From contig NZ_CP110848.1 in NCBI RefSeq assembly GCF_026240635.1, positions 3,243,741 through 3,307,740 of the forward strand: a stretch of 64,000 nt of DNA. Reading direction: 5' to 3'. Source of the stretch: Trichothermofontia sichuanensis B231 (GTDB lineage: Bacteria; Cyanobacteriota; Cyanobacteriia; B231). Shown here one piece after another: positions 1-64,000 of this stretch. Made by a program: the position numbers and the translations under genes. Every line of letters starts with the position of its first letter. Position 1 is the first letter of the stretch. Under the pieces are notes generated by a model that saw only the letters and a list, made by a program, of their open reading frames with translations, made no database searches and had not been told where the DNA came from.

Positions 1-402
1 GACTTGAACGTGGCCTATCTGCAGCGGCAGTTCCGGGGCCGACAGCGTCCCATTAAAAATGCTTTACTGGATCAACGGCTGCTGGCGGGGTTAGGCAATA
101 TCTATGCCGATGAGGCCCTGTTTTTGAGTGGCATTCACCCTACCACACCTTGTTATCGTCTTCAACCTGAACAGATTCAGCGTTTGCTGTCAGCCATTTT
201 GACGGTTCTTGAGGCATCCATCCAGGCAGGGGGAACTACCATTAGTGATTTTCGCAGCGTCGCCGGGGTGAACGGCAATTATGGCGGGGAGGCCAAGGTC
301 TACGGGCGCACAGGGCAGGGGTGCCGAGTGTGTGGGACGCCGATTCAACGCCTGCGCTTAGCAGGACGATCGAGCCATTTTTGCCCAACCTGTCAACGTT
401 AA
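1..402 (+). CDS. mutM: Formamidopyrimidine-DNA glycosylase, C-terminal part (gene starts before the window)
   Basis: Base-excision repair enzyme (Fpg/MutM) that removes oxidised purines such as 8-oxoguanine and nicks the abasic site. The visible 133 codons carry the helix-two-turn-helix region (LLDQRLLAGLGNIYADEALF), where the Asn of GNIYADE contacts DNA, followed by the C-terminal zinc finger with spacing C-x2-C-x16-C-x2-C (CRVC...CPTC). The catalytic N-terminal Pro-Glu lies upstream of the window, so this is a window-edge truncation and not a damaged gene. The frame is open from base 1 to a TAA at 400-402. The family assignment is firm. Confidence 0.95.
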   Translation, partial: DLNVAYLQRQFRGRQRPIKNALLDQRLLAGLGNIYADEALFLSGIHPTTPCYRLQPEQIQRLLSAILTVLEASIQAGGTTISDFRSVAGVNGNYGGEAKVYGRTGQGCRVCGTPIQRLRLAGRSSHFCPTCQR

Positions 403-1210
403 TTGATTATTGATTGCATTTATTTTTATCTATTTATGAGCCATGAAATGGCCAGGTAACCCAATTAAAAGCCGCCTCACAGCCGACATCTTTGTTTAAA
501 TTTCGGCTCTTCTGGGATTTTGGGGTAAACAGTATCAGCAACTACAAATAAACGATCGGAAACGTTGAGTTTATGGTGGGGGCGCTACGCGCCCCCACCA
601 TAAACTCAGGAGAGCCTAAATTTCAAAATTTCATAACATTGCAATCGCCCGCCTTCATAAAAGTTTTCAAATTGATTTTTTATGCTTACATCGATCTAAA
701 ACTTTCTTGATGTTAAAGATTCAGAATTAACGGTCATTCAAGCTAGCTTTGAGGCTATTTATCCTTGATCCCTAAGACTACGGTATTGACCCCTTCTGTC
801 TTGATCGAAGCAGCGAGTGGGGCAGAACTGAGAGACTGAGGACGTTATAGCGATCGTGGACAATCTTTTAGAGGAATTAGAACAAATGAATCATCACTCT
901 GGCTAGAATGTGATGATATCACGTCTAGGTTTATATTTAGCCATCAAAGTCAAAGAAAAGTTATGTATTAAGTATTAATATTTTATGATCAGACGATGAT
1001 TTTTTGGATAGTATCTTAGTATACAAATTTGAACAACGTTTGGGATTTTTAACACTACTTTCACGACTGCTTCGGGTATAGCGAACCTGGGCTTGGCGTT
1101 GATAGTCTAAATTTTGTCCGTATTCTCTCCGTTTGCTTACGATACAGTCTGATTCACTCACATAAAGCAATTTCCGGTTTGCAATCGCTACATTTTTTTG
1201 AGAGGTCCCC
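403..1210. other. Long intergenic region upstream of pckA
   Basis: No convincing gene is seen in these 808 bases. The region holds the miniature element at 505-616 and is otherwise AT-rich. The pckA promoter presumably lies in the right part, but no clear -35/-10 pair stands out. A short reverse frame at 961-1233 has no recognisable motif. Confidence 0.6.
505..616 (+). mobile_element. Miniature element A, copy 1 (ISL3-like MITE) with exact 8-bp target duplication
   Basis: 112-bp element with terminal inverted repeats GGCTCTTCTG / CAGGAGAGCC and a near-perfect hairpin over about 561-605. It is flanked by an identical 8-bp sequence TAAATTTC (497-504 and 617-624), a clean target-site duplication. 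The GGCTCTT-type ends and 8-bp duplication match what is known of ISL3-family elements. There is no transposase inside, so it must have been moved in trans. The hairpin loop reads TAC, where the other copies read GTA in the same orientation. Confidence 0.85.
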
Positions 1211-2932
1211 ATGACACCAACCACCGAAACCATAACCCTCCGGAATGGACGCTACGCTGATCTATCTGTGCAGGTGTTGGAGCAAGTCTATAATCAAGAT
1301 GATAAGCCATTAGTTAAGGAACCCATAGGTAAAGCTGTATCCTTGAATACCCATCTTTATGGTCTGGATCAGTTGGGTTTACGGAATTTGGGTCATGTCT
1401 ATCGCAACCTCTCCGTACCAGAATTGATCGAACATGCGTTGCGGCGGGGTGAAGGCGTATTAGCAGCCAATGGCGCACTCTGTGTCAAAACAGGTAAGTA
1501 TACGGGTCGATCGCCCAATGACAAGTTTATTGTGGACGAACCCAGTAGTCGTGAAGAGATCCATTGGAATAATCTCAATGTCCCGATCTCAGAAGAACAT
1601 TTTGAGCGGCTGTTCCGACGGATTCGCTCCTATGTTCAGGGGCGAGATCTCTATATTTTTGATGGCTATGTTGGGGCTGATCCCATCTATCGTACCGGGG
1701 TGCGGATTATTACTGAGTTAGCGTCAGAGAATCTCTTTGCCCATCAGCTATTTTTACGGCCTACAGTCGAAGAACTGGCTAACCACCATGCTGACTTCAC
1801 TGTAATTGCGGTACCGGGTCTGCATGGAGAACCGGAGGATGATGGTATCAATAGTGAAGCCTTTATTGTGATTAATTTTGCTAAGAAGATTGTGATTATT
1901 GGGGGATCTCGCTATGCGGGTGAAATCAAAAAGTCAGTCTTCTCGCTGATGAACTATTTCATGACTAAGCGCAATGTGTTGCCGATGCACTGCTCTGCCA
2001 ATATGGACAAAGAGGGCAATACGGCTCTCTTCTTTGGGCTATCGGGAACAGGCAAGACGACGTTGTCCGCGGATCCCGATCGCTTCCTGATTGGCGATGA
2101 TGAACACGGCTGGTCTGAGGAAGGCATCTTCAATTTTGAAGGCGGCTGTTATGCCAAGACAATTCACCTGTCGCAGGAAAATGAGCCGGATATTTGGCAT
2201 GCCATTCGTTTTGGCGCGATGATGGAAAATGTGGTCCTTAATCCCCACGATCGCACGCCTGACTATGACGATGGGAGTCTGACAGAAAACACCCGAGTCG
2301 CTTATCCGATCGACTACATTCGCAATTGTGTGGTACCCAGTGTGGGCGGTCATCCCAATGCGGTGATCTTCCTAACGGCTGATGCCTTTGGGGTGTTGCC
2401 GCCGATCGCGAAATTAACCAGTGCCCAGGCCATGTATCACTTTTTGTCGGGCTATACCAGCAAGTTGGCAGGCACGGAACGGGGCATTACGGAACCCAAG
2501 GCTACCTTTTCCGCTTGTTTTGGTAAACCCTTCCTACCGTTGCCCGCTACGGTCTATGCCGAAATGCTGGGTGAACGGTTACGCAAACACCAGGCTAAAG
2601 CCTCCGTCTATCTGGTCAATACAGGCTGGTCGGGCGGTCCCTATGGTGTGGGCAAGCGCATTCCCATCAAATACACACGGGCTATGATCACGGCAGCGCT
2701 TAATGGCGACCTGAATCAGGTCACCTACCATCCCGATCCAATTTTCAAGGTACTGGTACCAGACGCCGTGCCCGGTGTGCCAGCCGTGATCCTCAACCCA
2801 CGGACCACCTGGAGTGATCCGGATGCGTATGATGCCAAAGCAAAGGAATTAGCCCGTCGTTTTGTCGAAAACTTCAAGCAATTCCAGACAGCCCGTCAAG
2901 AATTGATTGATGCCGGTCCCAATCCAGATTGA
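1211..2932 (+). CDS. pckA: Phosphoenolpyruvate carboxykinase (ATP)
   Basis: Interconverts oxaloacetate + ATP and PEP + CO2 + ADP at the TCA/gluconeogenesis junction in the cytosol. The nucleotide loop GLSGTGKTTLSADP (around residue 280) and the following metal-binding IGDDEHGW are diagnostic of the ATP-dependent type; an upstream FVGADPIYR-like segment (YVGADPIYRTGVRI) also fits. At 573 residues it is somewhat longer than the usual ~530-540, the excess lying in the N-terminal ~40 residues. The ATG at 1211 follows GAGAGG by a short spacer. It stands alone, with a hairpin terminator after it at 3025. ATP-PEPCK is not universal in cyanobacteria, which mostly rely on PEP carboxylase, so it suggests gluconeogenic or C4-acid metabolism. 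Confidence 0.96.
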   Translation: MTPTTETITLRNGRYADLSVQVLEQVYNQDDKPLVKEPIGKAVSLNTHLYGLDQLGLRNLGHVYRNLSVPELIEHALRRGEGVLAANGALCVKTGKYTGRSPNDKFIVDEPSSREEIHWNNLNVPISEEHFERLFRRIRSYVQGRDLYIFDGYVGADPIYRTGVRIITELASENLFAHQLFLRPTVEELANHHADFTVIAVPGLHGEPEDDGINSEAFIVINFAKKIVIIGGSRYAGEIKKSVFSLMNYFMTKRNVLPMHCSANMDKEGNTALFFGLSGTGKTTLSADPDRFLIGDDEHGWSEEGIFNFEGGCYAKTIHLSQENEPDIWHAIRFGAMMENVVLNPHDRTPDYDDGSLTENTRVAYPIDYIRNCVVPSVGGHPNAVIFLTADAFGVLPPIAKLTSAQAMYHFLSGYTSKLAGTERGITEPKATFSACFGKPFLPLPATVYAEMLGERLRKHQAKASVYLVNTGWSGGPYGVGKRIPIKYTRAMITAALNGDLNQVTYHPDPIFKVLVPDAVPGVPAVILNPRTTWSDPDAYDAKAKELARRFVENFKQFQTARQELIDAGPNPD

Positions 2933-3024
2933 TATTGCCTACGAGCCTGCTCTGATCTGGTGGGATAGACTTCCCTAGCGGCGGGCGATCGGGTTTATTG
3001 CTCTAACCATCACGTCTTTTATCA

Positions 3025-3065
3025 GCCCCCTTGTTTCCGTTTTTGGGAAACGGGGGCATTTGTCT
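3025..3065. terminator. Hairpin terminator between pckA and the TRAP genes
   Basis: Inverted repeat GCCCCC-tt-GTTTCC / GGGAAAC-GGGGGC (3025-3057), followed by ATTTGT on the plus strand and, on the other strand, by TGATAAAAGA. The strong GC stem lies ~90 bases past the pckA stop. The T-tract is weak, so termination is likely but not certain. Confidence 0.55.
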
Positions 3066-3155
3066 GGCCAGTGGTTTGAGCGAGGCGGTCTACCTGACCA
3101 AGGGCAAGGGAACATGGGAAAATCCTGATCGGTGTGCAGCGGGAGAATCCAACAC

Positions 3156-3707
3156 GTGCAGCAACTACTTCGATTAGCCCGGTGGATTGACACATTTAAC
3201 GAATGGATCGGTCGGTGTACGGCCTGGTTAGCCCTGGCAATGGTCGCGATCGGAACCTGGAATGTCATCGGTCGGTTTCTGGGGCGTGGTATTGGCCAAA
3301 ACCTGAGTTCTAATTCCCTGATTGAAGCCCAATGGTATTTATTCGATATCCTGTTTCTTCTGGGCGGAGCCTACACCCTCAAGCATAACGAGCATGTGCG
3401 GGTGGACTTCTTTTATCAAGGTTTCAGCCCTCGTCGTCGGGCCTGGGTAGACCTCCTAGGCACAGTCCTGTTCCTGTTGCCATTCTGTGTCATGGTGATT
3501 ATCTACTCCTGGAATGCGGTGGCCCAGTCCTGGCGCATGGGGGAAATGTCGCCTGATCCGGGTGGCCTTCCCCGCTACTGGATTAAAAGTATGATTCTGG
3601 TTGGCTTCGCCCTGCTGTTTATCCAGGGGATTGCGGAAGCGATTAAAAACTATGCGGCCTTGCGCGGTGACCTGCCCTTGCCGGAGGTAGATGATGGGGA
3701 GCTATGA
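3156..3707 (+). CDS. TRAP transporter small permease subunit (DctQ-like)
   Basis: Small membrane subunit of a tripartite ATP-independent periplasmic transporter, which imports organic acids or related anions using the Na+ or H+ gradient. Four hydrophobic segments are visible (TAWLALAMVAIGTWNVIG; a segment around LFDILFLLGGAYTL; LGTVLFLLPFCVMVIIY; MILVGFALLFIQGIAEAI), the usual topology. The family motif region includes EAQWYLFDILFLLGGAYTLK. The frame can start at GTG 3132, but GTG 3156 (reading MQQLLRLARWID) resembles the family N-terminus and follows GGGAG. Its 3' end overlaps the large permease gene by 17 bases. No DctP-type binding protein is in the window, so the substrate is unknown. Confidence 0.9.
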   Translation: MQQLLRLARWIDTFNEWIGRCTAWLALAMVAIGTWNVIGRFLGRGIGQNLSSNSLIEAQWYLFDILFLLGGAYTLKHNEHVRVDFFYQGFSPRRRAWVDLLGTVLFLLPFCVMVIIYSWNAVAQSWRMGEMSPDPGGLPRYWIKSMILVGFALLFIQGIAEAIKNYAALRGDLPLPEVDDGEL

Positions 3708-5043
3708 CTGGCTGGGACCCTCCATGTTTGGGGCGGCGTTGTTGCTGTTGGCAGTGGGCTATCCGGTGGCCTTTACCTTTGGCGGGATTGCGCTGCTGTT
3801 TACCCTGATTGGGGTGATGGTCAAGCTAATCGACCCCACCCTTTTATTTAATCCGGCCCTGTGGTCAGCCACCCCCGATCGCATTTTTGGCACGATGAAT
3901 AATTTCACCCTCCTAGCGGTGACCTATTTCATCTTCATTGGTTCCATGCTCGAAAAGTCGGGCATTGCCGAGGAGTTGCTGGAGACGATCGGGATTCTCT
4001 TTGGCCGGATTCGGGGTGGCCTTGCGATCGCGGTCGTCACGGTGGGGGCACTCTTGGCGGCGACCACTGGCGTAGTGGCGGCGACGGTGATTGCGATGGG
4101 CCTGATTTCGCTGCCCACGATGTTGCGGTATGGCTACGATCGCCGACTGGCCACGGGAGTGATTGCTGCATCCGGCACCCTGGGGCAAATTATTCCCCCT
4201 AGCGTCGTTCTGGTGGTCCTAGGGGATCAGTTGGGGGTGCCGGTGGGCGCACTCTTCATCGGGGCACTGTTGCCGGGACTCCTCCTAGCAGGCGCCTACA
4301 TTCTGCACATTGTCTTGACCGCCTGGTTACGGCCCGATCTGACCCCAGCCCTACCCGCCCATGTGCGGCAGATCCCCAACTTGGGTCAGCGGGTTGTCCA
4401 GGTGATGCTTCCCCCCTTGATCCTGATCCTGTTGATTTTGGGCAGCATCTTTTTTGGGATCGCTACCCCCACCGAAGCAGGAGCCGTGGGCAGTGTAGGT
4501 GCGATCGGGCTGGCAGCCTTAAACCGACGGCTGACGGTGGCGGCCCTCCGCAAGGTGTGTGATGCCACCCTCCGCACCACCAGTATGGTGATGTTGATCC
4601 TGATTGGTTCCCAAGCCTTTAGCCTCGTCTTTCGAGGATTGGGGGGGGCACGGGTTGTGCAAAGTTTTTTTAGTAACTTACCCGGTGGCGAATGGGGATT
4701 TTTGGCCTTGACGATGGTAATCGTCTTTGCCCTCGGTTTTTTTATCGACTTTTTTGAAATCGCCTTTATCGTGGTGCCCCTCTGTGCCGAAGTGGCCCGT
4801 CCCCTGGGGATCGACCTAGTGTGGTTTGGAGTTCTCCTAGGGGTTAACCTCCAAACGTCATTTTTAACGCCTCCCTTTGGCTTTGCCCTCTTCTACCTAC
4901 GGAATGTGGCTCCTCCAGAGGTAACAACCCAGGATATCTATCGGGGGGCCATTCCCTTTATTCTGATTCAACTGTTGGTCCTGGCCCTGTTAGTTCGCTT
5001 TCCAGTTTTGGTGAACTGGCTACCGTCCCTCATGGCCACGTGA
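3691..5043 (+). CDS. TRAP transporter large permease subunit (DctM-like)
   Basis: The 450-residue main transport subunit of the TRAP system begun by the preceding gene. It is almost entirely hydrophobic with about a dozen membrane segments. Typical features are the N-terminal VGYPVAFTFGGIALLF, the loop GTLGQIIPPSVVLVVLGDQ (a conserved Pro-Pro-Ser re-entrant motif), TPTEAGAVGSVGAIG, and the C-terminal QTSFLTPPFGFALFYLRNVAP. The gene overlaps dctQ, implying translational coupling. The TPPFGF and AGAVG segments resemble members annotated as mannitol/chloroaromatic-type TRAP permeases, but the substrate cannot be read from sequence. Confidence 0.94.
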   Translation: MMGSYDWLGPSMFGAALLLLAVGYPVAFTFGGIALLFTLIGVMVKLIDPTLLFNPALWSATPDRIFGTMNNFTLLAVTYFIFIGSMLEKSGIAEELLETIGILFGRIRGGLAIAVVTVGALLAATTGVVAATVIAMGLISLPTMLRYGYDRRLATGVIAASGTLGQIIPPSVVLVVLGDQLGVPVGALFIGALLPGLLLAGAYILHIVLTAWLRPDLTPALPAHVRQIPNLGQRVVQVMLPPLILILLILGSIFFGIATPTEAGAVGSVGAIGLAALNRRLTVAALRKVCDATLRTTSMVMLILIGSQAFSLVFRGLGGARVVQSFFSNLPGGEWGFLALTMVIVFALGFFIDFFEIAFIVVPLCAEVARPLGIDLVWFGVLLGVNLQTSFLTPPFGFALFYLRNVAPPEVTTQDIYRGAIPFILIQLLVLALLVRFPVLVNWLPSLMAT

Positions 5044-5137
5044 TCGGCGCATCAGCCAGAGGTAACCGCCTCATGCCTGCGATCGCGGGAAGGGGGACAG
5101 GTAAAATAGGAGCGGAGATATCTGGCAGCAAGCACCT

Positions 5138-5557
5138 ATGGAAACCCTGACAGAGACCAACTACATCGAGATCATCGAAACGGTCATTAGCAGCCTGGGG
5201 CAAGAGGGCAGTGCGATGGTCCTGACCCAGGATACGGGGCATCTGTGGCGGTTTACCTACGGCACAGTTGAGGTCTTTGTCCAGCTATCAGGGTTAGCAC
5301 CAGAAGACATTCTCACGGTTTGGTCATCAGTACTGAGCTTGCCCGCCAAGAATGAAGCGCAGTTGATGCAGCGGCTACTGGAGATGAACTGGGCTGAAAC
5401 CTTTGAGGCCCGGTTTGCCATTTTCAATTATGAAGTGGTGGTGGTCACCAGTCGCAATCTAGAAGATCTTTCGGCAGCAGAAATTTCCCGGTTAATTACA
5501 GTGGTTGCCACGATCGCGGACGAATACGATGAGATCCTCCAAGCCGAGTTTGGCTAA
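5138..5557 (+). CDS. YbjN domain-containing protein
   Basis: 139-residue soluble protein with the YbjN / type III chaperone-like fold pattern: alternating strands and helices with RFTYGTVEVFVQLSG near residue 38 and NWAETFEARFAIFNYEVVVVT near 85. The family is widespread in cyanobacteria. E. coli YbjN is linked to stress and motility, but the biochemical role is not known. It starts with ATG 95 bases after the TRAP operon and is probably its own transcription unit. There are no catalytic residues to point to. Confidence 0.8.
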   Translation: METLTETNYIEIIETVISSLGQEGSAMVLTQDTGHLWRFTYGTVEVFVQLSGLAPEDILTVWSSVLSLPAKNEAQLMQRLLEMNWAETFEARFAIFNYEVVVVTSRNLEDLSAAEISRLITVVATIADEYDEILQAEFG

Positions 5558-5582
5558 GCCCTTTGACAGGGGCACCTGTGGT

Positions 5583-5675
5583 TATAGCCTTTACCTTAAT
5601 CATAAAGTACAGTTTGACAGGGGTCGGATGGGTGCCCCCTGCGGGTGCGGCCCTCACCCGGCTGGGGAGAAGGGA
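5583..5675 (-). repeat. Family C intergenic repeat (GC-rich, gene-free 5558-5874)
   Basis: The segment beginning TATAGCCTTTACCTTAATCA matches, in reverse complement, the right part of the repeat at 24507-24613 (…TGATTGAGGTAAAGGCTGTA) and the short tail after the element at 36119. The middle carries GGGTGCGGCCCTCACCC. No gene is seen between 5558 and 5874; a 92-codon frame across the repeat has no protein-like features. Confidence 0.65.
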
Positions 5676-5874
5676 AACTGAGCTAGCCTACCCCCGTCTG
5701 CGAGCGATCAGGGGGGCAGGGCTAGGGATACAGGCCATTCGCCGGTGCAGACACAACACAAACGGCGACACTTCAGTTGATTTAGCGCGGTCTACTTTCT
5801 ACTGTGTAGCAACTTTAGTCGCCAAAACGACCTGCGCCTAGACTTGGCGAACACTCAATCAATGTCAATGGCGA

Positions 5875-6636
5875 ATGTCAATGGCAAGCAATATCTGGCG
5901 ATTGATTCCCCTATTGTCAGCTACGGGTGCTCAACAGATGGCGATCGATCGCTGGCTGCTCGATCAACATTACCGGGGCCTCCACCCCCCCACCCTACGC
6001 TTTTATACCTGGTCACCCGTAGCCATCTCCCTCGGCTATCACCAACACACTTGGCCGCCTGAATGGGAAACCCTGACCTGGCAGGGACACCCCATAGACC
6101 TAGTACGACGTCCCACAGGAGGACGGGCAGTCCTCCATCAAGGCGACCTTACCTATGCGATCGTCACCACCGTGCGCGGGGGCGATCGCTGCCAGACCTA
6201 TCGTCATCTTTGTCAATTTTTGCTGCAAGGCTGGCAAACCCTCGGCGTGGAATTGCGCTATGGCACGGCGGGGCGGGGCTACCACCAGCAAACCAACTGT
6301 TTTGAAGTGGCAACCGCAGCCGATCTCGTCCTTGCGGATGGCACCAAATTGATCGGCAGTGCGCAACTGCGACGGGGACAATGCTATTTACAACATGGCT
6401 CTCTGCGACTCAATCCCGATTCTGATCTCTGGGCAACCGTCTTTAGGAACACCGCCTCAGCCTCCTCCCCTCCTTCCCCGGCGCACCCAACCTCAGCCTG
6501 CTTGGCGCAACTCGACATAGAGACGATCGTAACGGCTCTCTGTCAAGCCGCAATCAACATTTGGAACATTACCCTTCAGCCCCAACCCCTTTCCGAGCAA
6601 GAATGGATCGCTATTAACCAACTACTTCCCCCCTGA
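5875..6636 (+). CDS. Lipoate/biotin protein ligase A family protein
   Basis: 253-residue member of the BPL/LplA/LipB fold. Key segments: RRPTGGRAVLHQGDLTY (around residue 77, the conserved R-R-x-x-G-G-x-A-V-x-H substrate loop), KLIGSAQLRRGQCYLQHGSL (around 160, the G-S-A-Q and H-G-S/T-L motifs), and an N-terminal MAIDRWLLDQ. Such proteins attach lipoyl or octanoyl groups to carrier proteins. Cyanobacterial members are often called lipoate-protein ligase although their substrate is not established. The start is ATG 5875; a second ATG in the same frame (residue 3) is equally possible. It is flanked by repeats and has no operon partners. Confidence 0.85.
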   Translation: MSMASNIWRLIPLLSATGAQQMAIDRWLLDQHYRGLHPPTLRFYTWSPVAISLGYHQHTWPPEWETLTWQGHPIDLVRRPTGGRAVLHQGDLTYAIVTTVRGGDRCQTYRHLCQFLLQGWQTLGVELRYGTAGRGYHQQTNCFEVATAADLVLADGTKLIGSAQLRRGQCYLQHGSLRLNPDSDLWATVFRNTASASSPPSPAHPTSACLAQLDIETIVTALCQAAINIWNITLQPQPLSEQEWIAINQLLPP

Positions 6637-6660
6637 TTGACTGACAGCACTCGCAGCACC

Positions 6661-6768
6661 TGGACCCTAACCCCTCTCCCAGAGCGGGCACGATGCCCAT
6701 CGAACTAGGTTTTGCGGTTCAAGTCCCTTCGCCCCTGGTGGGAGAAGGGATTTAGGGATGAGGGGCAA
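6661..6768. repeat. Family C-type GC-rich palindromic repeat
   Basis: CTAACCCCTCTCCCAGAGCGGG...GGGAGAAGGGATTTAGGGATGAGGGG lies between two convergent genes. It shares the CCTCTCCC...GGGAGAGGG...TTAGGGTGAGGG pattern with repeats at 24507, 37122 and 38896 and may fold into a long hairpin. Confidence 0.6.
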
Positions 6769-6801
6769 AGATGTGTCAGGTAACCAAGGTTCCGCCTGCC
6801 A

Positions 6802-7275
6802 TCAGGCCAGCTCCTGCGACCGATGCTTCTCGGCTGCCTCCGGTTGCCGATAGCCGTAAAAATCAATCCGGTAATCGGTAATTTTAACCCCTGTTTGGGC
6901 TTCTATCTGCTGAATTAATTCCGGCGGTAACTCCACATATACATCCAGAATCTGGTTCGTATCCAGACAATTAATATGGCTATGGGAGTCACTGATATTG
7001 CCGTACAGCCGCCCCTCCGATCGCTCAATACACTCGATGATATTTTGGCTAGCCAGCGCCTCCAAGTTTTGATAGACTGACGTGTGGCCAATCTCCTTGC
7101 CCTGCTGATTTAGCCGATCGTAAATCTCCCGTGCTGACAAATGTTCCTGCGCCTGCCAGAGTAATTCCAGGATAAAGCGACGCTGGCGACTCAGGCGCAT
7201 CCCCAAGTCTTGACAGCGATCGATTGCCTCCTCAAGAGAGCGAATCGGCTTACGCAGTGCCGCTTCTGGTTGCAT
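6802..7275 (-). CDS. perR: Fur-family regulator, PerR (FurC) type
   Basis: 157-residue metal-dependent repressor. The winged-helix part spans residues ~25-95 (RLSRQRRFILELLWQ, HLSAREIYDRL, HTSVYQNLEAL as recognition helix), followed by the dimerisation part with SHSHINCLDTNQILDVYVEL. The usual Fur CxxC pair is absent here: the first Cys is followed by L-D-T, and there is no second CxxC at the C-terminus, so the structural zinc site appears lost. As I recall, this matches cyanobacterial PerR/FurC (slr1738 type), which controls peroxide-defence genes. The two peroxiredoxin genes at 41616 and 44789 would be natural targets but are not adjacent. The PerR subgroup is inferred; the Fur family is certain. 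Confidence 0.88.
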   Translation of the reverse strand: MQPEAALRKPIRSLEEAIDRCQDLGMRLSRQRRFILELLWQAQEHLSAREIYDRLNQQGKEIGHTSVYQNLEALASQNIIECIERSEGRLYGNISDSHSHINCLDTNQILDVYVELPPELIQQIEAQTGVKITDYRIDFYGYRQPEAAEKHRSQELA

Positions 7276-7544
7276 TGCGCATCTTCCCCCTAATTCATGG
7301 CGCTATCATCAACTCTGGCCAAATTGCCCCAACCTGGGGATGAATTATGGCTCCTATCCCCTATGATAGTGTTAAATCAAACTCACTACCACTTCGAGTT
7401 GAATGCAGCAAGGGGGTAGGTAAGGCTTTGCTGACAGGGCTAGTCAATGGTGAGCAGCCTGCTTGCATCTGCATTGGCATTCCCGCCCTAACTGGCGTCC
7501 CTCCTGGGTGGTGGCTGCTGTAGAGTGGTGGCTGTTGTAGACCT

Positions 7545-8033
7545 ATGACATCGACGATTACCCTTGCCTCTACCAGTATTGAGCAGCTTGATCTAACCCC
7601 AGTGCGTCAGGTTGTTGACCCTTGGTTAGCCGCTGGGACGATCGCTGAGCACGAACACACGGTGCAATTTGCGATCGATTTTCCCCGTGCGCCCGATGAT
7701 CCCCGCGAGTTGTCGGAAATCCCGGAACTGCGCCTATGGTTTATCCGACTCGATAGCTGCTATCCCTGGTTCCCGTTTTTGCTGGACGGGCGATCCGGAG
7801 AATTAGCCCGGTATACCGCAATGCTCGTGCCCCATCAGTTCCAACGCGTTGAAGGCATCCGCTACAATCCAGAAGCCCTAGAGATCTTTGTGATGCAGAA
7901 AATGTTCGTGCTCAATGACTGGCTAGAGCAACAGTCCCTCCCCAGCCGTCATCGCCTCAAGGCACTGGCGCAATTGTGGGGCTACGAACTTGATGATGCC
8001 TTTTTCGATCTGCTCAAGGATGGCAACGGCTGA
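7545..8033 (+). CDS. CRR6 family NdhI maturation factor
   Basis: 162-residue protein matching the CRR6 (DUF1817) family. In plants and cyanobacteria it acts as an assembly factor for the NDH-1 photosynthetic complex I, needed to mature the NdhI subunit. Recognisable conserved stretches are EIPELRLWFIRLDSCYPWFP (around residue 60), a LVPHQFQ segment (around 90) and EALEIFVMQKMFVLNDWL (around 107). Length and pattern match the family, and it is expected to be soluble. The ATG at 7545 is the only good start. Its presence supports an oxygenic phototroph. Confidence 0.92.
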   Translation: MTSTITLASTSIEQLDLTPVRQVVDPWLAAGTIAEHEHTVQFAIDFPRAPDDPRELSEIPELRLWFIRLDSCYPWFPFLLDGRSGELARYTAMLVPHQFQRVEGIRYNPEALEIFVMQKMFVLNDWLEQQSLPSRHRLKALAQLWGYELDDAFFDLLKDGNG

Positions 8034-8109
8034 TTTAACCCCTATCCAAAGGGAGCGGCTATACTGAGAAGCGCAACAAGGCCCCTTCTTGGTTGGATAA
8101 CAACCCCGC

Positions 8110-8748
8110 ATGGAATCTATCTTAGCGAATGCCCGCGAAGTCTTCGATCGCCACAGTGGTTGGATTGTTTGGAACTTATTTTTAGCCTTTATTCCCCTTA
8201 TCCTGAGCTTTTGGCTATTTCGCCGTCGCCGCATTTCTCATACCCTCCCCTGGTGGTTGTTGTTCATTGTCTTTATTGCCTTCCTGCCCAATGCCCCCTA
8301 CCTGCTGACAGACATCATCCATTTGCTTCGAGCTATTCGCGCCGGTTACTCAGCCTGGATCATTACGCTCATCTTTATTCCCCTGCACACCTTTGCCATC
8401 CTGGCCGGATTAGAAGCCTATGTCATTTCCCTGCTCAACCAGGGACATTACCTTAAACGGGTGGGTGCAAAACAGTTTGTCCTAGGGGCCGAGCTATTGG
8501 CCCACGTCCTGTGCGCGATCGGTATCTATCTAGGCCGTTTTAAGCGCTTTAACAGTTGGGACTTGATTACCCAACCAGGAGCAGTCCTGTTAGATACCCT
8601 CAACCAGTTGACAAGTAAGCGTCCCCTAGCCGTCACGATCATGATCTTCGTCATCATTACAGTGACTTACTGGCTGACCAAACAGGTGACGATCGGGGTG
8701 ATATTGCGCATCCGTCAGCTTCGCCAGGGGGAAGAGGAGCCTCTCTAG
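8110..8748 (+). CDS. DUF1361 domain-containing membrane protein
   Basis: 212-residue integral membrane protein with about six hydrophobic segments. The DUF1361 signature is visible: NLFLAFIPLILSFWLF (residues ~18-35), FIAFLPNAPYLLTDIIHL (~55-72) and IGIYLGRFKRFNSWDL (~137-152). The function of the family is unknown. It starts 76 bases after CRR6, on the same strand, so co-transcription is possible. It ends shortly before tRNA-Asp. Confidence 0.88.
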   Translation: MESILANAREVFDRHSGWIVWNLFLAFIPLILSFWLFRRRRISHTLPWWLLFIVFIAFLPNAPYLLTDIIHLLRAIRAGYSAWIITLIFIPLHTFAILAGLEAYVISLLNQGHYLKRVGAKQFVLGAELLAHVLCAIGIYLGRFKRFNSWDLITQPGAVLLDTLNQLTSKRPLAVTIMIFVIITVTYWLTKQVTIGVILRIRQLRQGEEEPL

Positions 8749-8936
8749 CCGCTGAGGCGCTGCTCTGTGTCTCCCTCAACCCCAGTCAGTCCAAGCATTC
8801 CTCGTCGTTGTCTTGCCAGTGGCAACGCTTGCGGGTACCCCTGCCTTTCTCCCTCTAAAAAATTTTGAGGATTTTTGGGGGTAATTTGTTTGACAAATGT
8901 CCCCCCGAGCAGCAAAATAGATAATGCCCAAGTTAA

Positions 8937-9010
8937 GGGACTGTAGTTCAATTGGTTAGAGCACCGCCCTGTCACGGCGGAAGTTGCGGGTTCGAGCCCC
9001 GTCAGTCCCG
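8937..9010 (+). tRNA. tRNA-Asp (GTC)
   Basis: 74-nt cloverleaf. Acceptor GGGACTG pairs with CAGTCCC (8937-8943 / 9003-9009), discriminator G 9010. The anticodon stem CCGCC/GGCGG encloses loop CTGTCAC with anticodon GTC at 8971-8973. T-arm GCGGG-TTCGAGC-CCCGT-type pairing is intact. The 3' CCA is not encoded. Confidence 0.97.
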
Positions 9011-9080
9011 TTCTGAATAACCAAAGTCACCCCTCAAGCTTCGGGTCACTCAGTTGATAGAGGCCCACCGCGATCAGTCG

Positions 9081-9248
9081 TCAATGGACAGGCAATGCCT
9101 GGGATAATTCCGCCGCCTCACCAGCAATCCGAACGAAGCTGCCCCTCGCTACTACAAACGACCAGTGGGTACCGCGAAAGATAATACTCTTGTGCTGATA
9201 ACCAACGTAGTTGCGTTGGATGGGGCAGTTGAACTGCCCTGATCTCAA
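9081..9248 (-). CDS. Possible small protein or gene remnant (55 codons)
   Basis: Within the 684-base gap between tRNA-Asp and the PstS-like gene, the minus strand has an open frame with protein-like composition ending IFRGTHWSFVVARGSFVRIA then GEAAELSQALPVH and a TGA. The only start I see is TTG at 9248, without a convincing ribosome site. It could be a real small cyanobacterial protein or the tail of a lost gene. No family is recognised. The rest of 9011-9694 shows nothing supportable. Confidence 0.25.
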   Translation of the reverse strand: MRSGQFNCPIQRNYVGYQHKSIIFRGTHWSFVVARGSFVRIAGEAAELSQALPVH

Positions 9249-9694
9249 TTAGTCGAGGTGCCCCAACGTAACTGTTCCATTGCACCAATCATTCAGAAGC
9301 CTTTTTAAGCCCTTTATCTTGACTGTTCAAACGGGTACTTAAATAGAGTTGTTTCTGCTTACCAGAATAGTAACCTTACTGCCCTTGAACGGCTGCAAGC
9401 TGCTGCTGTCCTTGCACAGTTGTATCAACTAATAACTTTAACGCCGCTCATTCTTGCCATTCTAGGCGTGATAATTGTGCCCCATGAGTGTGCTTGCCTG
9501 TGGCAAGGCAGTTCGATATGATCGTGACGGTTTATCATGGCGGTAGATGACCCAATTTACACTTCTGGTACAATTCTAGCACTTTCCTTAATCTGATCTT
9601 AATCCTCGATTATTTCAGATGCGTCTACTCAATGTCGGTTACATTAGCCATTTAGAGCAACTCGCTTAGAGCAACTACCAAGGACAAAAAGCGC

Positions 9695-10627
9695 ATGGCA
9701 CAAAGAAGTGGTCCACCCCCGATCGTCTTTATCCTACTCTTTCTGATCCTGGCTGGTGGCGGGGGTTACTGGTTCCTATTCCGCCAAAAACCAGGAGCAA
9801 TGCCAACCACACCCAATTCGGGAAATTCGGCGACTGTGGCCCCTCCTGTCTCGCCAGTCCCCGGTAGTGGTAATGCCTCTAATATTTTCCCGCCCCCTAC
9901 TACAGTTCCTGCCGGAACCACTGTGCGGATTGATGGCTCCACCAGCATGGTGACCACTAACCAGAACCTGAAGCAGGGATTTGAGAGCCAGTTCCCAGGG
10001 ACCCGCGTCATAACTAATGCTAAGGGGACCAATAATGGCTTGCAAGCCCTTGCTGCTGGGCAAATCGATATTGCGGCAGCTTCACGTGCCCTGAATCCCC
10101 AAGAACAAACCCAGGGGCTTACCGCTGTGCCGATTACCGTGGATGCGATCGCCCTGGTCATCGGCGTGAACAATCCTTTTCAGGGCAGCCTCACCTCGGA
10201 ACAAGTCCAGGGCATTTTCACTGGCAAAATTACCAATTGGTCCCAGGTGGGGGGTCCCAATACCATGATTCGCGTGATCAACCGCCCCCCAGTTAGTGGG
10301 ACCCACCAGGCATTTAAAGAAATGGTGTTGAACGGTCAGGAATTTGGCACGACTCCCAATATCGCCACGTTGCCCCGTGATGCCACGACCCCCATGCTCC
10401 AGGCCCTCGGTGTCGATGGCATTGGTTATGCCACCTATGCCCAGATTGCCACCCAGCGCACTGTCCGCCCGGTTCCCGTCAATGGGGTCACGCCCGACTC
10501 GCCGAGTTATCCCTATCAACGCACCTTGTATTATGTGTACAAAAATCCCGCCTCACCTGCGGTGCAAGCCTTCCTGGGCTATGCCCTCTCTCCCCAAGGG
10601 CAGCAGATTATGATCATGGGGGGTTAG
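9695..10627 (+). CDS. PstS-like phosphate-type substrate-binding protein, membrane anchored
   Basis: 310 residues. An N-terminal hydrophobic anchor (residues ~9-29, IVFILLFLILAGGGGYWFLF) has no lipobox Cys, then comes a Pro/Thr-rich linker to ~70 and a periplasmic binding fold. Pst-type features are VRIDGSTSM (phosphate loop, ~76-84), AAGQIDIAAASRALNPQEQ (~118), GIFTGKITNWSQVGG (~175) and NRPPVSGTHQAFKEMV (~197). There is no PstC/A/B nearby, so it may be an orphan sensor or binder and not the working subunit of a high-affinity transporter. Its stop codon overlaps the stop of the convergent pentapeptide gene (shared bases 10624-10627). Confidence 0.85.
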   Translation: MAQRSGPPPIVFILLFLILAGGGGYWFLFRQKPGAMPTTPNSGNSATVAPPVSPVPGSGNASNIFPPPTTVPAGTTVRIDGSTSMVTTNQNLKQGFESQFPGTRVITNAKGTNNGLQALAAGQIDIAAASRALNPQEQTQGLTAVPITVDAIALVIGVNNPFQGSLTSEQVQGIFTGKITNWSQVGGPNTMIRVINRPPVSGTHQAFKEMVLNGQEFGTTPNIATLPRDATTPMLQALGVDGIGYATYAQIATQRTVRPVPVNGVTPDSPSYPYQRTLYYVYKNPASPAVQAFLGYALSPQGQQIMIMGG

Positions 10628-11343
10628 GACGAGGTTAGCTCAGCGCGATCGGGCAGAATAGCCCCCGTGAGATCAGCCCCGGTCAGATCGGTACCCGTGA
10701 GATCGGCCCCCTCTAAATTAGCCTGACGCAGCACGGCCCCCTGGAGGTTGGCATAGCTTAAATCAGCACCCTGCAGGCTGGCCGCCGTCAGATCAGTCAC
10801 TAGGGCGCCCCACGGCATCCGCTGGCGCAGATTTGCTCGACAGAGCTTGGCGCGGTCCAAATTGGCATGATGCAGGATTGCCCCACTCAAGTCGGCATAA
10901 CTGAGATCGGCCCCCTGGAGATTGGCATGGGCCAGGTTTGTGTATTGATCGGAACTGGGGCGGAGATCGGCTTCGTACAGGATTGCCTGGACCAAAATCG
11001 CTTCACTCAAGTTGGCCCCAGACAAGCTCGCCTTGATCAGGTTGGCCTGGGTTAATTGGGCCTGCCACAGGTTCGCCCCACTTAAATCAGCCTCGCGCAG
11101 AATCGCCGTGGTTAGATCAGCCTGCTGTAAATCTGTGCCCCATAGAATCGTCTCACTCAGATCGGCCCCCCGCAGACAGGCTTGGACCAACGAAGCCTTA
11201 CCCAGTCGAGCTTGCCGTAAATCAGCGCCTTGAAAATCAACGGCAGCTAACGCCATGCCCATTAAATCACTTTCTCGAAGGTTCACCCGCTGAAAGTGCC
11301 GTTCCCCGGCTGCATACCGTTGCAGCAAGGCTGCTTTATCCAT
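10624..11343 (-). CDS. Pentapeptide-repeat protein
   Basis: 239-residue protein composed mostly of A(D/N)Lxx pentapeptide repeats from about residue 25 to the end, e.g. GADLSETILWGTDLQQADLT and LEGADLTGTDLTGADLTGAI, which should form a right-handed quadrilateral beta-helix. The N-terminal ~25 residues (MDKAALLQRYAAGERHFQRV) form the cap common in cyanobacterial members. The repeat register is broken near the middle by RPSSDQYTN and RQRMPWGALVT. I chose ATG 11343; the frame extends 12 codons further upstream without a good start. The function is unknown. Confidence 0.9.
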   Translation of the reverse strand: MDKAALLQRYAAGERHFQRVNLRESDLMGMALAAVDFQGADLRQARLGKASLVQACLRGADLSETILWGTDLQQADLTTAILREADLSGANLWQAQLTQANLIKASLSGANLSEAILVQAILYEADLRPSSDQYTNLAHANLQGADLSYADLSGAILHHANLDRAKLCRANLRQRMPWGALVTDLTAASLQGADLSYANLQGAVLRQANLEGADLTGTDLTGADLTGAILPDRAELTSS

Positions 11344-11528
11344 AATGTCCTCGATTTTGGTTCTACGTCCTATCCACACTTGATACCGGGCCTCAGATGC
11401 TGGGTATCTATTGAGTTCTGCTGAAGGCTAACTGCTCAATGCTAACGGCTGAGTTCTGAGTGCGCCGGCGCCAAACGCCCATCTCAGATTGCCTGTCTCG
11501 TTTTCCCAAGGTCCCCCATTGCCCCTGA

Positions 11529-11876
11529 CTATGCCTGAAGCTTGGAGAAGCTCTCAGCCTGTTGCAACACTCGCTCGCTAATGCGATCGCAGGCCAATTC
11601 GCAAAACTTGAAGATGACGGGATCAATAATCTCATAGTAGGCACTAGTTCCCTTCGGGCTACGGGATAAAATCCCCGCCTGGGTCAACACCTTGAGATGC
11701 TTGGAGAGATTTGCCTGCCCCAATCCTGTCGCATCAGACAGTTCCATGACATTCATCGGACCCGATCGCAGGTGGTTTAAAATTTGCAGGCGGCTCACCT
11801 CAGATAGCACCTTAAAATAGTCAGCAACTGCCGCCAAAATTGCCGGATCAGCATTAGAAAGCTTGGGGGTGGGCAT
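11529..11876 (-). CDS. ArsR/SmtB-family transcriptional regulator
   Basis: 115-residue winged-helix repressor: YFKVLSEVSRLQILNHLRSG (helices 1-2), NVMELSDATGLGQANLSKHL (recognition helix around residue 60) and the wing GILSRSPKGTSAYYEI. There is no CxC metal site (ELCVC-type) in the recognition helix, and the only Cys lies near the C-terminus (KFCELACDRI), so it may sense something other than As/Cd or use C-terminal cysteines. The start is ATG 11876; an in-frame TTG lies two codons upstream. No resistance gene is adjacent. A perfect 14-bp palindrome at 12160-12173 upstream is a possible operator. Confidence 0.9.
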   Translation of the reverse strand: MPTPKLSNADPAILAAVADYFKVLSEVSRLQILNHLRSGPMNVMELSDATGLGQANLSKHLKVLTQAGILSRSPKGTSAYYEIIDPVIFKFCELACDRISERVLQQAESFSKLQA

Positions 11877-12035
11877 GGCCAATATCTATACTGAGAGGGG
11901 TAACAAGGTAGGCTGAGCCGATCAAGGGTTGGATGGCACCTTTTAAGTAGGCTGCGTTAAGTAGGCTGCGCTCATTAAGCTCATTAAGCTCATTTAACTG
12001 AACGGTTATCGTTTGTACCGCATTTACCCATGAGT

Positions 12036-12108
12036 CCCCCCCTTCTCCCAAGCCAGGAGAAGGGGATAGGGGATGAGGGCCTCCTCTCCCCGCTTGGGAC
12101 AAAGGATG
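12036..12108. repeat. GC-rich family C-type repeats in a 473-base gap
   Basis: Two successive CTTCTCCC...GGAGAAGGGG...GATGAGGGCC units. The remainder of 11877-12349 contains a doubled GTAGGCTGCG/CTCATTAAG motif (11940-11995) and the palindrome at 12160, but no gene. Confidence 0.55.
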
Positions 12109-12349
12109 AGGGCCTTCCGTTTAATGACGCCCACCTACTTATATACACTTTAATAACTAGATAGTTAACTATCCTACCAACCAGTCGCATGATTGCGATC
12201 GCAGACGGCCTAGTTTGGCAAGTTTGCCCTCATCGGCGTTGGGGAATGAAGGCAAATCGCCTAGAGAGACACAGCGCAGGGAGAGACTGCCGTTTAATTA
12301 GCCCAGGCTACTGACTAGCAGGACAGTACTCGTGTTAGGGGTCCAGATT

Positions 12350-13801
12350 TTACTCAAGCAGTTCTCGCAGTTTAGCAGCTAATGCCTTGGCCGAAGGGAA
12401 GCGTTTGTCAGGCTGGGGATGGGTGACCTGCTGGATAACCTGAGCGATCGCGGGCGATACCCCCGCCACCGCGCCTGTGGTAAACTGCCAACCCGTTTCT
12501 TCATATTCATAAAGGGGTAGGGGCTTACTCCCCGTGAGGAGGTAGGTCAGGGTGTATCCTAGCGAATAGAGATCGGATTGGATGACGGCCTTCCCTGCCC
12601 GCTGCTCCGGCGCCATGAAGCCCTTCGGGGTGAACCAAGTATCACGGGCGGGCACCAGATTCTGAATAATACCAAAGTCGACGAGGGCAATCTCATAACC
12701 CTGTTTGGGGACCGCCCGTCGAATCAAGTTTTTGGGTTTCACATCGCCATGTAAAATCGGGGGCGAATGGCTATGCATATAGTCCAAAATATCGCACACT
12801 TGAATCATCCAAGCAATCGCCTGCGATGGAGGCACCGAACCATACTGTTGGATCCACTCTGCCAAGTTGAGACCATAGATCATCTCATTCACCAGGTAGG
12901 GCTGGCCAGCCACCGGAAATAGATCCACAAAGCGCGGTAAACCGGGATGGCGCAATTGGCGTCGTCGCTTGGCCTCCTTCTCAAACCCTGCCATCACTTC
13001 CGGATGCCGTAGCCAGTAGTTAGAATTCAGGGTCTTAATCACATAACTTTGACCATTGCGCCACCCTTGATAGGTAATCCCCACATTATCCTGGCTGATG
13101 ATTCGGATGATCTGATAATTACCCACGGTTTGCAGCACCCGGAGCGGTTGACCACAGTCTAAACAAAACAACCGATCAGGAGTAGCTCGCTCGTGGGTAC
13201 ACAGGGGTGGGCTAGTGATCCGACTGCTTGCCCCCCTCCGCTGTGCCACTACTGGCGGGGGCCTGAGCGTTTGGGTGAAACCGCCTTCTGCCCCCTCAGC
13301 CAGATTGAGTTGCAATGGGGTGGGTGGTGCGTGGGCCAAGGGATCGGGCGGCATCTCGGTCGGAGGCAGACGGGTAGGACCAGGCCGGGTTTGATCGACC
13401 TCGTCATCACTACTTCCAACGCCGATCACAGGCGTTGTCTCCCGCAGGCTAGCAGGCATAGCGGCGGTACTGGCCTTCGTTAAACGTTCCCCTGGTGGGG
13501 GCGTATCGAGGTGGATTTGGATGTGGGGACCTGAACGGGCCAGACGAATCACCATGCCATCCGTGACCGGCACTTGAGAAACCCGTTGACCATCAATATA
13601 GGTCCCATTACTGCCCAGGTTTATCAGTTCCCACTGTCGGTTCGTGTAGCGTAGCTCGACATGGTTACGCGAAACAACGGCACTGTACAGGACCACCTGA
13701 TTCTCGGTCGATCGCCCAATCCGAATGACCGACTCCTGATCAAACGACCAGACCTGAATCGGGGTTGACTGGAGCGGATGTAGCAGTTTCAGGGTAATCA
13801 C
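12350..13801 (-). CDS. FHA domain–Ser/Thr kinase fusion with an altered catalytic loop
   Basis: 483 residues. The N-terminal FHA domain (~1-100; RIGRSTENQVVLYSAVVSRNHVE and NLGSNGTYIDGQRV) binds phosphothreonine. A Pro-rich linker with a small Cys pair (CTHERAT...CLDCGQ, around 200-215) leads to a Ser/Thr kinase-like domain (~230-480). The ATP Lys (VIKTL), helix-C Glu (FEKEAKRR), DFG (VDFGIIQN) and APE (MAPEQ) are present. The HRD motif, however, reads HGD (His351-Gly352-Asp353, HGDVKPKN), and the Gly-rich loop is degenerate (ISQDNVGITYQG). It is therefore a non-RD kinase or a weak or pseudo kinase. It starts with GTG at 13801. Confidence 0.92.
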   Translation of the reverse strand: MITLKLLHPLQSTPIQVWSFDQESVIRIGRSTENQVVLYSAVVSRNHVELRYTNRQWELINLGSNGTYIDGQRVSQVPVTDGMVIRLARSGPHIQIHLDTPPPGERLTKASTAAMPASLRETTPVIGVGSSDDEVDQTRPGPTRLPPTEMPPDPLAHAPPTPLQLNLAEGAEGGFTQTLRPPPVVAQRRGASSRITSPPLCTHERATPDRLFCLDCGQPLRVLQTVGNYQIIRIISQDNVGITYQGWRNGQSYVIKTLNSNYWLRHPEVMAGFEKEAKRRRQLRHPGLPRFVDLFPVAGQPYLVNEMIYGLNLAEWIQQYGSVPPSQAIAWMIQVCDILDYMHSHSPPILHGDVKPKNLIRRAVPKQGYEIALVDFGIIQNLVPARDTWFTPKGFMAPEQRAGKAVIQSDLYSLGYTLTYLLTGSKPLPLYEYEETGWQFTTGAVAGVSPAIAQVIQQVTHPQPDKRFPSAKALAAKLRELLE

Positions 13802-14049
13802 GCTACGAGATGCATACTTAAGGGACGCATAGTAATGATCAGAACCTGAAGAAGGGTAGCATCCTGCCCACCATTTGCGCTGGCAGGCGATCGCCCAACT
13901 TAGGAGCTAAGCCGTTGGTCCTTCGTTCCACCCACCGACCTTGTCCTTGGGTAAAAGGATAAAGACCAGCCTAGCCACTAGTGTATCAATTTCTTTGAGA
14001 CCCTACCCGTTTCAGACCGATCGCCCAGCCGTAAAAGTCACGAGAGAAG

Positions 14050-14829
14050 TTACGAGAGTTGGAACAGGAAGGTGACCAAATCACCTTTGCCGAGTGCAAT
14101 CCGATCACCCGGACGCAGCCGATGCCGATTCCCAGGGGCAAGCGGCAGATTATTGACATAGGTGCCATTGGCACTGCCCACATCTTCCAGGTAATAGTCA
14201 TCCCCTTCTACGCGAATATCTGCGTGGACTCGCGACACAATATCGGAATTTGGGAATCCAGACACATCCACATCCGGCGGAACCCGATCGTTGGGCTTAC
14301 CTAGATGGATCACCGTTAATCCTTGCGGTAATTCCAGGGTAGTGTTGGTTTGGAGGTGGAGCAACCGAGCAGTTTGCTGTTGCAGTTGGGTGCGTTGTCC
14401 TGCGATCGGCGGTGCGGGGATGGCTGGGATCGGTGTTGAGGAAGCCGACGTCTCGGGTAACGTTGCGAAGGAGGCCCCCTGCTCGCCCGGTGCAGCCATC
14501 CCAGCGGCAGTAGCAACAGGCTCGGATAATTCTGCCAAGTCGGGCAGGGGTGGAATGGCAAGGGGATCGGGGGGAACCAATGGGTCTAGGCTACCCCAAT
14601 TGTCAGCCTCTGGTTCTGCGGTTGTGGAGCCTTCCAGCATTACTTCCGTTTCAGGCAAAGAAGCTGCACTTTTGAGATTAAAGCCACACTGGCCACAGAA
14701 GTGGGCATCTGCCTGGACCGTTGCCCCACAACTGGGGCATGTCAACATGGTCGGCAGGGGAGTATAACAGGACTCACACTGAACCGCCCCATCGGGATTT
14801 TGATGACTACAGTTCGAGCAAATAATCAT
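14050..14829 (-). CDS. Zinc-ribbon / FHA domain protein
   Basis: 259 residues. Two N-terminal zinc ribbons (CSNCSHQNPDGAVQCESC, residues 4-21; CPSCGATVQADAHFCGQC, 31-48) lead into a long Pro/Ala/Glu-rich linker and a C-terminal FHA domain (~160-259; IHLGKPNDRVPPDVDVSGFP, SDIVSRVHADIRV, VGSANGTYVNNLPL) with the phosphothreonine-binding Arg-Ser-His-Asn pattern in slightly changed form. It is probably an adaptor for phosphorylated partners. GGAGTT lies just before the ATG. It sits 248 bases from the FHA-kinase on the same strand, so the two are plausible partners. Confidence 0.9.
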   Translation of the reverse strand: MIICSNCSHQNPDGAVQCESCYTPLPTMLTCPSCGATVQADAHFCGQCGFNLKSAASLPETEVMLEGSTTAEPEADNWGSLDPLVPPDPLAIPPLPDLAELSEPVATAAGMAAPGEQGASFATLPETSASSTPIPAIPAPPIAGQRTQLQQQTARLLHLQTNTTLELPQGLTVIHLGKPNDRVPPDVDVSGFPNSDIVSRVHADIRVEGDDYYLEDVGSANGTYVNNLPLAPGNRHRLRPGDRIALGKGDLVTFLFQLS

Positions 14830-15133
14830 AAGAACTCCCCGTTTTCACACTCCACCGTTTAGGTTAACTTCAGTTAACTTAGGTCAACTTCGGCCACGGC
14901 CTGCGGGCAACTTCCAGTACCCTTAAGGTGATCAGCCAGCACCCTCTCCAATGTAACGTGTGGCTGCCACTGTGTACCCTCCCTATCTTGCCGTTAGCCA
15001 AGGGTTCACCCAGGTTACCCGATCCTTGCAGCAACTTCATCGAGACTCCCTCTTTTAGTCTAGCCAAGGACCCAGCTTCCTTCTACGCTAGAGAATAAGG
15101 TTAGAGGTTCCCATTTACCGGTTTTTATCAATC

Positions 15134-15433
15134 ATGTCATTTGTATCATCCAATCCCATGGCTGCGGCTGTTCCCCCTGCTGTTCACGATTGCCTACCCC
15201 GGATGGATAGTCCCCGTGTCGAAAGTGCCTCCGTGGATGGGTCTCATCCTTGGGATCTGGATTTGGACCAAGTACTGGGAAACCTCTACCCCGACAGCCG
15301 TCAGCGGGGGGCCGTTGTGGCGGAACTGGAAACCTTAACTTATCTCCACCAGTCGCTTGTCCAGCAGACCGCTACCACCGAGTACCTGACTCATTTGGAG
15401 CAGCGAATTTTTCAACTGTTAGGCATGGCCTGA
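15134..15433 (+). CDS. Conserved-looking hypothetical protein, 99 residues
   Basis: Small soluble acidic protein whose second half is a predicted helix pair (RGAVVAELETLTYLHQSLVQ, TEYLTHLEQRIFQLLGM). No known domain is recognised. Codon composition matches the neighbours. The ATG at 15134 has no strong ribosome site. It faces the histidine-kinase-like gene at 15487-16956, ending 53 bases from its end. Confidence 0.55.
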   Translation: MSFVSSNPMAAAVPPAVHDCLPRMDSPRVESASVDGSHPWDLDLDQVLGNLYPDSRQRGAVVAELETLTYLHQSLVQQTATTEYLTHLEQRIFQLLGMA

Positions 15434-15486
15434 TCCAGAAGCGGGGGATGTCTCACTCTGAACTGCAAACGAGCTAAACGATCAAA

Positions 15487-16956
15487 CTAGGGGTGCCCAA
15501 TCGGCAACTGGACACGAAAGGTGGTGCCTTCTCCTGGCTGACTTTTGACAGTGATCACCCCATGAGAGCGTTGAACCAAGTGTTGCACGATCGTTAACCC
15601 TAAGCCGGCCCCTTCGACTTCAGGTTGAGGCTGTGTTTGGCGTAGGCGATAAAACGGCTCAAAGATATGGCGGTGCTCATCGGGGGGAATGCCAATACCC
15701 GTATCGCGCACTTCCAGCACGACGCTATCTCCTTGTTGGCTGGCCTGTACCCAGACTTGGCCACCCGGCGGCGTATATTTAAGGCTATTGTGCAGGAGGT
15801 GGATCACAATTTGCCGGATCCAACTGGGCAGTCCGGTAATCGCAGGCAGGGTATCGGGTACCGTATAAAATAGGCCAATCCCTCGTTCTTGGGCGAGGGG
15901 CTGGTAGGTACTGACGACACCGGGCACCAGATCACTCAGGTGCAGGGATTGGGGTTCCTGGTTGGCTTCCTGATCCAGTCGCAGCAGATCTAGCACACTG
16001 TTGATGAGAGCGGTCTGATGATCGCAGGCGGTCCGGAGCAGGTCCATGTAGCGTTGCCGCTGGGCTACCTTCAAATTGGGAGCATCTAAGAGGGTCAGGG
16101 CGGTTTTCATATTGGTCAGGGGGGTGCGCAGTTCCTGACCCACCATGTATAGCAGTTCATCCTTGAGTCGGATTTCTGTTTGTGCACTCTCATGCTGGCG
16201 TTGGAGTAATTCAACCGTTTCGGCCTGTTTGCGGTTACTGACCAATTGTCGCCAGATATCTTCCTGACGTTGCACTTGGCGTGTTAGCAGCAGGCTGATT
16301 AGGTTCGGTGGGGTGACACTGGGTTGGTGTTGGGCGAAAAAAGCTTCCCAGGTGCGATGGGGCGGGGGCGGCGGCGTTTGTATGGGGCTACAGGCGATCG
16401 CCTGTTGAATACCCACAAGTACCTCCTGAATGACGATCGGATCGCAGGTGATAAACCCCAGCAGGGGATGACGCCGCTGACTGGCCAAGGTGGCCTCTGG
16501 CGGGAGGGTGGCTAACAGGTGCGTTTCGGTTAAATCTTCTCCAGGTAAACGGACTGATCGGGGTTGGTGAGCAAGGGCAAGGACCGAGATCTTGGCCCCG
16601 ATCGCCAATAGAAAATATTCCCGCTTCAGGTGGCTTTCGGGGGCGAGGATCAGCTTGACCAACGTTGGATCTGGCTCCATCAGGATTGGGGTAGCAGGGA
16701 CCTCAGTTGTAAAGGAACACAGGGTAGGTGATCCGCCCAGACAGGTCCGATAGCGATCGAGATCCTCTTGCCACAGCGGGGTGGCGGGAAGCTTCACCCA
16801 CAGGGTAGTGACGAGTTCCTGGTCTATCAACACGTCAATCAGGGAAGCCATGACCGACTTCAAGGTCGCTGGGCTAAGTTGCAGCGGGGCTGGAGGCGAT
16901 GGGCAATGGCAGGCCAGTTCATACAGGGAAATATCCTGGCAGGGGAAGACGGTCAT
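15487..16956 (-). CDS. Histidine-kinase-like protein lacking the phospho-acceptor His
   Basis: 489 residues. The N-terminal ~190 residues resemble a divergent DICT sensory domain (REYFLLAIGAKISVLALAHQ around 110-130). A coiled helix (QVQRQEDIWRQLVSNRKQAE) leads to a HisKA-like dimer helix and an intact HATPase_c domain (N-box HLLHNSLKYTP, G1 DTGIGIPPDE, G2 GAGLGLTIVQHL). The H-box reads MVGQELRTPLTNM: the phospho-accepting His is Gln274 (codon CAG at 16137-16135). It therefore cannot autophosphorylate at the usual site and may be an allosteric partner. No response regulator is adjacent. The kinase fold is certain; the DICT assignment is tentative. Confidence 0.88.
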   Translation of the reverse strand: MTVFPCQDISLYELACHCPSPPAPLQLSPATLKSVMASLIDVLIDQELVTTLWVKLPATPLWQEDLDRYRTCLGGSPTLCSFTTEVPATPILMEPDPTLVKLILAPESHLKREYFLLAIGAKISVLALAHQPRSVRLPGEDLTETHLLATLPPEATLASQRRHPLLGFITCDPIVIQEVLVGIQQAIACSPIQTPPPPPHRTWEAFFAQHQPSVTPPNLISLLLTRQVQRQEDIWRQLVSNRKQAETVELLQRQHESAQTEIRLKDELLYMVGQELRTPLTNMKTALTLLDAPNLKVAQRQRYMDLLRTACDHQTALINSVLDLLRLDQEANQEPQSLHLSDLVPGVVSTYQPLAQERGIGLFYTVPDTLPAITGLPSWIRQIVIHLLHNSLKYTPPGGQVWVQASQQGDSVVLEVRDTGIGIPPDEHRHIFEPFYRLRQTQPQPEVEGAGLGLTIVQHLVQRSHGVITVKSQPGEGTTFRVQLPIGHP

Positions 16957-17318
16957 AAATTTTTTATTCGGAATTTAGGTGGAGAATCAGTCAAGCCAAT
17001 CCCCCATAGACGATATATGCAAAGATACGCGCGCTAGCAGGTGAAGGAGGGGCACGCTAGATTGAGCGGATGTCCCTGATGCGAGACGCTATCTAGCCTT
17101 AACCCCTAGTCTGACACTCACGATGAGTATTTGTCGATTCTATGCCAGCCATCCTAATTCAGGCTCCTAATTGGGTGACTGCTATGGAATCGTACCGGCC
17201 CTCCTAGGATAGGACAGAAATAATAGTAGAGGGACTAGGTTGAATAAGCCGACCTGCAAAGGGGTATCGAGTATGATTTTTCTTGTAGTTTGTGTCGGGA
17301 TCTGGACGGTTCTCCCCT
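16957..17318. promoter_or_regulatory. Divergent intergenic region between two signalling genes
   Basis: This 362-base gap separates the minus-strand kinase-like gene from the plus-strand Ser/Thr kinase and must hold both promoters. I see no clear operator or terminator. Confidence 0.35.
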
Positions 17319-18875
17319 ATGACTGATCCGCGATCGCCCGGTGCTGGGGTGGTGATTGCTAGCCGTTATCGTATTCTGTCCCTGCTGGGACAGGGGGGGT
17401 TTGGCTGTTCCTATCTGGCGGAGGATCAGAATCGCTTTGGCGAGCGGTGTGTGCTCAAGGAATTTGCGCCCCAATTGCAGGGAACTCAGGCGTTGCAAAA
17501 GGCTAAGGCCCTGTTTCAACGGGAGGCAGGAATTCTCTACCGGTTGCAACATCCCCAGATTCCAGCCTTCCGCGAGTTACTCCAGACCGAGATTCAAGGG
17601 CAAGAACGGCTGTTTCTGGTGCAGCAATATATTCCAGGGCAAACTTATCTGGAGCAGCTTGAGCAAGGACTGCGGTGGACAGAGGTGGATGCGGTGCGGT
17701 TTCTGCGCTACCTACTTCCCGTTTTAGATTATCTGCATAGCCAGGGAATTCTGCATCGGGATATTGCCCCGGACAATCTCATCTGCGAAGCGACCCACCA
17801 ATGGCCTGTCTTGATTGATTTTGGGGCCGTTAAACAACTGGCCATCAGCGTGATTCAGCAGTTTAGCCCCCAGGGACGGGCCGTGGCAACGGTGGTTGCC
17901 AAGCCAGGATATACGCCGCCGGAGCAACAGTATGGTCAACCCGTCGCAGCGAGTGATCTCTACGCCTTGGGGGTGACGACGTTGGTGCTGTTAACTGGGC
18001 GCAGTCCAGCAGAGTTGCGCGATCGCGGCAGTGGCGCCTGGAATTGGCAATCGTTGATCACTGTGTCCCCAGCCTTGACTAGGGTGCTGGAAACTCTGCT
18101 GGCGGAACGGGTCTGCGATCGCTACCCGTCAGCGCAGGCGGTTCTGGCGGATCTGGAGCAATGGGCTGGGGGCGGCGGTTATGCCTATCCAGTTGCCGGT
18201 GGGCCGTCACCCTCGTTAACACCTGCCCAATTGCAGCCACAGTCTACCCGCCCATCTCTGTCGCAGTCCCTTTCGCAACTCCGCACACTTGCGGTTGCGC
18301 CGCGTCGTCCCGTTCCTCCCGCGTTGACCCTTCCCCCTCCGACCCGTGCCGCTGTTGCGCCGGCGGTTCCTAGCCAACCCCATTCTCATCTCCCTCGCTA
18401 CCGTTGGTTTGGGCGATTACTGGGACTACTGCTGCTACCCCTGAGGATGCTGTTCAAAGCGCTTCTGGCTCTAATGAACTGGAGCTTGCGGGGGCTATTT
18501 GCCTGCGTCGCCCAGATCCTGGGGACGGTGATCACCAAGCTCATTGTGGCGGCGATCGGGGTTGTTTTGTTGCTCAGTTTAGTGGGCGGTTCCGTGCCCC
18601 AGTGGTCCACCTGGCTGGGTCGGTTACCCGCGATTAATGGGGGCTGGCCCGCACGCTCGACCGCCGATGCCAACTGTCAGGAACGCATCCTTACCGATAT
18701 GCAAGCCAGGCAGATTCCGGCCAGTGAACGGAGTCGACTGTATGCGATCGTCGATGCCCAGTTTTATGCGGCCTATCCTGATCTGGAGGGGCGGCAATTA
18801 ACCAACACTCCAGCCGATGCCCCATTACGCCGTGCCTGGTGTGAGTTCGCCAAGGCCGCGATCGCAGCTTATTAG
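17319..18875 (+). CDS. Membrane-associated Ser/Thr protein kinase
   Basis: 518 residues. An intact kinase domain spans ~20-285: Gly loop LLGQGGFGCSYLA, Lys in CVLKEFAPQ, helix-C Glu in FQREAGIL, catalytic loop HRDIAPDN, DFG in LIDFGAVKQ and APE-like TPPEQQYG. A Pro/Ser-rich linker (~285-370) is followed by a strongly hydrophobic region with two or three membrane segments (LLGLLLLPLRMLFKALLALM; VITKLIVAAIGVVLLLSLVG) and a small C-terminal domain with one Cys pair. The HRDIAPDN variant is common in cyanobacterial Spk kinases. ATG 17319 is preferred over the in-frame GTG 17292. With the FHA proteins nearby, it may be their phosphorylating kinase. Confidence 0.92.
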   Translation: MTDPRSPGAGVVIASRYRILSLLGQGGFGCSYLAEDQNRFGERCVLKEFAPQLQGTQALQKAKALFQREAGILYRLQHPQIPAFRELLQTEIQGQERLFLVQQYIPGQTYLEQLEQGLRWTEVDAVRFLRYLLPVLDYLHSQGILHRDIAPDNLICEATHQWPVLIDFGAVKQLAISVIQQFSPQGRAVATVVAKPGYTPPEQQYGQPVAASDLYALGVTTLVLLTGRSPAELRDRGSGAWNWQSLITVSPALTRVLETLLAERVCDRYPSAQAVLADLEQWAGGGGYAYPVAGGPSPSLTPAQLQPQSTRPSLSQSLSQLRTLAVAPRRPVPPALTLPPPTRAAVAPAVPSQPHSHLPRYRWFGRLLGLLLLPLRMLFKALLALMNWSLRGLFACVAQILGTVITKLIVAAIGVVLLLSLVGGSVPQWSTWLGRLPAINGGWPARSTADANCQERILTDMQARQIPASERSRLYAIVDAQFYAAYPDLEGRQLTNTPADAPLRRAWCEFAKAAIAAY

Positions 18876-18925
18876 TTTAGTTAATTGATTTAGTTACAGT
18901 CTTTACCTTAATCCTATAGCATTTC

Positions 18926-19068
18926 CTAGTCTATTGAGGTACAGCAACAGCAATGAGTATACCCGTGCTCAATATCCTTCTGGGAAACTTGCTTAAAATC
19001 TGTCGCAAGCGCTGCCGCCAGCTCTGGATACAACTGGGCTTGTAACGCCCGCAAAATGGATTTCACCT
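18926..19068 (-). pseudogene. C-terminal gene fragment cut off by miniature element A copy 2
   Basis: An open minus-strand frame of 48 codons runs from the element border to a TAG at 18926-18928, reading SQVKSILRALQAQLYPELAA and ending IEHGYTHCCCCTSID. It has protein-like codon use and no start codon of its own. The HCxCxT-type ending recalls the C-termini of some transposases, but I cannot assign it. It is probably a remnant. Confidence 0.4.
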
Positions 19069-19180
19069 GGCTCTTGTGGGATTTTGGGGTAAACAGTATC
19101 AGCAACTACAAATAAACGATCGCAAATGCTGAGTTTATGGTGGGGGCGCGTAGCGCCCCCACCATAAACTCAGAAGAGCC
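19069..19180 (+). mobile_element. Miniature element A, copy 2, joining two gene fragments
   Basis: 112 bp, ends GGCTCTTGTG / CAGAAGAGCC, hairpin CTGAGTTTATGGTGGGGGCGC-GTA-(complement). The flanking 8-mers (TTTCACCT and TTCTTGGC) do not match, so there is no target duplication. This suggests the copy results from recombination between two elements or from a deletion, in line with the unrelated fragments on each side. Confidence 0.85.
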
Positions 19181-19328
19181 TTCTTGGCGCACTATTTAAG
19201 AATATCGCTTCTAGTAGTGCGGTTTTACCAATATTATTTTTTCCACTGATTAAATTGAGCTTCTCAAGCCCAGACACCTTCAAATAGTCAAAGCATCTAA
19301 AATTTCTAACTTCAATGTTTCTTAACAC
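19181..19328 (-). pseudogene. N-terminal fragment of an OLD/RecF-like AAA ATPase
   Basis: The minus strand from GTG 19328 reads VLRNIEVRNFRCFDYLKVSG followed by LEKLNLISGKNNIGKTALLE and AIFLNSAP, then runs into the miniature element and stops. The NFRCF start and the Walker A GKNNIGKT are typical of the AAA_15/OLD overcoming-lysogenization-defect family, whose full proteins have 350-600 residues and often act in phage defence with a TOPRIM or nuclease partner. Only about 50 residues remain, so the gene is dead. The region 19329-19483 shows nothing else. Confidence 0.7.
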
Positions 19329-19483
19329 AATAACCTTCTCATCGAATATGCGCTGGGTTAGACAGGTAGTGCCCCAAAAACATGACGTTGGTTGTTGGAA
19401 CGATCGACACTGCCAACGCTCATCTCAACATCATGGTAAATTTTGAACACTACCTACAACGATCTCAGAATTAGTCAACGGCT

Positions 19484-22400
19484 CTAGGCACTCACGGCGA
19501 CCTTCTCGCCTAGACGATCGCTGGCTTCTGGGGTATCGGCTTCCGAAGGCGGCACCACTTGCCAGAACAGCGGTAAATAGTGGGGCCAGTTGTCCAGGAT
19601 TTGCTGTGCCTTGGGGCTACCCGTGCGATCGCGGTGGCGCTGGATCAGATCCCGCAATTGGGCCTCACCAGCGGCGGTTTTCACCCGTTGCCACTTAACG
19701 ATCTCCGGATTCACCTTGGCGGGGAAATCCCCTGCCTCATCCAGGAAATAGGCCAACCCACCTGTCATCCCGGCTCCCACATTACGACCGACAGGACCCA
19801 GGACGACGATCGCGCCCCCGGTCATGTACTCACAACAGTGGTCGCCTGCGCCTTCGATCACGGCTTCTGCCTTGGAGTTGCGCACAGCAAAGCGTTCCCC
19901 AGCTTGACCATTGGCCAGGAGTAGTCCCCCCGTGGCCCCATAGAGACAGGTATTGCCGATAATCACGTTCTGGGATGGGTCGTAGGTGGCCTCCGGCGGC
20001 GGCACAATGATAATTTCGCCGCCATGCATTCCCTTGCCCACGTAGTCATTGGCTTCGCCCGTCAGCCGCAGGGTCATCCCCGGTAGGATAAACGCACCAA
20101 AACTCTGGCCGGCACTGCCCCGGAAATGCAGGGTGATCTGGCCCTCGAAACCCGAATTGCCATACTGGGCCGCGATCACCCCGGCGACCCGTGTGCCGAC
20201 CGTGCGATCGGTGTTGACGATCGTCGTCTCATAGGTCACCGTGCCCTGATCGCGAATTGCGGCCTGGATGCGGGCATCGGCCAACAGTTGATCATCCAAC
20301 ACGGGACCATTGCTGTGGACGGTTTCATGTTGCAACCATTGACGGTTAACGCGGGTATCGGGCAGTTGAATGAGGCAATCCAGGTTGAGGCGTTGTGTCT
20401 TGGTGAGCTTGGCATCAGGGCGCACCTTGAGCAAATCCGCCCGACCGATCAGCTCTTGCAGCGAGCGATAGCCCAACCGCGCCAGAATGCTCCGGACTTC
20501 CTCGGCAATCAGCACAAAGAAGTTGACCACGTGTTCGGGAATGCCGGTAAACCGCTGGCGCAGTTCTTCCCGTTGCGTTGCCACCCCCACTGGGCAGTTA
20601 TTGGTGTGGCAAATCCGGGCCATAATGCAGCCCTCGGCAATCATGGCGATCGAGCCAAAGCCAAACTCTTCACCACCCATCAGTGCCGCCATTACCACAT
20701 CCCAGCCCGTCTTCAGGCCGCCGTCTACCCGCAGCAGCACGCGATCGCGCAATTGATTTTCCATCAACACCCGATGCACCTCGGTCAGCCCCAACTCCCA
20801 AGGCCCCCCAGCATGTTTGATCGAACTTAAGGGGGAAGCCCCAGTACCGCCGTCGTGACCAGAGATCTGGATAATATCGGCATTGGCCTTGGCCACCCCC
20901 GCCGCCACCGTACCGATGCCAATTTCCGCCACCAACTTCACCGACACCTGGGCCTGGGGATTGATCTGGTGCAGGTCAAAAATTAACTGGGCCAGATCTT
21001 CGATCGAATAAATATCATGATGTGGCGGGGGGGAGATTAGAGGAACACCCGCCTTCGATCGCCGCAGGTAGGCAATATAGGGACTCACCTTCTTGCCGGG
21101 TAACTGGCCGCCCTCACCCGGTTTTGCCCCCTGGGCCACCTTGATTTCCAACTGTTGGGCGTGCATCAGGTACTCCGGCGTCACCCCAAAGCGACCGGAG
21201 GCCACTTGTTTAATCGCTGAACTGGCCGTATCGCCATTGCGCAGGCCCTTGAGGTGGGGGAAGGTCGGGGAATGGCCCTCATGATCGACATCATCCAGCA
21301 CCCGGAACCGCACCGGATCTTCGCCGCCCTCGCCGGAGTTGGACTTGCCCCCCAAACGATTCATTGCGATCGCCAGGGTCTCATGGGCCTCACGGGAGAG
21401 GGCACCCAGGGACATCCCCCCCGTGCAGAAGCGCTTCACAATCTCACTCACGGCTTCAACCGCTTCCAGAGGAATGGGGGCACGATCACTCTGGAAGTCC
21501 AACAGATCCCGCAATGCCGTCACCGGACGCTCCTGCAAATAACGCTGATAGAGAGCGTAGTGATCCACCGTCTTGGGGTCAGCAACCGCCTTGTGCAGGT
21601 ATTTCGCCATTTCCGGGCTGTTCATGTGGTACTCGCCACCAGGACGGTACTGCACAAAGCCAAAGTTTTCCAGCTTGGTGCGGGTTAACTCTGGGAATGC
21701 CCGACTGTGGAAGCTCATCACCTCCTGGGCCAGTTCCACGATCGTCAAGCCGCCCAGGCGCGAGGCTGTCCCCCGGAAGCCCAAGTCAAGCAGATCAGGA
21801 CCAATGCCGATCGCCTCAAAGATCTGCGCCCCCTGGTAGCTGCTTAACATCGAGATGCCCATCTTGGACAGGATTTTCAGCAATCCCGCTTCCGTCGCCT
21901 TGCGGTAGTTGACCTGGGCTTGCTCTAGGGTGAGGTTGTCCAGCTTGCCCCGCTCCATCAGACTGCGAGTTTTGGGGTTGGTCCACCAGCGCCGCACGCT
22001 TTCCAAGGCCAGGTACGGACAAACCGCACTGGCCCCATAGCCGATTAAACAGGCAAAGTGGTGGGTACTCCAGCACTGGGCCGTATCGACGACGATCGCC
22101 GCGTGCATCCGTTGCCCTTCCCGGATCAGGTGGTGGTGCACCGCACCAGCGGCCAACAGCGGCGGAATATAGGTTGTCTCAGCACTCAGGGCAGGGGTCG
22201 TCTGGCGCGTAGAACCGCCCGGTAACATGCGATCGCTCAAAATCACGATCGTATTGCCTGCCCGCACCGCCGCCGCCGCCTGTTCGCAGAGCGAGCGCAC
22301 CGCCTGCTCTAGTCGCGCTGGCCCATTGCTCACCGGGAACAGGGTCGAAAGCGTCGCCACCGGAAAGCCCGACGTTTCGATTGCCGCCAGTTCCGCATCG

Positions 22401-24160
22401 TTGAGGACAGGGGAATCCAGCTTCAGCAGCTTGGCATGGTCCGGCGTCACGTCCAGGATATTGCGCCGGGGTCCCAGTTCCATGGTTAGCGACATCACCA
22501 AATTTTCCCGCAGGGGATCGATCGCCGGGTTGGTGACCTGGGCAAAACGTTGTTTGAAATAGTCGTAGAGAATATGGGGCCGCTCCGACAGCACCGCCAA
22601 CGGCGCATCATCCCCCATACAGAAGGTTGGCTCCTTCCCCTGGCTAGCCATCGCTTCGATAATCATTTCCACATCTTCCGCCCCGTAGCCAAAGGCGGTT
22701 TGGTAGCGCACCAGGGTTTCCGTATCCAGGGTGACGGCTTCCGGGAAGGGTTGGGGTGTCAGGGTTTGGCGATTTGCCAGCCACTCACGGTAAGGATGTA
22801 AACTGGCGACCCGCTGCTTGATCTCCCAGTTTTTCAGCACCTCATGGGTATCGAGATCCACAGCAATCATCTGCCCCGGACCCAAACGCCCCTTCTCGAC
22901 AATCTCGGCTTCGGGAATATCCACGACCCCGGCTTCCGAGGCGACGGTTATCAAACCATCACGGGTAATGCTGTAACGTGCTGGACGCAGGCCATTGCGA
23001 TCGAGGGCCGCCCCCACCACCTTGCCATCACTGAAGACCAGCAGCGCCGGACCATCCCAGGCTTCCTGAATACCACTATAGAACTCGTAGAAGGCCATAA
23101 TCTCCGGGTGATCTTCCAACGCCGGTTGATTGCGATAGGCTTCCGGCACCATGATCATCAGCGCTTCCATCGGCGTCCGTCCGGAGCGCACCAGCAGTTC
23201 AAAGCTGTTGTCCAGGTTGGCCGAGTCGCTGTTCTCTGGGATGACGATCGGGGCCAACTCCGGCAGACGATCGCCCCAGATCGGATGGGCCAGATCCGGC
23301 GTTCGCGCCCGCATCCAGTTGATATTCCCCAGCAGGGTGTTGATTTCGCCATTGTGGCCCAGCAACCGCATGGGTTGGGCGAGGGGCCAGCGGGGCATGG
23401 TATTAGTGCTGAAGCGACGGTGGTAGATGGCAAAGACGCTTTCGTAGGCCGGATTTTGCAGGTCGAGATAAAAATCACCCAGGACGGCAGAGCGCACCAT
23501 CCCCTTGTAGACGATCGTCCGATGGGAGAGGGAGCACACATAGAAATTCTCCCGTTGGGCCGCAGCCAGAGACTCCCCGACTGCCCGCACAAGCCGCTTG
23601 CGCAGGAGATATAATTCCCGCTCCAAGGCATCCCCCTCATAACCAGAGGCATGGATGAGTACCTGTTCAATTTGGGGTTGGGTTGATCGGGCCTGGGAAC
23701 CCAAAATGGCTGGATTAACGGGGACTTCGCGCCAGCCCAAAACGGTTAACCCTTCCAGATCCGCTGTGGCTTTCACCAACTGTCGCACGGTGGCGGCAGC
23801 CATCACATCCACCGGCAAAAAGACCATCCCCACCGCAATCTCGTCCAAGGGAATCTCGCCAAACCCGCGCTCGATTAACCAGGGCCTCAATAACCCCCAA
23901 GGAATTGCCGTCATCAGTCCCGCCCCGTCACCGGAGTCGCGATCGGCGCTACAGGCTCCCCGATGTTCTAAACAGGTCAATGCTTTGAGCGCTTGTTGAA
24001 TCAGGGTATGGCTGGCCCGCCCCTGGAGATCGGCTAAAAAGCCCACCCCACAGGCATCTCGCTCTTCCACTAACCACCGTTGCCCCGCAAACGGCTTGGC
24101 TTGCGAGACAACCCCACCCTGAGCGGTTTCCCGATCGCAACGCGCATTGACACTAACCAT
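19484..24160 (-). CDS. glsF: Ferredoxin-dependent glutamate synthase (Fd-GOGAT)
   Basis: Makes two glutamates from glutamine and 2-oxoglutarate, the main ammonium-assimilation step with glutamine synthetase. 1558 residues. The N-terminal amidotransferase has its nucleophile at Cys37 (ERDACGVGF), exposed by propeptide removal. A central domain and FMN-binding synthase domain follow ([33 protein letters not shown]), then the 3Fe-4S cysteines C-x5-C-x4-C ([15 protein letters not shown]) and the C-terminal beta-helix ([10 protein letters not shown]-type region). [19 protein letters not shown] matches the plastid Fd type more than the NADH type, and there is no gltD partner. ATG 24160 with AAGGTG upstream is preferred over GTG 24172. 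Confidence 0.95.
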
Positions 24161-24631
24161 GAGACGGCTCACCTTGAAATTCTGGCTGGGCGAAATCCTT
24201 AAAGAAGGATTAAGGAGTAATAATTTTAGCGTAGTTGCTGGGAAAGACGTTGACCTTAGTTACCGTTTGTAAACTCGCTGTAATCGGTTGCCCAGACGTG
24301 ACGGTCCTTAGAGGTTCACAGATGACTCTGATTGGCAGATTGTTGGAAGCTGATTGGGGCAACGGCCAAGGTTGGACAGTACCCCAGGTAACGCCATCAG
24401 GGCGATCCCCCGTATACGCCTACTGTGATCCAGTCTACTACCAAAGCATGGGGGTACCAGCGACTGACTTCCTCTGGTTTGGGAGCAGGAGAGCCTGATT
24501 TTCCAGCCCCTCTCCCGCTCTGGGAGGAGGATTTAGGGTGAGGGCCGCACCCGCGGGCTGCACCCATTCTACCTTTGTAAAACTGTACTTTATGATTGAG
24601 GTAAAGGCTGTAATGGATTAAAGATACTGGT
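24161..24631. other. Intergenic region upstream of glsF
   Basis: The region contains the glsF promoter area (left) and the family C repeat (24507-24613). I searched by eye for an NtcA box (GTA-N8-TAC) and did not find a convincing one. An 87-codon plus frame at 24235 lacks protein character. Confidence 0.4.
24507..24613 (+). repeat. Family C intergenic repeat, full-looking copy
   Basis: CCCCTCTCCCGCTCTGGGAG (24507 on), then ATTTAGGGTGAGGGCCGCACC, and at the right end TTTATGATTGAGGTAAAGGCTGTA. The right end recurs at 5583 (reverse) and at 36222-36245; the left part recurs at 37122 and 38928. Confidence 0.65.
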
Positions 24632-26539
24632 TCAGTAGGACTCATCGGCCAAGTATCTCTGGAACCGTTCTCGCAACTGGGCAATACTAAGATCCTGTAC
24701 CCAATATTCCACCAAGGCATGACCAAAGGCCCAGGCTGTGCGTTGGGGATTTGCTGGATTATCCAACAACAGCGGCCACAGGGTCAGGAGGTCAAAATCC
24801 CGCAGATCCGTCTTTTGACTCAGCAAAGCGAACAGCTCATAAGCCATTTGTAATTTACCGATCACCAGGGGCAATTGTTCGATCGGGATCTGCTCAGCTA
24901 ATAAATAGGCTAGGGCCGGGGACCCGGTGGTCAGCGTCGAAAGGAACTGGAGGACGGGACTTTTCAGCAGACTGGTGATCCCCTGGCTAGTGGTCATTTG
25001 AAAGGTGTAATGATCAATGATTTTAGCCGCTGCCACCACCCGGGCCTCCCGATCGCGCAAAAAACGGGCCAATCGCTGCTGCTTCGCTGGATCAATTAAC
25101 TCCACCAAGGTTATAGCCAATGCCTCACTATTCCACGCAGGTCGCTGGGTATTTTGGCTGACGATCGGCAATAGGCGATCGCACCAATCCCCCAACTGCT
25201 CAGCCCGGTATTGGACCGCCTCCCGGATCGCAATTTCCTTGGGCCGATCGCCCCATTGCCAGTCGTAGGGCGGGGACCATTCCCGCAGGGGCCGCAGGCG
25301 ATCGACCTGGCTCACCACAGCGATCGTGGGTAGATCACTGACCGCGGTTTTAATCTCCTTGAGAAATGCCTGATCCATTTGCAGTGCGGGATCAAGGGCA
25401 GGCGTCACCAGCAGCAGAATATCGGCCTGTTGGGCAAAGTCCAACACCTGGGTACGCAGATCTCCCCCCTGCACCTGCTCGTAGCCCGGAGTATCCCACA
25501 GGGCCAAGGATTCCCCCGCATCTAACTGCCAGTGGTAGGTTTGGATTTGAGCAGTACTCGGTAGAACATCAACTCTGGCCAAATCCGCCTGAAAGAGGGT
25601 GTTTATTAAACTGCTTTTCCCGGCCCCCGTCCGTCCCACCAAAAGGATATTTACGGGCTGCTGGGCGATCGTGTCTGGGGATTCTGCTTGCTTCAGAATC
25701 TGCCGTAACGTTTGGGTCTTTGGCGTGGGGGCAGCGGGTTGGGATAAAGGTGGGAGCGGTTCCGTTAGGGGCGTGCGGCTGTAGAGGGCGATCGCCTGCC
25801 GAGCAAGATTCCGCAGGGCCGCCTGCCGCAGCATTTGCCCCAGATTCACTACTAATTGCTGCGTAGCCTGCTCACTAGACTTCTGACTAAATTGACGAGC
25901 TGCCGCCGCCACCGGGTTGAGCACCCATTGGGACCAGTTCCACACCTGTAACACCTTGCGGGCCGAGGGTTCCAACTGCTGGTACATTTCATACGCCTGG
26001 TACGCCTGCCCCACGGTCACCTGTTGCAAAATCGGTCGCAACGGTTGCAGCCAGCGATCGAGATCCTCTACCGTTCCCCGTAGTAGTTGGTACGCCTCGG
26101 GCACATAGATATTCAACAGGGGATACTTGACCGTGGGATGGTAAACCTGGGCAACGGCGGTGAGCACTTCCTGACAACGCTGCCAAAAAGCAGACCAATC
26201 CTCCCACAGGGGCGGATCTTGACGCGTGGCCTCCAGTATCGCTTGAAGCGCTTGCTCTATTTGCTGGACTGCTGCTGGGTTGGCTGAGACAGTATCGGTG
26301 TCATCGGTGACAGCCATCGTCGCTAAGGGAGGTAATCCCGCGGGCATCGTGTTGAGTTGTGCCCGTGTCCAATGCACCAATAGCCAGCGCCAGCCCACTA
26401 ACACGAGGATGAACACACCCCAAATCCAGTTCAGACCCCATTGATGAATTTGCTGACCCGCAGCGAACAAGACAAAGCCAACGATCGCGGCGATCGGGGC
26501 AGCAAGAACCCCCCATTGCCAGCGTTTAAGTTGCAGCAT
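24632..26539 (-). CDS. Membrane-anchored Era/HSR1-like GTPase
   Basis: 635 residues from ATG 26539 (reading MLQLKRWQWGVL). Two N-terminal membrane segments (GVLAAPIAAIVGFVLFAAG; WIWGVFILVLVGWRWLLV) and a helical region to ~280 precede a G domain: P-loop GRTGAGKSSLI, G3 LWDTPGYEQV, and G4 as SQVD where NKxD is usual. A helical C-terminal ~200 residues resembles other cyanobacterial GTP-binding proteins of unknown role. The frame continues upstream through miniature element A copy 3, which would add 25 residues starting MVGARSAPTINSEEP; whether that start is used is open. The P-loop and G3 are intact, so GTP binding is likely. Confidence 0.88.
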   Translation of the reverse strand: MLQLKRWQWGVLAAPIAAIVGFVLFAAGQQIHQWGLNWIWGVFILVLVGWRWLLVHWTRAQLNTMPAGLPPLATMAVTDDTDTVSANPAAVQQIEQALQAILEATRQDPPLWEDWSAFWQRCQEVLTAVAQVYHPTVKYPLLNIYVPEAYQLLRGTVEDLDRWLQPLRPILQQVTVGQAYQAYEMYQQLEPSARKVLQVWNWSQWVLNPVAAAARQFSQKSSEQATQQLVVNLGQMLRQAALRNLARQAIALYSRTPLTEPLPPLSQPAAPTPKTQTLRQILKQAESPDTIAQQPVNILLVGRTGAGKSSLINTLFQADLARVDVLPSTAQIQTYHWQLDAGESLALWDTPGYEQVQGGDLRTQVLDFAQQADILLLVTPALDPALQMDQAFLKEIKTAVSDLPTIAVVSQVDRLRPLREWSPPYDWQWGDRPKEIAIREAVQYRAEQLGDWCDRLLPIVSQNTQRPAWNSEALAITLVELIDPAKQQRLARFLRDREARVVAAAKIIDHYTFQMTTSQGITSLLKSPVLQFLSTLTTGSPALAYLLAEQIPIEQLPLVIGKLQMAYELFALLSQKTDLRDFDLLTLWPLLLDNPANPQRTAWAFGHALVEYWVQDLSIAQLRERFQRYLADESY

Positions 26540-26570
26540 CGTTCGTAGTGACTTCCTAGAAAAGGATCTT

Positions 26571-26682
26571 GGCTCTTCTGAGTTTATGGTGGGGGCGCTA
26601 CGCGCCCCCACCATAAACTCAGCATTTGCGATCGTTTATTTGTAGCTGCTGATACTGCTTACCCCAAAATCCCAGAAGAACC
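26571..26682 (-). mobile_element. Miniature element A, copy 3, exact 8-bp target duplication, 31 bp upstream of the GTPase start
   Basis: 112 bp in reverse orientation. The plus strand begins GGCTCTTCTG and ends CAGAAGAACC. It is flanked by AGGATCTT on both sides (26563-26570 and 26683-26690). On the minus strand its hairpin provides ATG at 26614 and an open frame into the GTPase gene. An upstream 21-bp direct repeat (AACATTGGCATATCCCTGAT at 26723 and 26744) is separate. Confidence 0.88.
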
Positions 26683-26722
26683 AGGATCTTGAAAAAGATC
26701 TTGCCCCCAGTGTAGTGACTTT

Positions 26723-26763
26723 AACATTGGCATATCCCTGATAAACATTGGCATATCCCTGAT
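26723..26763. repeat. Tandem 21-bp direct repeat
   Basis: AACATTGGCATATCCCTGAT occurs at 26723-26742 and again at 26744-26763, upstream of the miniature element and in the possible promoter area of the GTPase gene. Confidence 0.85.
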
Positions 26764-26790
26764 AGCGATTACAACAGCCGTCATTCTAGT

Positions 26791-26897
26791 TATAGTCATT
26801 GCAATTTAGGCTGAAACAACACCCTCACCCCCAGCCTCTCTCCCGGTCTGGGAGAGAGGAGTGAAAAACTGTATCGTTCTTATTTAGATTGACCATA
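26791..26897 (+). mobile_element. Family B miniature element, copy 1
   Basis: 107-bp unit: TATAGTCATTGCAATTTAGG at the left, a central palindrome CCTCTCTCCCGGTCTGGGAGAGAGG, then CTGTATCGTTCTTATTTAGA and TTGACCATA at the right. The ends form a short imperfect inverted repeat (TATAGTCA / TGACCATA) beginning and ending in TA. Similar units lie at 36119, 37081, 42317 and 42924. Confidence 0.7.
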
Positions 26898-27048
26898 ATT
26901 ATTGATTTAGAATTCAAGTCTTCCGGGGGAGCCTAACCTGCTGGTTACGGTATTGCCTTTTTGTCAAAGAAATGTGCAGATCGGCTCAAGTTGGGCGTGC
27001 TGGCCCTAGCCGGAAACGTCAAAAAACAGACCTTTACTTTACTGGCTA

Positions 27049-29556
27049 TCACCACCACTTCAAGCGATCGGCCAGACTACTTGCACTCTCAACAATCGTG
27101 TTGGTAGGGGGTTGCTCATGATCAGGAGTGACCGGTTCCCTTTCTTGCAGTGCTGGGGTCTCATCTGCGTGATTGAGTGGAACTTCAGACGATAGGGTAG
27201 AGGTTTTCGCATCAATTGCCTCCGACCCCTCTGCCACCGTCCCGTCAGCCGCCGGGGGTTCTGGTGCGGTATCTGCTGGAGCCGGGAGCATGACCTCGAC
27301 CTGCTCGCCTTCCCGTTGTTCTGCTTTCGGCTCCGTTACCCCAGATGTCTCTGATATTGCCGCAATTGCCACAGCTTCAGGCATTGGCTCTTCGGTAAAG
27401 ACAGCCTCAATGATGAGTTCGTCGGCACTAACCGCTTCCGTCACCTCCGCTCCAACTGCTGTGTCTTCCGTTCCTCTCTCTTCCATGACTGCTGCTGCGG
27501 TAGGAACAGTTTTCTCAAGCATGGCTGCGGGAGAGAGCGTTTCCCCGGGCGTCTTTGCCTCTGCCACTGTGTCTTCAGGGGGCGTGTCTTGCGGGGCACT
27601 TTCATTAAAGACAGCTTCAATGACGGAATCTTCAGCCCTCACCTCAGTTACCGTCTCACTAGGGGTTCCGTCTTCAGGAACTGCTGCTTCAGAAACCTCT
27701 GCTTCAGAAACTGTTGCTTCAGAAACCTCTGCTTTAGCAACTGTTGCTTCAGAAATCTCTGCTTCAGGAGCAACCGTTTCAGAAACCCCTGCTTCAGCAA
27801 CCTCTGCTTTAGCAGCTGTTACTTCAGAAATCTCTGCTTCAGAAATCTCTGCTTCAGGAGCAACTGTTTCAGAAACCCCTGCTTCAGCAACCTCTGCTTT
27901 AGCAGCTGTTACTTCAGAAATCTCTGCTTCAGGAGCAACCGTTTCAGAAACCCCTGCTTCAGAAACTGTTGCTTCAGCAACCCCTGCTTCAGGAACAGCT
28001 GCTTCAGGAATAGCTGCTTCAGGAATTGCTTCGGGGATAACTTCAGGCGGGGCTTCCGCTATTGCACTGGCAGGCGTATCGGGTTGAGGAGGGGCTGCTT
28101 CTGGGGATGGCTCCGGTTCCGGGGGATCAGCGACTGCTGCTTCACTGGCTTGGAGGGCCGCGATCGCGGCGGCGATGTCGGGATTATCTTGCACGATCGC
28201 TTCATAGAGCTTCAGGTATTCCCGTGCCGACTTATCCCAACTGTAATCGGCTGCCATCCCCCGTTGCTGGAGTGCTCGCCAAGCAGCCTTATAGCGGAAT
28301 CCCTCCCAAGCCCGCACCATACAGGTAAAGAAATCCAGCGGTTCATAGCGATCGAAACAATAGCCATTCCCGGTTTGAGCTTCCGGTTCATGGTGAAAAA
28401 CCGTATCCACCAGACCACCGGTACGGCGCACTACGGGCACACACCCATAGCGCAATGCCAGCATCTGGCTAATGCCGCAGGGTTCAAAGCGGGAGGGCAT
28501 CAGAAACACATCCGCTCCCGCATAAATCTGCCGGGACAGGGTATCGTTATACAGCAAACAAGTTGCGACCCGCCCTGGGTACCGTTTCGATAACTCCCAT
28601 GCCTGGTTTTCGTAGTAGCGTTCACCGGTCCCTAAGAGGACAAATTGAGCATCCGTATAGGACAGAAAGCGATCGATAATCTGGAAGAGCAAATCCAGTC
28701 CCTTTTGCTCCACTAACCGGGCCACCATGCCCATCAAGAAGATACTCGAATTAATCTCTAGGCCCACTTCCTCCTGGAGGGCTATCTTGTTGGCCACACG
28801 ATCGTTGAGCGTTTGGGCCGTAAAGGTTTTGGTAATATGGCGATCGGTGGCAGGGTCATACTGTTCAACGTCGATCCCATTAAGAATTCCGGATAATTTA
28901 CCACTAATAAATGACAGCAATCCCTCTAATCTTTCGCCATAGGCTGGCGTCTGGATCTGCTGGGCATAGGTGGGTGAAACCGTATTCACGCGATCGGCAA
29001 ATTGCACAGCGGCTGCCATTGTATTGTGTCCCTGCATATACCAGGGACACCAGGTCATCTTTTCCAACTTGCCCCGTCCCGGTCCCTGGTAGGCTAAATT
29101 ATGAATGGTAAAGACTGTGCCAATATCAGGTGTTTGGTGCATCCAGACGGGAATCATCCCCGTGTGCCAATCGTGGCAATGGATGATGTGGGGTTTCCAA
29201 AAATTCCAGGCAAACTCCGCTGCCGCATTGGCAAAGAAGGTGAACCGCCACTCCTCATCCTCCCCGTAATAAATTCGCCGAGGGATAAAGGTGGCATGTC
29301 CTAACAAATATAGGGGAACATCCGTGTTGGGAAGCCGAGTCTCATACACGGCAAAGCCCTGGGACATGGCCATACCATGCCAGATGGGTTCCCCTGGCAC
29401 TGCTAACTTGTCCGGCAGAAAACCGTAATAGGGCAGAAAAATGCGGACATCGTGCCCCATTCCCCGTAGTACCTTGGGGAGCGAGCCAACGACATCGCCC
29501 ATCCCACCCACTTTCGCGATCGGGGAAGCTTCGGCTGCAACAAATAAAATCCGCAT
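27049..29556 (-). CDS. glgA: Glycogen synthase with a long repetitive acidic tail
   Basis: Elongates glycogen from ADP-glucose (GT5 family). The catalytic part (~residues 1-460) starts [20 protein letters not shown] with the KxGG ADP-glucose loop, and has [13 protein letters not shown] and the C-lobe segments [21 protein letters not shown] and TGGLVDTVF. It is followed by about 375 residues of low complexity, rich in Glu/Ala/Val/Ser, many in a five-residue rhythm (xEAx[21 protein letters not shown]). Normal GlgA is ~480 residues, so the tail nearly doubles it. ATG 29556 is chosen because the conserved N-terminus starts there; the frame extends 55 codons upstream without family similarity. The tail might tether the enzyme to other proteins. 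Confidence 0.95.
27680..28035. repeat. Minisatellite encoding the GlgA tail
   Basis: Imperfect 15-bp units of the type GCTTCAGAAACCTCT / GCTTCAGGAGCAACC run head to tail. A larger block of about 75-90 bp (…TCTGCTTTAGCAGCTGTTAC…) is duplicated almost identically at ~27795 and ~27885. In the gene frame it encodes the five-residue xEAxV periodicity. It should be prone to length change. Confidence 0.85.
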
Positions 29557-30127
29557 AATGCTCTCTCGTATTCCCTCACTCACTATACCGGAAGGATGCT
29601 TGCGCGATCGCCGGATACAGCCGCCCTTCCGGGGATTGATCGCCATCCTCCACCCATTGACCGCGAGATTGACCGCACATCCCCTGCTGAGGTCGAGTGA
29701 GGCCAAAGAAGTGAGGGGCAAGTCTTGAGACTACTCAATCCCTGTCTTCTGTTTTCTGTCTTCACAACTGGTACCTCACCCTCATGGAATTAGACCTTCA
29801 AGTTCCTTTACTGTAGGGCGATTGTCAGTGGCTTTCCCATAAAGTTTAAGCGATGAAGTGGCATTGCCCGTCTGTTAGGGGCATCCTAAAATTGAGACCC
29901 CTACGAAGGCGTCCGGTTAGCCGTCCCGGAGTAACCGGTAGGGTTAAGCGTCATTGGTATCTTTGATAACATTTTTTGCCTGATCAGGAGAACGGGAAGT
30001 TCTAGGCGTAGGATCAACAGGGAGGGTTAACCGAGGGCAGCGCAGTGCCGGAGGAAAGACGAGGCGATCGCTGGCCAGACAATTGCTCTTTGCAATTCTC
30101 CGGGGAAGACGCTACGCCCACCATTAG
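29557..30127. other. Divergent intergenic region glgA / PAS kinase
   Basis: 571 bases between divergently transcribed genes. The left part forms an open but unrelated upstream extension of the glgA frame. No RNA gene or repeat recognised; both promoters should be here. Confidence 0.4.
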
Positions 30128-33100
30128 ATGTCACTGTTGGCAGGTGATCAACGGTTGACCAAGTCTGCCGAATATGAGGGATGGCGTGTGGTTCCCAAGG
30201 CTAACCATAGGGTTTCCTCCGATCGGGGGGATACATCAGCCTCTTCAGCACTGATGGATGCTCAGGCACAGGTTCTCTTTGAGTTGGCCTCAGACGGGTT
30301 GCTGCTGGTTCAAACCGCAAGGCAGGAAATTGTGGCGGCGAATGCCTCGGCGTGCGCAGGCTTGGGCTATAGCCGTCAGGAATTGTGTCACCAGCGCTTG
30401 TCGGTGTTGCTCGGTTCGCACGGTGTGACCGCTGGCGAATCGCATCGGGTTTCCCTAGCCACAGCGTTGGCCGCGATCACGGTCAAGGAATTATCCGGTC
30501 TGACGCTTCAGCGCAAAGATGGCACTATTTGGCTAGTACAGGTCACTATTTGCGACGAATTCCTACCAGGACATCAGTTGTGGCAATTCCGTTCCCACAG
30601 CACCTCCCCGAAGGCATCGATGCCCGATACGCCGTCGGCGTCAGGTGTCAACGAGAGCCTCAAGCAACGTTACGAAGATCTGTTACATTCCCTCGATGGG
30701 ATTGTTTGGGAGTTTGATCTCACCCGTGAATGCTTTACCTTTGTTAGCCAAAAGCTCGAAAAGTTACTCGGTTACACACCAGAACAGTGGCTAGCGGATG
30801 CTGGCCTTTGGCAGAACAGCATTCATCCGGACGATCGCGAGGCAGCCGTCCACACCTGCTTTTCTCGCTGCCAAACCGAGGACGACTTTCACTTTGAATA
30901 CCGCATGATCACGGTCACTGGGCAGGTGGTGTGGATTCGCGACTTTGTAACGGTGGTCAGGGAACACCAGCAGCCAGTGAAACTATGTGGTGTGCTAGTG
31001 GACATTAGCGATCGCAAAGAGGTTGAGGAGGATCTACAGGCCAGCCAGCGCCTGAACCAGCAAATTCTGGATATTTCACCGGATATTTTATATCTCTACG
31101 ATATCCCCGGTCGCCAACTCACCTACGTTAATCAACGGGTGACGGAATTGATGGGCTATTTGCCAGAAGAACTGGAGCAGCTCGATGCGGCTGGCTTACT
31201 GGACTTGATTCATCCGGCTGATCGCGATCGCTTGGTGGCAACCTTACAGCAGTTTGCGACGCTGGGGCCAGAGACTCCCCTGGAACCGGATACGATTCTG
31301 GAAACCGAATTTCGCTTTTTGCGATCGGATGGGGAATGGCGATGGTTGCACAGTTGTCAAAGCTTGCTGATGACGGATGAAGCCCATCAACCCCTGATCC
31401 TCTTTGGGACGCTCCAGGATATCCACGATCGCAAACTGGCGGAGAAAAGCCTGCGCGATAGCGAGCGCCAATTCCGCACCCTGACCGAGGCGATGCCTGC
31501 CGCCGTGTTTATTTTTCGGGAGACAGAGATTCTCTATGTCAATTCCGGTGCAACCGTGATCACGGGCTACGATCGGGAACAACTGCTGAACCTATCTCTG
31601 GATGCCCTGCTCCATCCCGACTCCCGGCAGTGCTTTTGGGACCGACACCGAACCTTTACGGCGGCGCAGTGGTCCAACCTCAATACCCCAACAACGACAA
31701 CCGGCCAAGAACACGTAGTGGCTGCCCAAGAGAACACATCTGAGGCAACCTTGCGCCAAGGGGGGCAACTCAAACCCAGCCCACTTTCTGCAACGGGTCC
31801 GACGACCGCAGGGCATCTGCACCCGTTAGTCTCTCCCATTGCGCCCCAAATCGAGATCAAGATCCTAACCCAAACGGGGGAAGAGCGCTGGTTAGCCTTT
31901 TGCGATCGTCGCATTGAGTTTGAAGGACAACCCGCCACCCTGGGCATTGCGTTGGATATTAGCGATCGCAAACAGGCCGAGGTTGCCCTCCAGGCCAGTG
32001 AGGCCCAAATTCGTCTGATTACTGATTCTGTCCCTTGCCTGATTGCCTATGTGGACGCGCACCAACGCTACCAGTTTGTGAACCAGCAATATGCCCACTG
32101 GTTTGGCCGCGATCGTGCCCACATCCTGGGTCGTCATATGCGCACGATCCTGAAACCTACCCACTATCGCCAGGTCCAGGCCCAGGTGAAAAAGGTTCTC
32201 AGCGGCCAAGCGGTGGATTTTGAGGCGGTTCTACCAGATATGAACCAGCAAAACCACACTGTCCATATTAGTTATGTCCCTCACCACGATACCAATGGTG
32301 AGGTGTTGGGTTTTTATGTCCTGATTGAAGATATAACCACTTTGAAACAATCGGAGAGCCGCCTGCGGGAGAGCGAAGCTCGCTATCGATCGGTGATTGA
32401 AGCCATCAGTGAAGGCATTATCCTGCAACAGGCCGATGGCACGATTATTGCCTGTAATAGTGCGGCTGAGCAGATTTTAGGCTATTCTGCCGAGCAGATG
32501 TTGGGTAAAACCGCGATCGATCCCATGTGGTGGACCATCCACGAAGATGGGACCCCTTTCCTGGGTCAGGATTATCCGACCACGGTAACCCTGCGCACCG
32601 GCCAGCCCCAATCCCAAGTCGTCATGGGGATTTATCGGCCTGACGGCTACCTGCGCTGGTTGTCAGTGAATTCGCAACCGATCTTTCAGGCCGAGAGTGA
32701 CACCCCCCGCGCGGTCGTCGTCTCGTTCAGCGACATTACTGAGCAGCGGGCGGCGGAGCAACACCTGCGCCAGCAGGAACTGCGATTACGGTTGGCCCTC
32801 GAAGCCGCAGCCATGGGTACCTGGGAACTGTTGGCCCCTGATGCGCCTTGGACCCTGTGTTCAGAGCGCACCTATTCGATCTACGGTATCCCCACCGATC
32901 AAGACCCAGTCCCAGCCGCAGTGCTATGGGAACGGATTCATCCCGACGATCGCGATCGGGTGATGCAAGCGATCGCCACTAGCTTTGCGCAGCAGACACC
33001 CTGGCACCTGGAATATCGCCTCCAGCATCCCGACGGTCAGGAACACTGGGTAGCTACCTGGGCCACCGTCTTTATCAACGACACGGATGGTACCTCCCAA

Positions 33101-35020
33101 ATGGCTGGGATTGTTCGCGATATTACGCAACAGAAGCAAGCGGAAGCGGCCCTCCGTTACCAGGGGGAGCAAGAATACCTGATGCGCCTGATGACGCAGC
33201 ATATCCATCAATCGCTGGATTTAGATGAGATCCTGAATACGGCAGTGGCGGAAGTCCGTCAATTTCTCCAGGTCGATCGCGTTCTGATTTATCAACTGCA
33301 TCCGCGCAGTGTCAATGAAGCCATTCCCGCAGGATATGACATAGCGGTGCGGGCGGAATCGGCAGCGCCGGGTTGCCTATCCATGCAGGGCTGGCTCTTG
33401 CGCGACCCGTGGCTTCAGTCGGAGGCAGTCCTAGCAGACCTGCAAGCAGGAACCCCCGTCACGGTAGGAAATCTGCAAATTCCTGAGCTATCGCCATCAG
33501 CCCAGGACTTCCTCGAATTCTTTAACATTCGGGCGATCCTGATGGTACCCATCTTACACGGGGAGAACCTGTGGGGGGTGCTGGTGGCCCACCAGTGTCA
33601 TACGCCTCAACCCTGGCACCCGATTGGCATGAACCTCTTATTGCAGCTAGTGGTGCAAATTAGTATTGCCATCCAACAGGCAGAACTCTATCAAACCGTG
33701 CAGCAACTGAACCAGAACTTGGAGCAACAAGTACAAGAGCGCACGGCCCAACTGGAACAGATGCTGGATTTTGAGGCCCTGCTCCAACGGATTACGGACA
33801 AGGTGCGGGAATCGATCGATGAGGATCAAATCCTGCAAACAGCCGTGCAAGAATTGGCCCTCGGGCTGAATTTAGCCTGCTGCGATACGGGGATCTACGA
33901 CCCGGAGCAAACAATGTCCACCATCCGCCATGAGTATACCCAGCATCTCCCCCCAGCGCGGGGAACCGTTATTCCGCTGATGGCCAGTCCTGATCCAGCG
34001 ATTTACACCCAACTGTTGCGGGGGCAGCCATGTCAGTTTTGTTTTGTGGTCTCAGGGTTTGTTCGCCCAGTGCGTTATCAGTATGTGATTCTGGCCTGCC
34101 CGATCGTGGACGACCAGGGAGTCATTGGGGATCTGTGGTTGTTCAAGCGCCAACCCCGCACCTTTAGTGATCAGGAAATTCGACTTGTACAGCAAGTCGC
34201 CAATCATTGCGCGATCGGGATTCGTCAAGCCCGTCTCTACGAGGCAGCCCAGAGCCAGGTGGTCGAATTAGCCCGTTTAAATCGGCTCAAGGATGACTTC
34301 CTGAGTACCATTTCCCATGAGTTGCGCACACCGCTATCAAACATGAACAACGCGATCCAGATGCTGGAGTTGTTCCTTTCCCAACCTAACCTCTTCCAGG
34401 CGGAGGCAGAAACCACCCTACGACTCAAACCCAGTCGGGCCAGTAGCTATCTGCAAATTCTGCGTCACCAGTATCAAGAAGAACTCGATCTCGTCAACGA
34501 TCTGCTGGATCTCTCACGCCTAGAATCGGGCCGGGTTACCTTAGACCTAGCCCCCCTCGATTTACGCACTTGGCTTCCCTGCGTGTTGGAACTGTTCGAC
34601 GATCGTATGCGTAGCCACGATCAACGGTTACAGATTGAGATTGATCCCCACCTGCCCACCGTGATCAGCGATCATACCTATCTGGAGCATATCCTCAAGG
34701 AACTCCTCAATAACGCCTGTAAATACACCCCTGCTGGCGAAGAAATTCGCGTGCAACTGCGAGCGAAATCGCCCCATGTGTACCTTATTGTCACTAATAC
34801 GGGCGTAACCGTCCCAGCGGAGGAAATCCCCCACCTGTTTGAAAAGTTCTATCGCGTCCCCACCGCCGATCCCTGGAAGTATGGTGGGACAGGATTAGGC
34901 CTAGCCCTCGTAGAGCAACGGGTCAAGCAACTCGGCGGTAGGATCTGGGCAGAAAGTCAACCCAACCTGACCCGATTTATTGTGGAACTGCCACAAATAA
35001 CGACAGCGCACAGCACCTAA
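30128..35020 (+). CDS. Multi-PAS/GAF sensor histidine kinase
   Basis: 1630 residues, soluble. About seven PAS domains (starting near residues 45, 178, 305, 445, 623, 748 and 883; several end in the PAC-type DISDRK/DITQQK linker), two GAF domains (~1016 and ~1215), a HisKA helix pair with the phospho-accepting His1397 (TISHELRTPLSNM) and HATPase_c (N-box LKELLNNACKYTP, GTGLGLALVEQ). The first GAF resembles phytochrome/cyanobacteriochrome GAFs (DRVLIYQLHP, LWGVLVAHQCH), but the bilin Cys-His position reads SPSAQDFL with no Cys, so it probably does not bind bilin covalently. It has no receiver domain and no adjacent regulator, so the signal and partner are unknown. Confidence 0.95.
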   Translation: MSLLAGDQRLTKSAEYEGWRVVPKANHRVSSDRGDTSASSALMDAQAQVLFELASDGLLLVQTARQEIVAANASACAGLGYSRQELCHQRLSVLLGSHGVTAGESHRVSLATALAAITVKELSGLTLQRKDGTIWLVQVTICDEFLPGHQLWQFRSHSTSPKASMPDTPSASGVNESLKQRYEDLLHSLDGIVWEFDLTRECFTFVSQKLEKLLGYTPEQWLADAGLWQNSIHPDDREAAVHTCFSRCQTEDDFHFEYRMITVTGQVVWIRDFVTVVREHQQPVKLCGVLVDISDRKEVEEDLQASQRLNQQILDISPDILYLYDIPGRQLTYVNQRVTELMGYLPEELEQLDAAGLLDLIHPADRDRLVATLQQFATLGPETPLEPDTILETEFRFLRSDGEWRWLHSCQSLLMTDEAHQPLILFGTLQDIHDRKLAEKSLRDSERQFRTLTEAMPAAVFIFRETEILYVNSGATVITGYDREQLLNLSLDALLHPDSRQCFWDRHRTFTAAQWSNLNTPTTTTGQEHVVAAQENTSEATLRQGGQLKPSPLSATGPTTAGHLHPLVSPIAPQIEIKILTQTGEERWLAFCDRRIEFEGQPATLGIALDISDRKQAEVALQASEAQIRLITDSVPCLIAYVDAHQRYQFVNQQYAHWFGRDRAHILGRHMRTILKPTHYRQVQAQVKKVLSGQAVDFEAVLPDMNQQNHTVHISYVPHHDTNGEVLGFYVLIEDITTLKQSESRLRESEARYRSVIEAISEGIILQQADGTIIACNSAAEQILGYSAEQMLGKTAIDPMWWTIHEDGTPFLGQDYPTTVTLRTGQPQSQVVMGIYRPDGYLRWLSVNSQPIFQAESDTPRAVVVSFSDITEQRAAEQHLRQQELRLRLALEAAAMGTWELLAPDAPWTLCSERTYSIYGIPTDQDPVPAAVLWERIHPDDRDRVMQAIATSFAQQTPWHLEYRLQHPDGQEHWVATWATVFINDTDGTSQMAGIVRDITQQKQAEAALRYQGEQEYLMRLMTQHIHQSLDLDEILNTAVAEVRQFLQVDRVLIYQLHPRSVNEAIPAGYDIAVRAESAAPGCLSMQGWLLRDPWLQSEAVLADLQAGTPVTVGNLQIPELSPSAQDFLEFFNIRAILMVPILHGENLWGVLVAHQCHTPQPWHPIGMNLLLQLVVQISIAIQQAELYQTVQQLNQNLEQQVQERTAQLEQMLDFEALLQRITDKVRESIDEDQILQTAVQELALGLNLACCDTGIYDPEQTMSTIRHEYTQHLPPARGTVIPLMASPDPAIYTQLLRGQPCQFCFVVSGFVRPVRYQYVILACPIVDDQGVIGDLWLFKRQPRTFSDQEIRLVQQVANHCAIGIRQARLYEAAQSQVVELARLNRLKDDFLSTISHELRTPLSNMNNAIQMLELFLSQPNLFQAEAETTLRLKPSRASSYLQILRHQYQEELDLVNDLLDLSRLESGRVTLDLAPLDLRTWLPCVLELFDDRMRSHDQRLQIEIDPHLPTVISDHTYLEHILKELLNNACKYTPAGEEIRVQLRAKSPHVYLIVTNTGVTVPAEEIPHLFEKFYRVPTADPWKYGGTGLGLALVEQRVKQLGGRIWAESQPNLTRFIVELPQITTAHST

Positions 35021-35685
35021 GTTTTTAGACACCCCAGTAACCCGTGACCATATCCATCATGCTCCTCACTGCTCCCCCAGCTACGGTTCACCGATCCTGA
35101 GAGCATGATTGATAATCCTTCATGTTCCGATGAGCGATCGTCAGCCCCATAACGACACCAATCGGCTGAAAGGGATCAGATTTCTTTAAGGTTTTTCGTA
35201 AAAAAGGCTACTGTTTATTCGCGATCGGCAACTCCTATCACTAATCCTAGTCAATGTAAACTTAAGTTGCAGAATATGCAAAAAAGTTGAGAAAAGGGCG
35301 AAATTTAAAGTCAGGCTTTAAGCTGGGAAAATCACCCAGCAGTGGGTCAGGATACGCTGGCGACTTTGGTCGATTGACCAATCTTTTCCCGTTGCACGAG
35401 GAGAGAGAACAGAGAACAGAGAACAGAGAACAGAGAACAGAGATAGTCACTCAGTTGTCCTCACTGCTCACTTCTCTATCCTCACGCCTAAATGCCTTCT
35501 CACACCCGGGGCCAAGGGACTTTAACCCCAAACCCTGGCTCGTGAGCACTTCTCCCGTTCTGGGAGAGGGGTGGGGGTGAGGGCAGTCCGAGTTTTGTGA
35601 GTCAATCAGGCTGGCGACCTATTATCTCTTGACAAACTTGACTGTAAACAAATTGCTGTAAACAAAAATTCGCAAGAGTCAACCT
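35021..35685. other. Intergenic region with short tandem repeats
   Basis: 665 bases without a convincing gene. It holds a 7-bp tandem array at 35404-35444, a GC-rich palindrome at 35548-35585 (CTTCTCCCGTTCTGGGAGAGG), and a stretch at 35457-35530 (CTCACTTCTCTATCCTCACGCCTAAA...AAGGGACTTTA) that recurs in similar form at 52499-52566. Confidence 0.6.
35404..35444. repeat. 7-bp tandem repeat (AGAGAAC)n
   Basis: Five exact copies of AGAGAAC (35404-35438) followed by a partial copy; a slippage-prone microsatellite in non-coding sequence. Confidence 0.9.
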
Positions 35686-36003
35686 ATGGATAAGATCAGC
35701 CGTTACCGCGTTGCCTGTACGCTTACCTTTGGAGATATCTATCCCCAAGTCATTATCTGGCTTATTACCATCTTTATCAGCTTAGCCGTCGCAATGGCTA
35801 TGCTGGGTGTGAGCCGTCCGGTTTATGCCCTAGCAACTGTGGGCCTGATTTTGGTCCTATCGCTGCCTTTTCTACTTTTTGCCTTTGTGACGACGCTGTT
35901 AAATCACATTGAATTGCGTTCAGTGGATAGCAGCGAAGCAGTTCAGGCGCAGGCCAGTGAGGCATTAGCCACGGATCAGCAACCGGCTCAAGCAACGAGT
36001 TAG
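35686..36003 (+). CDS. Small two-helix membrane protein of unknown function
   Basis: 105 residues: a short N-terminal cytosolic part, two membrane segments (VIIWLITIFISLAVAMAMLG ~25-44; YALATVGLILVLSLPFLLFA ~50-69) and a hydrophilic Ala/Gln/Ser-rich tail. No family is recognised. The ATG at 35686 begins MDKISRYRVACTLTFGDIYP. Composition and hydropathy support a real gene. Confidence 0.65.
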   Translation: MDKISRYRVACTLTFGDIYPQVIIWLITIFISLAVAMAMLGVSRPVYALATVGLILVLSLPFLLFAFVTTLLNHIELRSVDSSEAVQAQASEALATDQQPAQATS

Positions 36004-36054
36004 GGCAGCGTCTGGTTCCTGCCTAGGTCTTCAATCTGGTTTTGAGACGATTGG

Positions 36055-36116
36055 GGACTCTCCTGAGTCTAGGGTGGGGGCGCGTACTACCCCCACCCGA
36101 AACTGAGTGTTTGAGA
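36055..36116 (-). mobile_element. Decayed partial copy of miniature element A
   Basis: GGACTCTCCTGAGTCTAGGG then TGGGGGCGCGTACTACCCCCACCC and GAAACTGAGTGTTTGAGAG is a diverged version of the hairpin half of element A in reverse orientation. The left-end half (GATTTTGGGGTAA) is missing. It abuts family B copy 2. Confidence 0.6.
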
Positions 36117-36118
36117 GT

Positions 36119-36225
36119 TATAGTCAATCCAAATAAGAACGATACAGTTCTTCGCTCTCCTCTCCCGCTCTGGGAGAGAGGCGGGGGGTGAGGGTGCTGT
36201 TTCAGCCTAAATTGCAACGACTATA
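36119..36225 (-). mobile_element. Family B miniature element, copy 2
   Basis: 107 bp in reverse orientation relative to 26791: TATAGTCAATCCAAATAAGA at left, central CCTCTCCCGCTCTGGGAGAGAGG, and CCTAAATTGCAACGACTATA at right. It is followed directly by ATGATTGAGGTAAAGGCTGTA, the family C end sequence. The remaining bases to the pgl start hold nothing else recognisable. Confidence 0.7.
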
Positions 36226-36307
36226 TGATTGAGGTAAAGGCTGTAGTTTTCTTAAATGTTATAAATACCGGCAAACGGTTATTTTAAATCACTCGCTATC
36301 AAACCCC

Positions 36308-37036
36308 ATGTCCCCCATTGTCGAAGTTCTGCCTGACCTGGCTGCTGTGGTTGATCGTGCCCTTGACTTGCTCTTGCCCCGCCTGCAAGCCGCGATCGCT
36401 GAGCGTGGGTTAGCCACCCTGGCCCTCGCTGGGGGGAATACCCCCAAACCGCTCTATGAGCGTCTAGCAAACCAAACTTTTCCGTGGGAGAAGGTGCATA
36501 TTTTCTGGGGGGATGAACGCTATGTGCCTGCCGATCATCCTGATAGTAACCAACGCATGGCCCGTCATGCTTGGCTCGATCGGGTTGCTATTCCGCCTGG
36601 GAACATTCACCCCATGCCCACGGATGCCGCTGAACCGGCGGTAGCGGCCCAAGCGCACGATGCTGAGCTTCGCCGGTTTTTCCAGGTTGCCCCTGGCGAG
36701 TTCCCAGCCTTGGATGTGATCCTCCTAGGAATGGGGGACGATGCCCACACGGCTTCGCTGTTTCCTAAAACTGAGGCATTGCAAGTGTGCGATCGGCTGA
36801 TCACGGTAGGCCACAAAGACGGTCAACCCCGCCTGACCTTTACCATTCCCCTGATCAACACCGCCCGTTGTATTCTCTTCCTGGTGACTGGTGAAAATAA
36901 ACAACAGGCCCTAGCCCAGGTCTTTGCCCCAGCAGCAGACCCGAACCAATATCCCTCCCGTCTGATTCGACCTATTAATGGTGAGTTAATTTGGCTTCTC
37001 GATCAGGCAGCAGGTGCGCAATGGGCAACCCAGTAG
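36308..37036 (+). CDS. pgl: 6-phosphogluconolactonase
   Basis: Hydrolyses 6-phosphogluconolactone in the oxidative pentose phosphate pathway, which supplies NADPH in the dark in cyanobacteria. 242 residues, the DevB/NagB-type fold: LALAGGNTPKPLYERLA (residues ~37-53, sugar-phosphate loop), HIFWGDERYVPADHPDSNQR (~64-83) and LDVILLGMGDDAHTASLFP (~135-153, with catalytic Asp/His). All key segments are intact. The gene is bracketed by two direct copies of family B elements (36119 and 37081). rpiA of the same pathway follows but on the other strand. Confidence 0.95.
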   Translation: MSPIVEVLPDLAAVVDRALDLLLPRLQAAIAERGLATLALAGGNTPKPLYERLANQTFPWEKVHIFWGDERYVPADHPDSNQRMARHAWLDRVAIPPGNIHPMPTDAAEPAVAAQAHDAELRRFFQVAPGEFPALDVILLGMGDDAHTASLFPKTEALQVCDRLITVGHKDGQPRLTFTIPLINTARCILFLVTGENKQQALAQVFAPAADPNQYPSRLIRPINGELIWLLDQAAGAQWATQ

Positions 37037-37080
37037 TTTCAGGTGTATACAGCCTTTCCCTCATTGACTCAGTACACAGT

Positions 37081-37185
37081 TATGGTCAATCTAAATAAGA
37101 ACGATACAGTTTTTCACTCCCCTCTCCCGCTCTGGGAGAGGGATTTAGGGTGAGGGCCGCACCAGTGAGATGCACCCGGTCTATG
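37081..37185 (-). repeat. Hybrid family B / family C repeat downstream of pgl
   Basis: The left half (TATGGTCAATCTAAATAAGA, CAGTTTTTCACTCCCCTCTC) is family B. From CCCGCTCTGGGAGAGGGATTTAGGGTGAGGGCCGCACC on it follows family C, showing the two families recombine at their shared palindrome. The stretch to 37316 includes a GGTGCGACCCGCCCCTACC motif also seen at 39093. Confidence 0.65.
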
Positions 37186-37316
37186 AGGATAGCTGGTTTC
37201 AGACCAGGATTTTGGTGCGACCCGCCCCTACCCCTTTTGGATCGGTTATGGGGTAGGCGGGTTGCTCAAGATAATTGGTTTTCGAGCAAGATACTGGTCG
37301 AGGTGCCCATTAAAAT

Positions 37317-38024
37317 TTACATTTCTCGCACGATCGGCTGGCCGTCTTTGACTTCGCCAATTAACACCAGATCGGTCACACCTACAAACAGGCCATTTTC
37401 CAATACCCCAGGAATGTTGTTTAATTCTTTCTCCAAAGTTGCCGGATCGTCAATGCGATCGAACTTCACATCAATCACAAAATTACCCTGATCGGTGATG
37501 ACTGGGCCGGCCTTTTTCACCCCCATCCGCAGTTGGGGTTGCCCTCCCAATTTAGTAATGGCTCGCATCACGGGCGTCATCGCCAGGGGTAACACTTCCA
37601 CGGGCAGCAGAAAGGTTGAACCGAGGCGATCAACAATTTTAGAACTGTCTACGACAACGATAAAATACTCGGCCAGGGTATCCACGATTTTCTCGCGGGT
37701 ATGGGCGGCACCGCCCCCCTTGATCAGGTTTTTATGCGGATCAACTTCATCGGCCCCATCGATCGCCAAATCAATCTTTTCCACTTCATCCAGGGTGGTA
37801 AGGGGAATGCCGTATTCCTTAGCAAGGACAATGGCCTGGAAAGAGGTGGGAATGCCCTTAATGTCCTTGAGATCACCCGCTCGCAACCGTTCACCAATAG
37901 ATTGAATCGCGTAGGCCGTCGTTGAACCCGTGCCCAAGCCCACGATCATGCCCGATTGCACGCGATCGGCGGCTGCCTTGCCCACGGCTTGTTTCATTAA
38001 GGTAACGGGATCAGTTGTTGTCAT
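37317..38024 (-). CDS. rpiA: Ribose-5-phosphate isomerase A
   Basis: Interconverts ribose-5-P and ribulose-5-P; essential for the Calvin cycle and pentose phosphate pathway. 235 residues with [12 protein letters not shown] (residues ~26-37, phosphate loop), [12 protein letters not shown] (catalytic Asp region), [13 protein letters not shown] (catalytic Lys/Glu region) and a C-terminal ENGLFVG segment. The start is ATG 38024 with GGAGAGG eight bases upstream. An in-frame upstream start (38039) lacks support. A 202-bp copy of bases 37774-37975 exists at 59683-59884 (see that entry). Confidence 0.96.
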
Positions 38025-38169
38025 AGTGTACCTCTCCAATGCGTCTCTAGTGTGTCAAGACATGACTGCTAATGCGTCGTCATTAAGCATACGCAATCAC
38101 GAACCCGGCGTCGCCACCCAGAGACTCTACCCTGTACGCCGCCTATATCCGTGTCTTGGGCCAACCCCC

Positions 38170-38829
38170 TTATACCAATCGCTGCGCCAGAATTTTGGTC
38201 ATATTGGGGATCGCGGCGGCAATGACTTGGGGTTGGGGCGTGGTTACCTGCCAGCTTTTGCGCTGGGATAGGTGGTCTGACCATGCCTGAAGCCGAGGAT
38301 AGGCATCCAGTGCCCACCCCAACATGGGTAAGGCGGTGACCAGGGTACCTGCCACAATATCCGCCAGAGTAAAACTTGGTCCCACCAGATAGGGGTGATG
38401 CTCTGTTAACAGATCCTCGTAAAATTGCAGCACCATTGTAATGCGCTGGTGAGCTTGCTCCAACTTCGGAGTTGCCACCTCTAGGCCCACTAAGGACCCA
38501 GTTAACGGCAGGGTTGCGGGTTGAAACTCATTGACGGCTAGCATTGCCACCATGCGCACTAAGGCGATCGCCTGACTGTCACGGGGCATCAGTGCCGGGG
38601 ACGGATATTGGGCCTCTAAATAATCCAAAATCGCCAGTGACTCCAGGACACGAAATCCCTCGTCGATGATAACTGGCACCCGTTGAAACGGGTTAATGGC
38701 CATAAAGTCAGCCTCAAACTGATCGCCATCGAGCTTGACTAGAATTGGCTCAAAAGGAATTTCCTTTTCCAGCAGCGTCACCCAAACTCGACGCGCATTC
38801 ACCAAAACCGGATTGTAATAGAACTGCAA
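38170..38829 (-). CDS. Glutathione S-transferase family protein
   Basis: 219 residues. The thioredoxin-like N-domain (MQFYYNPVLVNARRVWVTLL, FQRVPVIIDEGFRVLESLAI with the cis-Pro and Glu-Ser glutathione-binding motif) is followed by an all-helical C-domain (HPYLVGPSFTLADIVAGTLV, the conserved N-capping Ser/Asp). It probably conjugates or reduces electrophiles with glutathione; the substrate is unknown. It is divergent from nothing nearby and reads towards rpiA on the same strand with a 145-base gap. Confidence 0.92.
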   Translation of the reverse strand: MQFYYNPVLVNARRVWVTLLEKEIPFEPILVKLDGDQFEADFMAINPFQRVPVIIDEGFRVLESLAILDYLEAQYPSPALMPRDSQAIALVRMVAMLAVNEFQPATLPLTGSLVGLEVATPKLEQAHQRITMVLQFYEDLLTEHHPYLVGPSFTLADIVAGTLVTALPMLGWALDAYPRLQAWSDHLSQRKSWQVTTPQPQVIAAAIPNMTKILAQRLV

Positions 38830-38895
38830 CAGCTGTTTGATCCTTATTGATCTTTGCGTAATGGATAACCCAGATGGGTCAGACTCTTATCCTAC

Positions 38896-39018
38896 CGGGT
38901 GCATCTCACTGGTGCGGCCCTCACCCTAAATCCCTCTCCCGCTCTGGGAGAGGGACTGGCAAATCAGGCTCCCCTTCTCCCCACTTGGGAGAAGGGGTTG
39001 GGGGATGAGGGCCGCATC
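38896..39018. repeat. Family C repeats in the GST–pdxJ gap
   Basis: GGGTGCATCTCACTGGTGCG, CCCTCACCCTAAATCCCTCTCCC-GCTC-TGGGAGAGGGA, and a second palindrome CCCCTTCTCCCCACTTGGGAGAAGGGG, both ending in GATGAGGGCCGCA-type sequence. They could act as strong hairpins after pdxJ or before the GST gene. Confidence 0.65.
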
Positions 39019-39113
39019 TTGCCCAACTGAGCTGCTCCCTATCCTACCTGCTCCAGATGGGCGGGTTTAGAACTGTTGTTGGTTGCCGCGAAAGATGCGG
39101 GTGCAACCCGCCC

Positions 39114-39833
39114 CTACCCTCCTCGCATGGCTTGTTTCATTTCCCGTACTGCCCGCTCCATGCCCACTAATGCGGCCCGACTGACGATCGTGTGCCCGAT
39201 ATTTAACTCCTCCATGCCGGGGATACAGGCCACGGGATAGACATTCCAATAGGTAAGGCCGTGTCCCGCATTCACCCGCAGGCCGAGGGCAATCGCCTGT
39301 TCACAGCCTGTGGTCAACACCTGTAATTCCCGCGCCTGGCTAGGTTCATCTTTGGCTTCGGCATAGGGACCCGTATGCAGTTCGATGAATTTGGCCCCGA
39401 TCGCAGCGGCTGCCTGAATTTGGGTTACATCGGCATCGATAAAGAGACTGACGGGGATACCTGCATCCTGTAGGGTTGTCACCACCTGACGGAGGCGATC
39501 GGGCTGACTGGCGACATCTAGACCGCCCTCGGTCGTCACCTCTTCGCGGCGTTCAGGGACGAGGGTGACATAATCCGGTTTAACATCAAGGGCGATCGCC
39601 ACCATTTCATCCGTCGCCGCCATTTCCAGATTCAGGTGAGTCCGCACGGTCTGGCGCAGCAGCCGGATATCCCGGTCCTGGATATGCCGCCGATCTTCGC
39701 GCAAATGCGCCGTAATGCCATCGGCACCTGCCAATTCAGCTAAGACTGCCGCTGCGATGGGGTCCGGCTCCACCGTCCGCCGGGCCTGCCGGATTGTCGC
39801 TATGTGATCGATATTGACACCTAGGGTTGGCAC
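39114..39833 (-). CDS. pdxJ: Pyridoxine 5'-phosphate synthase
   Basis: Last ring-forming step of DXP-dependent vitamin B6 synthesis (from 1-deoxyxylulose-5-P and 3-amino-2-oxopropyl phosphate). 239 residues; a TIM barrel with [13 protein letters not shown] (N-terminus), [31 protein letters not shown] and [14 protein letters not shown] phosphate-binding loops. All catalytic segments are present. It is a single gene with repeats on its downstream side. Confidence 0.96.
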
Positions 39834-40010
39834 CTCACACCTCCTGATTGCACTGCCCGCTTATCATTCCTTATCACTCATACCAAAAACAGCCGCAGCC
39901 CTTATCCCCGATGCAGGGAATTGTGGTCCGTGCCGCAACTGAAACTGGGTTAATCGTACCCTTAAGAGCAGTGAGGAAGGCGAAACGAGCGCAGAGACTC
40001 GCCTCACGCC

Positions 40011-40805
40011 TCACGTCTCATTTTCCTCACTCCTCGTGGTTGACGCATCGGGCGATCGCCATACCCCCGTCACCATTGGGACAAAGTGCACCGGGATTGT
40101 CGTCTCACAGCTAACCCCTGCTGGCGTGCGAGTAATCACCTGAATGTCCTGCTGCCATTGGCCCACCGGGATCACCAGCCGACCCGTGGGGGCCAATTGT
40201 TCGACTAAGGCCGGCGGGATCTCACGGGGGGCAGCGGTGACCACGATCGCATCATAGGGAGCATACTCCGGCCATCCCTGGTAACCATCCCCCACCCGGA
40301 TGTGGATATTGGTATAACCCAAATGTTGCAGAGTGGCCTGTGCCCGTTTCGCCAGGGCGGGGATCCGCTCAACGCTATAAACCTCACGGGCGAGTTCCGC
40401 CAGGATAGCTGTCTGGTAACCGGAGCCGGTGCCAATTTCCAGGACGATCGCGGTGGGGCTAATTTGGGCAACTGCCGTCATGTAGGCCACAATGTAGGGC
40501 TGGGAAATGGTTTGGCCCTGACTGATGGGTAGTGCCTGATCGGCATAAGCAGCAGGAAGCCATGCCGGATCAACAAACTGGTGGCGAGGAACACGCCGGA
40601 GAGCACCCAGGACACGCTCGTCCGTAACCCCCCGTTGGTAGATCTGCTGCTCGACCATTTGCAACCGCCGCAGCTTGAGTTCAGGTTCCAGGCTAACTCC
40701 CGCCTGCCGGCGGGTCGCTGTGGTGGGAGAGGACGATCGCCGCGGGTCGCTACCGGAAAACCGCCACGGCGTATTACCTGCAAATAAAGCTTGTAAGAGC
40801 ACCAT
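40011..40805 (-). CDS. pcm: Protein-L-isoaspartate O-methyltransferase
   Basis: Methylates isoaspartyl residues of aged proteins using S-adenosylmethionine, starting their repair. 264 residues: an extra ~45-residue Ser/Arg-rich N-terminus, then VEQQIYQRGVTDERVLGAL, ISQGQTISQPYIVAYM (substrate loop), VLEIGTGSGYQTAILA (SAM motif I) and LVIPVG. Typical Pcm is 205-225 residues, so the first ~45 codons are an extension or the true start is further in. The ATG at 40805 follows AGGTGA, within a tandem 15-bp duplication that carries a second AGGTGA-ATG. Confidence 0.94.
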   Translation of the reverse strand: MVLLQALFAGNTPWRFSGSDPRRSSSPTTATRRQAGVSLEPELKLRRLQMVEQQIYQRGVTDERVLGALRRVPRHQFVDPAWLPAAYADQALPISQGQTISQPYIVAYMTAVAQISPTAIVLEIGTGSGYQTAILAELAREVYSVERIPALAKRAQATLQHLGYTNIHIRVGDGYQGWPEYAPYDAIVVTAAPREIPPALVEQLAPTGRLVIPVGQWQQDIQVITRTPAGVSCETTIPVHFVPMVTGVWRSPDASTTRSEENET

Positions 40806-40832
40806 GTCACCTCATCCCATGTCACCTCATCC
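40803..40832 (-). repeat. Tandem 15-bp repeat duplicating the pcm ribosome site and start codon
   Basis: CATGTCACCTCATCC occurs twice in a row; on the minus strand each copy is GGATGAGGTGACATG. The outer ATG (40820) is followed by GGA TGA, a two-codon frame; the inner one is the pcm start. The wider gap 40833-41225 contains GC-rich inverted segments around 40985-41045 but no gene that I can support. Confidence 0.8.
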
Positions 40833-41225
40833 CTGTTACTCAGACTTAGCCGTTGGTCACATGCCCGCTTGCATCCCGGAACGGAGTGCTCCAGCCAACC
40901 TTTGACCAACGTGGTCGGGCATTTATCACCGCTGGCTGCTTGCCATCGTCCCTCTGCTCGTTTCACCCATACTTGATGCCGAGGCGCTCCCCTTAAGGGA
41001 ATACCCGCTGCGCAGACTGCTCCTAGAGGGAAGGAGAGGCGGGGGATGGAACCTCGATCGCGGCATCGTGCTCCCTTCCCACCCTCAAGCCTCGGAATCG
41101 CGCTGCTCTGACTTGAGGTGCCTCTCCCGGTCAACCTAACACAACCAATCCAAACCGTTATTCATCAAACCGTTATTCATCAAGTGGGTGATGCCAGCCC
41201 CTAGGACCGTGATATCTAAACGGCC

Positions 41226-41357
41226 CTAGCTGCTTCTGCGTCCTGCATAGCTACCCCGATCGCGGTACCGGAACAGCGGGGTTGCATAGCGCCGCATGGG
41301 GCGAACCGATGCTTGCCAACCTGGCAGGGGTTGCTTCAACGCCCGACGCATTTTCAT
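41226..41357 (-). CDS. Small Arg-rich protein with a strong ribosome binding site
   Basis: 43 codons from ATG 41357, beginning MKMRRALKQPLPGWQASVRP and ending RYRDRGSYAGRRSS. AGGAGG lies nine bases upstream of the ATG, one of the best ribosome sites in the window. The product is very basic (about ten Arg), without membrane segments or Cys. No family is recognised; it could bind nucleic acid. The frame extends upstream but without a comparable start. The region 41358-41549 on the plus strand is the probable promoter area of both this gene and the peroxiredoxin gene. Confidence 0.5.
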   Translation of the reverse strand: MKMRRALKQPLPGWQASVRPMRRYATPLFRYRDRGSYAGRRSS

Positions 41358-41549
41358 CTCTTCGCCTCCTGGATTGAGTAGTTGGCAAAGCGGTCGTCTT
41401 GTGTTTGCTTGGGGGCAAATGCACGCTTCCCCCTCCTCCCACGGCAAGCAATCCTTTGACTTTTATCAAAACGTTATATTGCTTTATCTCTATTTTAGCA
41501 GATTTTTTCACGGCTGTCTTGGGAGCACTCTGGACAAGCGGCGATCGTC

Positions 41550-41564
41550 CCTTAACAATCAGCA
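41550..41564 (+). promoter_or_regulatory. 15-bp motif shared by both peroxiredoxin upstream regions
   Basis: CCTTAACAATCAGCA lies here, 51 bases before the PrxQ start, and identically at 44686-44700, 88 bases before the AhpC-type start. It is a candidate common regulatory element; the role is inferred. Confidence 0.45.
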
Positions 41565-41615
41565 ACAAATTGTGTCAGGATCACTTCTAGATAGATTGAA
41601 ATCGGAGTGAATGCT

Positions 41616-42053
41616 ATGCCATTGTCTGTTGGTGTCCAAGCACCTAACTTTACTGCGAAGGACTCGGAGGGGAATACCGTTTCCCTCAGCGACTTTGCTG
41701 GTAAGACCGTGGTTCTTTACTTCTATCCCAAGGACGATACGCCTGGTTGCACCAAAGAAGCCCAAAGCTTCCGGGACAGCTACGAGGAGTACCAAGGCAA
41801 GGACATGGTGGTCGTCGGTGTAAGCCAGGATGACGAAGCCTCTCACAAGTTATTCAAGGAGAAATACGGTTTGCCCTTTACCCTGCTAGCCGATGTCGAT
41901 GGGGCCATTAGCAAAGCCTATGATGTCGATGGCGGGGGTTATTCCAAGCGAGTGACCTACGTGATCGATGGCACCGGGAAAATCACCTATGTTGATACCA
42001 GTGTCAAGACAGACACCCACGCCAAAGACATTCTGGCGGTCACCCAAGCCTAA
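41616..42053 (+). CDS. Peroxiredoxin, BCP/PrxQ type (1-Cys variant)
   Basis: 145-residue thiol peroxidase. The thioredoxin fold has the peroxidatic Cys45 in YPKDDTPGCTKEAQSFRD. In most PrxQ proteins the resolving Cys is five residues further on; here that position is Gln50, and no other Cys is seen, so it should work as a one-Cys enzyme reduced by an external thiol. GVSQDDEASHKLFKEKYGLP and the C-terminal VTYVIDGTGKI are standard. ATG 41616 follows GGAG with good spacing; an in-frame GTG three codons upstream is less likely. The probable role is reduction of hydroperoxides around the photosynthetic membranes. Confidence 0.94.
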   Translation: MPLSVGVQAPNFTAKDSEGNTVSLSDFAGKTVVLYFYPKDDTPGCTKEAQSFRDSYEEYQGKDMVVVGVSQDDEASHKLFKEKYGLPFTLLADVDGAISKAYDVDGGGYSKRVTYVIDGTGKITYVDTSVKTDTHAKDILAVTQA

Positions 42054-42316
42054 TCATTGCCTTGCCCTTGCTTGCGGTCAGTCGCATCGGATTTTTTCCC
42101 GGAATCTGTGAGCAAACAGACTGACCAACATTTGGGAACCTCGATAATTGGGGTGGGCGGCTCTGCCGCCTACCTTAACCCTTTATGATTGCGTGAACAC
42201 GGTTGCGGAAATCGGAAATTTGAATTTTTCGAGGTGCCCATTCGGGAAATTGTCAATCAGTTCAAAGGTGATCGCCATTGTATTGCGATCGAGCATTGAT
42301 TGATCGTAATCGATTG

Positions 42317-42432
42317 TATAGTCATTGCAATTTAGACTGAAACAGCACCCTCACCCTCAGTCCCTCTCCCAGAGGAGGAGAGGAGAGTGAAAAACTGTAA
42401 AAACTGTATTGTTCTTATTTGGATTGACCATA
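42317..42432 (+). mobile_element. Family B miniature element, copy 4
   Basis: TATAGTCATTGCAATTTAGA at left, CCCTCTCCC-AGAGG core shortened, a small duplication AAAACTGTAAAAACTGTATT, and GGATTGACCATA at right; 116 bp. Same orientation as the copy at 26791. Confidence 0.7.
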
Positions 42433-42923
42433 ATTACATTTAATTACATAATTACATTAATTACATAATTAATCGTAATCATTAATTATTATGGCTGATA
42501 GATATCACCACTAACAAGAAGGGACCCAGCGATATTCCTGGATCCCCTCAATCATCAATCAAATTCAGACTACAAACTAACGCGGAATTAGAGGAATACA
42601 ATCAGACTGTTAACTCATACTAGGGTTTACTACGATCGCAACTCTATCCTGCTAACTTACCCACTCTCTGGTCTTCTAGACCTTTAGTTTGGCCTTTTAC
42701 TTAAGATATTCTAGAAAGCAAGGGAGACACGTCAAAAATCTCAAGCAATAAGCCACATGCCTAATTTTTGGGAACTCACAAGAGGAGTTGCTCTTGACTT
42801 AGAGCCGGCGGCACAAACTCTAAATCATTTGGTTGAAAGCCTTTTGTTTGCCTTCCTTGTGCCTACTTTTAAACTAGCACTAACCATCCAGTTGTAGAGC
42901 ACTAATTTAACAAAGTTCACAAT

Positions 42924-43030
42924 TATGGTCAATCTCAATAAGAGCGATACAGTTTTTCACGCCCCTCTCCCGCTCTGGGAGAGGGGCTGGAGGGGAGGGC
43001 GCTGTTTCAGCCTAAATTGCAATGACTATA
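42924..43030 (-). mobile_element. Family B miniature element, copy 5
   Basis: TATGGTCAATCTCAATAAGA at left, CCCCTCTCCCGCTCTGGGAGAGGGG core, CCTAAATTGCAATGACTATA at right; 107 bp, opposite orientation to the copy at 42317. Confidence 0.7.
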
Positions 43031-43094
43031 CTGGCTACCCCAGGAGCAGATCCCTAATGACCCTAATGGTTAGGGACCGTGATCAGGTGTCCAG

Positions 43095-43454
43095 TTATGG
43101 CCTGCCGACCGACGGCGAGCATCCCGCTTGCCCGAAGGCACTAGAGGAAGTACAAGGGACCAGCGATCGCGGCTGCTCATACAGGTCGACACTCACCTGT
43201 TCCGCCACCAGCCAAATCACAAACAGCAGACTCGCGCCAGACAGATGCAGGGAGGGGGGCGCAACCGACTGCCCCACCGGCTGATGGGCAAGTAGGGGAA
43301 GTGGATAGCCCCGTGTAGCCGTTGCAGCAGCGCGATCGCCTCCCCCTAACCCAGGCGCTGCTGCAGCGGATGTGCCCCCAAGTCCCTCAGCAGCCAGCGT
43401 GGGATGGGAGGCCACCAGCCCCAGCAGGAGGCAAGCCACCAGACGAATAGCCAT
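43095..43454 (-). CDS. Possible secreted small protein
   Basis: 119 codons from ATG 43454. The N-terminus MAIRLVACLLLGLVASHPTL followed by AAEG looks like a signal peptide, then a Gly/Ala-rich stretch and one more hydrophobic segment (LSGASLLFVIWLVAEQVSVD). No family is recognised and there is no good ribosome site. It is divergent from the DUF4346 gene. Confidence 0.35.
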   Translation of the reverse strand: MAIRLVACLLLGLVASHPTLAAEGLGGTSAAAAPGLGGGDRAAATATRGYPLPLLAHQPVGQSVAPPSLHLSGASLLFVIWLVAEQVSVDLYEQPRSLVPCTSSSAFGQAGCSPSVGRP

Positions 43455-43588
43455 ACCAGCACGACTCAAACGGCAGTGGGAAGGATAGGGATAAGGCATC
43501 GCACCAACCAGGGCAAACCAGGATAGGAGCACGGTCAATCAGGATAAAATAAAGGTTTGTTTTGTTTTGCACAATTACCCATGTTGAC

Positions 43589-43972
43589 ATGAATCAAACC
43601 CAAGAAGACCGTCGCGCTCTGGACGAACGCCTGTCGAAACGCTTTATCAAACTAGACCCCCAAGGCTATTTCTTGATTTACCTCGATCGCAACCAGGATT
43701 TGATCTGCGTGAAACACTTTACGAACGTGATTGATAATCGGGGTCTGGCCTGTGACCCAGAAACCGGTCAACCCCTACCAACAAAAGGCAAGGTTGAACG
43801 CCCGCCCAGCCACATCTATACGGGCCGTACGGCCAAGGAAATCTGTATCAAACTCTTTGAAGAGGCCGATCCCTGCCCCGTCTCCTACCTGGATCATGCC
43901 GCCTACTTGGGTCGGGAACTGGTACGGGCTGAAATTGCCCTGATCACGGGGCAAGAGTACATTCAGGATTAG
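43589..43972 (+). CDS. DUF4346 domain-containing protein
   Basis: 127-residue soluble protein matching the cyanobacterial DUF4346 family: KRFIKLDPQGYFLIYLDR (residues ~17-34), then HIYTGRTAKEICIKLFEE (~79-96) and LDHAAYLGRELVRAEIALIT (~104-123). In other organisms the domain is found attached to dihydropteroate-synthase-like proteins; the role alone is unknown. ATG 43589 is preferred over an in-frame TTG nine codons upstream. It ends 12 bases before the hydrolase gene, so the two form an operon. Confidence 0.85.
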   Translation: MNQTQEDRRALDERLSKRFIKLDPQGYFLIYLDRNQDLICVKHFTNVIDNRGLACDPETGQPLPTKGKVERPPSHIYTGRTAKEICIKLFEEADPCPVSYLDHAAYLGRELVRAEIALITGQEYIQD

Positions 43973-43984
43973 GGCAGACCAGTT

Positions 43985-44647
43985 ATGCCCAATCGCCAGT
44001 ATGTCTACCTGCATGGCTTTGCCTCTAGCCCCAACTCCGCCAAGGCAAAATATTTCCGCAGTCGTTTCCAAAGCGTGGGGGTCAGTCTCCAGATTCCCGA
44101 TCTCAATCAACCCAGCTTTACCGATCTCACCCTCACCCGCCAAATCCACCAGGTCGAAGCGTGCATTCAGGATGCGGCTGCCGTGACGCTGATCGGCTCC
44201 AGTTTGGGGGGCCTGACAGCAGCCTGGGTGGGCGAGCGCAATCCCCAGGTCGATCGCCTAGTCCTGCTAGCACCAGCCTTCGGCTTTTTAGCCCACTGGT
44301 TGCCGAAACTGGGGCCTGCCAAACTGCAACAGTGGCAGGCCCAACAGACGCTGCCCGTCTATCACTATGGCGCAAAAACCGAGTTACCCCTGAATTACCG
44401 CTTTATTGCCGATTTTTACGCTTACGACGATACCACCCTCCGCCGCCCCCTCCCCACCCTGATTCTGCATGGGATTCACGATGACACCATCCCCATAACC
44501 GCCAGCCACACCTACGCTCAGACCCGATCGTGGGTCACCCTCCAGGAACTTGACAGCGACCATACCCTTGCCAGCGTGATCTCGCAACTGTGGCAGGCCA
44601 CCTGCGCTTTTTGCGGCGATTTGCCAACCGCTGGATCAAAACCGTAG
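43985..44647 (+). CDS. YqiA/YcfP-family alpha/beta hydrolase
   Basis: 220 residues, an esterase-type fold: YVYLHGFASSPNSAKAKYFR (oxyanion side, ~6-25), nucleophile Ser in TLIGSSLGGLTAAWVGER (~69-86), acid in LILHGIHDDTIPITAS (~157-172) and catalytic His in ELDSDHTLAS (~190). All three triad residues are visible. The substrate is unknown; E. coli YqiA cleaves short acyl esters. It is downstream of the DUF4346 gene in the same operon. Confidence 0.9.
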   Translation: MPNRQYVYLHGFASSPNSAKAKYFRSRFQSVGVSLQIPDLNQPSFTDLTLTRQIHQVEACIQDAAAVTLIGSSLGGLTAAWVGERNPQVDRLVLLAPAFGFLAHWLPKLGPAKLQQWQAQQTLPVYHYGAKTELPLNYRFIADFYAYDDTTLRRPLPTLILHGIHDDTIPITASHTYAQTRSWVTLQELDSDHTLASVISQLWQATCAFCGDLPTAGSKP

Positions 44648-44685
44648 TCATAACGGTTATGAGTATGATAGAGTCAGTAACAGTT

Positions 44686-44700
44686 CCTTAACAATCAGCA
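44686..44700 (+). promoter_or_regulatory. Second copy of the 15-bp peroxiredoxin upstream motif
   Basis: CCTTAACAATCAGCA identical to 41550-41564. Between it and the gene lies a small hairpin (GGTGGGCACCGTGCCCATCC). Confidence 0.45.
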
Positions 44701-44788
44701 TTCGCTGGGTTGGGGGACGGTGGGCACCGTGCCCATCCCATTAAGACGCAGTGATGTTAACACCGTAATTTGCAAGGAGAGTAGACCG

Positions 44789-45391
44789 ATGACCCTGAAC
44801 AATGGTTGTTTGCGGGTGGGGCAACCAGCTCCCGACTTTACCGCCACCGCTGTGATTGATCAGGAATTCAAGACGATCAAGTTATCCGACTATCGCGGCA
44901 AATATGTCGTGCTCTTCTTCTATCCCCTCGACTTTACTTTTGTCTGCCCGACGGAAATTACTGCTTTTAGCGATCGCTACGATGCTTTTAAGCAACTGGG
45001 GACGGAAGTGCTGGGCGTATCTGTCGATAGTGAATTTTCTCATTTGGCCTGGATTCAAACTGATCGCAAGTCGGGTGGGGTCGGTGACCTGAACTATCCC
45101 CTCGTCTCTGATATCAAGAAGGAAATCAGCGCTGCCTACAACGTGCTCGACCCGGAAGCGGGGATTGCCCTACGCGGCCTGTTCATCATTGATAAGGATG
45201 GCATCATCCAACACGCAACGATCAACAACCTAGCCTTTGGTCGGAGTGTCGATGAAACCCTGCGGACCCTGCAAGCCATTCAGCACGTTCAATCTCACCC
45301 GGATGAAGTGTGCCCTGCTGGCTGGCAGCCTGGTGACCGGACCATGACACCTGACCCGGTCAAGTCGAAGGAATTCTTCGCTGCCGTTTAA
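44789..45391 (+). CDS. Typical 2-Cys peroxiredoxin (AhpC/TSA)
   Basis: 200 residues. Peroxidatic Cys53 in [17 protein letters not shown], resolving Cys in [11 protein letters not shown] near residue 172. The GGVG loop and an FF-type C-terminal helix (SKEFFAAV) resemble the hyperoxidation-sensitive eukaryotic/plastid class. It reduces H2O2 and alkyl hydroperoxides with thioredoxin. The start ATG 44789 has AAGGAGAG about eight bases upstream; the in-frame extension to 44720 lacks similarity. It is followed by a clear terminator. Confidence 0.96.
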
Positions 45392-45409
45392 TTCAGGACT
45401 GGAACACTG

Positions 45410-45441
45410 AGGGGGGGCTGTTTGGCCCCCTTGTTGTTTTT
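45410..45441 (+). terminator. Rho-independent terminator after the 2-Cys peroxiredoxin
   Basis: GGGGGGGC-TGTTTG-GCCCCC stem followed by TTGTTGTTTTT, 19 bases after the stop codon: the clearest intrinsic terminator in the window. Confidence 0.85.
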
Positions 45442-45550
45442 AGAGAGGACCGCTTGCTCTCTAGGTAACCAACCCCAGCTTAGTGTTAGGATGAGCCAAA
45501 ACTGCAATTTGAGGTGATCGGTTGAGCATCCCCCAAAGGGCCGGGAAACC

Positions 45551-47101
45551 ATGATAACAGATCAGCTACTGCTGGATTATCAACGTTGTGATCGCCGCGC
45601 CTACCTCGATCTGTGGGGTGATCGGGCACACCGCGACCCTCCCAGTGATTATCTGCGCAAACTGCACCAGGATGGCCAACGCCATCGGGAACAGGTGCTT
45701 GCCAACCATCTCTATACGATTCCCAGCTATCCTGATCAGGCGTGGCAGGCAGGGGCCGAGGCCACAGAAATTCTGATGGCTGAAGGGGTGGATGCCATTC
45801 ATCAACCGATATTGCTCTACACGGATACGGAGATAACCTATCTTAGCCAGCCGGATTTGTTGGTGAAATATCCAGGTTCCTCCCGGTGGGGGGATTGGTC
45901 CTATCGCCCAGTTAGTATTCGCCTCGGTAAGCGTCCCAAGCTCGACTATCAAATTGTGGCTGCGTTTCAAGCCTATCTTCTGGGGCAGGTCCAGGCGGCT
46001 CTGCCTGACACCGCCTTGATTATCCTGCGGGAGAAAGGGAGCTATCGGGTGGATCTGGAGATGCGCTTGCCCCAGTTGCAGGAGATTTTGCAGGCTTGTC
46101 TGGCAATGCTACGATCGCAGCAACAGCCGGAGGTCTTTATTTCGCGCAATCGCTGTGAACTGTGCCATTGGTTCAGCTACTGCTACGCCACCGCCCAACG
46201 CCAACACCACCTCTCCCTGCTGCCTGGTGTGACCCCCAATCGTTATAGCCAACTGCGGGCCGTGGGGATTACCACCCTGGAAGCCTTGGCGCAGATCAGT
46301 CCATTGCAATTAGCCAAATGCACAGGATTTGATCAGGTGATTGCGGTCAAACTGGTGCGACAGGCCCAAGCCACCCTGTACCAGCAACCAATCCTGATTA
46401 CGGATCAACTTCAGACCAACCGTTCGCCGCATCGCAGTGAAGTTTACGCCCCTCCAGATTGGCCGGCCTCTCCGTTTGCCGGGACTGAAGTGGCGGAGCG
46501 TTTGCCCCTCGCCTTGACATTACCCGCTGCTCCAGTGGAATTTTATTTTGATGTGGAATCGGAACCCGATTTGAATCTGACCTATTTACATGGGGTGCTG
46601 GTCGTCGATCGCATTCAGCATACAGAGACTTTCTACTCTCTCTTGGCGGATGAGGTGGGGGCAGAAGAGCAAGTCTGGCGGCGGTTCTTGGCCTTGACCG
46701 ATCGCTATCCCGATGCCCCCATCTTCCACTTTTGTCCCTATGAGGTGCAGGTGGTACAACAACTGGCCCAAGCCTATGCGACGCCGCCCGCTCTTGTCCA
46801 GCGCCTCCTGCCGCGCTTTATCGATATCCATGCCTGGGTGACCCGGACGGTGACGTTGCCGATCGAAAACTACGCCCTCAAGTCGATCGCCCGTTGGCTG
46901 GGGTTTAACTGGCGAGATGCGGAGGCCAACGGCGCACAGGCTGTTTGCTGGTACAACCAGTGGCTACAGACGGGCGATCGCCGCTATCTGGAAGCGATCC
47001 AACGCTACAACGAGGATGACTGCCGCGCCACCTATCACGTCAAGCAATGGCTGACGGAGTTTATAGCCCATAGAGTTGACCGTCAATTAACAACCGGTTA
47101 A
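45551..47101 (+). CDS. TM0106-family RecB-like nuclease with degenerate PD-(D/E)xK site
   Basis: 516 residues. The N-terminal RecB/Cas4-like part has four cysteines placed as in Fe-S nucleases (Cys13 and CELC...C: Cys202, Cys205, Cys211). Where the catalytic D/E-x-K is expected (PVSIRLGKRPK) the sequence reads Ser122-Ile-Arg124. A helix-hairpin-helix region (~225-270) follows, then a C-terminal RNase H-like DEDD domain (FYFDVESEPD; HFCPYEVQ; FIDIHAW; YNEDDCRATYHV) that looks intact. The protein may therefore be an exonuclease through the second domain only. Its last 41 bases overlap the convergent HTH gene. Confidence 0.88.
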   Translation: MITDQLLLDYQRCDRRAYLDLWGDRAHRDPPSDYLRKLHQDGQRHREQVLANHLYTIPSYPDQAWQAGAEATEILMAEGVDAIHQPILLYTDTEITYLSQPDLLVKYPGSSRWGDWSYRPVSIRLGKRPKLDYQIVAAFQAYLLGQVQAALPDTALIILREKGSYRVDLEMRLPQLQEILQACLAMLRSQQQPEVFISRNRCELCHWFSYCYATAQRQHHLSLLPGVTPNRYSQLRAVGITTLEALAQISPLQLAKCTGFDQVIAVKLVRQAQATLYQQPILITDQLQTNRSPHRSEVYAPPDWPASPFAGTEVAERLPLALTLPAAPVEFYFDVESEPDLNLTYLHGVLVVDRIQHTETFYSLLADEVGAEEQVWRRFLALTDRYPDAPIFHFCPYEVQVVQQLAQAYATPPALVQRLLPRFIDIHAWVTRTVTLPIENYALKSIARWLGFNWRDAEANGAQAVCWYNQWLQTGDRRYLEAIQRYNEDDCRATYHVKQWLTEFIAHRVDRQLTTG

Positions 47102-48032
47102 TCCCTTTGGCCGTCAGGTATGCCTTGGTTTTATGCAGCATGTGGGCATCTGGTACCTTAATAATGCGCTGGTTTTTGCGGGAAAAGCGACGGGCAATGC
47201 GGTGATTCTCAAAAATCGGCAAAATGCGGCTATTAGCTTCGGCTTCCGGGATTTTCCCCAATTCACCAAACTCCCGAAGCGGGCGCGTAATCAGTTCCGA
47301 TAGGCGATCGACGACTAGATAAAAGGGAGCGGGAATCGTCGCATCCGTGAACGGCAGCACCTGCACCGCCATTTCGGGTTTGAGGGTAACGGCCACATCT
47401 AGGTCCCCGTCATCCTGGTCAAACGCGTCCTCGTCGTCCTCATCATCCTCGTCGTCAAACTCATCTTCGTCATCTTCGATCTCTAGATCCCCAAGGTCCA
47501 CAAGGGCGGCTTCATCCTCAAGATCGCTCTCATCTGCCTCCAGATCAGAAGCCAGCGCCGCGATCGCATCCCGACGGTGTGCAGGACCCCCAACGTCCTG
47601 CAAAACCTCTAGGGCTTCAGCCATCAGATCTGCTTCTGACTTGGCGGCTGTCTGCGGGGCGATCGCAGAAGCTGACTTATCTTCCAACAGGGCTAACTGC
47701 ACGCTGCTGGACGGGTTGACGGGTTGAGGCAGATCCGTAGCGGTCGATCGCCGTTTGAGAGGGGGGGGGTTGCCAGATGGCGGGGTCGCCAGCGTCCCTG
47801 TCACCGCCGGCTTCGTGGGGCTAGTAACACGACGGTTGCTTTTGCCTTCTGCCCGCTTCTGCTGTGATAGTGCCTTATATTCATCCGGATCAAGGGCCTC
47901 CTTGAGAATCCGGCTAATCGTTGAGTTGCTGACATTGAAGCGCTCTGCCAACGTCGCTGTGGTCTCCCCGCTCTGACGGTACAGGAGTGGGATCTGTTGG
48001 GTTTCGGAATTCGTTAATTTGCGTGCAGGCAT
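47061..48032 (-). CDS. Helix-turn-helix protein with a highly acidic linker
   Basis: 323 residues. An N-terminal homeodomain-like HTH (MPARKLTNSETQQIPLLYRQ; TATLAERFNVSNSTISRILK, residues ~24-43) resembles the DNA-binding part of transposases/resolvases. A basic Ser/Pro linker follows, then a long Asp/Glu run (EDDEDEFDDEDDEDDEDAF around 190-215) and a conserved-looking C-terminal domain (PFYLVVDRLSELITRPLREF, NQRIIKVPDAHMLHKTKAYL). No catalytic DDE is seen. It may be a cyanobacterial DNA-binding regulator; the function is unknown. ATG 48032 is preferred over the upstream frame start at 48050. Confidence 0.75.
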   Translation of the reverse strand: MPARKLTNSETQQIPLLYRQSGETTATLAERFNVSNSTISRILKEALDPDEYKALSQQKRAEGKSNRRVTSPTKPAVTGTLATPPSGNPPPLKRRSTATDLPQPVNPSSSVQLALLEDKSASAIAPQTAAKSEADLMAEALEVLQDVGGPAHRRDAIAALASDLEADESDLEDEAALVDLGDLEIEDDEDEFDDEDDEDDEDAFDQDDGDLDVAVTLKPEMAVQVLPFTDATIPAPFYLVVDRLSELITRPLREFGELGKIPEAEANSRILPIFENHRIARRFSRKNQRIIKVPDAHMLHKTKAYLTAKGINRLLIDGQLYGL

Positions 48033-48068
48033 AAGGCCAGTGTACCTCAACCGTAACCGTCCTTACCA

Positions 48069-49061
48069 TTATCCCCTGCGGCGTGAGCGACGGCTGGCCT
48101 TGAGCGAAACATCATGTTCCAACGCCGCTCCGATCGCAAAGAGCACAGCACTAAAGATCCAGAAAACTTCCAACAAATCCCCCGTTTGATAGTTGGGATT
48201 GGTATTGGCCGCATATTTAAACCAAATATCGGCAATATAGAGCGAGAACGCTGCCGCTGCAATCATCCGCCAAGACTGGGAAAAGCGCCCTCCCCAAAAT
48301 GCCAATAGCAACATAGCCGCAATAATCAAGAGAACCACGTCCATGATCACATAGAACAGCGCTAGGGGTTGGGCTAAAGGTTGTAACTGCTTATCCAAGG
48401 CCAAGGCCCAGGCGGGCGATTGGGGAACCGCCACCGGGGCGGGCGTTGCTTGGGGCGTGGGCGTGGGGGTTGCCTGGGACGTGGGGGTGGGTGCGCTTTG
48501 CACGATCGCGGCTGGCTCTGGGGGCGGGGTTCCCGCTGGCTTGGAGACAAACCAGGCGATCGCTGCCCCCACCACGCCAATGAGCACGACCACCGCCCAC
48601 TGCCAACTCACCAGGTTCAACCGTCGCGAGGTTACTGCTAGCACCATACCCAGGCTGATCAGGATATAGGCTGAAACAAAGAAAATATCAGCGGGTGAGA
48701 CATTGGGATCTAGCCCCAGACTCAACTCCCAAATCCCCAAGAGAATATTCCCCAGAAAGTAGGAAAGGGTCCCTAAGCCGATCGCTAGCCACACATTACG
48801 GCCACTAATAATCAGGCTGCTGCGGGCATTACGCAGGCAGAGGCTGGCTGCCGCTAGCCAAGCACCTTGCTCCAACAAGTAGGTCCCGCTTTGGTACCAC
48901 CCAGCCCGCACCAGTTCGCCCTTTTCATTCGGCGTGGGCGTGCTAAATAGCAGGAAAAACAAGAGGGCGATGACGGCCCAGGCAATCCCGATCGCAACAA
49001 TCACCTGGACACTCAAAAAAGACTTGGATGAGGAGGAGGATTTATCGGCAGAGCGACTCAT
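48069..49061 (-). CDS. Multi-spanning membrane protein of unknown function
   Basis: 330 residues with about seven to eight membrane segments in two groups separated by a Pro/Thr/Gln-rich loop (residues ~180-220). Segments include VIVAIGIAWAVIALLFFLLF, LGTLSYFLGNILLGIWELSL, DIFFVSAYILISLGMVLAV and YVIMDVVLLIIAAMLLLAFW. The SPADIFFVSAYILISLGM region resembles the membrane sensor part of some cyanobacterial signalling proteins, but there is no output domain. It lies 36 bases upstream of the HTH gene on the same strand, so an operon is likely. Confidence 0.75.
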   Translation of the reverse strand: MSRSADKSSSSSKSFLSVQVIVAIGIAWAVIALLFFLLFSTPTPNEKGELVRAGWYQSGTYLLEQGAWLAAASLCLRNARSSLIISGRNVWLAIGLGTLSYFLGNILLGIWELSLGLDPNVSPADIFFVSAYILISLGMVLAVTSRRLNLVSWQWAVVVLIGVVGAAIAWFVSKPAGTPPPEPAAIVQSAPTPTSQATPTPTPQATPAPVAVPQSPAWALALDKQLQPLAQPLALFYVIMDVVLLIIAAMLLLAFWGGRFSQSWRMIAAAAFSLYIADIWFKYAANTNPNYQTGDLLEVFWIFSAVLFAIGAALEHDVSLKASRRSRRRG

Positions 49062-49258
49062 GGGAACTCCGGAATCACGTATCTGGCAAGGGGGAACATT
49101 AGGTTTTCAGCCCGACTTACTCCAGCATGGAGCATGACCGTATCCACGTACAGCACCCTGCAACAAACAGACAACTTTAGGCCCGCTCAGGCCCTCAGGG
49201 AAGTCCCCTGGCCGGGACGTTCCAATGATGACGATAGCGATCGTGGACAAGCGATTGT

Positions 49259-49924
49259 CTAGGAAATTGCCCATAGTTTCGCCAGGGGAGGACTTAACCA
49301 TTGTATGAATTGGGCACGATCGGCCTTAGACAGATCTTGCAACGTATCCACTGCCCGTTCCGTAAAGCTTTCGTTGCCGAAATAGGAGCGGGCAATCCGG
49401 TACAACTCTTCCAGTAATTTAGTCTGATGGTGCTCTTGCCAGGGGGGCATTTGTTCGGGGACGAGGGGATCGATCGTCGTCAGCAGGGCGGTGACCGCAC
49501 TGGGGGTATCGGCCTGGGGAAAGCGCCACTGCTTCAGGACATCCCCCAACTCCTTCTGGAAAGCACCTGCCTGTCGTGCGCCGAGGAGATCTTCAATATC
49601 CACGTAGACAGCTTGCAGAAGCAATAAACAGGCTTGCGTGATCAGGGTAGTCCCATCTTCTCCTTCGGCCTCTTCCGTCAGTTGCTCTGGGCGCACTCGG
49701 CCCCAAATACTGTAGCGATCGGGTTCCTCCAATAACACACATGCTTTACCTTGTTCATCGGTGAACTTACGCCAAACCTCCTTGGCTTCCTCAGCCTGAT
49801 TGGCGGGAAACACTTTTACTAACCGAAACACCTGGCCCTGATACTTCAAGATCGGGATCGGTCGCTCTTGCTTGGGAGGCTGAACCGAAGTAATTTCAAC
49901 GTCTTGCCGCTTGAGAATAAACAT
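49259..49924 (-). CDS. Npun_F0813-like cyanobacterial protein
   Basis: 221 residues from ATG 49924 (reading MFILKRQDVEITSVQPPKQE), where cyanobacterial relatives that I remember under the name Npun_F0813 begin. Soluble: ILKYQGQVFRLVKVFPANQA, GKACVLLEEPDRYSIWGRV, then a helical second half. No enzymatic motif is seen and the function is unknown. The frame extends 28 codons upstream with no support. Confidence 0.8.
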   Translation of the reverse strand: MFILKRQDVEITSVQPPKQERPIPILKYQGQVFRLVKVFPANQAEEAKEVWRKFTDEQGKACVLLEEPDRYSIWGRVRPEQLTEEAEGEDGTTLITQACLLLLQAVYVDIEDLLGARQAGAFQKELGDVLKQWRFPQADTPSAVTALLTTIDPLVPEQMPPWQEHHQTKLLEELYRIARSYFGNESFTERAVDTLQDLSKADRAQFIQWLSPPLAKLWAIS

Positions 49925-50090
49925 GGCGCTGCCGATGAATTGCTGTCTGGGCTTAATGAGGGCGAGGGCACCCCTACTGACACGACGAGGAAGGACACCG
50001 TTTGCCAACGGTTCGCCGCTGACAGGGTGATTGTCCTTGCCTCAACTGTCCGTCTGCGTGACAGCTAGGCTTGACAATACACTACTCTAT

Positions 50091-50397
50091 TCAGCCTGGA
50101 GATGCATTATTTTGGTTCTTAGTTTGACACACTCCCCGTCCTAACGGGGGTGGGGATAGCAACTGCCCAACCCACGGCTTTCCCTGGTGCAGAGCGTCCC
50201 TTGAGCACCACCGTCCGCAACCGCCATTGACAGGCATCCGATCCGGACCTGGGATTGCCCCTTGTCTTGGCTCAAGCTCGATCGCTAGAATGGGTGGTGC
50301 TGCGTAAGCAGGCACCTGAGTTTAGACAGGACAAAGTCGGGGGATCTTGGAAACCATTTGGTTGAGGTGATGAGCAACTCCGAGTTTGACCGCGTGG
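50091..50397. other. Gap before tRNA-Arg with a possible decayed IS200/IS605-type end
   Basis: At 50122-50160 GACACACTCCCCGTCCTAAC and GGGGGTGGGGA form a short hairpin (CCCCGT-CCTA-ACGGGG) of the kind found at the ends of cyanobacterial IS200/IS605 elements. No TnpA or TnpB gene is present. Otherwise nothing is recognised between 49925 and 50397. Confidence 0.25.
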
Positions 50398-50470
50398 GGG
50401 TGCGTAACTCAGTGGATAGAGTAGCTGCCTTCTAAGCAGCGAGCCGTAGGTTCGAGTCCTACCGCACCCG
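50398..50470 (+). tRNA. tRNA-Arg (TCT)
   Basis: 73-nt cloverleaf. Acceptor GGGTGCG / CGCACCC (50398-50404 / 50463-50469), discriminator G 50470. The D-arm ACTC...GAGT and anticodon stem GCTGC/GCAGC enclose loop CTTCTAA with anticodon TCT; T-arm GTAGG-TTCGAGT-CCTAC. CCA is not encoded. Confidence 0.97.
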
Positions 50471-50539
50471 TTACTGAAAGCCTTACTGCATGGTTTCACA
50501 TTATTTAGTCTATTGGAGTCTATTGGTCAGATAGATAAA

Positions 50540-50591
50540 TTTCGGTACTTGGTACCGCCATTGGGTACCCAATTGGTACCGGTACCAATTG
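50540..50591. repeat. Cluster of GGTACC palindromes downstream of tRNA-Arg
   Basis: TTGGTACC, then ATTGGGTACCCAAT (14-bp perfect palindrome, 50560-50573), then CAATTGGTACCGGTACCAATTG (22-bp perfect palindrome, 50570-50591). The surrounding gap 50471-50946 is AT-rich and also holds a GC-rich repeat at 50711-50752. No gene is seen. Confidence 0.85.
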
Positions 50592-50710
50592 CCCGATCGA
50601 GTCAATAAATAACTTAATCTAATATCTTTAATAAAAGAAACTAATTAAAAAAGAGCCTAAGTGTTTATATCTAGTCTCTCTTCCTGATTGATGGATAAAA
50701 CTCGAACTGC

Positions 50711-50752
50711 CCTGACCCCAACTCCTCTCTTAGAGCGGGAGAGGGGCTTAGA
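50711..50752. repeat. Short GC-rich palindromic repeat
   Basis: CCTGACCCCAACTCCTCTCT-TAGAGCGGGAGAGGGG, a family C-type hairpin in the gap downstream of the MFS gene. Confidence 0.5.
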
Positions 50753-50946
50753 CATCTCTGTCTAATCTGAAATAACTATAGCCTCTCATTGGTCGGGTGC
50801 ATTGGGGTTGTTTTGCAGCAACGATAGCTAACTCGGTAGCTTCAACAACTATTCAGTTACTGGAGTCTTAACTTATTTATTCAATGATCAGAAACAAACA
50901 TCTGCAATCACAGATATAGAGTAATCTGGTTCTTCAGATCAATTAG

Positions 50947-52209
50947 CTAAAGCTGAGCAAGGTTGGGCAGGCGATAACTGGCTGCGATCAATAGGCTGGC
51001 GATGAGGAATACCCCCGTTCCTAAGATGATCGTCAGGGATACGGACCAGGCTGTTGAGGGATTAAACAGTACACCAAAAATGCTGGTTGCTAGCGCCCCA
51101 CCGCCAAAATATAGCCCTGTTCCCCACCCTGCTTGCGCTGCCGGTACCATCGCCAGTGCAAAGGGGATTGCTCCATTGGCAAGGAGACTGAAGGTAGCAC
51201 CTAGGGCAATCGTCAGGATGAAAGCGGTAATCAGGTGGTGAATGGTCGGCATTAACCCCATTAAGATAGCCATACCGATCGCTGCCCCAACCATCGCAGT
51301 ACGGTTACCGAGGCGGGTGGCGAGGCGCCCTGCTGGGACGGCCATCAATGAAAGGGTTAGAAACAGGCAACCCAAGATAATACTGATATTCGCAGAGGCA
51401 ACTTGCACTTTGAGAATTTGGGACAAGGCTTGCATCACTAGACGAAACCCCAAACCAACGGCTGCACCACTGGCAAAAACCAATCCCAACCTTAGGGTCT
51501 TGAATCGCCAGTCCCCCCTCGTCCGTTTGGCCGCTAGTTGTACCGCGTCCTGGCTGGTTGGGGGCGGTGGCGCACTGAAGCCAACCGGTGGGGGAGATTG
51601 GACCTGTTGATCGGGGCCAGTGAGCCGCAAAAGTGTGGCAGCCAGGAGCATTGAAATTGAACCTACAGCGAATGTGACGACTGGCCCTAGGCTCAAAATA
51701 AAGGTACTGGCCAACGGTCCCATAGCTGCTGCCACACTGCCAACCAGGGTTAGAACAGCAGCAGCTTTAGGCAACTGCGTGTTGATCGCATAGCGTCCCA
51801 ATAGGGACAGGGCTGGACTGCGAAACACAGTCATGGCTAAGGCCCAAGCAATCAGGAGTACAGGCAAGACCCAGCGGCTGGCTGGGTTACCCCAGAGGAC
51901 AAAGAGGGGGATGCCGATAAAGCAAGCCGATGCCAGGATGACGCCGATCGCGATAAAAGGAAACCGGCTTCCGAGCCAGTGTTGCGCCCGATCGGAGAGG
52001 CTGCCCATTAAGGGTTCCATCCCAGCCGACAGCAGGTTTTCTATCACTAGAACTCCCGTCGCCACTGCTGCCGAAAACCCAAATTGGGTGAGTAACTTCA
52101 GCAGGTAAAGGTTATAGATCACCCAGGTCAGGGCGATCGTGCCTTGGACAGCGGCTAGTCCCCAAACTTGGGGCCAGAGGGTGGAGCGGGCAGCAGTAAA
52201 GGAAGCCAT
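50947..52209 (-). CDS. MFS transporter
   Basis: 420-residue 12-segment transporter. ENLLSAGMEPLMGSLSDRAQ is the loop 2-3 signature (G-x-x-x-D/E-R region), followed by the central linker (residues ~205-235, Pro/Gln-rich) and the second half with PAGRLATRLGNR as its repeat of the signature. The family resembles putative sugar/SLC45-like carriers, but the substrate is unknown. ATG 52209 (MASFTAARSTLWPQVW) is taken as the start. The frame is open upstream for 41 codons into miniature element A copy 4, which supplies MVGARSAPTINSGEP. Confidence 0.9.
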   Translation of the reverse strand: MASFTAARSTLWPQVWGLAAVQGTIALTWVIYNLYLLKLLTQFGFSAAVATGVLVIENLLSAGMEPLMGSLSDRAQHWLGSRFPFIAIGVILASACFIGIPLFVLWGNPASRWVLPVLLIAWALAMTVFRSPALSLLGRYAINTQLPKAAAVLTLVGSVAAAMGPLASTFILSLGPVVTFAVGSISMLLAATLLRLTGPDQQVQSPPPVGFSAPPPPTSQDAVQLAAKRTRGDWRFKTLRLGLVFASGAAVGLGFRLVMQALSQILKVQVASANISIILGCLFLTLSLMAVPAGRLATRLGNRTAMVGAAIGMAILMGLMPTIHHLITAFILTIALGATFSLLANGAIPFALAMVPAAQAGWGTGLYFGGGALATSIFGVLFNPSTAWSVSLTIILGTGVFLIASLLIAASYRLPNLAQL

Positions 52210-52288
52210 AGGGAAAGACGCCGTTAAGTGGAACTGTTCAGGAATGGGGAAGTGCTGCAAGAAGCGACCCAAAATTGTCAATAACTGC

Positions 52289-52413
52289 GGCTCTCCTGAA
52301 TTTATGGTGGGGGCGCTACGTGCCCCCACCATAAACTCGGTATTTCAGATCTATTTTCAGATCTATTTATGGGTAGTTGCTGATCCTGTGTACCCTAAAA
52401 TCTCAGAAGAACC
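52289..52413 (-). mobile_element. Miniature element A, copy 4, upstream of the MFS gene
   Basis: 125 bp, reverse orientation, ends GGCTCTCCTG / CAGAAGAACC. It is longer than the others because of an internal duplication (TTTCAGATCTATTTTCAGAT). The flanking 8-mers ATAACTGC / ACAACTGG differ at two positions, a decayed target duplication, so this is an older insertion. Its hairpin arm gives ATG 52332 in frame with the MFS gene. Confidence 0.8.
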
Positions 52414-52687
52414 ACAACTGGGGATGTTTCAATAATCAATAATACAAAGATCGGGACAAGGCGATCATATCTCCTGCCACCCACCCGGCAATCCACTTCC
52501 CTCACTTCTCACGCCTCTATCCTCACTCCTAAACCTCTTCTCCCACAAAAGACGAAGGGACTTTACAGCGAGGGGGAGAGAACTCAGGCAACCGGCAAAG
52601 TTATCATCTCCTTATATTGCGGGTTATATTGCGGGCAAAGAGGTAGTCCATCGCCCATGCCCTTAACCTCCGCTGCGCCCGTGTAGA
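52414..52687. other. Gap between element A and the small Cys-rich gene
   Basis: Contains at 52499-52566 a stretch similar to 35457-35530 (CTCTATCCTCACTCCTAAAC...GAAGGGACTTTA), i.e. a further low-copy dispersed repeat, and a doubled ATATTGCGGG (52613-52637). Confidence 0.5.
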
Positions 52688-52978
52688 CTATTCAGTCAAA
52701 CAACGTCCCTTGAATAACCGGTAAATACCTTCCTTTACTTCGGCTAACCTCAGGCGGCCTGCACGGCGCAGCTTATTAAGCTCGTTAGCCCAAGACAGCC
52801 CGTGGGGAAAGCGGGCTACATAGAGTTCACAAACCTGTAACTTGTCTAACAAACGCTGAATCTGCTGAGAAGCCTGTCGCGTCACAACGCGATCGCCCTG
52901 ATAGGTGAGGTCGGTATCGTGAGCCGCCAGTTGGGGTAAAAAGCAGGTTTGCTGATGTTGACAACGATCACACAACAT
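52688..52978 (-). CDS. Small Cys-containing protein of unknown function
   Basis: 96 residues from ATG 52978, which has AGGAG about nine bases upstream. An N-terminal MLCDRCQHQQTC cluster (C-x2-C-x5-C) suggests metal or Fe-S binding. The middle and C-terminal parts are helical and basic (QASQQIQRLLDKLQVCELYV, WANELNKLRRAGRLRLAEVK). The frame can begin 26 codons earlier (53056), adding two more cysteines (CSGEC). No family is recognised. Confidence 0.6.
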   Translation of the reverse strand: MLCDRCQHQQTCFLPQLAAHDTDLTYQGDRVVTRQASQQIQRLLDKLQVCELYVARFPHGLSWANELNKLRRAGRLRLAEVKEGIYRLFKGRCLTE

Positions 52979-53292
52979 TGTGCATTCTCCTGAGCAGATG
53001 TGCTCACCTTGTACGCCTTGGTGTAGTTTGAGTTCGGCGATCGGGGTTATAACCATTGGTTGAATGGCTGTTGGCCAGTCATTCGTGCACCCACTTTAGC
53101 CTACTTCCCCGATAAGGGTCCCAACCTGGAAATTTTAATAAAACTTCCCACACACTTCTCATCCCAGGTTGAAGATAGCCCTGTTTTGGGGGCAAAGCTT
53201 AAGCACCATCCGGCTGCTGTAGGAAGATGGTATGGTTTGGGTCAGGTTGCACCCGAAACCCACCAACACGAGTCGAGACCGGGAGGATTGCT

Positions 53293-56256
53293 GTGGACCG
53301 AGGGGTAAGGCGCTTTTATAAGGGGCTGCTCATGGTGATCGCGGCGGGGGTGATTACTGTCCTCCTGCCGCCCATCAAACACCTGCTGGCGCTCGGCTAT
53401 GCAGCCCTTAGCACTCAGGTGCAACAGGTGATCGATTTAGTGCGTATGGGCCTCTTAGCCTTTCTCGTTGCGGCCCTGTTGGCCCCCTTGGAAGCGTTGG
53501 GCTGGTGGGCCGGTTGGTATGGCGAATCCGTGGATACAATCGCAGCGCAAACCAACTCTTCCCCTGCCGCACCTGCGACAGAAACAGCCGCGATTCCCGC
53601 AGGGATCGCTTCGCGAATTGCGCTTCCCTATCACCGCTACCTCATCTATCTGGATGGTATTGGCCAAGGCTCAACCCAGCAATACTTACCGGATGTGGAA
53701 GACTTTTTAGCCGCACTGACAGCAGCACTCCCGCCGGATATTTGCCTAGTGCGGGATGTCATGTCCTATTCAGTCATGAACCAGCCCCTCACCTCAGCAC
53801 AGCGGCCCCTGGCTTTTTTCTGGAAACTGGCGGAGTGGCTCCGACTCAAAAATCCCCGCAGCTTGCTGGGATATGTGATTAACATTCGCAACCTCCTTCA
53901 GGTCAGCGTTTCAGCAGACCAGCGCTATGGTCCCATCTACAACCTGGGCATTGCCCAGCGGCTCTACGACAGCCTGAGCCGACAGGGCTATGTACCGGGC
54001 AGCGGCATTCCCGTCACCCTGATCGGCTATAGCGGCGGCGGTCAGGTGGCAGCAGGGGCAGCGGCCTTTTTGAAACAGGCGATCCAGGCCCCGATCGACC
54101 TGATTTCCCTAGGTGGGGTGATGAGTGGTAATAATCGCTATCTCCAGCTAGAGCATCTCTATCACCTTGAAGGGGAAAAGGACACGGTGCAGCGCCTCGG
54201 CCCCCGCATGTTTCCTGGTCGGCAGCCTTTACTGTTCCTGTCCTATTGGAACCGGGCACGGCGAGCCGGCAAAATCACGATCGTGCCCCTGAGTGGGGTG
54301 GGCCACAATGTCCCCGGTGGCTTACTGGACCCGAACCTGGTGCTTCCCGATGGTCGCACGGCTCTGCAACGCACGATCGACACCATTCTGGCAATTCTCG
54401 CGGGACGATTGGAACTGCCCCATACGGCCAAGGCAGCGGTTGATCTGAGCCTCGCCCAACCCAGTAACTACGCGATCTATCAACAACTGCCCTACAATCG
54501 CTACGACTTTTATCCTCTTCAGCAATCCCTGCCAGCGAATACCTATATTCCGGTCGGGACTTGGATCGGTCGTCTCATTTTGCCGCCAAAATCTGAACGT
54601 GCCCAGGTGCAGGGCGTCTGGTTCGAGGTCTACCAAACCGATGCCGATCATCCCCATTGGCAAGGTCTGCGGGTGCGCCTGTGCTGGGAGGATATCCCCA
54701 TACTCCAGCAGTGGCGGCAGTCAGTCGTCCGGGATGTCAATCTGAGTGAACCAACCCAACTGAGTATGCAACAGGGGCGGGTGCATCCGGATCGCCTGGA
54801 CGGTTGGCAGCGGGTGGGACCGTTGGAATCCCTGGCCGCCAGCCATCCCGAGGACGACGTGATCGTGAAACTGGTGGGGCCGGTGCGGGTGGTAGCAGCG
54901 GCTGAAGGCACTGGGCAGCAGACGACCGATCCAACCCTCTTCATTACCCAGGAGCCAGTGCAAATCACAGGGCGCTTTTATAGCCTGGTGCAAATTGGGG
55001 CACCCGTGGCCAATGGCAGTGACGTTTTTACCGTGCGCCATTTCAACCGGGAATCTCACCAATTTGATGCGCCAACGGCCACTGTGCGTATTCCCCAGGT
55101 GCTGCCCAGCCGTGAGGGGGTCTTCTCCAGTAGCAATCGCGGGCTAGAGCAATCTGCCTTGAATGAAAGTGGCTGGTATATCTACGGTGCCCAGGGGCAG
55201 GATGGGGAGTTTGTGGTCCAGGCGATCGCGCCCCGTGCCCTCCTGCGGTTGCAACCGGAGCAGGTGGTGCTGGGCAAGGCAGCAACGATTCAGTACCTCA
55301 CCAAACGCTGCTGGCAAGGGACGGCCAAACAGAAGGGCCAAATCAAATCCGTGTTGTTGGCACCGGGGGAGGCGTCTATTGCCAGTGCCGTTGACCAGTG
55401 GCGAGAGGGCGATCGTGCCCTACTGATGCACGTGTATGGCGGGATTGGCGGTAAGAAAAAGGAATTTGCCCCCCTGGGGATTTACTTTGGGCATTTCGCC
55501 TACGGCATAGCCACGGTGGTACGGGACCCCTTGAGTGATGAACTGCGCTTTGAAATAACCTACAAGCAAATCTATACCCATAACACTGATGGCATTATTT
55601 CTGGCAGCCTCGCTTGGTCGGCCTATATGGGCGATCGCCAACGGGGCTGGTTGGGGGTGCGGCCGGTGGCGGACGTGTTGATTCGGTTTCCGCCCCTGAC
55701 AGCCATCTATGACTTTGGCGATGGGCAGGCGCGATCGCCGCTTACTGCCCTGCGATATACCCTGGAGGCAATGGCGGCCCGGTACCGGGTGGGGGATGGG
55801 ACGGGGGGCACCTTTGTCGGGCCAACCTATTCCTGTGTCCAGGATGCCAATCAGGCCCTTTACTTGGCCCTGCAACGCTTGCGCCAAGTGTTGCAAACCA
55901 ATGTCACAATCCAGACCTGGTTAGCAGAACATCCGGATCACCCCCAAACCCAACAGGTACAGCAATTGGTGGCCCTAGAGAAGGCGCTCACCCAAAAGCT
56001 AATGCCAATGGGAATTGCGCGCTCGGATTGGGAAGATCAAGCGCCGTTACTCGGTGCGGATCTATGGGAAGATCCGTTCAATACCCTCTACAACACTCTG
56101 ATCAGTTGGCGGACCTTGCTGCCGCGTTTAACCTTTGAGGCAATTGGGAAAGCCTTTTTGCAACAGGGGGCCTCGCTCTGGTTATTGCGATCGAACCAAG
56201 TCGGGGGTATTGATCCCGATATCGCCCCGATCGCGCCCACAGCCCTATGGTTTTGA
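53293..56256 (+). CDS. Large membrane-anchored protein with alpha/beta-hydrolase domain and a second conserved C-terminal domain
   Basis: 987 residues. Two N-terminal membrane segments (GLLMVIAAGVITVLLPPIKH; RMGLLAFLVAALLAPLEALG), a short linker, then an alpha/beta-hydrolase-like domain (~110-390) with nucleophile-type GYSGGGQ (Ser247) and a possible His in SGVGHNVPGG. The remaining ~600 residues are unlike any fold I know. They contain GHFAYG (His734) and GPTYSCVQDANQAL (Cys848), which could form a Cys-His pair. I recall related cyanobacterial proteins being labelled predicted Abi/CAAX-type proteases, a weak annotation. GTG 53293 with GGAGG six bases upstream is preferred over ATG 53227. Two small membrane genes follow closely. 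Confidence 0.8.
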   Translation: MDRGVRRFYKGLLMVIAAGVITVLLPPIKHLLALGYAALSTQVQQVIDLVRMGLLAFLVAALLAPLEALGWWAGWYGESVDTIAAQTNSSPAAPATETAAIPAGIASRIALPYHRYLIYLDGIGQGSTQQYLPDVEDFLAALTAALPPDICLVRDVMSYSVMNQPLTSAQRPLAFFWKLAEWLRLKNPRSLLGYVINIRNLLQVSVSADQRYGPIYNLGIAQRLYDSLSRQGYVPGSGIPVTLIGYSGGGQVAAGAAAFLKQAIQAPIDLISLGGVMSGNNRYLQLEHLYHLEGEKDTVQRLGPRMFPGRQPLLFLSYWNRARRAGKITIVPLSGVGHNVPGGLLDPNLVLPDGRTALQRTIDTILAILAGRLELPHTAKAAVDLSLAQPSNYAIYQQLPYNRYDFYPLQQSLPANTYIPVGTWIGRLILPPKSERAQVQGVWFEVYQTDADHPHWQGLRVRLCWEDIPILQQWRQSVVRDVNLSEPTQLSMQQGRVHPDRLDGWQRVGPLESLAASHPEDDVIVKLVGPVRVVAAAEGTGQQTTDPTLFITQEPVQITGRFYSLVQIGAPVANGSDVFTVRHFNRESHQFDAPTATVRIPQVLPSREGVFSSSNRGLEQSALNESGWYIYGAQGQDGEFVVQAIAPRALLRLQPEQVVLGKAATIQYLTKRCWQGTAKQKGQIKSVLLAPGEASIASAVDQWREGDRALLMHVYGGIGGKKKEFAPLGIYFGHFAYGIATVVRDPLSDELRFEITYKQIYTHNTDGIISGSLAWSAYMGDRQRGWLGVRPVADVLIRFPPLTAIYDFGDGQARSPLTALRYTLEAMAARYRVGDGTGGTFVGPTYSCVQDANQALYLALQRLRQVLQTNVTIQTWLAEHPDHPQTQQVQQLVALEKALTQKLMPMGIARSDWEDQAPLLGADLWEDPFNTLYNTLISWRTLLPRLTFEAIGKAFLQQGASLWLLRSNQVGGIDPDIAPIAPTALWF

Positions 56257-56293
56257 CATTGAATCACCCTAATGATGCCTGGAGGGAACGATC

Positions 56294-56779
56294 GTGGACA
56301 ATAACGACAGTAAACCCACCCTGTCAACGACCGAATTTAAAGAACACTTTGCCAGTCTGGTTCCCTTGATCCTGGAAGAGTGGCCAGCCGTAGTGCGCGA
56401 ATCGTTGGAGGCGACCAGTGGCAACCTCGAACAAGTGGTCGACCAGATCGCTGCCCAGACCGATCGTACCCGTACCCTCATCCGGCGGCAATTGGCTGAG
56501 TTATACACCCTGGCCAAAACTGAAGCCACCCAGCTTAAGGCTGAAGCTAAGCGCCTTGCCTCTGAATCCAAGTCCCATCTAGACCTCACTGAATTGGAAC
56601 CCCTCCTGCGCCAACTGGAAGAACGCACCGAGAAATTATTTGCCCAGTTTGAGAAGGAGGTGCTGCCAGCGGTGACTGAAAAGGCCAAGCAAAATCTGGG
56701 AACCAGTCTACTAACAGCCTTGGGGATTGGCTTCCTGTTGGGGCTACTCTTCGGAGGGTGGGGTCGTGGCCGTTCGTGA
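56294..56779 (+). CDS. YqjD/DUF883-like membrane-anchored coiled-coil protein
   Basis: 161 residues: a long charged helix (residues ~40-125, e.g. AKTEATQLKAEAKRLASESK) and a C-terminal membrane segment with glycine motif (LTALGIGFLLGLLFGGWGRG). This is the layout of E. coli YqjD/ElaB, inner-membrane proteins that bind ribosomes in stationary phase, though sequence similarity is only general. It starts with GTG 56294 after GGAGGG. It overlaps the next gene by 14 bases, so the pair is co-translated. Confidence 0.75.
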   Translation: MDNNDSKPTLSTTEFKEHFASLVPLILEEWPAVVRESLEATSGNLEQVVDQIAAQTDRTRTLIRRQLAELYTLAKTEATQLKAEAKRLASESKSHLDLTELEPLLRQLEERTEKLFAQFEKEVLPAVTEKAKQNLGTSLLTALGIGFLLGLLFGGWGRGRS

Positions 56780-57155
56780 GTGGTTGGATGGGTTTAATTA
56801 CTATCTGCGACGCCTGTTGCGCCTGATCACCATGCTGGTGGACTTGCACCTGGAAATTGCCCTGCGGGAAGCCAGCATGGAACAAAAGCGCATTACGAGT
56901 GGCTTTACCCTGCTGGCGATCGGCTTGGGCCTGGTGATGATGGGGCTTGTCCTGCTGCAAGTCGCCCTGATCTGGATCGGCCACTTGGCTGGCCTGCCCT
57001 GGTTTAGTGCCATCTGTGCGGTCGCTGGCCTTAATCTCGCCAGCGCCTACCTGTTCCTGACGGCGGCCTCCCGGCGCCTCCACGGTCCCTACATGCAAGC
57101 GACCCGCGAACGAGTGCAACGATCGCTCACTATTCTCCTGCAAGATGAGGATTAA
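56766..57155 (+). CDS. Phage-holin-family (DUF1469/YqjE-like) membrane protein
   Basis: 129 residues. An amphipathic N-terminal helix (REWLDGFNYYLRRLLRLITM, VDLHLEIALREASMEQKRI) and two membrane segments (TLLAIGLGLVMMGLVLLQVA; ICAVAGLNLASAYLFLTAAS) fit the putative actinobacterial holin-X/YqjE family. GTG 56766 has GGAGGG six bases upstream; the frame upstream of it is shadow. In E. coli yqjD and yqjE are also neighbours, which supports the pairing with the preceding gene. A role in membrane or stress physiology is likely; there is no phage context. Confidence 0.85.
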   Translation: MAVREWLDGFNYYLRRLLRLITMLVDLHLEIALREASMEQKRITSGFTLLAIGLGLVMMGLVLLQVALIWIGHLAGLPWFSAICAVAGLNLASAYLFLTAASRRLHGPYMQATRERVQRSLTILLQDED

Positions 57156-57391
57156 ACCCACCTGCACACACAAACATCAATCTCACTTGAAACCGGTTTA
57201 CCCTGGAGTCTGCTCAGCTAAATCATTTCATAGTACACTAGAACTATAAAAACGACTTGTCTACCTTAACTATCGAGGGGACATGAGCGTCTATTGCACC
57301 CCTATGCTAAAAGCTGTTTGAAAAGACTCTAGCAGCGCGTTTAAGGCTTTTGTGTTAGAATTTTGGCGGGTTTTTGACCCTCTTGGCCTAG

Positions 57392-59350
<1,959 letters not shown>

Positions 59351-59359
59351 GCAACAACC

Positions 59360-59656
59360 ATGACAACAGAACGCTGGACTGATGAACGCCTGGATCAACT
59401 GGCACAACTCGTTGAGTCGAATGCACGTCAAATTGAGGCCAATTCTCGTCAGATTGAGGCCAATTCTCGTCTAATTGAATCCAACAGTCGCACTATCCAG
59501 GCGCTGGCTGACCTTGCGGCAGAGGAGCGACAGGAACGGGCAGCAATTCTGGAATCGATCCGCGAGATACAACAAGAAGTCCGGGGCTTACAAACCGAAA
59601 ATCGCCGAATTCTCGATATCTTGTTAAATGAGCGTCGGGATGAGGCCGCAGACTAG
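59360..59656 (+). CDS. Coiled-coil protein downstream of gyrB
   Basis: 98 residues, almost entirely a charged helix with seven-residue repeats: IEANSRQIEANSRLIESNSR (residues ~25-44), whose near-identical (R)QIEANS units reflect internal duplication at DNA level (AATTCTCGTC repeated). No domain beyond the coiled coil is seen. Such short proteins are frequent in cyanobacteria and are sometimes spliced next to unrelated genes. It starts nine bases after gyrB, so it is probably co-transcribed. Confidence 0.75.
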   Translation: MTTERWTDERLDQLAQLVESNARQIEANSRQIEANSRLIESNSRTIQALADLAAEERQERAAILESIREIQQEVRGLQTENRRILDILLNERRDEAAD

Positions 59657-59682
59657 TGCTCAGGACTGAGAACCCCCAAGGA

Positions 59683-59884
59683 CAGCCGCCGATCGCGTGC
59701 AATCGGGCATGATCGTGGGCTTGGGCACGGGTTCAACGACGGCCTACGCGATTCAATCTATTGGCGAACGGTTGCGAGCGGGTGATCTCAAGGACATTAA
59801 GGGCGTTCCCACCTCTTTTCAGGCCATTGTCCTTGCTAAGGAATACGGCATTCCCCTTACCACCCTGGATGAAGTGGAAAAGAT
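59683..59884 (+). pseudogene. Duplicated internal fragment of rpiA
   Basis: 202 bases identical to rpiA bases 37975-37774 (complement) except for three single-base changes that I can see and no indels. It encodes the phosphate-loop part ([20 protein letters not shown]) up to TLDEVEK, where it is cut exactly at the border of miniature element A copy 5. There is no start region and no catalytic Asp/Lys part, so it cannot make an enzyme. The high identity means a recent event. One change turns Ile to Val, the two others are silent. Confidence 0.92.
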
Positions 59885-59996
59885 GGTTCTTCTGGGATTT
59901 TGGGGTAAGCAGTATCAGCAGCTACAAATAAACGATCGCAAATGCTGAGTTTATGGTGGGGGCGCGTAGCGCCCCCACCATAAACTCAGAAGAGCC
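59885..59996 (+). mobile_element. Miniature element A, copy 5, bordering the rpiA fragment
   Basis: 112 bp, ends GGTTCTTCTG / CAGAAGAGCC, hairpin loop GTA. Flanking 8-mers (GAAAAGAT and GAAATTAG) are not duplicates, so this copy sits at a recombination junction. Just past it, 59995-60028 form a further hairpin (CCGAAATT-A-GCGAT / ATCGC-AATTTCGG). Confidence 0.88.
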
Positions 59997-60076
59997 GAAA
60001 TTAGCGATCGCAGCAATCGCAATTTCGGTGAACCGGCCCCTACGATGATGTGGCCTCTCTGTTGGCTAGGGGTTTC

Positions 60077-61381
<1,305 letters not shown>

Positions 61382-61626
61382 TTAGCTTACCCAGCCCACC
61401 CCCCATTTGTGCAGGTTAAGTCGGCAGACAAGTGGTCAGGGGCAGGTGAAGCGGTCGGCAAATGCTGGATAAGGGGCTGGACAGAATCCAAAACTGCTGT
61501 ATCCTTGCGGGTAGCAACGGTAGGTCTTCAGATTGTGCCGTTTATCGTGTTTGGTTGGTGACCCTGCTGCTGGGTTGATGCTGCGTTAGTGCTTCCTGGT
61601 TCGTTAATGCTTGCTGGTGCCGTGCT

Positions 61627-63153
61627 ATGAACAGTGCATCTCGCTCCTTACCGGTCCGGTCCTGGGTTGTCTCGGTCCTGACAATGGCCCCAATGGTAGG
61701 TGCTTTGCTCAGCTATGGGGGGACGCCCGCGATCGCGGCTCCGTTTGAGCAAGTTGATGTTGATCAGAGTAGGTTCATCGCGATCGCAGCTCCGGTGGGC
61801 AACAGCAATAATTATCAACTCCTCATTCTGGAGCAAGTGGCAGAGAGTCGGCCCTGTTGGCAGGTGGAGGGTAGTCAACCCGCGATCGTGGACCCCTTGC
61901 TGCTCCAATTTGACTTCACCGGGATCTGTGGCCGGAGCACTGATAGTAACGGCTATTCTGTGCGGTTAGCGGGCGAAGACTATGCATTGCAATACAGCTT
62001 ACGGGTTCAGCGTCAGGAAAATGATCTGCTGCTGCTAGCAATTCCTTTTCGTAGGCAAGATGCCCCGACTTTAGTAGTAGGCCGTACCCACGGGATTGCA
62101 CCGGGATTTATGCGTCTGGATCTCGATCCAGGTTGGCGCTTTACCAAGCGATCGTTTAATGGTCAGCGGTTAGGACATATCTACCTTACGCACGATCGTA
62201 GCCTTCAGGAACTGGCCCAACTGGCCGCTCCCTTGCCCCCTTCCCCACCACCGACCCGCCAGCAGCAAACGCCGATGGTCTCTGCTGCTCTCCCAACGCC
62301 CCCTGCGCCAGAGATCCCGGCGGCAATGCCTGCCACACCGACGGCCCCTAGCACCCCAGTCACCGCTGCCCGCGAAGTTGACCAACCGATCATCATTCCG
62401 GTCCCGCCGCCGGCATCAAGCCCTACTGCCCCAGTTAATACGAGTATCCGTAATCGCATCAACCCCAGCGCGATCGTGCCGCCTTCCCAGCGGCCAGTTG
62501 CCTCCCCACCCCCCCTACCAATGACTACCCCGGCCACCGATCAACCGATTATCATTCCGGTCCCGCCCCCCGAATCGGGTCCTGTAGCTGCGGCCAATAC
62601 CGGCATTGGTGGCCCCCTCATCCCCAGACCAATCGCGCCGCCACGCCAGCGGGAAAGCACACCGCGGAACAGCCGTTCCCCAATGCCAGCACCGCCGTCC
62701 ACCCCAACGGCAGCTACCCCACCTAACGCCAATGCCGCCCTCATTGCTACCGCCAATCTGCCCACGGTTCGTATTGCGCCGACCCCTGGCTCGGTACCCC
62801 CGCCCTTAGCCTCGCGTTCGGGTAGCGCTGCCGCTGAAGCCGCGACGACGCTATCAACCCCACCCTTACCCCCCCCAACCCCCCGCCCCCCAGCCCCTAC
62901 TCGGAGTGCGTCCCCCCCGCCCAGTGCCGTCACTGCCACTGGCTTTGCCTATCGACTGGTGGCCTATGCCGATACGTCCCAAGCCCAAGCTGCCGTGCGA
63001 TCGCTCATCCCCGATGCCTTTCGGGTGATGTACAACGGTCGGGTGGTTTGGCAAGCCGGGTTATTCCGCGCCCATGAAATTGACCAGGCGCGATCGTTGC
63101 AACAGCAGTTGCGACAGATGAATATCCAAACGGTGTTATTGACCGCCCAGTAA
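61627..63153 (+). CDS. Secreted DUF3747 protein with Pro-rich linker and SPOR-like C-terminus
   Basis: 508 residues. Signal peptide (SWVVSVLTMAPMVGALLSYG, cleavage after PAIAA) followed by a DUF3747 domain (~38-195; FEQVDVDQSRFIAIAAPVGN, QLLILEQV, CWQVEGSQPAIVDPLLLQFD, GICGRSTDSNGYSVR). A ~235-residue Pro/Ala/Thr-rich linker contains two copies of DQPIIIPVPPP, and the last ~70 residues are SPOR-like (YRLVAYADTSQAQAAVRSLI; QQLRQMNIQTVLLTAQ). SPOR domains bind denuded peptidoglycan, so it likely acts in the periplasm or cell wall. The function is unknown. Confidence 0.88.
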   Translation: MNSASRSLPVRSWVVSVLTMAPMVGALLSYGGTPAIAAPFEQVDVDQSRFIAIAAPVGNSNNYQLLILEQVAESRPCWQVEGSQPAIVDPLLLQFDFTGICGRSTDSNGYSVRLAGEDYALQYSLRVQRQENDLLLLAIPFRRQDAPTLVVGRTHGIAPGFMRLDLDPGWRFTKRSFNGQRLGHIYLTHDRSLQELAQLAAPLPPSPPPTRQQQTPMVSAALPTPPAPEIPAAMPATPTAPSTPVTAAREVDQPIIIPVPPPASSPTAPVNTSIRNRINPSAIVPPSQRPVASPPPLPMTTPATDQPIIIPVPPPESGPVAAANTGIGGPLIPRPIAPPRQRESTPRNSRSPMPAPPSTPTAATPPNANAALIATANLPTVRIAPTPGSVPPPLASRSGSAAAEAATTLSTPPLPPPTPRPPAPTRSASPPPSAVTATGFAYRLVAYADTSQAQAAVRSLIPDAFRVMYNGRVVWQAGLFRAHEIDQARSLQQQLRQMNIQTVLLTAQ

Positions 63154-63344
63154 TTGAGCATTAGTAGAAGCATTAGTAGATATGACAAGTTGTTAAATTT
63201 TCTTGCCACTCTGGTTAGCCACCTATCTAAAAGTCAACACTGGGCTGGTTTAGAAAGCGTCACCCCTGTTCAGGCAGGTTGGGCTAAAAACCGACACACT
63301 GGAAGTGTATGATCCTCTCCCGGCAGCGGGAAGCTAACTGCCAA

Positions 63345-64000
63345 ATGTTCAACCTGGGTAAAAGATGGCGTTTCAGTCTGGGGCTACTGCTCAGCCTGTT
63401 GATCCTGGGTCTGGTCAGTACCCTGAGTGTTGAGTGGCTCTGGTTCCAGTCTCTAGGGTATGGAGCGGCTTTTCAGGTCCGTGTGGCCCTCTATGGTCTG
63501 ATTTGGGTAATTACCCTTAGCGGTACGGCTCTGTTTCTGGGGGTTAACCTGCGGCTGGCCCAACGGTTGCGCCATTCCCGTCCTTCGTCTTCCCCCCCCG
63601 CTGGCAATCGCAGTGTTGCTTCCCCCCGGAACCGTCGCCCCCCTCCAACCGCGTATCATCCCGGTTCCCTCTCCCTCTGGCAAATACTCCTGAGCTTTGC
63701 CCTAGGGGCTATTCTGATCGGGCTGCTGCTTATGCACTATGGTCAAGAAGCGGTGGCCTACTGGTACCCAGAAAAACAACTGACTAGCCATACCCCCAGC
63801 CTTCCCAGTGCCTTTTCCCTGACGGTGATCGCCCAGATGCTCCAGACGTGGGTGATTCAACCGTGGCAAATCCTGGCAGCCATAGCCGGTGGCGTGTGCT
63901 TACTGATTGCCCCCCTGCGCACGGTGAGCGCGATCGCCCTGCTGTTGGGACTATGCCTGGGCACAACCCTGGCTGGTAGCTGGACCCATGTTCTCCTTTA
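63345..64000 (+). CDS. UPF0182 family membrane protein, N-terminal part (continues beyond the window)
   Basis: Open frame from ATG 63345 to the window end (218 codons, no stop). It has the UPF0182/COG1615 N-terminus: membrane segments LGLLLSLLILGLVSTLSVEW, then WFQSLGYGAAFQVRVALYGL, ISLWQILLSFALGAILIGLL-type segment, and QPWQILAAIAGGVCLLIAPL. A cytosolic Ser/Pro/Arg-rich insertion lies at ~80-105. These large proteins (~900-1000 residues) have seven membrane helices and an unknown role. An in-frame ATG at 63309 would add 12 residues. Confidence 0.85.
   Translation, partial: MFNLGKRWRFSLGLLLSLLILGLVSTLSVEWLWFQSLGYGAAFQVRVALYGLIWVITLSGTALFLGVNLRLAQRLRHSRPSSSPPAGNRSVASPRNRRPPPTAYHPGSLSLWQILLSFALGAILIGLLLMHYGQEAVAYWYPEKQLTSHTPSLPSAFSLTVIAQMLQTWVIQPWQILAAIAGGVCLLIAPLRTVSAIALLLGLCLGTTLAGSWTHVLL

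Follow-up and report, generated by a model that had tools for sequence, protein, structure and literature searches.

Histidine kinases that have lost their phospho-accepting histidine are known singly. DivL of Caulobacter is described with a tyrosine in place of the HisKA histidine (PMC4211667), and in the chloroplast sensor kinase CSK the histidine of the H-box has reportedly been exchanged for glutamate in higher plants and moss and for tyrosine in green algae (PMC2677595). Another arrangement is that of Hik36-Hik43 of Synechocystis, presented as a split CheA-type kinase with its phospho-histidine part and its ATPase part on two proteins (PMC7656254). The DICT domain of cyanobacteria has been treated, in the study cited, in DICT-HD-GYP proteins (PMC7063779), and a word search of a 2026 review of cyanobacterial redox signalling (PMC13421787) returned neither DICT nor pseudokinase. 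Beside the single cases of DivL and CSK, the gene reported here, termed A, belongs to a whole cyanobacterial family that holds glutamine at the acceptor site under selection and together with its ATP pocket. No earlier description of this family was found in a full-text search made for the glutamine family, in literature that takes in only a minority of subscription papers.

The window, that is, the whole stretch of 64,000 nucleotides that was analysed, sits in the complete 4.44-Mb genome of Trichothermofontia sichuanensis B231, the sole member of its order among the genomes compared. Gene A occupies positions 15487-16956 on the minus strand as an open reading frame with an ATG start and a product of 489 aa. 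Three domains of this product exceed the Pfam cut-offs, all encoded on the minus strand: a DICT sensor domain at residues 9-131 (16564-16932; PF10069, E 5e-19), a HisKA dimerisation and phospho-acceptor domain at residues 265-330 (15967-16164; PF00512, E 8e-9) and a HATPase_c ATP-binding domain at residues 377-486 (15499-15828; PF02518, E 1e-30). The N-terminal DICT domain is an addition to the earlier note on this DNA, and no match to a GAF domain was listed for A in Pfam up to E 1.

Read on the minus strand, the codons around the acceptor site are ATG GTG GGT CAG GAA CTG CGC ACC CCC, and the CAG at 16135-16137 encodes Gln274 of MVGQELRTPL at the position of the HisKA phospho-acceptor histidine, just as the earlier note had it. 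The ATPase boxes, which the same note had called intact, are indeed all present: N390 in the N-box (15787-15789, minus strand), D418-T-G-I-G in G1, F432/F435 in the F-box and G451-L-G453 in G2 (15598-15606, minus strand). Judged as a HisKA sensor kinase, A has the domains and the ATP boxes and lacks the phospho-acceptor histidine; judged as a DivL-like pseudo-kinase, it has both a non-histidine site conserved across orthologues and a kept fold. The AlphaFold2 model of A has a mean pLDDT of 86.5 and a pTM of 0.59, with the DHp and CA parts mostly above 80 and lower values near the ATP lid (about residues 431-450). When the model was compared with the PDB by Foldseek, the best matches, over about 235 residues, were to HK853 of Thermotoga, with DivL (4q20) at rank 3, and the best matches by sequence were bacterial histidine kinases, DivL being the eleventh.

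DivL resembles A in its HisKA/HATPase_c fold, in a non-histidine site that is conserved among orthologues and in the retention of the other boxes, as far as it is characterized in PMC4211667. The two differ in the substituting residue (glutamine in A and tyrosine in DivL), in the sensor part (DICT against a PAS array) and in their hosts (cyanobacteria against alphaproteobacteria), and show 31-33% identity in the structural alignment. CSK, too, has a replaced H-box histidine that is kept so in whole lineages (PMC2677595), but it is portrayed as an orthologue of Hik2 with a putative GAF domain (PMC13421787), whereas A has DICT and glutamine.

The substitution is exceptional within the source genome. 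Of 41 sites matching a degenerate H-box pattern, three were dropped as having cysteine where threonine or serine is expected; among the remaining 38 H-box-like sites, 37 have histidine and gene A alone has glutamine. Two other DICT proteins are encoded by this genome besides A: a canonical DICT-CHASE6_C-GAF-HisKA-HATPase_c kinase with the histidine (733-aa frame, C1:946849-949047) and a DICT-HD-domain protein (C1:1103762-1105228).

A protein search with a limit of E<=1e-60 recovered relatives of A from 126 of 291 genomes of the cyanobacterial class, the source genome included. With 13 rows from a phylum-wide draw and five named cyanobacteria, a set of 144 rows was obtained, in which the five named rows may partly repeat genomes already counted. 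Four of the nine named loci were omitted from the set as inferred repeats of this kind, their contigs being equal in length to ones already included; all nine, which came from an alignment-based search and include Nostoc flagelliforme, Nostoc sp. T09, Nodosilinea sp. P-1105 and Myxacorys californica, have glutamine. As to whether glutamine is fixed among cyanobacterial orthologues, a check proposed in the earlier note, the acceptor site was glutamine in 128 of the 144 rows and histidine in only 2, the others having arginine (7), leucine (4) or glutamate (3). The corresponding counts for the 126 class genomes are 118 glutamine, 4 leucine, 2 glutamate, 1 arginine and 1 histidine. Glutamine relatives span about 20 family codes. 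Since arginine, leucine or glutamate takes the place of glutamine in some lineages, the chemistry of glutamine itself is not essential.

The family is well delimited. HisKA and HATPase_c were matched by Pfam in all 41 members of the A-family alignment and DICT in 40 of them, and beneath the family there is a sharp gap, the next matches (E 1e-38 to 1e-41) in 59 class genomes being five ordinary kinases, all with histidine. Another histidine serving as a substitute acceptor within A was considered and rejected, a histidine majority being confined to columns 130 and 389 (86/126 each). A short relative of 276 aa (L322:3512-4339, genome G013 of 2.5 Mb), which lies outside the 144-row set and has no DICT match, still has glutamine.

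Conservation of the ATP site is strict. The residues N390, D418, G420, G422, F432, F435, G451 and G453 are all kept in 141 of the 144 rows and in 127 of the 128 glutamine rows; N390 is asparagine in every row, and both G2 glycines are present in 142, the exceptions being two Asn/Asp rows. Damaged G1/G2 boxes were seen in L123, L124 and L126 of family code f12, two of which have glutamate at the acceptor site, and this sublineage of A seems to be losing ATP binding as well. A quick tree of the transmitter region, calculated with the acceptor column left out from the 144 rows and 27 histidine-bearing outgroup kinases, placed the A family on one side of a branch against the outgroup with an SH-aLRT of 99, subject to a long-branch warning between the two. 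The two histidine rows are nested singly among glutamine rows and are best read as rare reversions, histidine having been regained in L278 (G024) and L247 (G406) as lone tips within glutamine clades.

Parsimony on this tree gave at least 36 third-base changes at the glutamine codon, of which 2 cross the purine/pyrimidine line that separates glutamine from histidine, with about equal use of CAA (65) and CAG (63). At the neighbouring proline codon (Pro279), which tolerates any third base without a change of residue, that line is crossed by 35 of 57 third-base changes, and at Ala286 by 38 of 62. The scarcity of such changes at the glutamine codon compared with both of these indicates that glutamine is held by selection and that a return to histidine is disfavoured. 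A strain mutation, a sequencing error or pseudogene decay is therefore so improbable an explanation that it can be set aside: glutamine occurs in 128/144 relatives from about 20 family codes, the boxes are intact and the codon is under purifying selection. The earlier note's view of a specific change rather than decay is supported by the same kept ATP boxes and codon pattern. On these sequence comparisons, A is very probably an old, conserved cyanobacterial pseudo-histidine kinase that has retained its ATP site and lost its acceptor.

The candidate partner, B, was found as a recurrent convergent downstream neighbour of A with a HisKA match that includes the histidine; the representative had no Pfam HATPase_c match at 1e-3. 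In B, the heterodimer formation brought up in the earlier note gains a concrete candidate. The alignment of B retains HE[VI]RTPL[TA]TIR, and DxGxG and the G2 glycines are gone. Remnants of HATPase_c were matched in 13 of 16 members at a loose Pfam limit of 0.1, indicating a domain that is present but degenerate. Eighty B proteins were read, comprising the 30 best profile matches, 30 from genomes picked because no A was found and 20 more from genomes with A. The histidine is present in all 80 and GxGxG in none; the single DxGxG looks like a chance string in a variable loop, and the N-box column has asparagine in 15. With a profile of 16 B sequences (E<=1e-30), B was detected in 277 of the 291 class genomes, including the source genome (C1:231641-233536, profile match C1:231836-233467). 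It is possibly an overlooked conserved signalling protein and also occurs where the genome measures 1.6-1.8 Mb.

Profile alignment (probability 99.5) shows A and B to be homologous from residue 92 on, across 364 columns that take in the last portion of the sensor part. Their losses are exactly opposite: in A the ATP boxes are retained and the histidine is mostly missing, in B it is the histidine that remains and GxGxG that is gone. In Hik36-Hik43 the split divides a CheA gene and involves an HPt domain; both A and B are HisKA homologues of full length.

Of the 126 genomes with A, 112 have coordinates listed for both A and B, and 41 of the 112 carry the two on one contig. The genes are less than 5 kb apart in 17 of these 41 pairs and less than 30 kb apart in 26, with 10 family codes represented; convergent orientation is seen in 14 of the 17 nearest. 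On the 19 contigs longer than 4 Mb, five pairs lie within 5 kb against about 0.06 expected, these genomes being related and not independent. The excess of close pairs shows that an old linkage has been retained. Against a partnership, the two genes are separated by 3.0 Mb, by coordinate, in the source genome. Co-occurrence is hardly informative because B is nearly universal: it was found in 124 of the 126 genomes with A and in 153 of the 165 sampled ones that gave no match to A (Fisher p 0.03). A profile search for A in 30 genomes picked as lacking it gave only background kinases matching the transmitter part.

Autophosphorylation of A at the usual site would be barred by its glutamine, and its ATP pocket looks live; A most likely acts via a partner protein rather than by self-phosphorylation. 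It is proposed that the DICT domain and ATP occupancy would set the conformation of the DHp-CA module of A, which would then work on the homologous B with its phospho-histidine and dead ATP pocket, either by lending its ATPase domain to phosphorylate the histidine of B, as in a split kinase, or by steering B allosterically. Action on B is the preferred reading on three grounds: the opposite losses, a homology that extends to a common sensor region, and the lasting linkage of the genes. Judged from sequence and gene order, the case for B as a functional partner of A falls a little short of probable. Phosphorylation of the histidine of B by A is suggested tentatively and is open to doubt, and the two may, though this is considered somewhat unlikely, be halves of a split HisKA kinase, derived from a duplication whose copies lost opposite parts, with phosphorylation passing between them. 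If the split-kinase reading were true, B would serve nearly all cyanobacteria as a hub of histidine phosphotransfer, and A would be one of its kinases.

Other evidence speaks against action on B. The B proteins read from genomes without A are ATP-dead too, and as B is present where A is missing it cannot depend on A alone. Matched decay of B was not seen in the three genomes in which the ATP boxes of A are damaged, the usual B pattern being kept there. Taken together, these observations imply that A, if it serves B, is not its only kinase; B is possibly a histidine phosphotransferase, and we infer that it may be fed by several kinases in a phosphotransferase-like manner. With A and B, the role of ATP in pseudo-histidine kinases becomes directly testable with two proteins.

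There are two rival accounts of A. As a pseudo-kinase of the DivL type, independent of B, it would use its DHp surface to bind a response regulator, perhaps a phosphorylated one, or another kinase, and would signal by conformation with ATP as a structural or energy-sensing ligand. The rank of DivL (4q20) among the best structural and sequence matches to A speaks for this account, as do the finding that a HisKA protein without its histidine can serve as a sensor of a phosphorylated regulator (PMC4211667) and the retention of E275 in 139 of 144 rows. DivL, however, is reported to bind ATP weakly (PMC4211667), whereas the boxes of A are strictly kept. Moreover, of five DHp specificity positions, taken from the HK853 specificity mutants named in PDB titles, T285 and L289 are conserved in the A family and 282, 306 and 309 vary, so that one fixed response-regulator partner is not indicated. 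On balance this account also appears rather unlikely.

The other possibility is that A is a dedicated response-regulator phosphatase, its glutamine positioning a water molecule for attack on the aspartyl phosphate in the manner of Rap and CheZ, with the aid of the threonine at His+4. According to PMC3035606, Gln47 of RapH and Gln147 of CheZ reach into the active site of the receiver, and activity persists in RapH Q47E. A would share with Rap/CheZ a glutamine placed in that site; the folds differ, and the phosphatase role of A is putative. The phosphatase activity of HisKA proteins is stated to require threonine or asparagine at the position of CrdS N375 and not the acidic residue beside the histidine (PMC3510030). 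In the A family, T278 is threonine in 118 of 144 rows, and the acceptor site is glutamate in 3. The arginine (7) and leucine (4) rows fit this less well, the threonine at His+4 being mostly lost where arginine occurs (kept in 2/7), and it is not obvious why a protein acting solely as a phosphatase should require such strict conservation of its ATP pocket. The phosphatase account is regarded as distinctly unlikely, and action on B is retained as the preferred reading.

No response regulator adjoining A stood out among the recurrent neighbour clusters, which were judged by cluster. At 73 of the 144 A loci (e.g. L063 and L111), in many families, A has a murE-like gene upstream of it in the same orientation, and at 66 of those 73 it is preceded by a glutaredoxin-like gene; one representative of each was checked by Pfam. 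This glutaredoxin-like/murE/A order is absent from the locus in the window. Beside A, at 12350-14829 and 17292-18875 of the window, there are an FHA-Ser/Thr kinase, a zinc-ribbon FHA protein and a divergent Ser/Thr kinase.
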